Source of the DNA: Cliona cf. orientalis
Taxonomy: Eukaryota; Porifera; Demospongiae; Clionaida; Clionaidae
Assembly (NCBI GenBank): GCA_963930775.1
Contig: OZ005698.1
Location: 4,284,501 to 4,348,500 of the forward strand
Direction of reading: 5' to 3'
Length of the DNA stretch: 64,000 bases
Below the pieces are notes generated by a model, which saw only the letters and a program-made list of their open reading frames with translations, was not told the DNA's origin and did no database searches. The translations under genes and the position numbers were made by a program. Below, one piece after another: positions 1 to 64,000 of this stretch (position 1 is its first letter; each line of letters begins with the position of its first letter).

Positions 1-267
1 TGCATTTACCCATATGGCTAATTCTGTAGCATCAGCATTCTCTGGACCAGAAGGAAAGGCTGCGACTAGTGTGTCCACACCTACAAAAGTGGCTAGTACC
101 TCCTCTAGTTTGCCCCATGGAATATCACCTGGCAGGAGAATTGAACTGCAGGAAAAGTATTCATTCAAACTGACATGCTTCATAGGATGTATGAAAAGGT
201 GGCGATAACTCCTAGCCAATTCGAAACCCGAAGGGAGAGTCTACTTTCTCAAATGGACAAGTTGTAA
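1..267 (+). pseudogene. 3' end of the accessory gene of a DDE_3/IS630-like transposon (SHOCT-like C-terminus)
   Basis: The window opens inside a Ser/Thr/Ala-rich frame (GPEGKAATSVSTPTK) that leads into a basic block, SPGRRIELQEKY. A one-base shift near 160-168 then moves the reading to DMLHRMYEKVAITPSQFE, which ends at TAA 265-267. The last 30 or so residues fit the SHOCT pattern: a helix, then Y-x-x-x-(A/V)-(I/L)-(T/S)-x-x-x-F, then a basic helix. The gene lies tail to tail with the transposase that ends at 373, about 105 bp away. The same arrangement and a related C-terminal motif occur at 34115-34618, so I infer a second gene of the transposon rather than a host gene. The frameshift suggests it is dead. 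The N-terminal part is outside the window. Confidence 0.55.
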
Positions 268-372
268 TGATATTTAACATTCATAATAATAACAGTAATA
301 CAATTGTCATGAATTTTGCATGCATGCAATATTAACCACAAGTTTGAAATTTGATAATAATTATTATTATTG

Positions 373-1344
373 TTACTGTGTGTTATATCCTGCATGTTGT
401 ATGTACCCAATGCAGTCATCAGAAGATACTGTACAAAATCCCATAGTAATCAGAAGGTTTGGAGAGGATGTGACATCATATGCTACTTCATTGGCTTTTA
501 GGTAGCTCTTTACCTTGGCAAACACTTCCTCTATGGGATTAAGATCTGGGCTATAAGGTGGTAAGAATCTTACCAGAGCACCAGTGTGTTGAATAGTAGC
601 AACCACTCGGTCAACATGGTGAATCGAAGCATTATCCATGACCACTACAGATCTATCATTGATACCGTTAAATGGTTGTAAGATGGGAACCAGGCATCTT
701 TGTACAAAATCACAAAACTTATCACCATTGATGTTTCCTTCGTAAGTGTCCACATCCTCAATACCTCGAACTGACATGATTCCGACAGATGAAAGCCGTT
801 TTCCATGAACAGTGGGCCTAAAATATACTCTACTGGTGTCATACCCCTTAAATGGTATCCATACCTTCTACGTGCATTTCTCCTATCGGAGCCTATTTCA
901 TCGAGCCATACAATCATATTAGCCCTGAAATAGCTCATTTCCTCCATAAATTCAGCCCGTTGGTATCATTTCGCTGCAGTGCAACATGTCTCAGCCTCTT
1001 TCGTGTGAAATCTAAGCGACGAAGGGTACGAAAATGATGCTTATGCTGGCCCAAGTACCTATGCTCTGATGCAATTCCTGCTGCAGCTCATCCAGATAAA
1101 TGCCTGGGTTAGCCAAAAGGAGCTCAATGATTGTATATTGTTCTGGCTCTGATAGCATGCACTTTGGTCCAGGCTTGTAACTCACTGGGGCAACATCACC
1201 AGTTGTATCAAAGAGACGGATGATTCTTCTAACTGTAGTGATATGTACATACAATAGATCAGCTATGTCTTTGTTGCCGACTTCTTTGTAGTGGTGCAGC
1301 CACACAATTCGCCATCATAGGTCTGTAGATAGCGGTACAGGCAT
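373..1344 (-). pseudogene. DDE_3 (IS630/Tc1-superfamily) transposase, decayed
   Basis: On the minus strand a helix-turn-helix segment (NKDIADLLYVHITTVRRIIRLF) opens the protein and is followed by FTRKRLRHVALQRND. Next come the first catalytic Asp in VWLDEIGSDRRN, the second in VVVMDNASIHHVD, and the Glu in YSPDLNPIEEVF. The spacing from the second Asp to the Glu is 34 residues (DD34E). The most likely start is ATG 1344 (MPVPLSTDL), but a TGA follows nine codons later and the catalytic core is spread over at least two further frame changes, so this copy cannot make a transposase. The family cuts and pastes DNA at TA dinucleotides. A better-preserved relative, also broken, is at 32585-34048. 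I could not place the terminal inverted repeats. Confidence 0.85.
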
Positions 1345-1652
1345 AGCTGCGGATGTACACAAACCATGACACTGGAAGCGGATACGGATGTCAGCAACAC
1401 AGCCACGACCACAAGTATGAATCCAGAAGAATCGCTTGTAATAATTATTATGACGCGTATACGTACCTTGCATGTCGCGTAATGACGCGTGCACGTACGA
1501 AATTTAAATAACTCGATTTCATTGGCTGGCTAAGTCACATGGACCGAATGCACTAGGCATGCATATGCGCATGCGGGAGCAATCAATTTGAAAAGCACTG
1601 TACAGTGCATGCACGGGTACATCAAAGGCACTGTCTAGTGTTTGTCCCCCAC

Positions 1653-1809
1653 AGTGTAGTCTAACTGCCAATTAGGACAGTTGTACTACACTTAGTCAGC
1701 AATAGATGGTAAATAAACTACAGCTGTACTACAAGCCAGATAAACTACACACCTACTGAGGTCTTCCTCGGTGTCGGTTTGCATGACCACCTCGTGGTGT
1801 GTAGTTTAT
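1653..1809. repeat. Two adjacent short hairpins
   Basis: The first hairpin pairs AGTGTAGT (1653-1660) with ACTACACT (1685-1692), with an inner ACTG/CAGT pair. The second pairs ATAAACTACACACC (1740-1753) with GGTGTGTAGTTTAT (1796-1809), 14 of 14 bases, with an inner GAGGT/ACCTC extension. The second is about 70 nt long, in the size range of a small-RNA precursor. It could equally be a foldback element. Confidence 0.5.
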
Positions 1810-1997
1810 AACGAATTCCATTATGTACCCGAAACCCGCGGACCATAGGCGCTCGGCCCAGCCCCCATAGGGGGCTGGGCTAATAGCACAATATTATATG
1901 AACGGCTAAGGTCAGGTAGGGTTTGGGTTTAGGGTAGTGTTTATAACACAAGGGTTAGAACTACTATTGTCTACATGTATAAAGACGTGATAAAAGA

Positions 1998-2110
1998 CCA
2001 CTGGCAGCGGCGTTCATGGTGGTCTACTGGCTAGGGCCCTGGTGCATAGATCCAATGGACCGACCCCAGTTCGATCCTCGCTTTATTTATTGATAGTTTT
2101 TACCCCTTAT
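1998..2110 (+). mobile_element. tRNA-derived SINE head (candidate)
   Basis: An A-box-like TGGTCTACTGG at 2020-2030 is followed 48 bp later (start to start) by a B-box-like AGTTCGATCCT at 2068-2078. This is the spacing of an internal RNA polymerase III promoter. No convincing cloverleaf or discriminator could be drawn, so I read it as a SINE head or old tRNA pseudogene rather than a working tRNA. The 3' end of the element is unclear. Confidence 0.45.
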
Positions 2111-2328
2111 ACTCTGAAAATGTTCTAAGGTTTCGGGCATATAATGCTGAGCGTTTATAACATACCTGTGCTAGATGCTTATCACTATCCTTTCTACCGT
2201 CAACATAGATAATGAATATTATTATGGCTACAAATTTTGCTAGATGAATTTTGAGCCTGCTCCATTCTTAAATAGAACACCCCCCTTTGAAATTTCATTC
2301 CTGGTGCTTCTACTCCCTCTTTTTGCAG

Positions 2329-2436
2329 ATTTCTGATGCTGCAAGGGTGGCAGCTGTGGAGCAGTCAATGTCAGAAATGTTGTTTCGTGTTGAGAGCACT
2401 GCTACAAAAGAATTGTCTCCCATTGAACACATGTAA
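2329..2436 (+). CDS. Candidate terminal exon of an unrecognised gene
   Basis: A pyrimidine-rich tract ending TTTTTGCAG (to 2328) is followed by 35 open codons and TAA at 2434-2436. The peptide is helical in character (AARVAAVEQSMSEMLFRVE) and ends ELSPIEHM. A splice acceptor before an amphipathic coding-like stretch suggests the last exon of a plus-strand gene. I recognise no family, I found no upstream exon, and 35 codons is short enough to be open by chance. Confidence 0.3.
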   Translation: MSDAARVAAVEQSMSEMLFRVESTATKELSPIEHM

Positions 2437-2904
2437 CCTTGTGGTATCCAGTATTTGAATAACCAATTAATTTATATTGTGATGGTTCATGTATGGCTGT
2501 TCAATATACATGTATAAAGAAAGTATTGACGGGTAACTGCACAGTATTGCTACTGCCAGCATTGGAGATAAGCTGCCATGTAATGGAAAAAATCAAACAA
2601 GTTGTGATTTTCTAGTTAAGGAAGCAATTCTGGTGGCGATGTAACTTACAGTAATCTATTTCTCCACATTAAAATTAATCTGATTGGCTTTCACAAGAGT
2701 GAGAATGCTGAGCTTGCAAGAAACAAGAAAGCGCCCAAATGTCACCAGACACGTATGGCCTTTTCCCTCCTCGAGGGTGGGGCCTGGGGACGAGACTATG
2801 CAATCAGTGCCACACAAACTTGCCAAGGGGTTTCAAGTGATTACCTGTAATGAAGTAATGAGATACTTTTCAAGGACAACAAAGCTAGATTATGGAGCTT
2901 AATT

Positions 2905-3535
2905 TGTGTCAAAAATCAGAATTTTGATTTAGAATGTGAAATGTAATGTGATCAGGCACTATATCAACGGACTGTTACTTTAGTTTGATCTTCAATTAAA
3001 TCTTGATTTTCCATTCAATTTTCAATTTGAATTTTCATTCAATTTTCTGTTCAATTTTATGTCGATTTTTGATTGTTTTTATTCTATAACCCAGTAATTA
3101 AGAGAACAGGTTCCAATGCTTATTAATTTTGAGTGCAACTCTGTCTCTCAACAATAATTATAATCTTTATTAATTTATATTCAATGCAGCAAGAACCACT
3201 GCTGTGATGCACGCACTTCAAGTCGAATGGTGGGAACCTCAGCACAGTGGTTCTTGCTAGTAGAACTAATCAAGGTCACCATGCAAGTAAACCTATTAAA
3301 TTGTTGAGAGACAGGACTAATGAAGGAATCCATCCTGCGTGGACTGTGAAATAATCAAAAATCTAAGTGAAAATTGAACAGAAAATCAAATGGAAAGAAT
3401 CGAATCAAGAAAATTAAATTCAAAATCAAAATTGAAAATAGAATGGAAAATCAAAATTTAATTGAAAATCAGACCATAGGACAAACTGAATACTATTTCA
3501 AAGTTGATATTGCCTGATCACATTGTATTTCAAAA
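2905..3535. repeat. AT-rich foldback element with nested inverted repeats
   Basis: The two arms share ATGTGATCAGGCA and long imperfect stretches of ATTTTCAATT type in inverted orientation. Inside lies a second inverted repeat, TGTCTCTCAACAAT (3142-3155) with ATTGTTGAGAGACA (3300-3313). Inside that lies a hairpin, AGCAAGAACCACTG (3188-3201) with CAGTGGTTCTTGCT (3245-3258). The nesting suggests one small element inserted into the loop of another. Confidence 0.55.
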
Positions 3536-3969
3536 TAATTAAGCTCCCAGTGTGATCAGTCAGAGTTGTACACCCCTGCATTCCTAGTATTATTTCGTTC
3601 TTTACGTATGCAATGTACACAAACAGCTATACTCAACATCGTAACCTTCAAATATAAAGGCAGGATAGGCCTAGAAAACTAGCTACATTAATAATTATAG
3701 CCTCAACCACATCCATGCAGGCAGGCGACTTAATTACTACCTAGCCGTTTTGAATGCGTGATTCTTTGGATTGCGAATCGTGAGTTTTATACAGCTAGGA
3801 TTGACGCAAAAGAATCAGTTAAAAGAATTATGCAATGAATTATTACACGTAACCACACCCCTTTTTTCAATTGCTCACACATGTTCTATTTCCTTAATTG
3901 TATGCATATATATACATGCATCGTCAATGAATGAATCTGATCAAAGATTCGATTCTTCAAATTAACAAT

Positions 3970-4187
3970 CAGCACAAGTAGTAAGATATTCCTAGTATCT
4001 CACAAGTGGGTGTGGCTTTCTCATTTGGCAATTTGCATGCAATCATTACAGTCGTTATCTGCATGGCTTATATAGTACCATTTGCACAGCACACTGTGGT
4101 ACAGCTGACTACTACTGGTACCTGGCCCAGTGGTCAGACTCAGACACCACACTTGTAGTGCTATTACAACAGTGGGGGTACAAACCA
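3970..4187. other. Unassigned sequence
   Basis: I see no coding pattern or repeat partner between the AT-rich foldback and the hairpin that follows. Confidence 0.4.
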
Positions 4188-4329
4188 GTTAACACACCCC
4201 TACTAGTGCTGTATGGAATAATGCACTCGTGCGTAACCGCATACAGCCCTCGGGCTTCGCCCTCGTGCTGTATGTGGTTACTGCACTCGTGCATTATATT
4301 CCATACAGCACTAGTAGGGGTGTATTAAC
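4188..4329. repeat. Long near-perfect hairpin (foldback)
   Basis: The left arm begins GTTAACACACCCCTACTAGT. The right arm ends with its near-exact reverse complement, giving a stem of about 60 bp around a short CCTCGGGCTTCGCCCTCG loop that is itself self-complementary. No flanking duplication was found, so it may be a foldback transposon or a local inverted duplication. Confidence 0.65.
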
Positions 4330-4331
4330 TA

Positions 4332-4485
4332 TAACATACACACACACACACACCTACCCTACCTCTACCTACCTACCCTACATACACCTACCTACCTACA
4401 TACACATACACATACACACATATACACACACACATACATATACATACGTACACATACACATACATACACATACACAAGGTTTTAG
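4332..4485. repeat. CA/TACA-rich microsatellite
   Basis: Imperfect runs of CACA, TACC and TACA fill the interval. The open frames through it are low-complexity and not genes. Confidence 0.85.
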
Positions 4486-7400
4486 ATATATGTTCCACTA
4501 CTATAAATGGATTTTCTGCCTTCATTTAGTAACCGGCCGGTCATATATTAATTAACACGTGGGATATCATAAGATATATGTAATTTGAAACTGCATGGAC
4601 ATACAGAAGTACATTGAGTAATGCTGATATTCTCAGTTGCCTGCCGAGACCAGGCTCACCAGACTAAGTGAATACATGCTGAGGGTTGATGTCAAAAGGA
4701 CTCCGTATCAGTTTCGAGCAGAGTAACTGAGTGGATGCATGATGCATTCTATGGGGAACTCTTATTGTTCCACACAAAGCACCTCTACAGGAGCTACATG
4801 ATACATACCCTCGTGCTAGTAGGGTAAAGTTGTTGGCACACAGCAGAGCTATATTTGGCAGCCGAAAATGGACTGAAATAGAATCGCAAATCAAATATCA
4901 TGCCCACTTCCAGCTGCTCCCTGCATCCCTGGAGCTGGAGTATCGATGTAATCATTATTATCTATGATGTAACGAACTAAACACCCTTGTCTATTCGTGT
5001 GATGTCATTTCCTTTGTGTCATATCCATGTCTTCCATTATAATATTAAGTGTTGCAGTAATAGTGTGCATATGAGATTTTAATTAGCTGCATTCCAAATT
5101 GCTCTGGAGTGTTAGCAGGGGCTCCTCCAGTATACTAATCAACAGCACTAAGTTAGAAAATGGCAGCAAAAAATGTTTACGAAAGCTTAAACTAGCAATT
5201 AGTGACCTACTAGCCAAAGATTGTCCCCTACGTTGAACCCCCATTTAACTTTTCATCAGCTTTCCGTATAGCCTAGCAGAGGCATGCGAGCTGGCTAGAT
5301 AGGGTTGTTGTTTAGAGGGTGTACCCAACCTGAGGCATGGCTTGTTGTGCACTAATGGTGGAGGCCTTACCGGTGCTATGGATCAGAGGTTTACAGTGTA
5401 TTTGCAGCTAAGCATTTGCGGGTTGAGTATGGCCAGGCCTCGGAGTTTATTAATCTCCATCTTTTTCCTTGGATATACTGGTGATGGGGATGCACTATTA
5501 TCCCCATCCCCCTCCACTGGAAGGAAAGCCTCTGAGCGAAGAGGTGATCCTTTCTCTCCAATCAGGAAGGTGAGGAACAATGGTGTGAGTGAGTTCACAC
5601 CACACCAATTGTGCTGTGGGACTCATGGGACAGAACTGGGATAGAAGTACTAGCTCAATAGATAGCAGGGTAATTAAGGTGCATGTACAAACAATTAGGA
5701 TGTTGCCATTGGATTGTTCAGTTTGCAGCATTTGTACTGTCCTTTGTGGCAATAGCAGTTTCTCCAGGTGTAGCTAGTCTGGTGCCTAAGACGGCGATAG
5801 GTGGTGCTTTGCCCATAAGTCACTTGCTGCAGGGGGGGTGGGGGGGGGGCACCAAAGGAACATTAGTATCTGCACCATATTCTCGATCCGTATTGCCTGC
5901 TGCTAGTAACTACATTACCAGAGGGGGACACAAGGCGCTATTATGTGTATCTCATTGTATGCATGTCTGCCGGTTACTATATATTATAGAATAGTGAGAT
6001 GGGATCTGGGTTGATCAGCGATAGCCAAACTGGGATGCCGTTAGAACTAGTGGTAGATGTAGGGTCAGGGATCAGGGTGACCATTCTTTGCTAATGTGAT
6101 GGCCAAGAGTATTTGTCTTGGTAGAGAAGCCAGTGGTAGCTAGTATGTATATTCTTCACGACTAGCTATAGGTGACTTGATCAGCTAAGTTTTGATCTCT
6201 TACTTAACTCTGCTCTGTGGACTAATTATTACGCCCTTTACTAGTTACTGAATTTGTAATAATTTAGCACTGGTCAGAGCTGGGCTGACAAACATGATTA
6301 GACAACTACATAGAGGGATGGTCAATAAGGGTGCACTACTAGGAAAGGCCGCTTATAGTGCCCAACGAAGGATATGCATGTAGCTAGATGTGTCTTGGAA
6401 AGTAGTAGTATGGCCATGGGTGTCATTAATGCCAACTTAGACTTGAAGCTAGGTACAGACTGCACTTGTAGTCCAAGCATGCATGCTCGGTAAATGACAT
6501 CATTGTCATGAATATCAGGTAATGTGAAAAACTTTTGTGGCATAGCCTATCACAAGAAACTGCTCAAAAACCTAGAGATGCCATTGACTCCTAGGCCTAT
6601 TTCCGATGGGATGCCAAGCCTGCATGAGAGTGGGGGTGCCTTGTTCAATGAGAGCTGCACCACTGGAGGCAAGAAGCTGAATTATTGATGAGTTTGATAG
6701 CAGCCTGGATGCTTATGAGGATACCTTTGCAATTGAGGAGGTAGGTAGTAATGGGTGATGTACTGGCTGTACCAGAGTTATTATAGTATTGGCTAACAAT
6801 GCCACTAAACTTTGTTGATACCTGGACTACCATAATCTATCACTTAGCCTTAGCGATATACAAGGCACACATGAAGCACTATTGTGGCATAGGTGCACTG
6901 AGCAGCACTGTATGTCCCACAATTATTATTATTATTGCTGCAAGCTGCTCACAAGGATCCCTGTACGTCATTATTGCATGCCATCTCAACTTACTTATAC
7001 TTAGCCAGGCTTAAAATTAGATAGTCATAATGCATGCGTTATTCAGGCGTGGTTTTTAGATGAAATTTTATTGTGATTGCTGACAACTGTGACCACCTAT
7101 TGCAGACGCAATGGCAGAGTAGCTATTAGTATCTGCACAGCATAACATTAATTCCAGTACCGCTCATTGCTAACTTAAGGGCATCGGGTATAGTGGAATG
7201 CGGGATACAGTGTAAGCTAATGCCAGCAGCGAAGGTGCATTAGCATCTAATCGAAGTGTATAAGATGGACATCTGCTGTTAGTGCATGTACATGGTGTGG
7301 ACTTATTAGTTCCAGGAGTGCATGCATGCATGCATGAGCCACTCGTGGGTTGACCCTGTTATTGACATTGCTGCCAACCCTCTTGCTCTCTGGGCTTTGC

Positions 7401-8749
7401 TTTGCATCTATGGGATTGTCTCAGACATGCTAGCTGATGCTTCAACTCTTGTAGAATTTGGGAGTTACTGCAATGCCAAGTGTCTTGCTATAGTCCATTA
7501 TGAGCCTGCATTGCTCTAGTTTTTAAGTGGCATACTGGGTATGCACGAGTACTAGTGGAAAAATGCTAAATATCAATAAACTAGGTAGCACTTGTCAAGA
7601 ATTGGTGTGCAAGTTGTTAGAGCCTCTAATATGCAGCGGAATTGTTAGCTTTATGGACATTGTCCTAATTGAGGCAAACATGAATAGCATGGCACTTTGC
7701 AACTACCGAGTGCCTATGTCATACCTGCAGACATGTACAGTGAGATATGTACTCTTATTAACAATGCCAGAGAGCTGATAGAATGCGTTGTGTATTGTAC
7801 ACAAATGCAGATAGCATAATAGCAATAAAAATAAATGGCTGATACCCTGCTGTAGCAGGTCATCTGAGTGTCAGGATTACCAGCTGATATATATGCTGTT
7901 AGCTACTTTGCTGATGATAGCAACTTGATATGTTTATTCTTCTAAGGTGATGCCAAATTTCAGATGCCTACATGTATCATAGTATGCAAGTACAAGTGAT
8001 GGGTCCTATACATACATAGCAGTGGTGCCGCCCATCGTGTTTAATATTATTTTTTGAGCAAGAGAATTTTCTGATTTGCATATGCAAACGAGTCGTGTTA
8101 GGATTTTTAGCTGTCTATGAATGGGCAATACCTTTGCCAGGATTTATTGATGTTATCAGTGCTGACATGATACAATTTGCTGGATTCCCATTATGACTGG
8201 GAGAGGGAGAATCAGGCTCTGTTTTCCTGACCTGCACTAACGGTCATGCCCCACAAAGTAGCCATTATGCTGAGAAACATTATCCATTATCTCCACGAGA
8301 ATACACTCTGGTCTACAAAATTTTGAATATCACCTGGAGGTGCATAGATGTCTTATGGCCGAGAATCATGTGTGGCTTTTGCTGGCTATATCCTCAGTGA
8401 CAACTTTATCAGTGGCTCACATTTACCATTTAGGAGAGTGAGGGCGCTTGCCCCAGGCACTGCATTATATGGTGAAGGTACTGCTGCAACATCCTTGCCA
8501 TGGGTTAGCCCATGCCATTGAGACGTGTGAGGCAAAGATCTAGCCAGTGTCAAACAGTAATTGTTGGCTGGCTGCAAACTAGAGCTGAACATAGTTTTAA
8601 CAACAGTCCTATAGTGGGAGTACTGACCTATTGGATGTGGGTGAGGGAATAATCCTCCCCCGGTCACACCACACATGGTGGACAGTAATCAAAGGGGTGG
8701 GAGGCTGCTCAGCATAGTAATGAGCGCAAGTCCTAGAATACAACTGTCA
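4486..8749. other. About 4.3 kb with no recognised gene or element
   Basis: Several frames of 60-100 codons are open on both strands, but none shows a domain, a splice context or a conserved pattern I recognise. Short poly-G runs (5828-5848) and scattered ATGCATGC palindromes are present. The interval differs from the rest of the window in having no partner elsewhere in it. Confidence 0.5.
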
Positions 8750-9964
8750 ACCTTTTCAGATGTGGGGGAGGGGATATCGACACTGGCATGCAGATCCCTG
8801 TCATGACTGCGGAGGAATATCCACCCTTCGGTCGCACCCCAGGCTGCGACCAGAGATGGACAAGCCAGGAATGACTAACCACGTACATACTGGGACCTAT
8901 TTTTTTTCAAGGAGACCACACACTAAGCAGAAAAAAAATTGTCCGGAAACCATGACGTAGATGCTTATAGTAGAGCCATACAATGAAAGCAGGCTGCCAA
9001 TTTAGGCCAAATTGGGTAAAGGTCGTCAAGTCTACGTGCGCGCGTAGCCCCGCCCCTCACATAGCACGTGGGTGGAAACATTGCAAATGCATAATTTCCC
9101 TATACAAACATATGGGGAAACTTCAAAGGGTCATAACTAATTGTAAGGTGTTAATCAAAAATCTGTCCGGTCAAATCTCTAGTTTCGACCCATTCTGCGT
9201 GCCCATGTAAAAATTGTCCCCCCAGTGCTCCCAACCCCCCCCATGAATTAAATTATTTAATTATTTATGTTGCTTTTTTTCTACTTAGTGTGTAATTTTT
9301 TTCAAGCGAGCCAACACGCTAAGCAGAAAAAATATTTTCCAGAAATTTCCATAGTACACCTAGATTGCAGCCATACAATGCAAGCAGGGAGCATTTTTCT
9401 AAAAAACGCACACCATTCTAAATAACGCACACCACATATGGAAACATTGCAAATGCATGGCTTCCCTATACAAGCATATGAGGAACACTCTAAGAGGCAT
9501 AACTAATTCTAAGGCATAGTTGCCAAGTGTCCCGGAATTTGGCCCTATGTCCCGGTTGTGTCCCGGTTTACCTGATTTTGCAACATTGTCCCGGAATCCA
9601 GCTCGATTGCACGGATTTAGGTGTGGCACAAGCATAAACTCAGTATATTATCGAATTTCAGTCCGTATATCTCGATATTCAGTGGGTGTGGCAGTACATA
9701 ATCGCCCGAAACTGGGTGTGGTCGCCCAAAAGTGGGCGTGGTCCGTAAAATTTCGCGCGCGTATTAATTATATTTTCTACTTTGTCCCGGTCTCTCTTAT
9801 AAACTTGGCAACTATGCTAAGGTGTTAAAAAGTCTCTCGATCAAAATTTGTAATTTGAGCCATTCTGCATGCCCATATAAAATTTACGGTCTCAACCACT
9901 CCCCAGATTCCCAATAATGGAAATTTTTTTTAATTACATTAAATTCTTTTTTTTCAAGCTAAAT
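8750..9964. repeat. Cluster of small TIR elements of the ACACTAAGCAGAAAA family
   Basis: One complete unit spans 8918-9293, bounded by CACACTAAGCAGAAAA and its complement TTTTTTTCTACTTAGTGTG. A second unit starts near 9311 and is interrupted at 9515. Inside are blocks shared by many copies in the window: GTAAAGGTCGTCA, CCCCGCCCCTCAC, GTGGAAACATTGCAAATGCA and CTAAGGTGT. Further partial copies lie at 12540-13000, 26630-27270, 27680-28310, 29880-30250 and 30790-31030. Confidence 0.7.
9515..9816. mobile_element. 302-bp non-autonomous TIR element with a 6-bp target duplication
   Basis: The ends are CATAGTTGCCAAGT and ACTTGGCAACTATG. The flanks are a perfect direct repeat, CTAAGG (9509-9514 and 9817-9822). 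Other copies of the host repeat carry the uninterrupted form CTAAGGTGT (for example near 26995 and 12712), which supports precise insertion. Two other elements in the window share the end sequence and the 6-bp duplication (16318-16460 and 37107-37467). Confidence 0.85.
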
Positions 9965-10014
9965 CACAACCTAAGATAAAAGAATTTTATCAGCCAGTAA
10001 TTAGTTAATGGTAT

Positions 10015-10347
10015 CAGTGGTGGATCCAGAAATTCTAGAAGGGGTGTAGTAATACAGTCCTGCGCGCAAAGCGCGCGCAAAATTTTAGAAGCCACGCCCA
10101 CTTTGGGGCAAAACCACGCCCATTTCGATCGTTTTTGAGACCAACTACCAGCCCTACCAGTCCAATCGATCTGTTTTCGAACGAATTTTCTTCTGAGTAT
10201 TCTAAGGTGAGCCATAGCAGCAGTTTTCTTAGATCTACAGCCAGAAAGGGGGGTTCCATTTAGTTTATCATCAGTACTTCTTAGTGTTAGATGCAGCCCA
10301 AAGGGGGGTACACTTGCACCCCCCTTACCCCCCTGGATCCGCCACTG
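10015..10347. mobile_element. 333-bp hAT-like MITE with a 5-bp target duplication
   Basis: The ends are CAGTGGTGGATCCAG and CTGGATCCGCCACTG, flanked by GGTAT on both sides (10010-10014 and 10348-10352). The neighbouring copy of the host element reads through this site without the insert (AATGGTATGTCACC, near 10975-10987), which gives a related empty site. A longer copy in reverse orientation is at 53361-54278. Confidence 0.85.
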
Positions 10348-10639
10348 GGTATGTCACCAGTTCCTATCATACATGTCTGCTACAATAGGTCAGGTATGTG
10401 GTAAGGCAGAAAATCTCAAGTTGCAAACATTGATTACTATGCCCACTATAATGTCATAATACTAATGCATAACGTACATCTGAGATCTGTGTATCTGAGA
10501 GTGACTTGGGGCTTGTATATGTAATCATCCCCCAGTCTAGATCCAACATAAGGAGCATCACCCATGGAATGTTGTTATCGTATGTAGACTGCCTTCCCAG
10601 CATCACTGGCAGTGAAAACAAGATGGAAAAAAAATTGGC

Positions 10640-10717
10640 CCCGGGTAGGATTCGAATCAGTGCACGCATTCGACACTGGTTGGCAGACACTGAGCTTAAC
10701 CATTGCACCATCTGGAC
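10640..10717 (-). ncRNA. tRNA-like sequence inside element copy A
   Basis: On the minus strand an A box TGGTGCAATGG starts at 10710 and a B box GATTCGAATCC at 10658, spaced 52 bp. This fits a tRNA with a long variable arm. The sequence continues TACCCGGGGCC. A full cloverleaf is not convincing. It is probably a captured tRNA or SINE that serves as an internal Pol III promoter. Confidence 0.5.
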
Positions 10718-11080
10718 AGTAGTTATTTCCTTCATACTTTAGTGGTCAGAAACTACTACGACTCGTATTTCAAAACTGAAAGTGAAAATCAAAAATCTGA
10801 GATGATTCAATTTTATTTTGATCCACTCTACATGCTGATATAAAAAAGTTATTGCACAATACCTTTTCCTGTGCTTCGAATGAATTATTTACATTACATT
10901 ACATTACACGCTCACATATTCTTTTATCTTAGGTTGTGTTACAACCTAAGATTATTGAGCACTAATTAGTTAATGGTATGTCACCATTTCCTATCATACA
11001 TGTTTACTACAATAGGTCAGGTATGTGGTAAGGCAGAAAATCTCAAGTTGCAAACATTGATTACTATGCCCACTATAATA

Positions 11081-11746
11081 TACCGTATAGCGGGAAATTT
11101 TCGAGGGTAGCAATTTTCGCGGATGTGAGATTTTGAACTATTTCGCGTTTTAATTTTCGAGGATCAGCCCTGAGACAAAGTCACACCCTCAAATTGGATG
11201 CAATAAAAAACATGCCCCTCTTCTTTCATACGTGATCATAGCAGGTAGTGTTAAACACGAGCTAACTACGAAGCTGTGTTGTGGAGGCGATGATCCGTGG
11301 CTACCACGAGTATCAAAGCATTTGGGAGGCTGAAATTGGAGAAAACCTGACGTGTATCCGAGAGCCCGGGAATGTCCGTGACCCCTACATTGTAGCTGTT
11401 CACAAAACCCGAGTCTTCAACAATAGTTGGACACGTCCCAAGAAAACTGTCAGCTATATGTTCGTTCTGTCTTCGAAAAGGAGGCAGTATCGAAAATGGC
11501 TTGCTAACACTACAAATAGTGCATTTTCTGTTCAGCATGCCTTGTGGTTTATATCGACCACGCCCATTCTACTGATATCATGTGCTGCTGGTGGGACTGC
11601 GCATGCTCGAGCTAAGTCAGTGTAGGAACGGGTTGTCAAGTCATATCGTATAGCGGGAAATTTTCGAGGTATAAAATTTCGCGGATTCACCCTGATCCGC
11701 GAAAACAGTGAAAATTAATACCCTCAAAAGTTCCCGCTATACGGTA
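11081..11746. mobile_element. MITE with TACCGTATAGCGGGAAA ends
   Basis: The element begins TACCGTATAGCGGGAAATTT and ends TTCCCGCTATACGGTA. Within it, 11643-11746 is itself a complete small palindrome with the same ends and the inner pair CGCGGAT/ATCCGCG. This suggests a short foldback version lies inside or was fused to a longer one. The open frame at 11281-11625 overlaps an equally long one on the other strand and I do not call it a gene. Confidence 0.7.
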
Positions 11747-11764
11747 ATACTAATGCGCAACATA

Positions 11765-12115
11765 CATAGGCGTAGGAAGATGCTGAAGGTCGGGGGGCTG
11801 AATATACAATTGCGTGCGAAGCGCACGCAAATTTTATGACAACGCCTACTTTGTGTCAAACCACGCCCATTTTTGCACGATCGAGGCTGCTATCTTGATG
11901 AAAAAACGAACTGTAGGTCAAGTAGAATAGATTGGCAGCTATTGAGGCACATTTTATTCATAATCAGGCTAGGTAAGAAATCTGTGTCATAATAATGCTG
12001 GGCTAAGAGAACTTCCGAAGGGTTTGTTACTCTGAGAGCACGAACTGACACTTAGCTAGTCTACTAACAAGGGGGGGCGCCAGCCCCTGGAGCCTCCTCG
12101 TTTCCTACGCCACTG
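11765..12115. mobile_element. 351-bp hAT-like MITE with a 5-bp target duplication
   Basis: The ends are CATAGGCGTAGGAAG and TTTCCTACGCCACTG. ACATA flanks it on both sides (11760-11764 and 12116-12120). Copy A of the host element lacks it. Its interior, with CGCGCAAA-like and ACCACGCCCATTT motifs, resembles the element at 10015. Confidence 0.75.
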
Positions 12116-12257
12116 ACATATATCTGAGAGTGACTTGGGGATTGTATATGTAATCATCCCCAGTCTAAATCCAATGTAAGGAGCATTGCCCATGGAATGT
12201 TGTTGGTAGCCTTCCCAGCATCATTGGCAGAGAAAAAGAAAGATGGAAAAAAATTGG

Positions 12258-12338
12258 CCCCGGGTGGGATTCAAACCAGTGCACATATTCGACACTGGTT
12301 GGCAGACACTAAGCTTAACCATTGCACCATCTGGACAG
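12258..12338 (-). ncRNA. tRNA-like sequence inside element copy B
   Basis: A box TGGTGCAATGG starts at 12329 and B box GGTTTGAATCC at 12277 on the minus strand, with the same 52-bp spacing as copy A. Its presence at the same place in both copies shows it is part of the element and not a later insertion. Confidence 0.5.
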
Positions 12339-12545
12339 TAGTGATTTCCTTCATACTTTAGTGGTCAGAAACTACTACAACTCGTATTTCAAAACTGAAA
12401 GTGAAAATTAAAAATCTGAAACGATTCAATTTTTATATTATATAAAAATTATTGCACAATACCTTTTACTGTGCTTTGAATGAATTATTTACATTACATT
12501 ACATTAACATTACACGCTCACATATTATTCTTTTCTGACTTAGTG

Positions 12546-13928
12546 TGTAACAAGGGGACCACACCCGGAAACCATCAACCATACAATGCAAGCAGGCAGC
12601 CTAAACGTCAAAAGATGGTAAAGTTCGTCACGTTTATGTGCGCGCGAAGCCCCGCCCCTCACGTAGCACGTGTGGCTTCCCTATACAAACATGGGAAACA
12701 CTATTATATCTAAGGTGTGAAAAATTCTAGGTGCGATCCCTCATGTGAAACCGCTGGACGCAAGCAGTGCAAGCAGGCTCACTCTGATGTGAGCACAAAG
12801 CCCCACCCCTCACGTAGTGCGTGAGGCGAACGCATGGCTTCCCTATAGGTGAATGAAAATTCCGTGGCGTGAATGGCTTCCCAGATAACGGAAGTCCTAA
12901 TAGAGTCATGTTGCGTAGCCACGCCCCTCACATAGCGCGTGGGTGGAAAACATGGGGAAGCGTCAACAAGGAGTTCCAGATGTATCCACGCTATAGGGGA
13001 ACGCCAGTGGGAGTGGTCAATGTCTGGGTAGTGTGCAGATAAGCACCCCATCTGTACTGTTCTGTATTCGCTATGCCTAAGGACGAGACCATCACAGTAT
13101 CTGATGCAGAGGAGATTGGCCACGCATCATATTCTATTATCGTATGATACTACTTTGTACGGCACATCAATATCTCTCAATCAGGGGTATGTGGGCTTGA
13201 CGGCCATGTAGACGGCGAAATACTAACATGGACGCTAGTCAACACCGCTATACTGTTGATCAGAGAGAAAAACTGCACGTCTGCCATCGCGTCATCGGTA
13301 AATCGTCAGCTCACACGATAGATCATTGGAGAACTTATCTAGCTACCTATATGCCACAATCCTTGCCATGATCTGACCATAATGGCCGTGGTACCTGCGT
13401 GGACCTGGGCCTCACGTTCATAGTCAGCCAATTCCACCACTTGAGTCCAGTAGACAACCACTGCAGTTACTATAGACAAGTGCGTAGACGTGAGATGGGT
13501 TGTGTGACCACGCCCTTTTAATATTCTCAATAGACCGGAAGCTGAGCCGAAAGGGAGGGGCCAGGCCTGTGCCTCAAGGTCAAGTACTGACCGGAAACAA
13601 GGTCAAAACTTCTGCCACACCGCCCACACAAAAGCTCCTGTGTGGGCGGGGTAACATTACGTCATCGCAACCACATCCGTTTCAAACCATCGTCAACTTT
13701 CGTCTGGCTGTACGGTCCTCTCCATCGCACCAGCATACGGTGCCCCATTAACTGGCATGGCCTCCAAACCACCTAGCGGGGTTCAAAGGTCACACCACAT
13801 CCGGGACACGCCCACCTATCGCCGCGGCCCACCAAGCATAAGCATTGGCTACACCTAATCAGAAGCAATAAAACGTACTGCACACAGTACCTGGAACACA
13901 TAATCGACTACAATGCAAGTAGGCATCA
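12546..13928. repeat. Fragmented copies of the ACACTAAGCAGAAAA family and an associated repeat
   Basis: Blocks such as CCCCGCCCCTCACGTAG, TGGCTTCCCTATA and CTAAGGTGTGA recur in shuffled order to about 13000. The stretch 13500-13800 (GTGTGGGCGGGGTAACATTACGTCATCGCAA region) is matched in inverted orientation at 28255-28430. No gene is recognised. Confidence 0.5.
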
Positions 13929-14347
13929 TACCGTAAACTCTGGTTATTAAGCGCACCTCGCTATTAAGCGCATGCATGCCTCTTCTTGTCATAAGCTATT
14001 GTTTATTAAGCGCATGCGCTAAATAGGCATGGCGTTCTATGAACATAACCTTGACCGGCTGGAAAGTATTTGGAGTCAGGTATCTTTGGAGAAATGATGG
14101 CCACGAATAACGTTATCATGCAAGAAGATCGACAAATCGCCAGCACTCGTAATCTTGAGCGGCAACTATAGACGCTAAAGTCCTCGATTGAGCGAGCGCT
14201 AGTGCTAGCGGGCCTCGCATCCATCACGTGCCCAAACATTTGTGGGCGTGGTTATGTGCCATATAAGCGCATATCCTTTATTAAGCGCATACTGTCATTC
14301 CGCTTAGCGCTATAGGCGCATGTGCTAGTTAACCAGACTCTACGGTA
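13929..14347. mobile_element. 419-bp MITE with AAGCGCA-type ends
   Basis: The inverted ends are TACCGTAAACTCTGGTTA and TTAACCAGACTCTACGGTA, followed inward by repeated TTAAGCGCA. A second member of 545 bp is at 42514-43058. Flanking TA suggests a TA-targeting (Tc1/mariner-like) mobiliser. Confidence 0.8.
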
Positions 14348-14802
14348 TATGCAATGTTTGGTAAAGGGTCGTCAACTTACAAACATATAGGAGTGCATTC
14401 TAAGGTGTGAATCAATAGTCATGAACGGCTTCCCAGATTATTTATTACACACACATCATCCCTGGCTCTTCCTGGACACGCCCACCTTTCTCTATGCCTC
14501 ACGATTCACTAATTGAACTCATGCTCACGTCCACGCACTCAATATCTATCGAAATCTCGCCACCCTCGAAATCTCGCCGTACCTATAAGGAGGTTGGTTC
14601 CAATAAACGCCGCCCTCGAAATCTCGCCGCATGGAAAAGGGTCGTCGGATTCCAAATACGTGGAATGCAGGCGCACACGTGCAATTCGCACTGGTGAGTG
14701 GACTAGTCGCTGCCCTCGACATTTTGCAATCAGAACGGTTTAAACCTGACAGCTCATAATTCTGATCACTTTACATGCTGTTCATACTTGAGTGTCTGGA
14801 GA

Positions 14803-15057
14803 GCCGGCACCAGCACCCAAAATCATAAAAGATGGCAAGTGAGATGGTTTGGGTTGTGGGTTTTGGTAATAGATTGTGAGGGGTTAGTATTATTTATAGT
14901 GGTAAGGTGGCAAAAATTGGTCGCCCGCAAGGTGGCTGAGTGGACTAGGACCTGGGTGGGATCATGGGTTCGAATCCCACTTGATCTATAAGCCAATATT
15001 TTTGACGGGCTTAGTTTCCAGCTCTTTAATCCCTTATGTTCAGGTGCTGGTGCTGGC
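14803..15057 (+). mobile_element. 255-bp TIR element with a tRNA-like promoter
   Basis: GCCGGCACCAGCACC (14803-14817) and GGTGCTGGTGCTGGC (15043-15057) bound the element with one mismatch. Inside, TGGCTGAGTGG (14933-14943) is a near-canonical A box and GGTTCGAATCC (14967-14977) a canonical B box. They are only 34 bp apart, shorter than in a real tRNA. I therefore call it a tRNA-like or SINE-like element and not a tRNA gene. Confidence 0.55.
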
Positions 15058-15199
15058 ACTGCCTACATTTTAATACATGTACACATTGAGTCCTCATTCC
15101 TGGCCAGATTGCAAATTTATGAGGTTGGTATGTTCTTGAGCAGAGTAACCGACAGGTTAAGTATCAAAAATCGACCTGGGGATGAGGCTAAGATGGCCA

Positions 15200-15250
15200 T
15201 AGTCTCGTTCCCAGATCCCAGCACACAGGCAGGGTCTGGGAACGAGACTA
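15200..15250. mobile_element. 51-bp hairpin element with a 9-bp duplication
   Basis: TAGTCTCGTTCCCAGA pairs with TCTGGGAACGAGACTA across a short loop. The flanks AGATGGCCA (15191-15199) and AAATGGCCA (15251-15259) match at 8 of 9 positions. Related hairpins lie at 16044-16106 and 54510-54550. Confidence 0.6.
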
Positions 15251-15259
15251 AAATGGCCA

Positions 15260-15695
15260 CAGGTGGGTGCAGTTTTGTTGTCACAGGCTGCCCACTCATT
15301 CTAACCAAGGGATGAAATGACTCCACTCAGGAGGAAATTACTTGCCCAGATCATTAACCCTCGCCGCAAAGTGTAGATGGTGCAATCATTTGGCTATTTT
15401 TGTCCATCCGTCTGTCCGCCCCAACCCTCCTGTGCTAAATGGTAAGGGTCGCCTGAGAGAAAGTACACATTCGAGGCATAAAGGGAAATACTTGTACCCG
15501 CTACATGTAATATACCTCTCCCCTTGACACAATCTAGTCTATTTGAACCCCCGAACCCCCTAGACATTCATTCAATCTATAGGCCCCCAGACACAATCTA
15601 TTCCAAATAGGCCCTCTGATATCCAAATAAAGGTGCACATTATAACCCCCAGACACAATTTATATTATTATAATAACCCCCATACACAGTCATTT
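15260..15695. other. Unassigned sequence
   Basis: This stretch contains repeated CCCCCAGACACAATCTA-like phrases (15548-15680), a short degenerate tandem pattern. No gene is recognised. Confidence 0.4.
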
Positions 15696-16043
15696 ACGGT
15701 GGCCGAGACGGCCTTCCAATTTCTCGATTTCCATTTCTGAATTGGACATTTCCAAATTCGCATTTCTAAAGTTGTCACCTTAAACTTTTATTTTAGCCAG
15801 CAACTCAACTACTGTGTTTAATGGCTTCTCGTCTTTGAGCATAGATAGAGGATAGAGCGAGCACTCAAACCAGATAGCATACCGCGTCATACTCTAATGC
15901 TGGCACGCAGGCTTGGGGTCAAAGGTCAACATTAACATGTTCTCGTCGAGTCGATATCTGTTTCTGAAGTAAATCCTCGCTGCCCTGCATTTATTAGCTA
16001 CATTTATTTCTGAAATCTTCATTTTTAAAGTTGTGGTACATCG

Positions 16044-16106
16044 TAGCCTCGTTCTCAGGCCACTCCCAGTCAGCGTGCAACTGGGTGTGGCCTGGGAACG
16101 AGGCTT
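16044..16106. mobile_element. Short hairpin element of the TAGCCTCGTTC type
   Basis: GCCTCGTTCTCAGGCCAC and GTGGCCTGGGAACGAGGC form a nearly perfect stem around a 9-nt loop. The end sequence matches the hairpins at 15200 and 54510. A flanking duplication is only faintly visible (GGTACATCG versus GATACCATC). Confidence 0.55.
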
Positions 16107-16317
16107 GATACCATCCCCGATACAATCCTAGCTCTAGCCAGCCCCTAGCTCCCATTAATTTTTTGTAATATTCATATAGGCACTTCTGTGACCATCAGCG
16201 ATATTAAATATTGTCTTCACAGATAGGGGTGGGGCTTGGACATGCAAAGGTTCACATTCCTGTGCGCATGCGCCCTGTGTAACTCCCTGAGAGTTTGTGG
16301 AGGGAAGGATGCAAACG

Positions 16318-16460
16318 CAGTGTTGCCAGGTTGGTTCCTCCAAAAATCCAGAAATCACGGATAAAGTGTGCATTTCTTCTTATCTCCCATAGTAAACTAT
16401 ACCTCATCTGTTGATCAAAAATCCGTATTTCTGGATAAATCCGTAGACCTGGCAACACTG
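16318..16460. mobile_element. 143-bp TIR element with a 6-bp target duplication
   Basis: The ends are CAGTGTTGCCAGGT and ACCTGGCAACACTG. CAAACG is perfectly repeated at 16312-16317 and 16461-16466. It is the smallest member of the 6-bp group and is inserted in the 8-bp-duplication element. Confidence 0.85.
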
Positions 16461-16890
16461 CAAACGCTATGTAGCTACAATGAAATAGGAAATCTACCAA
16501 ATTAGAAATGCCCAGGATTGGAAATCGTCAATTCAGAAATAGAAATCGAGAACCACGTAGTGTTGATCTTTGACCCCCTAGTCCGCGCGCCAATACAATA
16601 ATTTGGAGTATGACGTGGTATGCTATCTGGTTTGAGTGCTCGCTCTATCTGTGCTCGAAGACAGAAGCCATTAAACACAGTGGAGTAGTTGCTGGCTAAT
16701 TAAGTAAAGATTTTGAAATGACAACTTTAGAAATACAAATTTGGAAATGACCAATTCAGAAATGGAAGTCGAGAAGTTGGAAGTTTGGAATGGCCATTCT
16801 CGGCCACCGTAGTCATTTCACTATCTAAAATTTAATTTCAATGAATACTGTCATGAAGTGACATCGTTATCAATTATTATCTGCATGAAA

Positions 16891-17010
16891 CAAACAAATA
16901 TTCTTTGCGGACAATTTAACTGTTCAGTAAAACTTGCCGATGTTTTGACTAGAAGCTCTAGTCAACCTCGGGGCTGAACAGTTAAGTTGTTCACAAAGAA
17001 TCTTTGTTTG
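16891..17010. repeat. Foldback of about 120 bp
   Basis: CAAACAAATATTCTTTG and CAAAGAATCTTTGTTTG begin inverted arms of about 37 bp that continue as TTTAACTGTTCAG/CTGAACAGTTAA. The loop has its own hairpin, TTGACTAGA/TCTAGTCAA. Half of a second copy is at 44863-44945. Confidence 0.65.
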
Positions 17011-17235
17011 GATACAGTCATCATAATCATGTGCCTGAACATGAGCTACATAGCGATCACCAACCCGAGACTTCTGGTGTCAATCACACTTTGACCTTTG
17101 TGTTTATAAGGTTCTCTTCTTGTTTTTGACTACACCAGGAAAGAGATGGAGGGGACAACTGATCAAAATTACTTGCTATAGTTGTTATAAACCTCTCTTG
17201 CGAGCCATATAGTCGGTTGTAGTGTTTAGATGCAC

Positions 17236-18140
17236 AGTTAACATTAGTTATATAATCTCACAATGCCATTCGGACACTCGTTCCCTTGTGCACTCTCCTT
17301 CATTTTAGTAGACTCTGCATGTGTGACCTTCCATATATTAAAATGATACCATTGATTATAATTATACATCCTACCTCACGTTGTAGGATTACAAATTTGG
17401 TGGGTTGGGCAGGGGCTGCCTCACATTCTTCCAGCTTACTGACCCAGTTAGTTGCACATGCTGGCAATATCCTCAAGGCCAAATCGGAATGTCCGATTAA
17501 GATTGTTCTTAACATTCTCAGCCTTGCTGATATTGACTTCCTAATACATTCATACCATGAATTACCTGTGAGAGGGACCCTGTCCGATCATACTATATTG
17601 TTACTGCATAAACAACCCAGTGGAAAAGATGAAGGGTGGGAGGGTGGAACTTTTCGGCTGCTTGTTCCAGAGCTAGCATGGCACAACTAAGCTTGTGTGC
17701 CTAATGTGCATGCTCAGGCTGAGCTTTGCTCCACCCCGCACAACCATTCACTCCATGTTAACTACGTTTAATTCAAGTATTAAACTCCAATTAACATTAG
17801 TCGTGTAATCTCACAATGTCATTCGGACATTATTGCTCCCTTGTGCACTCTCCTTCATTCTAGTATATGTGAACCATACTCCATGTGACTTTCCATATAT
17901 TATAATGATACCATTGATTATAATTATACATCCTACCTCACGTTGTAGACGTTGTAGGATTATGAATTTGGTGGGTTGGGCAGGGGCCACCTCACATGCT
18001 TCCGGCTTACTGATCCAGTTAGTTGCACATGCTGACAATATCCTCAAGGCCAAATCGGAATGTCCGGTTAAGATTGTTCTTAACATTCTCAGCCATTCTG
18101 ATATTGACTTTCTAATACATTCATACCATGAATGAACTGC
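17236..18140. repeat. Tandem 340-bp repeats at the 3' end of the DIRS/Ngaro fossil
   Basis: Two segments starting TTAACATTAGT followed by AATCTCACAATG and ending ATTCATACCATGAAT are about 85-90% alike and 555 bp apart. Open frames through them are similar in both copies, but no protein family is recognised. I read them as terminal repeats of the retroelement. Confidence 0.6.
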
Positions 18141-18184
18141 CCAATCTCCCAAAAACCTATACATATTCACAATAATTTTCTTAG

Positions 18185-19156
18185 TTGGAGCTAATCAGTG
18201 CTGAGATTGAAGACAATTCTTCTCTGGACAGCCGCTCATATAATAAATAAGCCGCACTCTCCCATCTTCCTAGGGTTTTGATTTCTCTGATGACACTCCC
18301 TTCCTCCCTACAGTGGTCGTAGCCCCAATACGGAAGCTGTGTCTGGAGTATGACGATGAATCGATTCCCGCATCAGTTAGTGCCAGTCTCATGTAAGATA
18401 TGAAGTGATCTTTGGTCAACAGATGGCCATCTTCAAACTTGAAGAGGAAACCACTGTCATCCCCTCTGCTTGCTACGTAGGCCAGGATGGCTGCTACCTG
18501 GCACAGTTAATTGTTGGTCCGGCCTACATAGATATCAACACCCTTCTGGAATTGATCTGTTTTGGACGCCTTAATGGTCACTTTGATTATTGAAGGGTTA
18601 GCCACGCTATCTGCGGCAAGGTCTTCCCTATTTAGGTGAACTGCTTTATCATACGCTGACTCAGATGGGACAGTTATCTCCCCTGACTGTAAAAACCCAA
18701 AGTAGCAGAGACAGCACGCTGCCCATAGCGTGATGTTGTTAAACCGTGAAGGCTCCTTATTCCATACTTTCCTATCTGCAATAGGATGTCTGGGGTCATT
18801 GGCATCCTTGGCTTTTTTGATGGGTATTTCTCAGCAAATTTTCTCTTGGCGCCCTTTAGTACCTGCTCCAAACGTGCCATACCACCGATGTTAGGATCTT
18901 CCATGTGCATTGCAATTTGTAGATGGCGGACTGCTGACAGATAGCATTTTATGGAACTTGGGGCGAGCCCATCATCTGCTAGGTAACCCACAAATCTACA
19001 GAGCAGATCCTCTGAAACTGGGAGTGGGTGAAGATTGGGTTTGATGGAAAATTCTAAGTATCTCCGTTTGGCAGAGTCATATGCCTGGCTTGTGGACGAA
19101 GCTAGACCACTTTGAAAATAGCGGTCCACAGACTTGTCCAGCTCACTGAGGTCCAA
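18185..19156 (-). pseudogene. Tyrosine recombinase region of the DIRS/Ngaro fossil
   Basis: The N-terminal core-binding region (STSQAYDSAKRRYLEF, SIKCYLSAVRHLQIA) is followed by a catalytic domain with IKASKTDQFQKGVDIYVG and HSFRIGATT. The family uses this enzyme to join a circular DNA copy to the chromosome. Broken. Confidence 0.8.
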
Positions 19157-19560
19157 TCTGGCTTGACCACCACTATTGGATCCAGTAGCTTCTGTGGTAG
19201 AGAGGAGAGGTTTTCATTAGCTTGAGGGTGGTTGGACAAAAAATAGCTGAGGTTATCCTTGGAGAGTGCGTCCTCTAAGTCATTGTCTTTGCCTGGGATA
19301 TGAGATGCGACGACTAGGAGGAACCTGAACTTGGCTTTTATGAAAGCCAAAGTCTTCAGCAAGTGCATTACGTCTGCATTCTTGCTGTAATCCTGGTTCA
19401 AGTCAGCGACCACTGCAGTGTTGTCACATTGGGCCTGCACTGTTAAACCAGTCCACTCCCTGCCCCATATCGCTGCCGCAAGTACGATTGGTATCAATTC
19501 CTTGATGGTGATGTGCATGTGCTGCAATGATTCCTGCCATTGTAGCTGAAATCAATATCT
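19157..19560 (-). pseudogene. RNase H region of the DIRS/Ngaro fossil
   Basis: ITIKELIPIVLAAAIWG, QCDNTAVVADLN and HIPGKDNDLEDALS are typical of DIRS-type RNase H, which removes the RNA template strand during reverse transcription. Part of the broken element. Confidence 0.75.
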
Positions 19561-19627
19561 GTTGTACATGTACATGTAAAAGGCCCCGCACCCCCACTTG
19601 CTGGATGCATCTGAGGTTAACTGAACG

Positions 19628-20560
19628 TCAGGGTGCGCTCTCCATAATTCCCAGAACATAGATACTTTGTTCCAAGATGATGCGAATCTGTACCACCACT
19701 CTATTGTCAGACCTGGTCTCCAGGTTGAGCTGAATGTGGTGATTTGGGTGCTTAGTTACTTTTGACAGATCAATTAAGCGTCTCAGAAACAATCTTCCTG
19801 GCTTTATCACATTACAAGCATGGGAAAGGCTACTGATGATTGATTGTAGATCCCACTTTGTGCACGCTGTCTTCCCATGCCACTGGGTTAGCTTTTGTAG
19901 TAGCTGGTGCAGAGTTTCTGGGGGTCTTAACTCCATTGCTACCATATCTATCTCGATGCCTAGGAATGGTAATGTGGTCGCTGGCCCCTCCAATTTATCT
20001 TCCTCTACTGGGGCCCCCGCTTCCTCACACACTTGGAGCATGATTCTGGTATTGTTTGAGCATTCATCTGACCCCGGGAAGCCCACCGTTATGAAATAAT
20101 CGACGTAGTGATCCACATATGATGCTCCCTTGTGCTGCATCATCCATTGCAAAGCATCTGCAACTGCTGAAAAGAGTAGCGGGGCTGACCTTAGCCCAAA
20201 ATGGCAAGCACTTGTCCACATATACTGAGCCCTGCCACTCCATGCCCAGTAGGTATCTGTCCTCTAGATGGATGGGAACAAGTCTGTACGCCTGTTTGAT
20301 GTCCATCTTTGATAACAAAGTGCCCTGGCCCAGCTGGATTACACTTGCTACTATAGTATCGACAGAGGTGTAAGAGAGGCTGATCATGTCCCTCTCGATA
20401 CCATCATTCATGCTGCTCCCATCCGGGGCTGATAGATCAATGATTAGCCTCCATTTTTCCAGCTTGTTTTTCTTTGGTATTAGACCGAAAGGGCTGCTAT
20501 GTATATTCATTTGCCCAAATACATTGGTAGCTTTAATGAGTCTCCACATGCATCATTGCA
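19628..20560 (-). pseudogene. Reverse transcriptase region of the DIRS/Ngaro fossil
   Basis: FGLIPKKNKLEKWRLIIDLS, LSKMDIKQAYRLVPIH and LPFLGIEIDMVAMELRPP match the palm and thumb of DIRS-type reverse transcriptases. Part of the broken element. Confidence 0.8.
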
Positions 20561-20845
20561 CCACTCATTACCAACTTGGTAAGGGGTCGATAGCTGTCTA
20601 GCCCTTCCAGCTGCTCCATGAACCGATATTCACCATCTTGCCTCAGCCAGGTGCCATTCCAGGAGCCTGATGATCACCAGTGTGCAATTGTAATGCAATT
20701 GTAATAATGTGTGAGTGTGTGTGGGTATGCATGTATTTGATAACAAGTATCCTCAGGATTTATTTGAGACATTCATGCCAGTGAGTAATGTGTACCTATG
20801 AGGTTCTAGCAGTTCTAATTTCCACTACTGGACAGTTCAAGAGAT

Positions 20846-22335
20846 TTACACGCCCATTTTCTTGTTCTCCGTGCATCTGCCACAGGGGTGGCTCAGCTTG
20901 TCGCACACATTACATCTGTGTTGATAGATGCATGCGTCACCAAACTTGCAGTCACCATTGAATTGGTTGAACTTCTTACAAATCTGATTGATGCTATGGG
21001 TGCTGCACGTTTGTGACTTGGCATGGCTTGCTGCTCTTCTGGCCGTTTGCAAGACACGCTGGTGGATACAAACCCTCCACTGGTACTCTGAGATGCTTTC
21101 GTCGGGCACATTTCTGAGCTGTGGTCCACTGACAGACAGAACCTGCACCAGCCCTCCGTGCTGACTGCCGCGCTGGTGAAACATTGTGTATAATATATGC
21201 TTGGGTCCACTTTTGCCCAGTCCTTGTTTGCACTGTCTGCCACTTCCTGGCAGAAATTGTGGTTGTAGACCACCCATGACGGCCAGGCGTACTTGAGACT
21301 TACTTTTGCAATGATGGTGGCATATGCTAGTAGTGATTTAGTGTGAGCCGGTTCGTGCTCTATGATTATGGGGGCATAGATGCAGAAGCACTGTAGCCAT
21401 AAGTCGGGGATCATTTTCTTGGAGCCAGCCAAGTGCTCTGTCCTGATGATCACGATGTGCCCGTCCTCTGCATTAGGCAACGATCTTGTCTGGCCTTTGG
21501 CTGGGGACAGCTCTTAGAAATCAGTGTACTGGCCTGACACAATTCTGTCTACCAACTTCTTGGATAGGGATGCCAGGCCTGAGCCAGTTTGAACAAGCTT
21601 CGTAACTCCACTGGAGGACTGCTTCTGAAGCTGGCCCTTGTCTCCCAGCTGGCTAATGATGTTGGCCACTGCCTTTCCCACTTCTGCTCCGTCCACCTGC
21701 TTGCCAGGGTCAAACTCTAGCATTCCTTTCAGCGCCTCCTCATCAGGCAAGCGTCCCCAAGAGGTATATATTATTCCCTAGTTTGAACTAAAGCCATGAC
21801 CTGTTAATAATATTGAGACATGAGGTGATAGTGTCCAGGCCTACCCATGCTACGCAGCATCACCTCCTCGCTTACGTGGCCAGTGCTCTTGCTCATGCAC
21901 TCCCAGCTGCTGATCTACGCCCCCAGCCCGAAGCATCAACATCGAAGGGTAAGAGAAGTAGTACAGCAATACCCCCTCACTCATCTCCTGTTTCTCCACC
22001 CCTCGGATATGATCGTTATAATACAAGCGGGGGGCTGACAGGCGGGGAATGCAAGGCAGACATCGCAAGTTGGCATGATAAGCTAGACTTATAAGGCCTA
22101 CTGGGCCAAGCAAGACCAGCAGGTGATAGCGCCAGTATCACTCTGGTAGGGCAGCCACCACGTGCTTGGCGATCTCAGCTGTCAGTGTCGGAGTGGGATT
22201 CTTTTCCTTCTCCTTTGAGCCCTCTGTCATTCCATCAGGGTTTGTCGGATTATCTTCAGCCATTCCAGCAACATTGTTTGGGAACCAGAGCTCAATCGAC
22301 ACGGATAACTTTTTCGGTAATCTAGTACACAAACC
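20846..22335 (-). pseudogene. Gag-like region of the DIRS/Ngaro fossil
   Basis: The C-terminal side has a Cys/His-rich motif with spaced cysteines (CKKFNQFNGDCKFGDACIYQH). The N-terminal side has an acidic Lys/Pro-rich start and a helical region. It is identified mainly by position upstream of the reverse transcriptase. Broken. Confidence 0.6.
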
Positions 22336-22744
22336 AGCAACATATGTAGTGCCCGCTGTGGTGCAGTATGCAAGCTATAAGCATGATAGATGGTCAGAAA
22401 CGTAGTGCACCTAAACTGCCTCAGCTTTCAAGACATCATCAGTCTTCCTTTTTGTGTAAGAGGGGCTGGCACACGAGACTAGCATACCTATCGATTGACA
22501 CTAGTAGATACTATATTATACTAGTATAATAATGACTATCAGACATCAATTACTTTAGTAGTCTTGTACCCATCCTATACCCTATCAATATCACATGAAA
22601 TGAAAAGTGTTTGGTGCATTGCATGAGGCTCAGTAGTCAAGTCTAGCTCTAAAATATTTGCATACTGGCATCGTCAAATCATGCAGTTCTTGATCTAGAA
22701 AAGTTCTCAAATGTCCTGAATATTATACATGTAAGGTAGTCTCA
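22336..22744. other. Unassigned sequence
   Basis: AT-rich, with a short ACTAGTA/TACTAGT palindrome near 22499-22530. No gene is recognised. The 5' end of the DIRS/Ngaro element may extend into it. Confidence 0.4.
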
Positions 22745-22852
22745 AACCTGGACCCCTCCCTTTTCCGCAGCGCTGGATGTATTGCATCACCAGTATGCGG
22801 AAGTTGATGCAATACATCCAGCGCTGCAGAAAGGGAGCTAGGGGTCTGGGTT
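22745..22852. ncRNA. Strong miRNA-precursor-like hairpin
   Basis: The arms at 22745-22789 and 22805-22852 pair over about 40 bp around a 15-nt loop. The loop-proximal 23 bp (GCAGCGCTGGATGTATTGCA then TCA) pair without a mismatch. The stem then continues as CCCTTT/AAAGGG and ACCCC/GGGGT with two small internal loops. No flanking duplication and no second copy were seen. It could be a small-RNA gene or a recent inverted duplication. Transcription is not shown by the sequence. Confidence 0.5.
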
Positions 22853-22903
22853 GACCACATTGGTTGCTGCTGTGGGTGATGATTAATTAATACAAGTGCC
22901 AAC

Positions 22904-24079
22904 TAGAGCTCTGTAGAGCACATACCCCGCGTGCACATAGCGCAACTATTTTTGTGAGTACATGTGAGTAGAAATGTTGCTTGGTTGTATCAAGGGCCCA
23001 TAAGCCCTTGGTTGTATATCGGGCTCCTGGTGATATCAGCCAGGTACACATAGGTATCTTACATCATTTACATTCTGATTCGATAGGGCTTTGCATTCCA
23101 GTCAGTGGATAGCTAGCAGTAAAACGCAATAATATGCCACTAGCATTATTGATGACCTTTACCAGTTCATAATAATATTTGTTACGTGTGCATGAGCAGA
23201 AAGCACAAGGCCTGCCTGCATAATGCATTGAGTGGGCACTATCGATAGGTGTGGTTATGAAGGCTAACAAAAAGGCACTATTTGTGACACTTGTGGACCA
23301 TGTCCCTCAATTCGAAGCACACTGAAGCGCCAAATGTGACTGATTCATTATGCTTACTGACCGATTGTTCAGGTGCCTAGACCTCGAGATATGGTAATTT
23401 TTGTGCTAACCACAAAGACGACACGACTGATTACTTTACCCCTTGCACATGTGCGCGGGGTAATAAGTTGTAACTGTGCTGTCCCTCAAGTAACTAATGA
23501 ATCTGCTTTTGTATACTAGCGCCTCAGTACAATCTCAACAGGTATAGGTGTAGTGTTGCAGTTGGTTGACCTTACTAAGCTAACTAATTTTGTGACCCTA
23601 CCATGTAACTTCAATAGTATAGCAAGCTATAATCGAGTTCCAATGGCATATGTACATGACTCCATTCATATCCATATTGCACATGATTTATTACCCTGCG
23701 CGCATGCGCAAGGTAATCAATTTTGTGTGTGGTCGTCCGCACAAAAATCGCCAGATATGGAGATGTAGGTGTCTGAGCGACTTATAAGTACAGTATATCT
23801 ATCGATATCATCGAAAAACTGGCTTCATTATGCGTCGAATCGTTTGATAAGGTCCATGAGCGTCACAAATACTTCATTTTGTTAGCCACGCCTACCAACA
23901 CTACCCACCATGTGCTTTCTGCTCATGCGCACAACCTTGCACAATATGTAGGTAAAGGTCATCAACAAGCTTATGGCTTATGCTTATGGCTTATGTGTGC
24001 TGCTAGCATGCTGTAGGCATGGCTCTCACATAGATGCTGCAGCGCGTGGGGTACATGTATGTGCTCTATAGAGCTCTAA
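22904..24079. repeat. Palindromic composite: two inverted copies of a 0.4-0.6-kb repeat
   Basis: The outer ends are CTAGAGCTCTGTAGAGCAC and GTGCTCTATAGAGCTCTAA. The left arm runs to about 23466 and the right arm from about 23690, each ending inward at a pyrimidine tract with a GCGCATGTGCG-like palindrome. Both arms hold GAGCAGAAAGCACA and GGTGCCTAGACCTCGA-like blocks. Single copies occur at 27297-27620 and nested at 53575-54162, so the composite is two units in opposite orientation with about 220 bp between them. Confidence 0.65.
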
Positions 24080-26070
24080 TTATTATATTACATGGGGATG
24101 AGTATTGATATTGAAGTCTATGCACCTGAAAAGGCAGCCACAACATTCAGTGGAATCAGTTATTCTGGCCAGCACTTTCCAGTCACTGGAAGTTACTAAT
24201 TCTAATAAACGTTGAATGTAACTGACATTTATGCAACCTTGTATAGCACATCCACTAGAAGTAATGGGGTACAGATACCCCCTGTACAATAATTTGTTGG
24301 TGTTCATCCCCCAGACATAAATGAAAATTCACCCAATTACAATGCATCCATACCACCCCCCTCCAACACAAATCAATATTTGACCAACATACCCCCTTCC
24401 CTTCATTATCCATCATCCATAGGGGGTATATGCTTATTAAATGGAATAGCCCAATTCAGTTTAGGTAAGCTAGCTTTCAGTTTGTATACTGACATAGCCA
24501 GGTGCCTTCCCCCTACACCTACATGTAGATCATGCACCGACTCTAAAGAGACTTAAACAGCACCATAACCATGTTCAGGTACACTGGTGCGGGGTACGTA
24601 GTTCAATACTCCCAATATTGAGCAGGCACACACAGTAATTAAGCCCATGCTACACACGCACATGAGTCATGCATGCATGCATGTATGGCGGGGAGGGTTC
24701 TGCACTCAAGTGCATTCATTGCAATTGTCTATCATCCCTGCAGCTGCTCTGCACAATGTAGAAGCCCTAATAATGAAGCACATGATAGCTAGTTACTTGT
24801 TTAGGGATAAAAAAGGAAACATCAAAATTACCTACTCTGAGAGTCAGGAGTAGCCTTGTCCCCAGACTCCCCTGAGACCCTCACTTTCGCTGAGCATTCC
24901 AAATATTTTCATGCTTATTGTGAGTAATTGAACTTTGGACATATCAAACGGCACCTAGCTATAGCTAATTCAGAATAATGAACTGTAAAATTTACTATAA
25001 TCAGTCTTTCTGATGGCTAACTATGGAAAAATAGAAAATCTTAGTCAAAAATGTAAGGTGCCCAGAAAGGCGAAAAAGCAACTTTTCAATGTTAATGTGA
25101 ATGCCCAGCCACTCTGAAGCACATGGTGGCCTGCAGTGATGGCTGTACATGTATACATGTGATCATTGCACACCTTTCATGTGTGGACTTGCACCACAGG
25201 GTGATTGGGATATTGTTCAAACTGTGCAGAACAATGAGCATATACTATAATATGTATAGTAAGAGCTAGCTGAGACAACATGTAGGGGAGTCAAATTATC
25301 CTGGAGGGAGTCATTTATTCCTTAGGTAGCAATTAATGACTGGGAATTCAGTTCTATCTAGGTTAAAATGAAGGGAGCCAGGTCATTTGAGTCTAGGCTA
25401 GAATGACTGGGGAGTCATTATGAGGGGGAGTCATCTCCACCTATGTCACAGTACCAGGCTCTCCCTCTCATTCGATTTTTCACGTTTAATATTTGCGCAC
25501 CAAAAAATGAGAAAATTAAGGAGAGCTGGGAACAAGGCTACTCTTTTAGTCTCAAATCCAGAACCCTAGTGCTAGCTGGGTGTGTGCTAGTGATCCAGTA
25601 CTGTGGAAATAGGAGGGGTCTGGGTTTGAGATCAAGGTACATGTACAATGTCCAGTTGTCTTCGAGTCAGGCAGAATACACTACCTAGTGTTTCCTAGAG
25701 CTGATAGACCATATGAATAGTAAGAACATGCAGAGGTGTATGGTTATTGGTCATAAACAGCAGGACACATAATAAGTAATAGAGACCAATCTGATAGCAT
25801 CACATTAGTATACTCCACAGACATGGATCAACAACTAAGGTCTATTGGCTGATACATATCTAATTCATTTCACCTGTGAAGAGAGAGCTCTCAGCAGAGG
25901 GAAGCAACGGATGATAAGCTGGTGCATGAGGACAGAGATCAAAATTAAGACCCTTTCTACATCGTCAGGAGCAGAGAAAAAGATGAATTTTGCCAATGGA
26001 AAAGAAAATTGCTTGATGCACCGCAAAATGAAGTCGCTAACAAAAACTGCTCTGCACTGCAAGTTGAATT
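24080..26070. other. About 2 kb with no recognised feature
   Basis: The segment 25285-25440 repeats the phrase GGGAGTCAT several times in a degenerate way. Open frames up to 82 codons show no recognisable domain or splice context. Confidence 0.45.
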
Positions 26071-26560
26071 TACCGTACTCGCTCTAATTATTCGAACATT
26101 CTAATAGCCTGAACGGCAAGTTTAAGTAATTTATTTCCTTCCTAATTCGTCGAACATCTTGAATTTCAAGTTTTCTCATCCGCTCTAAATCAACTGAACA
26201 GCCACGCGGTATGGCATGGCAGGAGCTCGAGACAACTCTTCCACGTTCATTGAAGAGTGTGGCTACCACATCTTGGACAGCATATAAGAGTGGAAAGGTA
26301 ACACAGATGGTGATCATTTTGCGATCGCTCCTGAGAGCACAGCGATACTGAGAACTCTAGAGCTGACAATGATAAACCTATAGTTGGACATCGACTGCTG
26401 TTTCTTTGTCGCTATAATAGTGCTTTCTCCATTTGCACCGGATCCGTTTTATTTACACTCGAAAAAACGATTGCCCGAATTTATTTACTTTCTATTTAAC
26501 ACCGAACGGCGATATTAATAATTATTTTTGGCCGTTCGGATAATTAAAGCGAGTACGGTA
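26071..26560. mobile_element. 490-bp MITE with TACCGTACTCGCTCTAAT ends
   Basis: TACCGTACTCGCTCTAATTA and its counterpart near 26533-26560 (TAATTAAAGCGAGTACGGTA) bound the element. The ends resemble in form those at 49824, 51133, 13929 and 11081 (all TACCGTA), so one transposase group may mobilise several families. Confidence 0.75.
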
Positions 26561-26629
26561 AGTACGTCACCGAGATAGTGACTATATACTACTCAAAGCA
26601 TCACTTTAAATACCCACTAGAACTGGGCC

Positions 26630-28440
26630 AAACCATCCATGAATGACACTACATAGTACACCTACATTGCACAGTAGACACACAATGCAAGCAGGGAGCT
26701 TATAAGAAAGCACGCCATTCTAAATAATGCATACTAAAACTGCAAACATTGCAAATGCATGGCTTCCCCATACAAACATATATGGAAATAAGGTGTGAAT
26801 CAAGTCTAGGCATTCTGCATATGCCCCATGCAGGCATTTGGTCCCAACCACTCCCCAGAGCAACAGATATAGTTCAGCTACACTGGATATTGTAGCTATA
26901 TATGGCTGACCAAATCGGGTAAAGGTCGTCACGTCCATGTGCATGCGTATCCATGCCCACCCCCTAAAATGCTAGCTAGTAGCTTTAAATTCTAAGGTGT
27001 GAATCAGAAGTCTCTCGATCAGTTCGTTACCTGAACCATTCTGTGTACCCATATAAATTAAATGATATACTCTTCATTAATGTACTGCTCTCTAGAGCCC
27101 CCAGTAATTAATTAATTTTATCCCTATACTAGCTTGACTACATGTACTTCTTTGTGTCTGTATAATTTCTGAGTTTTCTCAGAGGAGTCTCTTGCATTTT
27201 ATGGCTGCATTAGTACTTCCGGACAATTGTTCTTTTCTGCTTAGTGTATCAGCTTGCTTGTTATACACTAAGTAGAGAATTCATGGGAGTACTGGAGGCC
27301 CGCGCGCATGTGCAAGGGGTAAAGTAATTGGTTTTGTCTGTCGTCTGTCATCGTTGGCACAAAAATCGCCAGATCTGGAGATCTAGGCGTCTAAGTACAG
27401 CTTATCCGTCGATATGATCGAAAAACTGGCTGCATTTGCTTGGAATTGTTTGGCAAGGTCCATGAGCGTCGCGTTTTGTTGGCCATGCCTATCAACACTA
27501 CCCACCATGTGCTTTCTGCTCATGTGCACAACCAGGCACAATATGCGGGTAAAGGTCGTCAACAGACTGCATCGAGTTCGAGCTGTCTCACATCAACGCT
27601 GCAGCACATGGGGTATGTGCACATCTCTCTAGTTTTGTTTGTATGGGCATGCAGAATGGGTCGAAGTAATGTTTGACCTGAAGTGATCCACGCCTTGTAT
27701 TCTAGTTACGGCCCTTTGAAGTATCCCGATGTTTGTATAAGAAGCCATGCATTTGCAATGTTTTCCACCCATGTACTGATTGTGTGCGCAATAATGTGAC
27801 GACCTTTACCCATTTTTGTCAAAATTGAAGTTTAGGCTGCCTGCAGAGGAGGTTGGTCACGATTCTCGTGGAACGTGCATTTTATTATCATACGCAATGT
27901 ATTGTTTTTGCTGACTCATCGGATTGACCTGGGTTGCGTGGGCATACATTGCAGCCTATGGCAAACGTATTTTAATTACAGTCCATGACCAACCTCCTCT
28001 GGGCTGCCTGCTTGCATTGTATGGGTCTATTATATGCATTCAGCTCAACTATGTGGTGGTTTCTTTTTCCACTTAGTAGTGTGTCCGCTTCTTGAAAAGA
28101 ACTGAAAAGAATGGATTGCACCTGGAAATTTGATGGAACAAAATTTTGATTCACACCTTAAAATTAAATATGTGTCACTTGGAAGCTTCCCCATGTTAGA
28201 GCATAGGGAAGTCATGCATTTGCAATGTTTTCCACCCACGTTCTATGCAAGGCAGGAGGTCAAAGGTGAGGCCATGCCAGTTATTGAGGCCAATGTGATC
28301 GAGAGGACTGTACGGCTGGATGGAAGTTGACGATGGTTTGAAGCGGATGTGGTTGCAGTGACGTGATGTTACCCCACCGACACAGAAAATGAGGCGAGTT
28401 TGTGTGGGCGGTGTCATAGAATAGCCTTGAAGGATTTATG
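26630..28440. repeat. Repeat nest: ACACTAAGCAG family and single units of the 22904 composite
   Basis: Blocks of the ACACTAAGCAGAAAA family lie at 26630-27270 and 27680-28310. Two ends face each other around 27233-27277 (TTTTCTGCTTAGTGTA and TACACTAAGTAGAG). The stretch 27297-27620 is one unit of the composite repeat. The stretch 28255-28430 matches 13500-13800 in inverted orientation. Confidence 0.55.
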
Positions 28441-29233
28441 TTAATCTTTTTTTTTCAATCGCACCGGAAATAAACAGTTTGGGGCGGTACCATGCTGCAC
28501 GAAATTTGGTGTAAAAACCGCACATTTTCAACAATATACTGCACGCATACACGTTCCTTTTCTCCTGGGTACTTTAATTATACATGGAATATACAATCTG
28601 TTCAGTCAGTTGGAGGTCCATTATTTCACTTAGAAATCCTTCAGTTTACTTATAGACCTCTTGGAGAGGTAGGTTTTTTATTGGGCTGCCAACAGAGGAG
28701 GTAGGACATGATCATGTGCGAGCCCAAAATTGCTTTGTCAGCAAACTATTCCCACAGTGATGCAATACAAAACAGCAAGTCTCACCAATAGTAAGACTGG
28801 CTTGACCGTTGCTCGGCGTCAATGTTATAAAGGTGATCTCCAGTTGATTTAGAGCCTGAGCCCCGCAATTTGGCACTGCTAGCAACGTTGAAAGTCTTCA
28901 TCTAAAAATGCAAAACTGATACTGATCCAGCCTATAGGAATCGTAAGGTACCTACATAAATCCTTTCTAAAATCTGTACTACCTAATCATTGGCTAAATC
29001 CCTGTTCGGAGTGAGCATTAACTTGAGTACACCATACTCTGCATAAGAACGGCTGAATCAACAAATTAAACACGCCATTAAATTCCTGAGCAATCATGTA
29101 CGATCATGTCAGACCTCTGGGCTGCCAAGGGCAAAGAGAGATGCACAGTGCAACAGTAGCCTAGTCTCCAGGCTACGGGTATACAGTTGCTACAATATTC
29201 AGAGACTTCATGTAATGGTCTGTATGCTTTTAA
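28441..29233. other. Unassigned sequence
   Basis: An open frame at 28492-28704 on the plus strand has a GAG/GTAGGT donor-like site near 28668, but no domain was recognised. Confidence 0.35.
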
Positions 29234-29490
29234 GAGACCCTCGGGCCTTCAGTAGCACCCTCACTTCACTATAGCTCCCGGACCTGTGGGCAGTGCGCCA
29301 GTGCCTCCAAGCTACTCTCCTGTCTATCTGTATAAGTATTCCATTTGTTCAGTATTTTGCATCCATTTTCAGTATTTTACAAAGGGCTCCATACGTATGT
29401 TTACTGAATTCTCCGTTTTCAGTAATTTTTTTCAGTATTTACGGTCAGAATTCAATAAAAATACTGAAAAATCCGTATACTGTGGGTCTC
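29234..29490. mobile_element. 257-bp MITE at a TTAA target
   Basis: GAGACCCTCGGG and CTGTGGGTCTC begin and end the element, and TTAA lies directly outside both ends (29230-29233 and 29491-29494). TTAA duplication is the mark of piggyBac and Kolobok elements. The interior repeats TTCAGTATTTT. Confidence 0.65.
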
Positions 29491-30258
29491 TTAAAACACA
29501 GAGACCTTGGACTGTATATCAACTAAACTACTAAAATTTAATATTTATAAAATTGTTTTACTATCCCTGAAACTTATTTAAATGTCTGCAGGTGTATTTG
29601 GATTCTGACATACTATAGTCACAGGATGGATATGGACGCTTATTATAGCCAGAAGTGTTCATTTAAAGTTCTCAATGGACTCCATGAAAGCTAAGGGAGG
29701 GGCCATCTAGGCCACACCCACAACAACAGTTTTGAAGCCAGAACGCTACGTGTGGCCCTCGACTGCCAGCCAATGTCTATAGGCAAAAACTGATGTAAAA
29801 ATTTGAGAAACAACGATTTTAGCTAGGCCAGACTAGACATTTACATACAAAGTGGTTTTATTATTTGTTCATGAAACTGTACCGCAACACTAAGCAGAAT
29901 TAAAAAAAAAAACCGTCTGGAAATCACTACATTGCATGCATAGTAGAGAAGGCTCCTTATATAATTATACACTGCAGTTTTGAGCAAATCAAGCAAACCA
30001 CTGGGTAGTGTTTTGAAGTGTGGATCATGCTCCAACAAAGACTCAGTAAGGAATCTCAACTCCGTACAGTTTAGGCTGAGGTGGCAGGACTCTGAGAGGG
30101 GCACATATGAAAGTAGGGTACCTGAAAAATAACATTTGGGCTACCCTACAAAATTAATATTGTAATTATGGGAACACATATCTAAAGGTATGAATCAAAA
30201 TACAAAGATTAAACTTCAAGTTTTGATCTGCAACTGAAGCTAATTCTTCTTAATTATA
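29491..30258. other. Mostly unassigned, with part of an ACACTAAGCAG-family element
   Basis: An ACACTAAGCAGAATTAAAA end with CGTCTGGAAATCACTAC is present at about 29886-29935. The rest shows no gene. Confidence 0.4.
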
Positions 30259-30787
30259 CAGTAGGAGGCATAAAAATGGTGATGTTTCCATCCCGTTCCA
30301 TTCAACAGAAAATGGGAATTGAACGGGAGGCAGAGCAGGCAACAAATGGTGTGACCGACTACGCGAACCGTAGCTACCTCAAACTACACACCAGAGGAGT
30401 CCAAGAAAGCCGAAAGGAGTACTATATACTTCAGTCGATCTGCTAGTTGTAGAGGTGATTTGAATCAATCAGCGATCTGAGGTCGATCGATTGACGATAG
30501 CGAAAATCACTCGCAGTCAAGCAGTGATCGCAAAATACGCTCAAATCAGAAGAGCGGCAGCAGCACCATGTCCCAGCAAAGTTTAGAAGACAGTGGCAGT
30601 GTAAAAGCATCAATTCTAGGTCCACAAGTGAATGAGCTAGCTCTGGTTCTTGACACATTAGGTAAGACGCGCCCAACATGTTAATTGGATCGCTTGCGCG
30701 TGCAAAACGGGAATTGAACGGCGAACAGCACAGGACGTATTCCATTTAGACGGAACGGAAACGTCACCTTTTTTATGCCTCCTACTG
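30259..30787 (+). mobile_element. 529-bp Tc1-like non-autonomous element carrying an exon (copy 1)
   Basis: CAGTAGGAGGC and GCCTCCTACTG bound the element, each flanked by TA. The inner inverted repeat continues as AAATGGTGATGTTTCC/GGAAACGTCACCTTTTT. The interior holds ATG-SQQSLEDSGSVKASILG on the plus strand, ending near a TTAG/GTAAGA donor (about 30662). Equivalent coding blocks occur in the copies at 47693 and 62519. Confidence 0.8.
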
Positions 30788-31299
30788 TAGTGACCAGCTG
30801 CAGAAATGGCCCCAAGAGGAAAGACTGATAATCATGCCCATGCACATTAAAGGAAGTTTCTTTCATGAGAAGCTTCACATGGGGCACTCAGAATGGACAA
30901 CACCTGGACATTTTTAGGAAGCAGAATTTTGATTCACACCTTAGAATTAGTTATATGGAACGTTCCCATAACATATCATTGCTTGTACAGAAAGCCATGC
31001 ATTCACACTACATGACAGTCCGTTATAATGGAGGAACCTCCTAAAACCCACTTGCACCAACATATATTCCTATTTTTAAGCTGCAGCCGTTATCAATGCA
31101 TGGATATATTGTGCATAGTAAGATATTAAATATTATTGATAATTTGACAATGCAAAAGTTCATTCTAAAGTCATGTATGCAAATGTAACAATTCTTAATC
31201 ATCAATAAAGAACATTCCAACCAATTTCTCCTTGGCACAGTCATTTGCACCCAGTCTCCTTGCCTATTGTCAGATTGATGTACATATAAATAAACTGAA

Positions 31300-31960
31300 T
31301 ATGTGACCAGATACGGGAAAATGCACGGTATAGGTTTTTTTTTGGAAAATCAAGTTTGATGATGTTTGATAAGCTCTACCATAGAGCTAACCCAATTCAA
31401 GTGTTAGGCTGATCGTGCGCTTTGCTGTGGAGATAAACGCTTTGTTTGCGATCACGCCACACCCCAATAATCAAATTACAGTCTGAAGGTATTGCTATGC
31501 ACACGCATGGCATTTCCGCCTACTGTGCGTGAACCAGAAAACAGGCCCTGGGAGGGGCCATGAAATAAACAAAGATTGTCAAACATCGTCGTCCACGACG
31601 ACAGCCACTTGTTCTTTGATGCCCAAGAAGCTTAAAAGGTGAGCAAACTTACAGTAGTTCAATGAATCTAGCTGTATCTGGATAACCCGTTTGTGGGAAT
31701 TCTTATCAGCACCCTTATCAACGGGCTCCAGGTACAGCAGCTATACCAACTGGGGGTGGAGTCAGAATGATGGCTTATTTCACCTTTGTATCTCAGAACT
31801 AGCCTCCGTAGATGACAGAAACAGTTAGAAGAAGGGTTGTTTGACATGGATATGACAAAATCTGGACTTCGACAAATTTCGATTTGAGATACTAAAAATG
31901 TGCATTGTGCAAATTGCACACAGATCCCTTATGGAGGGTTTTCCCAAATCTGGTCACATA
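31300..31960. mobile_element. 661-bp MITE with TATGTGACCAGAT ends
   Basis: TATGTGACCAGATACGGGAA at the left and TTCCCAAATCTGGTCACATA at the right are inverted with two mismatches. The only open frame inside (31668-31919, minus) is not recognisable. No transposase. Confidence 0.75.
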
Positions 31961-32584
31961 TTATGATATAATATATTCAATATAACCTCTAATAATGAGC
32001 AAAGAAACAATTACTGCAATACTGAAATGGAATTAAAACCTAAGAATATTATAGTAATAATATTACTACTGTGTTGTAAACTCTACAACCATAACAAGGC
32101 ATATTATCCAGGGTGTAGCGGTCTGTTCTTTTAGGGGTGCACCAGCACCCATCCATTCCTATGTCACTGAAGTTATGTCATATAGCAATGACTTGGAGTA
32201 AAGCGTTCGCCCTCACACTACAGTAACAGACTCACGTTTGCCCTGGGCCTGCCAGGTTAATCCAGGGTGTTTTTATGTCGTACGTGGTGAAAAGGCAGTG
32301 GAAATAACAAAGACCACCTTGGGTTAGTGCCAGATAACTATACAGGGTTTTGCAGAATTCTTGCAACAGGGGATTGTGCTAACTTCCATATACGGAAGTA
32401 GATAGTTAAAGGCAGCTTTACATAAGGACATAAGCATACACACCAGTGCAGACAGATAGCACTGCATGTGGCCACACACAGGTGCATATATACACATGAA
32501 CCACACATGCACAAATAGGCTAGATTATACACTGCAGGTTTGGGGGACTTGGTATAGATTCAAATATTAAACAAGAAGGATTTT
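31961..32584. other. Unassigned sequence before the second DDE_3 transposon
   Basis: It probably contains the left end of the transposon that follows, but no inverted repeat matching a right end was found. Confidence 0.35.
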
Positions 32585-34048
32585 ATGATGTCTTGTGAGC
32601 CAAAGAGAACATCAGCTTATTCAAATGGCCTTAGAATGCGTATAATGTACATGGTGGAAATGCAACATAAACCTTATCGTGAGGTGGCTGAAAATCTAGC
32701 AGTTGATCCATCTACTGTGTATAAAACAGTCAATCTTTTCAGTGATTGAGTCTGAGAACGTTAACAAAAGGAATTACCCACCAAATAAAGGCACTGTTGT
32801 ATTAACAAACAAATAAGCTGATTATTATTGAGACCGTGTTAGAACAGCCAGAGGTATACATGCATGAGATCAGGGACACACTCATTAGTGAGACAGGCAC
32901 AGAAGTAGACATCAGTAACATCTGGAAATTTCTACGAACCTCAAATATCACCAGACAAAAAATGGTCCTGGTTGCAAAATAAAGGAGTGATTATCTTAGG
33001 GCTGAGTATACTCAAGACATGCAAATATTCAGTGGCCATCCTGAAATGCTGATACCGTATTTATTAGAATACTAGCCGCGGCTACTATTAATTTCAGCCT
33101 TGCTGGAGTGCGGCTACTAATCAAGGGTGGCTCTTATTCGAGGAAGGCTTTTATTTATTTTGGAGAGATACCTTTGCGCCGAGCGCTTTGTGCCGATCCG
33201 GTGGTATCTTGTTGTGATAGACTAGTTTTTCAGGACTACTTTTTGAATAGTCGAGATATTATGATCGAAAAACAGCAGCAGAACCAAGCCAGGGACGTCT
33301 TCTGTCATGCTTTTGCCTTGAACCGACGATTGTTCATGGCGAGCGAATGTGGCCACACCCACTTAATTGTGTTCACACATGCGTGCGGCTACTATTTCTT
33401 TGGCGAAGCTCCAGGTGCGGCTACTATTCGAGGGCGGCTACTATTCGGGGTGCGGCTTCTATTCGAATAAACACGGTATTTATCGATGAAATGGGAAAGG
33501 ATAGAAGGAATTGTATGAGAAGATTTGGTTACAGTGTGCGTGGTAAGCCTCCTCTAAGAAACTCCTGGTATGGGGTCAGAGTGTCAGCCATAGCAGCTAT
33601 GTCCACCAATGGAATCACTGATTGCCACACTGTATGTTCCTCTGTTAATGGTGACGAATTTATGTACTTTTTGCAGCATATCCTAGTTCCACACCTCCAA
33701 CCATTTGATGGAGTAAATCCTCACGGTGTAGTTGTGATGGATAACGCCTCAATCCATCATGTGGATAGGGCTGTGCAACTTATTGAGGCTACTGGTGAAC
33801 TAGTTCAATTCTTCCCACCTTATAGCCCCGAACTCAATCCAATTGAGGAAGCTTTTTCTATGCTTAAATCAACATTACAAGCCAATGAACAGTTATTGGA
33901 CATTGATTGTGAATCACTTGTACTGTGCGTATTTACAGCAATTACACCAGATGACTGTAGACATTGGATATACACACTGGATATTTTTAATTATCATCAC
34001 TTTATGGATTTTGTACAAGAATTGATGATTTTCATCATCACATCCTAA
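32585..34048 (+). pseudogene. DDE_3 (IS630/Tc1-superfamily) transposase, interrupted copy
   Basis: The start is ATG at 32585 or 32588. An N-terminal HTH (YREVAENLAVDPSTVYKTVNLF) is followed by a spacer and the catalytic core: FIDEMGKDRRN (first Asp), VVVMDNASIHHVD (second Asp) and YSPELNPIEEAF (Glu), again DD34E. A 422-bp TIR element sits between CTGATA and TTTATCGATG of the coding sequence, just before the first catalytic Asp. A stop interrupts the frame after the HTH (LFSD, near 32746). The C-terminal half from 33478 is open for about 190 codons. It is a close relative of the transposase at 373-1344 and shares its neighbour-gene layout. Confidence 0.85.
33055..33476. mobile_element. 422-bp MITE nested in the transposase, with TA duplication
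   Basis: The ends CCGTATTTATTAGAATAC and TATTCGAATAAACACGG are inverted and flanked by TA (33053-33054 and 33477-33478). Removing it joins CTGATA to TTTATCGATG, which restores the expected LIFIDE reading. A second copy of about 390 bp lies at 46982-47371. Its open frame is an incidental read-through of TIR sequence. Confidence 0.9.
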
Positions 34049-34114
34049 AGTGTTTGCTGTCAAACTAAATTTTATGGTATATATATCAAGATCAACAATT
34101 ACATAATCCTGTCA

Positions 34115-34618
34115 TCAAAATGAGTCATTTAATCTCCTTGAGGGTACACAATATTTTTTTCCTTTTGCTCCAAAAACTGTCTCACTGAGCACAGCATCCT
34201 GATATAATTCATTAAATGATTATAGATTGTCCAAAGAGCACTTGCGTAGTTTAGCGGAACTCATTGGCAAAAATGAGTTAGAACCAGGCAGTTTTATGTC
34301 GCTGGAATGTTTGCTAGGTGAGCCAGTAGGTTGTGGAGGCTGAACTGTTTGTGCACTACCAAAAATGGTAGCAGCGTGCATCTCCTATATTAGCTTTTTT
34401 TTAGTGGGAGTTGGAGAACCAGTAATGAGTGGAATTGCAGGAGGATTTTCATAATCATCATGGCGACCTTTATCAATCATCTTTGCCCACAACCTACGCT
34501 TGGGGTTTGCCATGTCGGGATGTTTACTCTTTAGCTCCTTAAATATGATATCAACATTGTCCAGCTCCAAAGAGGCGCCAGCAGACGCTATAGCACCATC
34601 AGTTTTCCTTTTTTTCTG
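34115..34618 (-). pseudogene. Accessory gene convergent with the DDE_3 transposase
   Basis: On the minus strand, after a C-rich tract ending CCCCAG (possible acceptor, about 34619), the frame reads KKRKTDGAIASAGASLE. It continues as a compact region (IIFKELKSKHPDMANPKRRL, then WAKMI, then YENPPAIPLITG), a Pro/Ser-rich linker, and a C-terminal helical motif (LDNL, then SFNELYQDAVLSETVF). The stop is TGA 34115-34117. Two in-frame stops interrupt it. The basic start looks like a nuclear localisation signal. The C-terminal motif follows the same pattern as the gene at 1-267 (SHOCT-like). It ends 67 bp from the transposase stop, tail to tail. Function is not known to me. Confidence 0.6.
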
Positions 34619-34639
34619 GGGGAGGGGGGGTGGAGGGAG

Positions 34640-37100
34640 CTCGTTCCTAGGTTACATTTGGAGAGCGTCACACCATAGGGTAATTTTCGATGACGCAGGA
34701 AATGTTTTGTACACAACTTGCAGATCCTGGTCTCATCGTTTTACATTCCCCTCTATAGCCCATATGAAAATAATTGGTATGAGGAACATCTTGTGGGAAT
34801 GATTCCTGTAGTTTAGATCTGAGTTATGTAGCACTGTGAAACAGCTGTGATGTACCATGCCACATTCGTACTACAAAATCACTTTTTTCTTGGGATTTAT
34901 TATTTTACATGATACGTGTACGCACCACTAGTCGCAGCATTAACTTGGTGTAGGTTGTTGATGACTCAGAGTTGAACCAGCTCTCCTGCCTAGCCCTGAC
35001 TCCTCTGACTGGGGAAATTATACTCTAGGCAACGTACCTGTGGGAGCTTGCTGTGTTGTGGTGAATGCCATGGGGTTATTGTGAATGAAACGATGATCCT
35101 GATAGTAATGCCAGTTTTGTGCTGGTAGAAGCCCCAGCATATTCCAACGGAGATGGCCCAAGAATATTGTGCTGTGTTGGCTTCATCTTGCCACTTGATC
35201 TGACACAATTTGATAGCGGCAGAATATCCCCACAATACGTAGAAGTGACTGAGTTAGTGTGATAGCTGTTCTGATGAAGTAGCCAGTACTCAAATACACT
35301 CGCACAATTAGCAGAAAGCGTGCCAAATTGCACATAGTGCACGTGGTAGTCACGTATACCTTGTACTTTGCACCACTATAATAATATAGACTCTCGACAT
35401 CTAAGTAAATTGTGGTCAGTATTACCCAATGCAGCTGTGACTACCATATTTGGAAGTTAGAGTGTAAAATCCTGTATCTGATTGATTTAATGCTACCAAT
35501 GTTGCTAGGACGTACGGTGTAGAGTAAAATATCATAATATTATATTTATGGCGATATGATAGATATCTATCGTAAGCCCTAACAATTGAAGTGATAAAAT
35601 AAATGACAAGATATACATGCATGCACAAAATTACTATTCAGGTATAAATTAAACATTTCACATGCAAGTATATCACAAATCAAGGGTAGATTCATCTAGC
35701 TTAAATATTTTGTCCCGGTTTGTTATGGACAAAAACAGAGATAATCTACATGTAAACAATTTAAACTTGCAGTGTCCTTTTATCCTCTGGAGTCCAGAAT
35801 TAGCCTGCTCATTCACTTGGGACTTCTTGCATCAATATCCAGGGTTTTATATGAATCCATGCAATATCCTTAAGTACAACCAACATGACCTCTCCAATGG
35901 AACATATCTACAAAAAAATCAGGTGTTTCTGTATCGTACTGCATGGCTTTCAGTTTAGGCAGTAAAAATGCTAACTATGCTAGCTATAACACCGTTATAG
36001 TATTGTTGTCGCCTGCTTGTTCAATTAATGCCATATGCATGCAAATGCGCCGATGGTTTGGTGCTCTAGAGAGTGCTAGTTAGTAACTGAAGGGTAGCAT
36101 CTCGATTGAGGGAGTGGATATGCATATGTTTATTGCACTTTCTCAATAAAACAGAATCACAATGTCACACATATTGTGGTAGTTTGCCTGGTGGTGACAA
36201 AATCTGCTATGAGCGGAGCATGAGCATAAAGCGCTGACAGTTCACAATGTGATCAAGTGTCTAGGATATTGATGGAGTTTTGCACAAGCTATTGAAGAGG
36301 ATCGACAACTTCTCTGTTATTGCCAAGCTCAAGAAGACCACAAGCATGCAGGGCTATTTTCTGATAGAAATCCTCTGTAAGGCTCAAGGCAGGAACGTTT
36401 GCCTGTTTGTGCAGTGAGATGATTGATAATAAGCTCTATCAAGCGAACAAAGCATTCCCTATTAATACTGGTACACAATGTCTTCATTTCACTCTGAGTT
36501 AGTTGCTTAGTATTTCAGACTTTCTTCATATCCCTAGCATCTTTTAGCAGTAGCTCATATGCTTGTGGAGATTTCAGTAGAACCCTATATTGGTGATTAC
36601 TGCTAGCTAGAAGACTGTTGAGGGTGAGAGTGTGATGATACACATGATATGCAACACCCAAGCACTGCACCATCAAAAATCATTGTTGATGGTTCAGCTG
36701 CACATACCGGGCAGAGAAGAATATGGTATGGAAGTTGATGTCAAGCAGATTTCATGCAGCTCTCAGAGTAGCAATTTAGTGTAACTTCTGTGAAGCATGA
36801 GATCAACCACTAGCCCGCATGTATGCAGTAAGTGGGTTACGTCCCCAGGTAGTCCAGGAGAAAGCCATAGAAGAATAATTTCGGTTATCTAAATTGTAAA
36901 GTAGGTCATCTCTACCATCATAGTAAGCCTGCAATTTAAAATTTACAAAAATTAATATTCATTCAAATAGTTCTACAGCAGAAGGATACTACTATACCTG
37001 TGATTACTTGCAGAAACAAGATCCAATCATTGGCCTATAGAAAGTCGTCTGTTTGAAAACTCCAATGTGGTTGAGAATTTGTAGATCTTAACTGTTGATC
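34640..37100. other. About 2.5 kb with weak coding-like traces
   Basis: Two traces stand out. On the plus strand, 35085-35260 is open and contains NGDGPRILCCVGFILPLDL. On the minus strand, 36270-36950 has an acceptor-like ATTGCAG followed by AYYDGRDDLLYNLDNRNYSS, then WTTWGRNPLTAYMR, and later, after stops, SPQAYELLLKDARDMKK. I recognise neither family. The minus-strand trace looks like a decayed gene or element. Confidence 0.3.
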
Positions 37101-37106
37101 CTGCTA

Positions 37107-37467
37107 CATACTTACCAACCCCTTTGCTGTAGATATCTGGATTTCATACCAGATTTCTCTGGGTTTTTAGGGATTTCTCGGAATCATCAGTACTATAAGC
37201 ATATATTTGTTAATAAAATATTGTACCGAAATACCAATTGAAAAACAGTAGCTATGAAGATCATATGAAGGTTACATGACTGATGACATAATTTGTTTAT
37301 AATGTGCTACTCTAATAGAAGCCCACCTATAAAATATCTACCTACATGTAGCTAGAAAAGGCCACAGTCCCAGATGAGGTCGGATTTTTAGTGCCGAAAT
37401 CGGGAGCTCGGGATTGCAAGCCAAAATTCGGAATAATCCCGGGAAATTGGGAGGGTTGGTAAGTATG
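37107..37467. mobile_element. 361-bp TIR element with a 6-bp target duplication
   Basis: The ends are CATACTTACCAACCC and GGGTTGGTAAGTATG, flanked by a perfect CTGCTA duplication (37101-37106 and 37468-37473). End sequence and duplication length match the elements at 9515 and 16318. Confidence 0.85.
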
Positions 37468-37519
37468 CTGCTACCAAACCAGTAGGATTTTTCGTCGGGG
37501 GGGGGGCGGGGGTGGGCGG

Positions 37520-37760
37520 GGGCGAATGTGACTATCGTGGAGTTAAGGGGGCAATTAAGGACTGTAGTAGTACTATTATGTCTTGCTTATACAAGGGGGT
37601 CTGGAGGTATGCTCCCGCAGGAACCTCTGGACTGTTTCTGATGGCTTCTGAGACCTGGTTTTCAGTGATGGGGAGAGTGATATCCGCTGGTTCCCCTCTA
37701 CTTTTAATAGTGAAATTAATGTAGAATGGGGAATGTGTCTCCTCCCATGCACAGCATGAA
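37520..37760 (-). other. Open frame of uncertain status
   Basis: On the minus strand a frame reads FYINFTIKSRGEPADITLP, then ITENQVSEAIRNSPEVPAGA, and stops near 37532. The opposite strand is also open. No family is recognised and no splice site is decisive. Confidence 0.2.
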
Positions 37761-37848
37761 GCTTTAGATAGTTTATGGATTAAAAATGAGCAAAACAATT
37801 GATTTTGGACACTTTCACCATTCAAACTTTTTTATACATGTACATGTA

Positions 37849-37880
37849 CAGTAGCGGTCAATAAAAAGTTAACGTTTCGT
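37849..37880 (+). repeat. Left terminal inverted repeat of the Tc1-BEN transposon
   Basis: CAGTAGCGGTCAATAAAAAG followed by TTAACGTTTCG. It matches the right end except for one base. The TA target precedes it. Confidence 0.9.
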
Positions 37881-38097
37881 AGTGTCTGAACGATCGTAGC
37901 TCCGTAGCGCGTAATCGTCTTCGCACCGTCTATTGTAAGGGGCGTGGCGCGTATGTACGCTATGCGCATGCACTACCGTTTACGTTACATCCGGTCGTTT
38001 TTACGTTCGCGCTACGGCGCGCGAGCGTACCTAGTACCTACCTACGCTACGTTGCTACAGTGTCACCTGATCGTTCAGTTTAGTTGACGTGTTAAAA

Positions 38098-39240
38098 ATG
38101 GTTTATTCGACTTACAAGAAGCAGCGAATCCTGTACTTGTACTCGCAAGGCTACAGGCCTCCCAAAAACACGAAGATGCTCAACGAGGAGAATCTAAAAT
38201 GCTCAAGAGTTGGAGTATACAAGTTCCTAAAGCTCTACAACGCTACTCGATCGATTAGCAGAAGAGTGGGCTCGGGAAGACCTTCGAAAATAACAGCAGA
38301 AATCAAGCAGCTAGTGGAACAACAAATGAGAACTGACGACGAGACGACGGCGTATCAACTACACCGAATGCTGACAGAGAAAGGATACTCAATTTCGCTC
38401 CGCACTATACTGAGATGTCGAACGGCGCTTGGATGGACGTTTCGCGGCAGCGCGTACTGCCAATTGATTAGAGAAGCCAACAAGCAGAAGCGACTCCAAT
38501 GGGCACAACACCACCTTGGCCAGTCGTTTGAGGATGTCATATGGACTGATGAGAGTACGATCCAGTTGGAGAGCCATCGTAGGTTTGCATGTAGGAAACG
38601 TGGAGAGGCGCCTCGACCTAAGCCAAGGTACATAAATTATATTTTTACGATTGATTAATTATTTTTATATAATAAAGCTGCATGTGGCATGTTTGTGAGT
38701 TGAATTCTCAACTCTGTGCTACGCATGCATGTACTACAGATCTTACAATGATTCCTCCGTATCTATGATAGGCCCAAGCACCCCACGAAAGTCCATGTGT
38801 GGGCCGGGATTAGCAAACGAGGACGAACTGGAATCTGTATATTCGAGGGGATCATGAATGCAGTACTCTTTGTTGATATCTTGGACAAGACACTGGTACC
38901 GTTCATCGAGAGGGTGTATCCAGAGGGGCATAAATTTATGCAAGACAATGACCCAAAACATACATCAGTCATGGCAAGAGAGTGGATGGAGGAGAAGTCT
39001 ATCAATTGGTGGAAGACTCCTGCCGAGTCTCCAGATCTTAATCCTATAGAGAACCTATGGCATGAACTCAAAGAATACATCCGACGGGAAGTCAAGCCAA
39101 AGGTGAAGGAAGAACTGATAGATGGAATACAGCAATTTTGGGAAACGGTCGACCAAGCGAAGTGTGAGAAGTACATAGGACATTTGCAAAAAGTGATCCC
39201 AAAGGTGATAGAACTGGAAGGTTCAGCAACAGGATACTAG
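38098..39240 (+). CDS. Tc1-type (DD34E) transposase, two exons
   Basis: The exons are 38098-38627 and 38772-39240, joined across a 144-bp intron (AAG/GTACAT donor, GATAG acceptor) in the middle of an Arg codon. The result is 332 residues, a normal length for Tc1 transposases. The N-terminal half has two HTH-like regions and a basic GRPS hinge (SRRVGSGRPSKIT). The catalytic residues sit in VIWTDESTIQ, FMQDNDPKHTS and SPDLNPIENLW, with 34 residues between the second Asp and the Glu. It binds the element's inverted repeats and catalyses cut-and-paste movement into TA. ATG 38098 is the first in-frame methionine. All catalytic residues are present. Confidence 0.92.
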
Positions 39241-39442
39241 GCACAGTTATTATTTTTATACTATAGTTATTATTACAATCTTTATGACTTAACCGTACTT
39301 GCTATTATTATTATCATGGTATAGAAATTGTAGTCAACAACTTTAATAACCGATATCAACTTTATAATAATAATATTAACAGTAACAAGTAGAAGGGATA
39401 TTGAGTGTAAAAGTAGGCATGAATGTACATGTGTATGCATAG

Positions 39443-42066
39443 CTACATGATAGTAATTTTATTAGAGGAGTTACCACGAAGTCTCTTGCACAGCTGGCCA
39501 ATTGATGTGGTTGCAGTACTCCAAAGGGGCTCAAACTCGTGAGGTGATCGCCAATATGCAGGAAACTGAGCAAAAAGTGTTTGTTTCAGTTGCTGAAGCT
39601 CTACAATTGGAAGCCCAGGGAGATCTCGATCGCCACTTACAGTACACTTAGCCAACACATCCTCGCCAAAATATGCCTCTCTTGCCAGTTTTGCAGCCAA
39701 AGTACCAATACTGCTTGGAGATCGGAGCTTTGGATACCTCACGATAACCTCACTAGCTGACTTGAGTTTTTGTTTGTTTATTACTGACGAAGGTAGGTAA
39801 CTGTTGCCAGGTTTCTCTCGAATGGATGCTATAGCTTTTGTAGCGGTTGAGTTAACCTGATTAGTGATGGGATCAAATGGCACACGAGCTTGAGTTTGTA
39901 CAGGATTCACACCAGACTCCAGATCACCAGCAAGAATAAAGCGCTTAGGTGGGTGAGGTGGGGGGCTGAACGGACTACAGCGTTCAGCTCTCGATTGAGT
40001 TTGATTTTGCGTAGCTCCAAGTTGATACGGATGTGGCTGTGGTTGATTCTGTTGAGGCCGAGGTGGAAGCAGCTGATGTGAATGTGATTGCATTGGATTT
40101 AGTTTGGAGGAATGTAGCTGTGTTGGGTGACGATGAACAGGGGTGCGGCGTTGAGCTCGATACTCTCTTGTAGGTGTCTTGTTTTCTGCATCCAAAGAAA
40201 GGCTTGGAGGTGGGTGCAGTGGAGGTGGCGGAATATACATGGGTGGCTGGTTGAAATACGATTCATCAAAGGATGCATTGTGTGGGGTGTCCACCTGCTG
40301 ATACACCGACTGATTCTCAAGTGCAGTTAGCCTTGATAAAATTTCGTCTTGTTTCTGCAAAACCCGATCAAAGTTAGCCTCCAGGGTAGTAACTCTGTCC
40401 AACAACAGTTGCAGTTCCACCTCTATCGACAGGGAATCCAGAGAGTGTGATGGAGTTGGTTCCTCTGGTGACACGTCACTGTTGTTAAGTGGAGGCATGG
40501 GAGGCATGGGAGGAGGGAGAGGAGATATGTCGCTATCTTCACCTGTTGTGCAAGAAAATTAAAACACTCATGCATGTACACATGAAAAACAAGTATAATG
40601 TAGGTAGTTACCGTCTGTATCGGAAAAGTCAGATAGGATGTTGATGACAGTGCCCGAAATAGATGACCCACTGGGACGTTGAGTGGTTACAGTGTGTGAA
40701 CCACTGGGGGCTGAGGTGGTCGAAGTGGCAGACTGGGAGCAACTAGGAGCTGTCTGGGAGAAGTCGGTGGCCACAGCCGTCACAGTAGCAGATGCTTGGT
40801 AGCAACTAGGAACTGAAGTGGTCGCAGATGAACCACTGGGACGTAGAGTGGTTACAGTGTGTGAACCACTGGGGGCTGAGGTGGTCAAAGTGGCAGACTG
40901 GGAGCAACTAGGAGCTGTCTGGGAGAAGTCGGTGGCCACAGCCGTCACAGTAGCAGATGCTTGGTAGCAACTAGAAACTGAAGTGGTCGCACATGAACCA
41001 CTGGGAGCTACAGCAAATGAAATAACAGCAGTAAATCGCATGTACATGCATGTGTACAGATGTACAGTAGGGCTTTTCTACATACATGTAGGGCCAAGAA
41101 GGCTTTAGGGGTCCTTACATGTACATGTACTGTACATGTATATACATGTACACTGTACTAACCTTGTACATGTTGTATATTGGCCGAGTCAGTCAGGGTA
41201 ACACCAGTGCTAACTGATCCAGTAGCTGTTGATGTTGTTGCACAAGCTGCTGTCTGTGAACCCGAGGGAGTTAAGGAAGTCCCAGTAGTGGTGGAGGAAG
41301 CACTGGGGGGTGGGGGAGTGATAGTTGCCACCTTAGAACCACTGGGAGCTGGAGCGGTAGGATTTGCTGTCTCCGAATCAGTACTGGCAGCCACAACACG
41401 CAGGATCGTTCCACCTGTGGAAAACAAAGTAAGCAATTTGAAATATGTATATGTGTATTAATGTTTATTACAAAAGCACCTTCTCGTTTTTGTTTCTTTC
41501 GTGGAGGCTTCCCGTTGCTGCTTTTCTGCTTGGTGGTTGTCTTGTCCACTTGGCGTTTCCTCTTCTTAACAACTATGATAAAAAATGACAAGCTGAAGAG
41601 TATGTTCAATGCATGTCGTGCACTGCATTCATACATGTATATTACAGCCTGTATATCACACAAATTATTTATAGTAGGGTGTACCTTTTTCCTGGCTGGT
41701 TTCCGACTGTGTTGGTTCGGGCGGAGTCACTGTGGGTTGAGATGATTCTCCTAAAATGGAGTTCAACTTCTGCTGGACTTGTTCTTTGGTTCCTACACCC
41801 TTAAGTTGGCCTACATATATTTTGCCTCTCTCCTTCACTTGAATTGTGTCAGTTGGCTCTCCCACTACCTTAGACTGTGGCACCTCACTATAGCAGTCCT
41901 CTTCAGGCCAGTAGACTAAAAAATGACGCCCTATGGTGAACAAAACAAATATGCTAGTCACTCAATAGGATCATTGTGTACTCTAGGCCAATGATTTAAC
42001 TCAAAACTTACTCCTTTTCTCGTGAAACTCTTTCATTTTGTCTTTTAACTCTTTCCGTAGAGCCAT
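39443..42066 (-). CDS. BEN-domain accessory protein of the Tc1 transposon, six exons
   Basis: The exons on minus are 42066-42012, 41930-41685, 41572-41480, 41414-41163, 41007-40612 and 40542-39443. Every intron is GT-AG, every junction is phase 1, and the total is 2142 nt (713 residues plus stop) with no stop inside. In order, the protein has a short basic start (MALRKELKDKMKEFHEKR), then a compact beta-rich region of about 60 residues (VPQSKVVGEPTDTIQVKERG, then KIYVGQLKGVG) that could be Tudor-like. Next come a nuclear-signal-like KKRKRQ/RKKQKR exon and Ser/Thr/Pro linkers with a 61-residue repeat present twice. A coiled coil follows (about 384-425), then a Gln/Pro/His-rich stretch and a C-terminal BEN domain (about 599-704: YFGEDVLAKCTVSG, then LFAQFPAYW, then LCKRLR). 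BEN domains bind DNA or chromatin. A role in target choice or in shielding the element is inference. Confidence 0.85.
40633..41007 (-). repeat. Internal tandem repeat in BEN-gene exon 5
   Basis: A unit of about 183 bp, encoding ATTSVPSCYQASATVTAVAT and TAPSCSQSATSTTSAPSGSH, occurs twice in direct orientation. The two copies are nearly identical, so the duplication is recent. Similar but less regular Ala/Thr/Pro repeats fill the matching part of the copy at 60225-61232. Confidence 0.85.
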
Positions 42067-42423
42067 ATCACCACTGAGAACTGACGCTGCTTTTCTCTGA
42101 AGACGGTAGTGGTAGAAGGTTGCTCGTTCGATTTTCGGCGGTCAGATTCGTTGCTTGGCTAGTTCGATTTTCGGAGGTCTTGAGTGGATGAATAACTGAT
42201 TACTAGTTCGATCTCCGGAGGTCTCGGATAGAAGTCTTGACTCGATCGTTTCGTTTTTATACACAACGCTTCTCACCTCGTGTCAAACGATTGCCACCTT
42301 TGTACCCAACGTGACCCGCCCAGCCGCGCCCGCGGGCGTACCGTATATACGGCATGCGATTTTTCGTGCTACAGTCGTTTTTTTAGAACGATACGCATCG
42401 TTGCACGATCGTTGCGACGACAA

Positions 42424-42454
42424 CGAAACGTTAACTTTTTTTTGACCGCTACTG
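42424..42454 (-). repeat. Right terminal inverted repeat of the Tc1-BEN transposon
   Basis: CGAAACGTTAACTTTTTTTT then GACCGCTACTG, ending at 42454 and followed by TA. It differs from the left end at one position. Confidence 0.9.
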
Positions 42455-42513
42455 TACATGTATTGTTAGTGGCTACTCTCAAGGGGCATACATGCATATT
42501 CATGCATTAAAGG

Positions 42514-43058
42514 TACCGTAAAGTCTGGTTAATAAGCGCATGCGCTTATCACTCTCGGTGGTAAGGAAATATGCGCCTATTAGACGATGTGCGCTTAATA
42601 GAGAGTGAAGTTTTGGCCCCGCCCACTGCCAGCACGTTCGAGCGCTCAATGACAATGCTAGCAAAATATGAATACAGCATTTCTTGGACTAAGCTCTGCA
42701 ATAGCTCATGGGAGAATGATCGGGAGCCATCGCTGGAAGAAAACCGTGGAAAAATAGCCAATTTCTTTGACGCTCGCTTCGGTCAAGGCAGAGGTCAAGA
42801 ATCCGAACCCGTCTCAGTGGAACATCGAAGTGTTGAGTATAGCCGATCTCATGCAGCTGGCTATCCGAAAATAGGTTGGTAAATTTGTTCTAGCCATGTA
42901 GAGCATGGAACACTCTTGATCGAACGATGACTATTACTGTCGTCTTTATTGGGCGCATGCGCTTATTAGACAATACTTAATAACAGGAAGGAAGCATGCG
43001 CTTATTAAAATATATGCACTTAATAAGCATGTGCGCATATTAACCAGACTTTACGGTA
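42514..43058. mobile_element. 545-bp MITE with AAGCGCA-type ends (second copy)
   Basis: TACCGTAAAGTCTGGTTAAT and ATTAACCAGACTTTACGGTA bound it, with repeated AAGCGCATG inside both ends. It belongs with 13929-14347. The open frame 42571-42882 has no recognised domain and overlaps an open frame on the other strand. Confidence 0.8.
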
Positions 43059-43072
43059 TGATATGTGTATCA

Positions 43073-43553
43073 TAGAGTCGGTAGACTCTATAAGTAGGGA
43101 TGGCATGGATACTCCATATATATAATACATTACAAACATCCAAATATCTCAAAACAGGTAACTCTGTGAGATTTCTAAGTGTCAAAATCAGAATCTACAG
43201 CAAATTATCGATCTAACAAGACCAAGACCATTCATCAACTCAATTGTATATGCCAGAACCAGATGTTCAAAAAAATAGCCTTTTCTCATTCTTTCTTCTT
43301 TCTTTCTTTCTTTCTTTCTTTCTGTTTTCTTGGGCTAACTCAAGACTACCATGACCGCTCACCTTAGTTCGAGTGTAAATCCACTCCATTTTGGAGCGCG
43401 CACGTCTGTGGCACGCTTGTTTTGTGTTATCAGGACAGCGATATAATTGTGGAGGTGTACAGGGCATTTTGCGAGTGGGTGTGTCTGATTAGCCATTTTG
43501 TCATATAATGCGCATGCTCATAAGGAGTTGCCATGGTGAAGTCATGTGACCGA
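43073..43553 (-). repeat. Dispersed repeat with a conserved coding-like block (copy 1)
   Basis: Read on minus it begins GTCACATGACTTCACCATGG and contains a frame with KMEWIYTRTK and SLELA, then GAAAGAATGAG and a TTTGAACATCTGGTTCTGGC segment. The plus-strand copy at 58079-58545 shares the whole order, including KMEWIYTQTE and SLELA. A (TTTC)n microsatellite lies at 43289-43323. Confidence 0.6.
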
Positions 43554-44268
43554 TGTCAGTGGTGCGCATGCGCCGGCGCATCCACGATTGATCCAGGACC
43601 TGCTCAAGCGCTCAGCTGATCAGCTCAGTGAACTGTCGATTATGGTGGCTATTACCAACAGTACACTTACTGGCCTATAAAATACGCTCCCGAAACGGAA
43701 GGTTTTCGTCGCTACTTGGTTCTAAACAGCCTTCTAATCTTTCAAGTTTGCCGATCTAGCCAGCTTCAGGATCGAGATAACGAGGGGCGTGGCTTCAATT
43801 GCAGGTCACTGGTTACCCGAGTTGTCTCGAGAATCCCACTGATGCGTGTTCAATAGTGTGTAATGCAAAAAAAGACGTCCTAGCTAGCTATCAGAAGACT
43901 GCCTGGGATTTGAACTTACAGGAGTATTCAAGTTTGAACTCACGGTGTGTTTGGGGTACCATAGCTAACTGACTCAAAGGCTAGGATTGCACAGATCTGC
44001 TGAATCAGTGATGTACCTGCTTAATTCCCTATAATAATTATTGTAATAGTACATTATTGTTTGAGCACAGTTGGATATAGCTAGGTCCAGAAGCTGGTTC
44101 CATGGCAAGCATTTTATAATGATGAATAGGCAAACCATAATATCTGGTCACCATGGTGAGTCTCATGCCCAGCCTCTGTCCCCACGAGATTAGTTAGCTA
44201 GGTGGCATTGATGAAAATTAATGACTATCATGCATGAAATACCCTGGGGGCACTAAAAAAAGAACAGT
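43554..44268. other. Unassigned sequence downstream of TXNDC17 exon 3
   Basis: The last coding exon of TXNDC17 would be expected on the minus strand below 44689. I searched this interval and found no segment encoding the family's C-terminal LVE/MLF-like end. Confidence 0.4.
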
Positions 44269-44643
44269 AACAAGTATAAAAAACAATTAAATAAAATTAA
44301 AGGATGAAGTAGGGACGGCAGTGCCAAAAAGTACACAAACAAGGTTTGTAGGGATAACGTATCACATTCACTATACATCCCTACGCTTGCTTTTTGAGTA
44401 GCCGTGCACACACCTATTATATATGGGGCACATGCATGCAGGAATGGAAAATCAATACATCAAAATATAGCGACACTTTACATACTGAATCGGGAGTGTA
44501 TGACGTTAATTATCGAGAAAAGCAAGCGTAGGAATGTATAGTGAATGTGATACGTTATCCCTACAAACCTTGTTTGTGTACTTTTTGGCACTGCCATCCC
44601 TACTTCATCCTTTAATTTTATTTAATTGTTTTTTTATACTTGT
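44269..44643. repeat. Foldback element with 130-bp arms (copy 1)
   Basis: The left arm (44269-44397) and right arm (44514-44643) are reverse complements with only a few differences. Both contain AAGGATGAAGTAGGGA, CAAACAAGGTTTGTAGGGAT and CCTACGCTTGCTTTT in the appropriate orientation. A second copy is at 57226-57605. High arm identity suggests recent origin or gene conversion between arms. Confidence 0.8.
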
Positions 44644-44688
44644 TGTATATATAGTAGCTAGTGCTTTAATTCACTGTAATTAACTCAC

Positions 44689-47600
44689 AGTTCCCCATTG
44701 TAAAAGTGTTGGAACACCAGTCAGCAGAAGCTTAGGATGTTTCCGAAACACATTTTCAGGATCCTTCCATCTGTGTCAGTAATGTACGCGTACATGTACA
44801 TATAGATACAAATTAATTACCACACAAATGTGCAAGAGCCAGGTAAAAAGTACACATAATAAAACAAACGAAGATTCTTCGTGGACAACTTAACTGTTCC
44901 GTAAAACTTGCTGATGTTTCGACTAGATGCTCTAAGTTTATCCACGAAATGTTCTCTTTCTATTGAATTTTCTCTCTTAAAAGTTTACTTGTAATGAAAA
45001 CTTGACCATGCACTCAGTAGCTGCACAATTGAAATGGTGTATGTGGTAAAGGTCGTCAACATAGTGGGTTCACTTCACTGTACGATGCCGGCGCCTCAGT
45101 CGCAGACTAGCCTCGGATCATCGGGATTCTGAGAGTGTCTCTGGACCTCGATAGTGAAAATTTTCAAAGCTAAGAAAAACTCAACAGCACAGTACAGCTA
45201 GATTGGTCCGGCGGCACGCTGCTCATGGTGCGTGCTATATATAGCGCAGGGCTATCTATATATATCCATGGGATTACGTCAGCGTAGAGGACGTGTGAAG
45301 TTAGGCCGTCGCTGCTCGTCAGAGAAGGCAACACGCTGCTTGTAAGATATTCGCTGGATACACACGCAAGATACTTTACATATTTCACTGAAGTTCAAGT
45401 CCCAGAAGGGCTTCATCAAGGCCCTGAATTTTCTTATAATTACCTCATCGATTACCTCATAGATTACACCATAGGTTTCATCATAATTACTCATAATTAT
45501 CTAATAACCACAAAAAAGTAAATTGTTACTGAGTGCATAACTTAATTTGTCGATCTTTGATACTAAACTTAATTGTGATACATGTGGCAGTCCCACGTAG
45601 AAAATGAACATTATTCCAGATATCAATTTTTGAGAAAAACGCATTGGAAGTTGGGGGTTATTTTTACATTTTTTATCAACTTTTGCATTTGAGCCCACAA
45701 GCTTCTCTAGTGTTATTTTATTGTTATCCGACCTTCCACAGTAGCAAGCGATAGTCAGAATCCAGAAGCAACGCTTATAAATGGCCAAAAGCTATAGTAG
45801 CCTCGAGCGTACCATGTAGGCAACTTACTGTGCTAGCGCCGAATATTCAAGTTCTTCAAAGCTTTAGTGCCTCTCATAGTCCTTTCGCCTTCACTCTTTG
45901 CTCAACGAGCACACAGACTATCGACAAACAGCCCTGCGAGCACGTGAACCACTCCCTGTCTCGATCTTTTCTGCTGATTTTTGATGATGCGGCAATAATT
46001 ACAATTGATGGCAATGCCAGAGTGGGTGGTGTTTCACGGTCCATAGGTCATCGCGTACATGCGCAATGGCGCTAGTAATCGAGAACTGCACAGACAATGG
46101 GACAATGCATAAAAGAAGTGCTAAACACAATTTTCATAGAAACGGAATAATGTTAGTTTTCTACCTGGGACTGCCACATACAGTAGCGGCCAATAAAAAG
46201 TTAATGTTCCGTTTCCTACTCTATGATAGTTCAACGGTGTGAAACCGAGAACGAAACGGTAGCTGAACGGTACGGACAAAAAGGTGACAAGCGTTCATTT
46301 GTTAGGTGAGAAACGTTCAGAGCGAGCACAGTGCGTATTAAGACAGCCTTAATCGCTTGCTTCGCTGGCTTCTACGATCGCTAGGCAGCTCTACTCAGCC
46401 GCTTGCTGGAAGCCAAGCCAATAGCTTCTTTAGCTCGAGGCGATCGCTTGAACTAATCGCTCGAAACGTACCTGACGATCGATAAGACACAAAGATACAG
46501 CTTTCTTTCGATGTCTGCTACATTATCGAGTCCGTACGAGGGTTGCCTGTGCTTCTCCGTCGCTCACAGCTTCCCGAAAGCTCGTTTCTTCCACGCGGCA
46601 TCGAGAACGGTCAATTATTGAAGTACGGTCACGCCCACCAATTAAGCGTTTGCACGAACGTAAAAACGATGGATGCGCGCGTGTGCGTACTTCCCCGTAC
46701 CGCGGAACGGTGTGAAAACGGAAACGTTCTCACCTCAAAACGATCGTACAACGGAACTGAACGTTAACTTTTTATTGACAATGGGAAACTTTTAGAGAGA
46801 AAATTCAGTAGAAAGAGAATATTTCGTTGAGAAGGGTGCAGGAAAAAACTTTATCAAAACACTTTCACGGGAGGCTCTCAAATCACCGAATTTGTGAGTG
46901 CTCTCCCTCCAGTTTCCTGCTATAATTCGGGGCAAGCCTCAAATACACGACAGATAAGAAGTGGTTTTATATGTATACATACCGTATTTATTCGAATAGA
47001 AGCCACACCCTGATTAGTAGCCACCCTCGAATAGTAGCCACACATGGAGTTCTATGAAGGAAATAGTAGCCGCCCTCAAATAGTAGCCGCACACATGCGC
47101 AAACACACAATTAAGTGGGTGTGACCACGATTCCAAGCCATGAATGAACGTTAGTTCGAGGCAAAAACATGGCAGAAAATGTCCTTGGCTTGGTTCTGCT
47201 GCTGATTAACTGATCATCTATCTTGAACATTCGAAAATCAGTCCTGAAAATCAAGTCTATTGTGTCAATATCACCAAGAGGTGTCGCAATAAAAGCCGCC
47301 CTCGGTCAGTAGCCGCACTCCAGCAAGGCTGAAATTAATAGTAGCCGCAGCTAGTATTCGAATCAATATGGTATATTATATGTTTGTGGGGTGATCATCA
47401 CAGTGAGGAGAGAGTTAAATTTTGAACGTATAAGGTAATGGTAGTCATGTGCATACACATGCACGCAATCTGAGCGACAACTCGGGCACTGAGACATGCT
47501 GAGATGACATATACAAAGGCAAAGGTGAGTGCTGGACCACTCTGGTAAGACTCAGGTCCATAATTATCATCACTGGTAGATATATTTCGGTAAAGCTTAG

Positions 47601-50600
47601 CATGCATAAAGGTGACTCACTGCATGGAAGCTTGTCCCCTTGCTCAGATAAAGGTACTTGGACTCATGGTGGCCATAGCTACTAAGCATGTACAGTAGGA
47701 GTCAAAAAAACGGTGACGCTTCCGTTCCATTCCGTCCCGTTCAGATGCTGTTGCACCCGTTCATGCCAGCCGTTCCATTTCCGTTCCCTATGCATGCGTG
47801 CATAATTAGTAATTGGGCGTGGTCTTTCAACGTGCAAAAAAGGAAGGCCAACACATTGACTCGCCGACTAGAATCGATAGTTTCATACTGCTACGGTCTT
47901 CTAAACTGTTTTGGGACAGTTAACTACTGCCGCTCGTCGATTTTGAGCGAGTTCTGCGATCGAGGCCCGACTGGGTTCGAAGTCTGCTATCGACGATCGA
48001 TCGATCTTGCGTTGACAATTGACTCTGATCGCCTCCAAATGCGATCGCTTGGATAGAGCGATGCTTCTTTTGGCTTTCTTAGGCTTTTGAGGCGTCATTT
48101 TCGTGCTAGCTACAATTGGAATAGTCGACTGCATTTTCCGTCGCGTCGGCCTCCGCCCGTCCTGTTTCCATTCTTGGGCATGGGGAATGGCCGTTTCACT
48201 TCCGTCTGAACGGGACGGAACGGAACGGAAGCGTCACCGTTTTTTTGACTCCTACTGTAGACTACACTATTGTTACAAATTCTGTCTTTTTCATTATACC
48301 ACCCCCTCCTGAGGTTCGTGATGTACACTCCTCAATAGTCGGCCAGACTGAATCTCCTGGGGTTTGCAGTCTCGAGTACTGCGATGCAATGGTTGCTTAG
48401 GTTGCACTTCAGACAAGTATCATCCCCTTTGGCGTCTTTCATAGTGTCTGGAGTTTGAGCAGCTTGTAGCTTTACCAACAATAAACACATTTCAGCAAAG
48501 ACTGTGCTTTCAAAATTTCTCCCCTGATTAGAGTGAAGTTCCAACGGCACTCCATAATGGCAAACAACGTCACGCACAAGTAACTTAATTGGCTATTGTA
48601 GTGGCCTCCTGATTGGGTATAGCAAATGCCTCTGGCCATTTTATGAAGTAGTTGGCAATTATGACTATGTACTTGTTTCCAGTTGTGGATTCTGGTAATG
48701 GGCCTAGAACGTCCATGGCAATCCTCTCCATCAGGGCTCCTATGTTGTATTGTTGCAGCGGTTTATTTATAGGCCCTTTCCAAGAGGCACACAAGTCACA
48801 AGTGGCACACCATTTCTTTATGTCTTGACTGCTTTGTGGCCAGTAAAATCTTTGTTGTACTTGTTTCACTGTCTTGTTGATTCCAAAATGTCCCAAGGAA
48901 GCCAGGTTGCGTAAGAGCTGAAAGTCTTCTTTCTGGAGCCTCTTGGGTAGTACCTGTTGCCTAACACATTCGTCCTCAGTATGGTACTCCCACACTCCCA
49001 TAAATGATACAGGATGCCGTTCTGGACTCGCAAACTCTTCCACTGAGCCCAATACATTTTTGTGATTGGGCTGTACAATGCAATGGCTTCCCAACCTGGA
49101 CGTTCAGGGGATTCTTGCATCCACAGCATGATGGGTTTGAATATCTGTATCTGTTCTTTACGTTTGTTGCCACTCTTCTGTTGAGTGGATTGTTTCAAAT
49201 GTATCCTGAATAACCTGCCTGCATCTGGGTAATTGCACAGATTCTGTAACAGCTTTAGCGGCATGGTTACAATTTCTTTCGATGGTTTCTTGCTTGGCCT
49301 CCAAACATTCACAATGGTGACACATCTTTAAGACAAGGTCATCATGAGAGGGAATCTGCGTTGTTATGAGCAAAACATGCCCTATGTTGGATGCTGAAGG
49401 TGTATTCTTGGAGCTTTTGAATCTATCGTGCTATTTGTCCCTAGGGCTTTCTAAATTAATGAGCCACTGGAGAGCAGAGTGGCCAGTGCAGATAATGAAA
49501 CGCCTTCCATAGAGGTAATAGTGAAAGTGTTTGACAGCCTTGATGATGGCAAGCAACTCCTTCTGAGTTGTGCAATATTGCTTCTCGGGTTTGTTTAGTG
49601 TGCGGCTGAAATACGCAATCACCTTTTCGAGAAGGCATTTGTAGATGTCAGGGTGCTCAACCCATGCGCCCAATCAAATCGCCAGAGTCCACTTGCTTCT
49701 GTGTATATATAGGCGACATGAGCAGGAGAAAAGGAGACAGTACAAGCAGAGAGTACGTGAAGTCAAACTTGCTACTTTCACCCCACTTATTATATCAGTT
49801 ACCAGAGGTATGCGCAGAGCTGCTACCGTATCCGATCTAATTAACGCGCCTCTCTAATAGATGCGCCACCTCGGCCTGAAGTGCAATTTTCACGCTCTAT
49901 TTAAATGCGCCCACCCACGCGTCCCTATACTTTTGTGTACAAATTTTGCGCGCCACCTGGTTGCGAAGGGTAATTTTCACGCTCTAATGGCGTGCCATCC
50001 AGCACTCGTAATTATTTTTTCATGGCGCGCGTTACAGGGGCGTAGCTTAGTTGTTTCTTTGTTGCCCGGAACCCCCCCTGGCAGTCAGATTCAGTATTAT
50101 GTTAGTATGATTCAGCCAACAGGAAACCCCCTTGGTTTCCAGATTCAATGTGCAGGCACAAAAATCTCCTAAAACTTAGCCTAGATCTCTCCTTTTGTGC
50201 TTTTCTCTGCCAAAATCTTGAGAATCTAGCCAACTCTTGCTGAATATGGCGAGCGTTAATTAGAGGTCGTGGCCGAAAAATAGGTGTGGTCATTAAATAT
50301 TTCGCACGCGATTCGCACGCAACTGTTACGAAACCCCCTTAGAAAATCCTGGCTACGCCCCTGCGTTAATTAGATTGGATACGGTACTACATTCTTTAAG
50401 AAACTTGCTTCGTCTACAGTGACCTGGATTTGCTGCAAGCTTCGCTTCGCCTTGTTAAGAGCTTTAATGATGTGAATCACGGGAGCAAGGTCTTCAAAAC
50501 ATTGTGCAGCATCTGAGACTTTTTGTGGACCAAATGACCTTCAACGGATGGAGGGTCAAATCCACTGAGAAATTAAATTTATTTTTTACAAGTCTCCTTA

Positions 50601-53600
50601 CAACTGTCCCTTTTTTTCTCACTTTTGTGCATCACACGTTTACTATTTACATGTAATTGAATTACATGTAGCTACAATTTAAATTTACTTACGTTGCCCT
50701 ATCTCCAACACTGCAGTGGATAAATACACCTTCCTTAACATCCTTGAGAACCTTTTCAATTACAGGAATTGCTGCAAAATTAGTAGTGCATAACATGCAG
50801 AAATGCTAATAGAGAGTAAAGCTGAACAAACCACAGCTGCTACATACATACACAGTATTGCCATCAAGAGAATACACACATACATGTACATGTAAGTATA
50901 CATGTAGGTTATATACCGAGGTGCAGGTCTCTACGCTATTTACACAACCGAGGGCCGAAGGCCTGAGGCTATGTAAATTGCGTAGAGACCGAATCGAGGT
51001 GTATAATGGACTTGTACCATATGGCCCTGACAACACATCCTCATTGTACATTGTACTTTTACAAGTTGATACCACTGAAACTCATACCTCTATATACATT
51101 GTAAGTACATGTGGTCAAAACAGCACACGGAATACCGTAGGACGGGTTTTGATTGCGTAGTTTAATAATTGCGTTGTAGTCAAGTCAGGCCAAATTGCGA
51201 ATCCAATAATTGTGATAGACAACCCTGTACCGTACTGTAGTATACGTGCACATTTACGTTTGCAAATTTATTACTTGTGAAACGTACAAAAACTCGCAAT
51301 TCGCAATTAATAGATACTCGCAATTAAAACCCGACCTACGGTACCCAAGTGCAGGCATGGCCGGGTAAACACACACTTCATGGATCCTAAGCGCATTTAC
51401 ATGTACAATGTAGATGTACACCTGGGTGAAAAGGACTGCGCAAATACGTGGTTAGCATGAGCGTTAGTGGGTACAATGTGGATATATGCGATATATTGAC
51501 CGTTCAATGTAAGGTTGCGCCCAAACGTGCGGGTACAAACAATTAAAAAACGATGATGGCATTTCGATGTTGAAGCAAGCTTGTAGCAGGCGATATTCAG
51601 GGTCGTTGAAGCTTAAGTTAGTAGCCGAAGGTTCGAACGCGCACAGAATCAAAGCACTCCTTTCTTTAGTTTTCGAACATACCGGAAATAAATGGTTTGG
51701 GGTGGTACCATGCAGTAATCTTTATGTTCGCCATGTTTTACAACCATTAATTAGTGGGCATGGCTTAGAAACATTGCCTCCGCATTTTGCACGCAGATTG
51801 TCACAGCCCCCTCACACTCAAAATGCTTCTGGCCGCCACCTATTGGATATACATAATATCATAGACATAGCTACGTACACACCGAGCGTACCACATGCTA
51901 GCAGTTGAACTTGATTAATGGGTGTGGCATCCATTGCACTTGCATATATATTATGCATAGTAGTTGCTGTGGCGTGGTTATCACAAACGCTTGACAAATG
52001 AAGCACTATAGTGCAAGACCCTTGGCGCGCAAGATAATCCTAGGCTAGAGTAACCACAAGAATGCAAAAATGCATGCATAGTGTCCAGCAGTATCATGTG
52101 TGCAATGCTGTGTTAGCAGATCATAGCATGTAGAGGTAGCCAAGAAGCTTCTCTGCCGGCATACTATGATCAGTGATAAATCAGTCGTGTTTTTGGATCT
52201 ATAACCAACCAAAGATACTTTTCGAATTGAAAAGAAGCCATCGCTGTCTCGTTTGTAAGTTGAAAGCTTGTCAGGGAGCAAGGAAGGCAGCAGTGACCGG
52301 CAAAAGGCGCCAGAACTCTTGAACAAAGCGTTTTCAGGGAAAGCCAAACAGTAAAAACGTTGAAAACACCGTAAAGAACCCTATAAAACTTTGTTTGCGA
52401 CATAATAACAAGGTAGGCAGCTGATTTCGTGGTAACAGACAGACAGACAGACACACACACAATGACTATCGCAACCCTGCGGCGCATGCGCCAAGGGTTA
52501 ATGATAAAAATAGCTGGGGGTTTTGCATAATTGCTTCTGAAATTACTGAACTGAATGATACGAAAAGTAGCTCAGGATGTTGACATGGTACCAAGTTACA
52601 CTGTAGCAAAATGAAAGAAGAATAAGAAAAAGGAGAAAACATGATTTTTGCCACCCTCAGGTATGTTCATATAATGTATGTAAGAAGCACCTCCTGCCTC
52701 GTTCTTAACCCTAGGTAATAACCAGGGAAGCTATAAATCGTGCGAGTATGTTAATTGGACACACTTACATGTACATGTGTATGTGTATGTATGTATGTAC
52801 GTATGTATCGAACCTACATGTAGTACCTACATGTAGTACCTACATGTATGAACTAGGGAGTCTATTGCGCATGCTCGAGCTTCTCTACTATAGGGAGTCT
52901 ACTGCATATGCTCCAGCTTCTCTACAGCACATGCTTCTAGCACAAAATTAATGTCATTTGTGATCATGGATCTCAGAAGGGAGCGAAAGGGATCACTCAC
53001 AGGAGGATTCCATGTGAACGTGTAAAGAATAACCGAGATGCAAATGATATTCAGCGCTCTTTCAGGAAGTTCTGATCAGGTTCCTGTCATACCCATTGGT
53101 GGCCCGGAATTGAGCACCGTAGCTAGCGCCATTTTTCGGTACCTGTCTTGAAGTTCTGTGCAGCCTCCAAAATGCATGCTACTCCCATAGAGCACAATTA
53201 ATACATTCAATTGTAACCAATGGGTGTAACAGGAACCTGGTCGGAACTTCCTGAAAGGGCGCTGTATATTCTTCACACATTCGCGTGGAATCCATCTATA
53301 TATATTTGGTGAGTATGTATAGCAAAATGCTGAACTCCAAAGAATAGAGGCCTAGCTCTACAGTGGCGAATTTAGGGTGGTTCCTAGGGTTCGATGGAAC
53401 CCCACTTTGGGCTGCATCTAGCACTAAGAGTACTGATGATAGGCTATGAAGTACTGATTGATAGGCTCAATGGAACCCGCCTCTCTGTCTACATAATTAT
53501 GAAAACTACTGCTATGGCTCACTTTAGCAGAAAACTCGTTCAAAATTGGACTGGTAGGACTGATAGCTTCTCTCAACTAGAGCTCTATAGAGCATATACC

Positions 53601-54847
53601 TCGCGCGCACATTGCGCAATCTATAGATCTGCTTTTGTTGCTACTTGGTTCAACGGTATCAAGGGCTAGACCTCATAAGCCATTGGTTGTATATAGGGCT
53701 CTTGGTGATAGCCAAAACACCACTAGACTCGAACTCTCTCTGCACCACATCTAGACTAGGTAGATATAGGTATCTTACATTCCAATTCGATGGGGCTTTG
53801 CATTCCAGTTTGCAAATAGCTAACCAGCCCAACGTGTGCCACTAGCATTATTGACGACCGTTACCAGTCCATAATATTCAATGTTATGCGCATGAGCAGA
53901 AAGCACAAGGCCTGCATGCATAATGCATTGTGTGGGCACTGTCGATAGGCGTGGTTACGAAAGCTAACAAAAAGGTACTATTTGTGGCGCTCGTGGACCA
54001 TATCCCTCCATTCGAAACACACTGAAGCCCGTTTTTCGCCAAATGCGACTGATTCATTGTGCTTACTAGTCGCTCAGGTGCCTAGACCTCGAAATATGGC
54101 CCTTTTTCTGCTAACGACAACGACACAACCGATTACTTTACCCCTTGCGCATGTGCGTGGGGTAAAAACGATCGAAATGGGCGTGGTTTTTGCCTCAAAG
54201 TGGGCGTGGCTTCAAAATTTTTTGGTGCACAAGTGTACCATTGGAACCCTCCTCCAGGAAATCCTGGATCCGCCACTGCTCTAAGATCTTAATGGCCATG
54301 GGTGATATTGCCATGGCACGGGGGGGGGGGGGGGGGGGGTGGGGGGGTATGTGCTCTAGTTTGCATGGCGATATAATCATAATATGACATAATGCCACAT
54401 GGCGCTTGCATGCATTAGAGCAGCGTAGAACTCCTTAATACGGTATAGTAGCCGCGTCCTCAGCCGCAATAGACGGTGGATAAAGGCCGGGGTTGAGCAT
54501 GAGGCTACTTAGCCTCGAACCCAGGCTCACTTTCGGGGGGTTCGAGGCTAGAGGCTACTGTAACGTTTTCTTGTCGTTGCCTGCTTGTGCAACCATTGCC
54601 CTGCAACGAGCCGAGTGTTTTGTGCTCTAGAGAGCTCCAACTACAAGTAGGATCTAACCAGGGATATCTAATACCATACCTCTGACACCGTACCTCTGAC
54701 ACAGTCGGGGCACCAACTCTCTCCCGTATCTTTAGATATATCTCCACAGAAAAGTATGTATATGTTTCCTTCATCGCCTTTCCTAACTCCCAAGGCATGC
54801 ACCAGCTCTTCCAGCCCACTCACTGACAGCAGTTCCATGTTCTTCAT
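44689..54847 (-). CDS. TXNDC17: Thioredoxin domain-containing protein 17 (TRP14), exons 1-3; last exon not found
   Basis: The exons on minus are 54847-54694, 50771-50693 and 44770-44689, all with GT-AG borders and consistent phases. They encode 105 residues: SVSGLEELVHAL near the start, the active site SWCPDCVRA (Cys46 and Cys49), VIEKVLKDVKEGVFIHCSVG, WKDPENVFRK and TGVPTLLQWGT. This follows human TXNDC17 (123 residues) without gaps of note. About 18 C-terminal residues are missing, so a fourth exon must lie further left. The protein is a cytosolic 14-kDa thioredoxin-fold oxidoreductase. Introns of 3.9 and 5.9 kb are filled with transposons. The start was chosen because MKNMELL aligns with the family start. 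Confidence 0.92.
45582..46179. mobile_element. 598-bp MITE with TGTGGCAGTCCCA ends
   Basis: ATGTGGCAGTCCCACGTAG at the left and CTACCTGGGACTGCCACAT at the right belong to inverted repeats of about 38 bp that continue AACATTATTCC. It lies in TXNDC17 intron 2. The short Tc1-BEN derivative follows at once. Confidence 0.8.
46181..46779 (+). mobile_element. Short non-autonomous derivative of the Tc1-BEN transposon
   Basis: It starts CAGTAGCGGCCAATAAAAAG directly after TA and ends AACGTTAACTTTTTATTGAC, lacking the last bases of the right repeat. The interior (about 530 bp) has no transposase or BEN exon. It sits at the right border of the MITE before it. Confidence 0.75.
46982..47371. mobile_element. 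390-bp MITE with CCGTATTTATTCGAATA ends
   Basis: CCGTATTTATTCGAATAGAA and CTAGTATTCGAATCAATATGG are inverted, with TA outside. Same family as 33055-33476. Confidence 0.8.
47693..48257 (-). mobile_element. 565-bp Tc1-like non-autonomous element carrying an exon (copy 2)
   Basis: CAGTAGGAGTCAAAAAAACG and CGTTTTTTTGACTCCTACTG bound it between TA dinucleotides. The inner inverted repeat is long (GGTGACGCTTCCGTTCC and complement). On minus it encodes MTPQKPKKAKRSIALSKRSH, then LEAIRV and RSSIADFEPSRASIAELAQ. An 8-bp difference from copy 3 shifts the frame near the end of the block. Confidence 0.85.
48332..49673 (-). mobile_element. Ty3/Gypsy LTR-retrotransposon fragment, broken fossil
   Basis: On minus, an RNase H region (YFSRTLNKPEKQYC, KELLAIIKAVKHFHYYL) is followed by an integrase zinc-binding and core region (LASLGHFGINKTVKQVQQRF, CDLCASWKGP, IAMDVLGPLP). 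No long terminal repeats or gag were recognised. It carries several breaks and lies in TXNDC17 intron 2 in the same orientation as the gene. Confidence 0.85.
49824..50386. mobile_element. MITE with TACCGTATCCGATCTAATTA ends, itself interrupted
   Basis: TACCGTATCCGATCTAATTA and TAATTAGATTGGATACGGTA are inverted with one mismatch. Interior blocks rich in GCGCGCC are repeated. A 329-bp element at 50035-50363 is nested near its right end. Confidence 0.8.
50035..50363. mobile_element. 329-bp hAT-like MITE with a 5-bp duplication, nested
   Basis: CAGGGGCGTAGC and GCTACGCCCCTG bound it, with CGTTA repeated outside (50030-50034 and 50364-50368). The intact left arm of the host MITE shows the undisturbed reading CGTTAATTAG in complement. 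A second partial copy is at 56893-57178. Confidence 0.85.
50387..50692. other. Intron sequence with a possible coding remnant
   Basis: On minus, 50395-50545 is open and reads AAQCFEDLAPVIHIIKALN. I do not recognise it. It may belong to the retroelement nearby, but the link is unproven. Confidence 0.3.
51133..51343. mobile_element. 211-bp MITE with TACCGTAGGACGGGTTTT ends
   Basis: TACCGTAGGACGGGTTTTGA and the complement ending AAAACCCGACCTACGGTA bound it, with repeated AATTGCG inside both ends. It lies in TXNDC17 intron 1. Confidence 0.8.
52040..52510. repeat. Dispersed repeat (copy 1) ending in a GCATGCGC palindrome
   Basis: Blocks GAACAAAGCGTTTTCAG, AACAGACAGACAGACA and ATGCGCCAAGGGTTAATGA recur in the same order at 62150-63180 and in part at 63440-63600. 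The middle copy is split by a 566-bp Tc1-like element. Class unknown. Confidence 0.55.
53004..53293. repeat. Foldback of 290 bp
   Basis: The outer arms GGATTCCATGTGAACGTG and CACATTCGCGTGGAATCC, and inner arms CAGCGCTCTTTCAGGAAG and CTTCCTGAAAGGGCGCTG, pair over about 90 bp in all around a loop of about 110 bp. Confidence 0.7.
53361..54278. mobile_element. hAT-like MITE with a 5-bp duplication, interrupted
   Basis: CAGTGGCGAATTTAGG and CCTGGATCCGCCACTG bound it and CTCTA is duplicated outside (53356-53360 and 54279-54283). It aligns in reverse with 10015-10347. The alignment shows that 53575-54162 is an insertion between TCTCAA and AACGATCG. Confidence 0.8.
53575..54162 (+). repeat. Single unit of the CTAGAGCTCTATAGAG repeat, nested
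   Basis: It begins CTAGAGCTCTATAGAGCATA and ends GCGCATGTGCGTGGGGTA. It is a full-length single copy of the arm found twice in inverted orientation at 22904-24079, so this copy defines the mobile unit as about 588 bp. Confidence 0.7.
54321..54348. repeat. Poly-G tract
   Basis: A run of G with one interrupting T. Similar C-runs are at 56577-56593 and 56922-56938. Confidence 0.9.
54510..54550. mobile_element. 41-bp hairpin with a perfect 9-bp duplication
   Basis: TAGCCTCGAACCC and GGGTTCGAGGCTA form the stem. GAGGCTACT lies directly outside both ends (54501-54509 and 54551-54559). Part of that repeat is complementary to the stem, so it could partly reflect the hairpin itself. Confidence 0.5.
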
Positions 54848-55126
54848 GTACATATACATGTACGTACGTACGTATGCGCAGCGCCCGCGCGCAAGCCCCT
54901 CGATATCTAGCCGGATATCCGATCCTATATACTGCATAAAAGGCTATAGGAGGGCGCGGGCTAGCTAGCTAGCTAGCTAGGGCCAGGGCTAGGCTGAAAT
55001 GCAACGTCACTTGGCTATTTTTAGTAACGACCGAACATTGGTTTATAAGCGCAAGCCAGCTATCTTATGAGCTGTGACCAAACCAACATATGAAATTAGC
55101 TGTGCTGCTGCTGCTGCATCACAAAG
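54848..55126. promoter_or_regulatory. Shared divergent promoter region of TXNDC17 and a Rho-family gene
   Basis: Only 279 bp separate the two start codons. The segment has a CpG-rich part (GCGCAGCGCCCGCGCGC), a CRE-like AACGTCAC near 55004 and a CTAGCTAG repeat at 54959-54980. Short spacing with opposite orientation suggests a bidirectional promoter. No TATA box can be assigned with confidence. Confidence 0.6.
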
Positions 55127-55245
55127 ATGTCAACCAACCTGAAGCATGTCAAGTGTGTGGCTGTAGGCGATGGGACAGTTGGAAAAACGTGTATGATGAT
55201 TGCGCACGTCAACAACAATTTTCCCGGAGAATACATCCCGACCGT
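55127..55245 (+). CDS. Rho/Rac-family small GTPase, first exon
   Basis: ATG 55127 starts [13 protein letters not shown] and leads into the P-loop GDGTVGKT (residues 14-21), then [12 protein letters not shown], which is the switch I region with its conserved Thr. The exon ends two bases into the Val codon at a GTGAGT donor (55246). Rho GTPases act as GDP/GTP switches for the actin cytoskeleton, and the GEYIPTV signature sets them apart from Ras and Rab. The next exon should open with an FDNYS-like sequence, and none was found in the remaining 8.7 kb. The rest lies beyond the window, or this is an isolated exon. Which Rho subfamily it is cannot be decided from 39 residues. Confidence 0.85.
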
Positions 55246-56892
55246 GTGAGTTATCAGCTGGAAGTAGCTAGTGAAAGTGATTCTTTGAACAAGTGCTCTG
55301 ACGTATGTGTGTGTACGCGTATACTTACATGATAAATACTTTGGAGCTCTATTAGTGAAAAAAAAAATTATTAATTTCTGGTTGATTATTGTGGGTTCCT
55401 GTCTACATACTAAAATATTATTACAATTAATAGAATGGGAGTTAAGGGAGAGGTAGCTTAATCCCCCTCAGCAGGGAGTCTGGGACGAGAGTAACAGAGA
55501 GGTATTATAAACTGTTCTGGCTGAAGGATTGATGTGCACGCGTACGTATTCATATACACGTATGTGTGGTATTTTCTATGGTATGAGCGTATGGATCATG
55601 CATGACTGCCCACACCCAAATGGGGTATGGAGCCAGAGCCCTTACAAGTTTTGCATGCATGCCAGCAGAGTTGGCCGCTCCTCCTTCTGCCATGTTGCTT
55701 CTATTTTCGCAGATGCTTTAATATTATTATGTATAATGCATGTACATGTGTCTACACATGTAGTGTGTATACTGTGCAACTTCCATATTCTGATATGTGT
55801 TATATACAATACCAATGTTATCCTACTAGTATTGCATCTATTATTCAGGAGGGGAGTGGGCATCATGCTATTATAGATTTCTTATCCCATACTACATGTG
55901 AAACTGTACAATTATAGTATGTGAGCAGATTTGAGGAAAGGCCCACTTCATGCAAAACACGAATTTTTTGGCACATTTCCAGCTGTCACCAGAAGAAGGC
56001 ATTCTGAATGTAGCTAGCAAGCTAGCTCAAGGTTTTCCGCCAAATCTTGGGATAAGATAAGTTTCTTCCTCTCTTCTAAGCTGTTTATTGTATCAGATAA
56101 TGGTTTGGAGTAGCTAAGGGGGTGCTGGATGAGGCTGTTTTTGAACTAGGTCAAGAGCAGAGTGGGATGCTCGAGCCCTCTGAGCAACCCCCTGCCTACG
56201 CCACTGAGGACGGCAGGAATTTTTGCTAGCGCAAATTTTCATAAAAATTTTTGTTAATCTTTAGGAGAAATTTTCATCATTTATTAATTTCATACCTCCA
56301 TGTGGAGAACACACCCACATCAATCAATTGCAGCTGTACAGTACAGGCACTTAATAATAGTACAGCTGCATGTACATGTACATGTACGTACGTACATGTA
56401 TATACATGTGTACATGTACATGTACATGTATGACAATTTCTCTCTGCATTCAAAATTTTATGGTTCTCATTTTATTGCAACCTATCCACGAAAAACTAAC
56501 TTTTGTACCATGTAAAAATTTCCCACTAACTTCTCGAACTACATGTAGTGGGAGTCAAGGGCATCCCCCCTCCGGATCCCCCCCCCCCCCCCTGAAATTT
56601 CGAAATGTACATGCGCATGTACAACATCTGACACTGTTACTGGTGGCTTCTGGTGCATAATAATGTACACATACAGAAATAATATCAGTGGGGAAGAGAT
56701 GCATGTAGTCAGGGGATATCCCCAGTCTCCCCCTCCAAATAAGTTACTGTCCTTTGGTGCTTCTAAGAGCACATTTGTGAAAATATAGGTTCTTCCATTC
56801 CCACCCTTTTGGTGTTGTACACTTGCATGTCTTTCTAAGTATTGTCTGCTTATCAGATACATGAAGTTCTGTAATATACATACAGAAACATA
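55246..56892. other. Presumed intron sequence
   Basis: It contains palindromic TACATGTA clusters (55737-55760, 56370-56430) and poly-C runs. No second GTPase exon was found. Confidence 0.45.
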
Positions 56893-57178
56893 CCTTAGTT
56901 GTTTCCTCATTGCCTGGAATCCCCCCCCCCCCCCCCCCAGCAGTCAGCTTCACTGTGATCTTTGTATGATTTAGCTGCTTGGGAAACCTCTTGGTTTCCA
57001 GATTCAATATTCATGCACTAAGAAACTTAGCCTAGATGTCCTCCTCTTGTACTTTTCCTTGCTAAAGTCTTCAAGAACCTTGCTGAAAGGCGATCATTAG
57101 TTGGAGAGTGTGACTGCCAAATATTTCACACGCAACTACTTAGAAACCCCCTACATAAATTCCTGGGTACTCCCCTGT
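56893..57178. mobile_element. Partial hAT-like MITE of the CAGGGGCGTAGC family
   Basis: It shares TTAGTTGTTTC, GCAGTCAG, GGTTTCCAGATTCAAT and a right end near CTCCCCTG with the element at 50035-50363. The left end is missing. Confidence 0.6.
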
Positions 57179-57225
57179 GCATGTACCTTAATTGCATACA
57201 CGATTATCATACCATATACGTTCAA

Positions 57226-57605
57226 ACAAGTATAAAAAAATAATTGAATAAAATTGAAGGATGAAGTAGGGATGGCAATGCCAAAAAGTATACAAACAAG
57301 ATTTGTAGGGATAAAAGATAATCACAACCACTATACATCCCTACGCTTGCTTTTTGAGTATAATATTATAGCATGGGGATCATAAATAATAAAAACTGAC
57401 TGACAGGGAGAACACGAATTTCTTCCACATGCAAGTCAAGAACACTCCAAGGATAGCATGCCTTGAACAAGTCAACATCAATAGGTCTGTAATAATCGAG
57501 AAAAGCAAGCGTAGGGATGAATAGTGGTTGTGATTATCTCTTATCCCTACAAATCTTGTTTATATACTTTTGGTGTTGCCATCCCTACTTCATCCTTCAA
57601 CTTGT
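57226..57605. repeat. Foldback element with long arms (copy 2)
   Basis: The arms contain GGATGAAGTAGGGATGGCAA and TCCCTACGCTTGCTTTT with their complements. It is related to 44269-44643 along its whole length, including the loop position. Confidence 0.75.
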
Positions 57606-58078
57606 TTCTTTTCTTTTTTTATTGCAACTACAGTAAGTATAATTGTAGAAGATGGGAGGTGAATTTGCGCATGCACACAAAAGTAGTAGCCACACCCCTC
57701 GTTAACTCGATAAAGCATAGATGCCAAAGAAGGCTGTTTCAGGCAGCGAAGTAGCTATGAGACTCTAGTAGCTATCATTTATGTTATCGATTATCTTTGT
57801 TACTACTGAGCTGGCTGTTATGCCGACTGCTAATGGCTGTGCCGCGCCTATACGTTGAGGCCTCAAGTCTCCATATCCCAGCGCAGCACTAGCACTATAG
57901 CCTCTAGCTAGGTTCGCTATATCGCGCTCGCACTGGCCTAACTAGCTCGTGCTGGAGAGCCTGGCACTTAGCTATCGCTAAGCTATAGGCACTAGCTTGA
58001 TGAAGCTCAAGGCACTAGGCTAGGCCTAGCGCGAACACTAGCTAGCTAGCTAGCGGCGGTGACACGCGCCGCGGACTT

Positions 58079-58545
58079 TAGTCACATGACTTCACCATGG
58101 AAACACATTATGGGCATGCACATTATATGGCAAAATGGCGTATCAGACGCACCCTTTTCATTAAAGTGCCGTACACACCCACCATTACGTACTGTAACTG
58201 TAGAGATAACACAAAACTAGCATATCATGGACCTGCGCACTACAAAATGGAGTGGATTTATACTCAAACTGAGATGAGCGATCAAGACAGTCTTGAGTTA
58301 GCCCTGATAATGAAAAAGAAAGAAAGAATGAGAAATGGGTATTTTTTTGAACATCTGGTTCTGGCATGTACAATTGTTTTGATGAATGATCTTGGTTTTG
58401 CTAGATGGATAATTTGCTTGTGGTTCTGATTTTGATGCTTAGAAATTTCATGAAGTTACCTGTTTTGAGATATTTGGGTATTTGTAATGTATTATGTGTA
58501 TGGAGTATCCGAGCCATCCTTACTTGTAGAGTCTACTGACTCTAT
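58079..58545 (+). repeat. Dispersed repeat with a conserved coding-like block (copy 2)
   Basis: It begins GTCACATGACTTCACCATGG and holds a frame with DNTKLAYHGPAHYKMEWIYT and SLELALIMKKKERMRNG. The frame is open for 110 codons here and partly open in the copy at 43073-43553. No family is recognised. Confidence 0.6.
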
Positions 58546-58566
58546 GATATAAGCACCACCCTAACT

Positions 58567-59108
58567 TAGGCACCCTTTGAGACATGCGCAATTTTTTCGG
58601 TTCTAATTTAAGGCGCCTTTCCGGACATCAATTATTTTTAGGTGGCACCTATTTAATTGGAACGTATTGTCACATGCAATATCGTATAAATGTAAGAGAC
58701 AGCTTAGTTTGACATCTAAACTGCTAGCTCGATAGATCAATCAACGGTATGGTGCCATACCATACCGTTGCCTACTGCTTTGGCGTCTTTCTGGAATTAG
58801 AGACAACCGTTCTGATGGCGACGGTACATGTATCGGCAATTTGAGCATGATTCAGCAATCAGAGTGAAATTTCCAAAAAAAAAGAAACTGAAAGTAGAAG
58901 CATATTTAGTTGTTTTCAAATTTGCCACTGTCATATTCACTGCCACTAAATAGTACCAGTTAGTGATAGCGCTTGTGCTCTGGCAAAACTTCCAGAACCA
59001 TTCTAATTGCAGCTCTTAGGTGCCCTTTGACCTGCTGTAAATTTTTGGTTCTAATTGGAGGCACCTGCGTGATCTGTAATTACTTTTTAGAAGCGCCTAT
59101 ATTATTAG
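58567..59108. repeat. Pair of 95-bp direct repeats around a palindrome
   Basis: 58567-58663 and 59016-59108 share TTAGG-CACC-CTTTGA, TTGGTTCTAATT and AGGCGCC/AGGCACC blocks in direct orientation. Between them lies a perfect palindrome, CAACGGTATGG/CCATACCGTTG. Confidence 0.5.
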
Positions 59109-59119
59109 AGAGTATATGT

Positions 59120-59173
59120 ACATCCCTACATCTTTTCAGGTAATGATATTTCACTAAAAAGATAGAGGGATGT
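59120..59173. repeat. Short hairpin
   Basis: ACATCCCTACATCTTTT pairs with AAAAGATAGAGGGATGT around a 20-nt loop, with one mismatch. No second copy was seen. Confidence 0.45.
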
Positions 59174-59352
59174 AACATGTACATGTACCTTATCCCTGCT
59201 TCATGATTCTTCTTTACATGTATATACATTTTAGTCCAGCCATTCCTACAATTTGCTCTTTGTGCTTGTTACTGTCCTTTTTTGTTGCTCTCGGGGCAAG
59301 ACTCAAACATCATTACCATATTAATATATAGCTGGAAATATTGGTGAGGAAT

Positions 59353-59745
59353 TAAATTTGGCAGTTTGGCAGTCCACGCTAAAACCGCCCAATCAATACC
59401 TTTTTCCATACCAATACTTAATGACGTAACGCTAGTCAACTATCGTCACAGTTGCTACTTACGATTCTTCACAATCGCGATATGGGTGGAGCCAATGGCA
59501 CTGTTGAAGTACTTGAAAGAAAAGGAGTCCATATGCAATTATAAACATGATATCCTCGAACGCAGCTGTCTACTTCAATGGTCTCCAGCTCCATAACTGA
59601 GAATCAGCAGATATTCACTTGATTGGCTATACGCACATGCTAGTGCTGCTTAATAGACCCCACTTACTTTAACACGTTGTACGGCTGGCCGTGCGCACGC
59701 ACAAAGTGCATTATTAGCCTTGGTTGGGCCAACTGCCAAATTTAA
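59353..59745. mobile_element. MITE with AAATTTGGCAGTT ends
   Basis: AAATTTGGCAGTTTGGC and GCCAACTGCCAAATTT bound it. The interior has an open frame of 76 codons with no recognised domain. Confidence 0.6.
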
Positions 59746-59769
59746 AGAATTATTGACTTTTTGGTCAGT

Positions 59770-60071
59770 ATCTCTTACAAGCGTGAACAATTGCATCTGT
59801 ACATTCCTTCCATTGGGACTTGAACTCTTGCAGTGAGTTCCAATACTCAGAGAAAAGCATGAAGATTGTGTGCTTCAAGCGTTGGAGTTCATCTGTCAGA
59901 AGGCCTGGGCAGCTCACGCTCCCCAGATATGGTACACCTAGCCATCACTTCCTCACCAAAGAGTGCATCTTTGGCTAGTGTCACTGCCATTGTTCCAACT
60001 TTGCTGCTACATCGTAATTTGGGATATTTTGCGATGATATTAGCAGAAACCAGTTTCTGCTGGTTTATCAC
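59770..60071 (-). pseudogene. BEN domain of the second transposon copy
   Basis: The frame with INQQKLVSANIIAKYPKLR, then FGEEVMARCTISGE, matches residues 602-650 of the intact protein. A shifted continuation reads FMLFSEYWNS and AIVHACKRY, matching its C-terminal half. At least one frame change lies between them. Confidence 0.75.
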
Positions 60072-61249
60072 TAACGAAGGAAGTGTACTATTGACTGGAC
60101 GCTTCTCAAGTGAATCCTAGCCTGGATAAAATCTCATCTTGTTTCTGTAGTGGTCGCCACTCGATCCATGGAGTTCCATCTCCAGTGTCAGTATGTCAAC
60201 AGACTGACCTGGTGAGTGATGTGATTGAGCTTTGGAGATTCACAATCAGGAGGTGGGAGTGGAGGTACTGTCGATACACTGCTAATTGATTCATCTGATC
60301 CATCACTCGTAGTCACAGTTTTAGGAGCGACAGGGAGCACTGGTTGTAGCCACAGTCATAGGAGCGGCAGAGGTCAGAGTTGGAGCGTCAGGGGTCACGG
60401 TTACAGTCGGAGCGGGAGGGGTCGTATAGGGAGCACTACTTGCAGCAACAATTGTAGGAGCAGCAGGGGTCATAGAGGGAGCACTACTTGTAGCCACAAT
60501 CGTAGGAGCAGTAGGGGTCACAGTCACAGCGGCAGGGGTCGTAGCAGGAGCATTGGTCATAGCCACAGTTACAGAAGCAGCGGGGGTCACAGCCACAATT
60601 GAAAAAGTGGTAGGGATTGTGCGAGCAGTGTTGGTTGTAGCTGCTGTAGCACTACCTTTGGTGTCAGTTGTAGCTTTAGCAGATGGCCTTGTCATATGAT
60701 TGCTCCAAGTGCTAGTAAACAGGTGGTTTTACTTCTTTCTTCTATCTCTTCTTTGGAGGTTTCTCACTGCCATTTTTCTGTCCAGTAGCTACATGTACCT
60801 TTTCTGTGGGTATTTTTTGCTTCTACCAACTGATGAGTAATTGTACATGTAATTTCACACTAGCATGAAGAGTGTCATTGTAACTCTACGAAGACATTAC
60901 GTGTACATGTATGTACACAATGATCCACAGACACTACTAGACTAGGATTCTGATACCTTGTTTCTTGCTTGTCTTCGGATTGGACTCAGCTGGAGCAGCA
61001 GGGATTGTCCAGTCACATTGGTTGTAGCCACAGTCATAGGACCTTCAGGGGTTGTAGAGGGAGCATTGGTTGTAGCCACAGTCGTTGGAAAGGGAGGGAT
61101 CATAGAGGGAGCATAGGTTGTAGCCACAGTTGTAGGAGCTGCAGGAGTCACAGTCGCAATCGGAGCGGCAGAGGTTGTAGCAGTCACTGGTTCTGGATTG
61201 TTTGTCAATGTCATAGATTTTAGTTCTTGCACCTTTTGATGAGGACAGT

Positions 61250-61435
61250 TACATGTAGTGAGGTGCCAGAGTGTAAGATCGTCGGGAATCCAGTATCACT
61301 TGGAGAAGCTATTCAAGTGAAGGAGAGACAGACAGTGTACACAGGTCTCCTAGTCGCTGTGGGAAGCAAACAAGAAGTCCAAGAGAAAGTGAACACCATT
61401 GAAGAAATACACCCTGTGAGCATAAAACAAGGTAA
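61250..61435 (+). pseudogene. Inverted exon-2 segment of the BEN gene
   Basis: CSEVPECKIVGN, EAIQVKERQTVYTGLLVAVG and SKQEVQEKVNTIEE match the second exon of the intact BEN gene (41930-41685), but on the opposite strand to its neighbours here. TACATGTA-type palindromes lie on both sides (61249-61256 and 61488-61510), which could have mediated the inversion. Confidence 0.75.
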
Positions 61436-62149
61436 TAATCACTCGCAACCTTGGTCATCTTTTGATGTTATTTTCAGTGCTTGAAAGTACATGTACATGT
61501 ACACATGTAAGTCTTCAACAAACTTCTGTTTCTCCCTTGGAATTCCTTGATCCTTTTTATGGAGCTATGTCGATCACTGCTGTTGGAGTACGCTAGCCAA
61601 GGGAGTTAGGTCTTCTCTTCGAAACATTCAAACAATGCCTGGCGTCTAGCGAACATTGCTTCTTTATGCTTGACATGCAACGCTACTCGACAGCTGTCAA
61701 AACAATCTCACCTTTGCACTGGGCTGTACTGCTCTCGGCCATACCATACCATACCATTCTCTGCGCCGCATCGCGCATGCCATACCATATATTCAATATT
61801 CAATATTCGGCTTTACTATCCTTTTTTTAGAACAGTACGTATCGTTCTATGGTTATTGCAACGGGAACAAAATGTTTACTTTTTATTGACCACTACTGTA
61901 GGTCAATAAGATAACCTGACAGTATAGTACTGTATGTACATGTACATGTACATGTATGTATGTTCCAATTTCAGTGCCACCAGAAATTAATTACAGCACA
62001 CAGATCTTAAATGAACACCATTGGTGCTAAACCCGCAGCGCTGTGAGATTTATTGCGGTAGTGACTAGTCTACATGTGTGCAAATTTGCAAGCTAAGCTT
62101 GCAACACTCTGTTGCTGTTAGCAGTGTCATAGAGGGTAACTATAACCAC

Positions 62150-63180
62150 AAGAATGCATTACTGATTGCACGGTATTACGTAATAGTACCACGTGCATGC
62201 CAGAGCAGCAGATCTAGAACAAAGTAAAGCCAAGAAGGGTAGTTGATAGCCTACTGTGACTAGTGATGAGTCAGTCAAGTTATAAGAACTATCTCTTGAG
62301 CTACACACTAATCTTCTTGAAATGAAACGGCTACTGTCTCTCATTGAGCAAGAGCTAGATAAGAAGCGAAGAAGGCCGTGGTGGTCAGAAAATGTTGCCA
62401 GAATTTTTGAACAAAGCATTTTCAACGAAATCCACACAATGTACATGTATATAATATTGTATATACCTCTTCCACGAAAATCCTAATGGCACCTTGTTTT
62501 CAACGTATAAAACAGATACAGTAGGAGACCAAAAAATGGTGCCATTTTCATTCCGTTCCACCCCGTCGAGACGGAAGTACGTATAAAACGGCCATTCCCC
62601 ATACACAAGAATGGAAACAGGACGGACGCAGGCCGATGCGATGGAACGTGCGGTTGACTATTCCAATCTTAGATACCACGAAAACAACGCCTCCTGAGCC
62701 TAAGAAAGCCAAAAGAAGCATCGCTCCATCCAAGCGATCGCATTTGGAGGCGATCAGAGTCGATTGGCAACGCGTGATTGATCAATCGTCGATAGCAGAC
62801 TTCAAACCCAGTCAAGCCTCGATCGCAGAACTCACTCAGAGCGGCAGTAGTGAACTACCCCAGAACAGTTTAGAAGACCATAGCAGTATGAAACTATTGA
62901 TTCTACTAGGTGAGTCGACGAGCTGGCCTTTCTCTTTTTTGTGGCACGTCGAAAGACCACGCCCAATTACTGATTGTGCACGCGTGCATACGGAATGGAA
63001 ACAGTACGGCTGGCATGAACGGTGCAATGGCTCTGAACGGGGCAGAACAGAATGGGAACATCACCTTTTTTTTGACTGCTACTGTATGTAGCAGCTAGCA
63101 TAGTAACAGACACATACACTCACTGACGTATTATTTGCACAGAACGACTACTGTAACCCTCACGCATGCACCGAGGGTTA
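62150..63180. repeat. Dispersed repeat (copy 2), split by a Tc1-like element
   Basis: The left part (to 62518) contains GAACAAAGCATTTTCAACGA. The right part (from 63085) contains AACAGACACATACACTCAC and CATGCACCGAGGGTTAATGA. Together they match 52040-52510. A third partial copy is at 63440-63600. Confidence 0.55.
62519..63084 (+). mobile_element. 566-bp Tc1-like non-autonomous element carrying an exon (copy 3)
   Basis: CAGTAGGAGACCAAAAAATG and CTTTTTTTTGACTGCTACTG bound it between TA dinucleotides. The plus-strand frame starts at ATG 62636 and encodes TPPEPKKAKRSIAPSKRSH, then LEAIRVDWQ, SSIADFKPSQASIAELTQ and LEDHSSMKLLILLG. It meets a GTGAGT donor near 62910. It is the best-preserved copy of the exon. 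Confidence 0.85.
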
Positions 63181-64000
63181 ATGAAAAACAGCTGGCCAGA
63201 GTTTAGACACAGTACAATGTATACGGTAGCATGATTTGCATGTAAATAGAACCTGGTGTGGGTGTGGCTTGCACGAAAGTCAAGAAACTAAGCAGTTAGT
63301 TCACTGACTATTCGCAGGCAGGCAGGCAGTAGCTTTACAGGAGTTGTAGCTGGAACTACATTTGTACTTATTTTGTATCTTGAAAGAAGTCTACTATTGT
63401 TCATTGTGTCCATCGAAAGCTGCCAGGGTGCGTGGAAGGATGGACCTATGGTGGAAAGTAGCAGTCCTGATTAAATGTCGCCAGAACTGGAGAACAAAGC
63501 GTTTTCAGCAAAATCCACACAATACATGCATTTGAAACGCCATAAAGAATCATATAACACCGTGCTTGTGCTCGCAAACGAGGTACAGTACCACTAACAG
63601 GTACGTGTAACTTAACAAACGAGTGCGAGTGACATGCGTGTAGTGTAGCACCCGCGTGCGAGTCAATTTCCGGCAACCGCGTGTACCCGGTACCCGCATT
63701 TCGAGTGCACGCACTCACGCGGGCACACGTAAGTATTCGAGACTCGACAGCAAAAAGAATCTAGCTAATTTGTGAGCTACATATTGTTTACTGCCTCTCT
63801 TCTCTCAATAAGCTTGCTAGAGCTTTCTAAAAGTCTCGTGCCTCAGCGGGTGACAGTGCTCACGATCACGTTCACAAGTACTCGAGACTCGTCATGAAAA
63901 GATACAGAAAATAGGAAGCCTGTCTATGCCTAGCGAATCTTTTACTACCTCTCTTCGCTCAGTAAACTCACCAGTGTTCATCAAAAAGTACGATAAGTGG
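63181..64000. other. Window end, little recognised
   Basis: It holds the third partial copy of the dispersed repeat (63440-63600) and a CG-rich stretch around 63640-63730 with ACCCGCGTGCGAGT. No gene is recognised. Confidence 0.4.

Follow-up and report, generated by a model that had tools for sequence, protein, structure and literature searches.

A BEN-domain gene carried by a lineage of Tc1-type transposons in Cliona cf. orientalis as a candidate DNA-binding partner of the transposase

A Tc1-type element with two genes, termed BEN-Tc1, was found at positions 37849-42454 (4,606 bp) of the window, the 64,000-nt stretch of DNA from the marine sponge Cliona cf. orientalis that was analysed; the element corresponds to OZ005698.1:4322349-4326954. 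Its transposase and BEN-domain genes lie between the same terminal inverted repeats (TIRs), have moved together, occur jointly at 77 of the 92 genomic places that hold a transposase of this lineage, and diverge in step. The element is most likely a two-gene Tc1 transposon that works like PIF/Harbinger elements with their Myb-like helper, and the BEN protein probably helps the element to move or controls it. We consider it somewhat probable that, across the BEN-Tc1 lineage, the two genes act as a unit in which the BEN protein serves as the sequence-specific partner of the element at its ends. A two-gene, BEN-carrying Tc1 was not reported in the literature searched.

The element is flanked by TA duplications at 37847-37848 and 42455-42456. 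Its left (37849-37898, plus strand) and right (42405-42454, minus strand) TIRs begin with CAGT and are identical at 31 of the 32 outermost nucleotides, with an alignment extending over about 50 nt. A related core is present at 30 distinct ends of the family, and TA was observed at all 34 distinct ends. No match to the TIR core at 15/20 or better was obtained in 20 shuffles of a 5-kb copy, while the real loci contain a few 14-15/20 matches outside the TA-flanked ends of the family. The hexamer CATGTA occurs at 3 of the 34 ends, with about 0.7 expected from the window. These ends showed no clear target preference other than TA, which speaks neither for nor against a part of the BEN protein in target choice.

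The transposase is encoded on the plus strand by two exons, of which the first (38098-38627) provides the putative HTH region and the first catalytic D and the second (38772-39240) provides the second D, the E and the stop codon, separated by a 144-nt GT..AG intron (38628-38771). The 332-aa product contains the triad D151/D235/E270, with the last two residues spaced by 34 (DD34E), and matches DDE_3 in Pfam at 4.9e-25. HTH_Tnp_Tc3_2 matches its N-terminus with an E value of 6.7e-7 but scores 29.9 bits where the curated cut-off is 31.5, and Sleeping Beauty (5cr4) was the sole solved transposase found (2.9e-31 over the whole transposase). The TA target, the TIRs at both ends and the DDE_3 domain with its DD34E triad place the element within Tc1/mariner; the single-gene design, which is usual for Tc1 but does not define it, is broken by the presence of a second conserved gene.

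This second gene lies on the minus strand, convergent to the transposase gene, with the two stop codons facing each other across a 202-nt intergenic gap. Its six predicted exons encode 713 aa free of stops. Exon 1 (42012-42066) carries the start codon, exon 2 (41685-41930) encodes a conserved N-terminal domain of about 60 aa (FLVYWPEED..), and exon 3 (41480-41572) encodes a basic stretch (KKRKR..PRKKQKR) resembling a nuclear localisation signal (NLS) by eye. Exons 4 (41163-41414) and 5 (40612-41007) are Ser/Thr-rich, the latter including an in-frame tandem duplication (40661-40990; 165-bp unit, 98%), and exon 6 (39443-40542) encodes a stretch that appears coiled-coil-like by eye, a Pro-rich linker, the BEN domain and the stop codon. 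All five splice junctions are in phase 1. The earlier note had described a 4.6-kb element with near-perfect TIRs and TA flanks, a complete 332-residue DD34E transposase and a convergent 713-residue gene whose six exons all join in phase 1 with no stop, and the measurements confirmed it in every measurable detail. The exon model was further compared with L070, a diverged copy on C3, in which exons 1 and 2 align with the window copy at either end, exon 3 at its donor, and exons 4 and 6 at their acceptors. The acceptor of exon 3 is out of line, with another AG a few nucleotides off, and the donor of exon 4 and the two boundaries of exon 5 lie within a poorly aligning repeat region. In L069, the copy closest to that of the window, the beginning of the BEN gene and a splice acceptor are missing.

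The assignment of the second protein to the BEN family, already proposed in the earlier note, turned out to be right by way of its relatives. Neither the 713-aa protein of the window nor its 118-aa C-terminal domain (39446-39799, minus strand) taken alone matched BEN in Pfam at E<1. Among the aligned homologues of this domain, however, 9 of 13 sequences match PF10523 (best 1e-6), and it is these matches that make the label hold for the window protein, whose own sequence would be insufficient. A chain of homology leads on to BEND3: the A1 and A2 domain profiles match each other at 3.3e-9, and the profile of five clade-B domains (A2) matches BEND3 at 1.6e-13 and BANP at 3e-4, whereas A1 alone reaches merely 0.21 against BEND3. 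The second protein is classed as a BEN-domain protein, putatively of the DNA-binding kind. Single-sequence AlphaFold modelling gave a pLDDT of 45 for the BEN domain, too poor to judge its fold, and a pLDDT of 63 for the N-terminal domain, for which strands and helices are predicted with low confidence. The N-terminal domain has no match in Pfam, and a fold search with its single-sequence model gave no match at E<=0.001. No relatives were confirmed in the viral and prokaryote collections.

The second gene was located at 78 genomic places, at 57 of which a convergent transposase of the lineage lies within 8 kb, with a gap between the two genes below 800 bp in 45 of these 57. Both genes were found inside both TIRs in 10 of 19 elements examined; both TIRs were not found in the other nine (L069, L074, L078, L079, C4:4.0 Mb, C1:35.2 Mb, C16, C1:36.5 Mb and C4:7.66 Mb), several of which were represented by too short a stretch. 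The BEN gene is therefore not an ordinary host gene at one locus outside TIRs, the finding that the earlier note had set against its own proposal, and a single capture of a host gene is ruled out by the 57 paired places. When places with a Pfam BEN match were considered, 33 of 51 lie within 8 kb of a lineage transposase, compared with a chance expectation of 0.37, and three gene orders are seen among those paired. The earlier proposal of an unusual element carrying a BEN gene is supported, but the window element is not a single case; it belongs to a diverse lineage with several gene orders. Of the roles suggested in the earlier note, the BEN protein may have any: it may steer integration, protect the element or control the transposase.

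That the BEN genes are a separate repeat inserting beside Tc1 elements, or a frequent host gene that happens to lie nearby, would account for the places that have no lineage transposase within 8 kb (19 of 78 for the second gene and 18 of 51 for Pfam BEN). We regard this as extremely unlikely. Side-by-side landing of separate repeats is refuted for the ten elements with both genes in one TIR pair, and near-identical copies share both genes and cease to match at the TA: identity between the C2 and C4 copies, whose flanks differ, is 99.93% across the 2,942 nt inward of TA, and the identity between the C9 and C14 copies ends at TA. Moreover, BEN lies within 3 kb of only 4 of 150 other Tc1 transposase places (the scored DDE_3 places of 548 candidates, with no overlap with lineage places), compared with 69 of the 92 lineage places, ruling out that BEN is carried by any Tc1 in the genome. 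All BEN places near those four have a lineage transposase of their own. Of the four Tc1 transposase places themselves, one sits within the C3 element, flanked by its left TIR and its transposase, and the remaining three are nested or adjacent.

Transposons are generally known to capture genes, and the BEN gene could be a chance acquisition from the host, a passenger without function for the element, in keeping with the common occurrence of broken BEN-Tc1 copies, such as L069, L071 and L078. This reading, which we judge very improbable, is already largely refuted by the retention of BEN at 77 of 92 lineage transposase places, including all 55 that span at least 900 bp, the remaining 15 being partial matches of 333-867 bp. 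Several gene orders retain BEN. Purifying selection acts on the BEN domain, with a median dN/dS of 0.29 over 8 pairs, none of which includes the window copy; one pair is at 0.77. Distances between BEN genes and between transposases are correlated over 12 loci (r = 0.80, p = 1e-4). Divergence in step is also expected for a mere passenger gene.

Inspection of the ends revealed a subterminal palindrome, ACGATCGT, at nt 42-49 from the left end (37890-37897) and nt 43-50 from the right end (42405-42412) of the window element, as a candidate site for the BEN protein or the transposase. Of 30 distinct ends, 16 carry the palindrome with its start at nt 41-43, and 21 deviate from it by one change at most; a symmetric variant, ACAATTGT, is present at two ends. 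A palindrome of at least 8 nt is centred at that position in 18 of 30 ends (shuffle mean 2.4, maximum 9); elsewhere in the first 330 nt of these ends, a single 20-nt bin holds such palindromes in as many as 9 of the 30. No clear palindrome emerged at that position in clade B, where 3 of 7 ends have one (shuffle mean 0.5, maximum 4).

Tc1 transposases bind TIRs through a two-part DNA-binding domain. The transposase may have its second binding site in the palindrome, with the BEN protein acting elsewhere, for example in target choice. We find this possible but rather unlikely, given that the position varies by 2 nt and that the motif is symmetric; on both counts a dimer of another protein fits at least as well. 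ACGATCGT is put forward as a candidate BEN site.

In the proposed partnership, the BEN protein would enter the nucleus through its basic exon 3 and, as a dimer, would bind the palindrome located 41-43 nt in from each end, which reads ACGATCGT in the clade of the window element. Together with the transposase, it may then help to assemble or regulate a complex at the ends, in the manner envisaged for the Myb-like helper of PIF/Harbinger elements. As described in the relevant parts of PMC9710019, the Myb-like protein of zebrafish Harbinger binds a 9-bp subterminal motif, and the Harbinger transposase and the Myb-like protein are both required in rice and zebrafish. Several points stand against the partner reading, including the broken L069 copy, the BEN pair with a dN/dS of 0.77, the palindromes elsewhere in the ends, the lack of a clear palindrome in clade B, the failure of Pfam to detect BEN in the window protein and the description of Tc1/mariner elements, in the section of PMC5704228 concerned, as able to transpose alone.

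A tentative alternative, less probable in our view, is that the BEN protein acts on chromatin or transcription and not in transposition. It might repress the transposase, insulate the element or counteract its silencing. The facing stop codons, 202 nt apart in the window element, would allow mutual control, and the long Ser/Thr-rich, Pro-rich and coiled-coil-like regions of the BEN protein, recognised by eye, would suit protein contacts. However, the palindrome is conserved in the ends of both sides and not at one promoter only, and the retention of BEN at all 55 near-complete places is more readily reconciled with an essential than with an optional role.

BEN-Tc1 shares with Tc1-like DD34E transposons the TA target, TIRs starting from CAGT, the DD34E triad, the DDE_3 domain and, putatively, the HTH region. 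Unlike these elements, which hold one short gene, it is 4.6 kb long and has a second, spliced and conserved BEN gene, and the transposase intron in the window element is counted as a further difference. PIF/Harbinger elements likewise combine a transposase with a DNA-binding protein and a subterminal DNA motif, according to the passages of PMC9710019 on this point, but differ in transposase family, target site and DNA-binding domain (Myb-like SANT/MADF, in place of DDE_3 and BEN). A need for both proteins, as in the Harbinger systems of rice and zebrafish, would be conjectural for BEN-Tc1. The element was not assigned to PIF/Harbinger, as its transposase is of the DDE_3 type, its second protein is BEN and neither protein has a PIF or Myb family among its Pfam matches at E<1. 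Tec/TBE elements of ciliates are also of Tc1/mariner type with more than one ORF, as outlined in the relevant part of PMC7325037, in which Tec is given TIRs about 700 bp long and a second ORF that encodes a site-specific recombinase. TIRs of about 50 bp and a BEN ORF set BEN-Tc1 apart and exclude it from Tec/TBE, and a word search of PMC7325037 returned no mention of a BEN protein. The animal proteins BEND3 and BANP have the same domain as the BEN-Tc1 protein, but they are encoded by host genes, whereas in BEN-Tc1 the domain belongs to the product of a transposon gene, and the N-terminal domain of that product is distinct.

Tc1/mariner elements serve as gene-transfer tools across animals because they can move alone. 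PMC5704228 describes them as having this ability. The retention of a second gene through deep divergence and changes in gene order indicates that the simple Tc1 design is not universal, and BEN-Tc1 offers a natural, putative DNA-binding partner for a Sleeping Beauty-like transposase. The end palindrome makes the partner idea testable by a single binding experiment. BEN-Tc1 may also explain multi-copy BEN-domain genes in some animals. DUF4806 has been described as a BEN subtype, and DUF4806 and DDE_3 are both expanded in Hydra. It is conceivable, though doubtful, that a major Tc1 lineage of animals has long had BEN as its obligatory second gene, well beyond Cliona cf. orientalis; if so, the multi-copy BEN/DUF4806 genes of other animals, such as Hydra, would for the most part belong to transposons, and some host BEN factors would have arisen from transposon BEN genes.

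The earlier note had placed a two-gene Tc1-type element, here termed BEN-Tc1, at 37849-42454 of the window; the element is real, and the coordinates and lengths reported for it proved exact. It spans 4,606 bp, carries TA on both flanks and has ends that are identical at 31 of the outermost 32 nt. The transposase gene is interrupted by a single intron (38628-38771) and encodes 332 aa with a DD34E triad (D151, D235 and E270); the protein matches the Pfam DDE_3 model (4.9e-25) as well as the one solved relative found, the Sleeping Beauty transposase 5cr4 (2.9e-31). The second gene is convergent and encodes 713 aa in six exons, every junction of which is in phase 1. Exon 5 of this gene contains an in-frame tandem duplication of 165 bp (98%) at 40661-40990, the Ser/Thr-rich part of the protein varies in length among copies, and a direct repeat of about 22 nt (GTTCGATTTTCGG-like) occurs three times just upstream of the start codon (42122-42223, spacing 36 and 44 nt), forming a possible regulatory array. 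In some more distant members (loci L039, L040 and L041), one uninterrupted frame encodes the transposase and the intron of the window element is missing; gain or loss of this intron has therefore occurred inside the lineage of related transposases.

The BEN label given to the second gene is upheld through homologues and not through a Pfam match of its own, the Pfam BEN model giving no match at E<1 to the window's protein. An alignment of 13 homologous domains (A1), open, non-redundant and picked from second-gene loci, shares 22 invariant columns, and PF10523 matches nine of them (best 1e-6). A second alignment (A2) comprised five of the six BEN domains beside more distant lineage transposases, the more divergent domain at C1:35.2 Mb (C1-C16 denote contigs of the genome) being omitted. 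The A2 profile retrieved BEND3 at 1.6e-13 and BANP at 3e-4, and A1 matched A2 with a probability of 96% (E 3.3e-9), while A1 alone reached BEND3 with an E of only 0.21. The Pfam BEN cut-off was exceeded by 5/5 proteins (four of the six distant domains and one A1 member). By homology, the C-terminal domain is a BEN domain; a single-sequence model was of insufficient quality to strengthen this assignment.

The genome searched comprised 216,785,154 bases in 149 contigs, with the window at C10:4284501-4348500; the published assembly odCliOrie1.1 (GCA_963930775.1) is given as 217.17 Mb in 307 scaffolds in its report (PMC12639293), and the searched copy seems to be without small scaffolds. A query with the C-terminal 168 aa of the second-gene protein gave at least 87 matching stretches and the window transposase at least 138, gene-copy counts that are lower bounds because 121 of 474 transposase candidates were scored. 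Clustering yielded at least 78 second-gene places and 92 transposase places. A lineage transposase lies within 8 kb of 59/78 second-gene places, convergent in 57, and the gap is below 800 bp in 45 of these convergent pairs. The Pfam BEN model found 51 stretches (38 above its cut-off), of which 33 fall within 8 kb of a lineage transposase, compared to 0.37 expected under uniform placement; 20 of the 33 are convergent, in nine BEN lies downstream on the same strand, and in four it lies upstream. When both sets of matches were pooled, BEN was present within 8 kb at 74/92 transposase places, and closer inspection added three (L056, L065 and L064), giving 77/92. At L064, BEN was predicted beyond the first stretch from the sister locus L052 and then found, covering 63/94 profile positions. 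The 15 places left without BEN are partial matches of 333-867 bp, and all 55 transposase places spanning at least 900 bp have BEN.

Tc1-type transposases are abundant in this genome (548 DDE_3 candidates), and the 150 of them that were scored, none overlapping a lineage transposase place, served as control. A BEN place lies within 3 kb of 4/150 control places vs 69/92 lineage places, and every one of these four BEN places has its own lineage transposase. By identity to the window transposase, BEN lies within 3 kb at 47/54 places at 60% or above and at 22/38 below.

Both ends were sought in 19 elements, namely that of the window, the 11 loci L069-L079, six further elements and C1:13.1 Mb, and in ten of them both genes lie inside both TIRs. 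These are the elements at window 37849-42454, C3:9142381-9151929 (with nested insertions), C14:5.2 Mb (L071), C2:13.2 Mb (L072), C9 (L073), C7 (L077), C2:7.4 Mb (L039 and L076) and C4:7.9 Mb (L041 and L075), together with those on C13 and at C1:13.1 Mb, which have a different TIR and BEN downstream. Two gene orders, convergent and BEN-downstream, are therefore proven inside TIRs; the BEN-upstream order was not among the ten bracketed of the 19 elements looked at. Some of the ten are decayed, as evidenced by stops or cut frames in L071, L072 and L064 with L082. The C3 element (L003 and L070) is related to that of the window and about 9.5 kb long; other DDE_3 transposases (9143086 and 9146556) separate its own transposase from the left TIR, making it an apparent target of nested Tc1 insertion.

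The TIR core located 34 distinct ends, each preceded by TA, and the flanks beyond it vary except in L015 and L021, whose flanks are identical. The copies at C2:7.4 Mb and C4:5.6 Mb share 99.93% identity over 2,942 nt from TA and 99.94% over 3,423 nt of the BEN part, and their left flanks differ in a comparison made from the left end, with the C4 far end outside it. Likewise, the copies on C9 and at C14:4.97 Mb are 97.7-99.0% identical as far as TA. Near-identical copies that match as far as TA indicate that both genes moved together, in some cases recently.

Comparison of the C3 copy with the window gave 72-78% protein identity over parts of exons 1-3. Exons 1 and 2 align at both ends, exon 3 at its donor, and exons 4 and 6 at their acceptors; the acceptor of exon 3 is displaced relative to the window model. 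For the exon 4 donor and for exon 5, the model draws on the open frame only. In L069, the copy closest by sequence, the gene is cut short ahead of exon 3 and the exon 4 acceptor is disrupted. The BEN domain has a median dN/dS of 0.29 (range 0.10-0.77; eight pairs at dS 0.05-1, the window copy in none), compared to transposase values of 0.32 in exon 1 (four pairs, maximum 0.77) and 0.12 in exon 2 (nine pairs), and at pS >0.4 the pN/pS is 0.39 for 221 BEN pairs and 0.34 for 614 exon 2 pairs, the pairs being non-independent throughout. The second gene is selected and co-mobile with the transposase. BEN and transposase distances are correlated (r = 0.80, p = 1e-4) among the 12 loci that remained once redundancy was removed from the 18 having both parts, which shows joint inheritance and not function. 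In a transposase tree with two distant outgroups, the BEN-Tc1 lineage stands apart; moderate support (90/87) groups the upstream, downstream and other convergent types within it as clade B, much of clade A lacks resolution, and the bootstrap had yet to converge. Five loci labelled noBENseen in this tree (L050, L059, L056, L065 and L064) do have BEN.

Among 41 clade-A ends, 30 are distinct, and ACGATCGT begins at nt 41-43 from the end in 16 of the latter; these 30 are not independent cases because the ends are related by descent. At least seven of its eight letters occur there in 21/30 ends, vs at most two ends at each of eight control positions. A palindrome of at least 8 is centred at this site in 18/30 ends (shuffle mean 2.4, maximum 9), compared to 0 to 9/30 per 20-nt bin elsewhere in these ends. 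Two ends carry ACAATTGT, in which both sides are changed and the symmetry is retained. In clade B, the same test counted 3/7 ends (shuffle mean 0.5, maximum 4).

The N-terminal domain of the second protein recurs in other copies, and the protein would combine this domain with a basic NLS-like exon, a coiled-coil-like stretch and the C-terminal BEN domain. On the simplest reading, it would be a dimeric DNA-binding protein, probably recognising the subterminal palindrome and assisting or regulating transposition. A serious rival is that the BEN protein acts in chromatin or transcription. For a helper or regulator of transposition, PIF/Harbinger offers a precedent of a DNA-binding partner of the transposase: according to PMC9710019, the Myb-like protein of a zebrafish element recognises a subterminal motif of 9 bp, and the transposase depends on it to enter the nucleus; in rice as in zebrafish, the two proteins are each required.

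The literature searched, with Repbase and most subscription papers outside its scope, contained no Tc1 or other transposon with a BEN gene, and an earlier description is possible; the viral and prokaryote collections searched gave no confirmed relative. In this literature, Tec/TBE of ciliates were the Tc1/mariner elements encountered with more than one ORF (PMC7325037), wasp polydnaviruses carry BEN domains into moths without a Tc1 link there (PMC4190172), and DUF4806 is termed a BEN subtype (PMC11075544). Counts for two Hydra genomes (DUF4806, 69 and 54; DDE_3, 365 and 481), with 0-6 DUF4806 in five other cnidarians (PMC7642931), are a lead only.

BEN domains over the Pfam cut-off and with no lineage transposase within 8 kb, for example at C1:36769677, C6:3038163, C8:4657396, C1:24266926, C6:4607748 and C11:3108408, are candidate host BEN genes or solo remnants. 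The window itself contains another BEN-domain fragment of the same family at 59759-60113 (C10:4344259-4344613), which is decayed and interrupted by a stop. It matches in two pieces, at 57% and 42% aa identity, and has no lineage transposase nearer than 8 kb; a portion of its DNA shares 88% identity with copies at C14:3.79 Mb and C2:9.61 Mb. The stretch 33473-33901 encodes a portion of a further DDE_3 transposase (E 4.6e-26), which is unrelated and belongs to a distinct, distant lineage.
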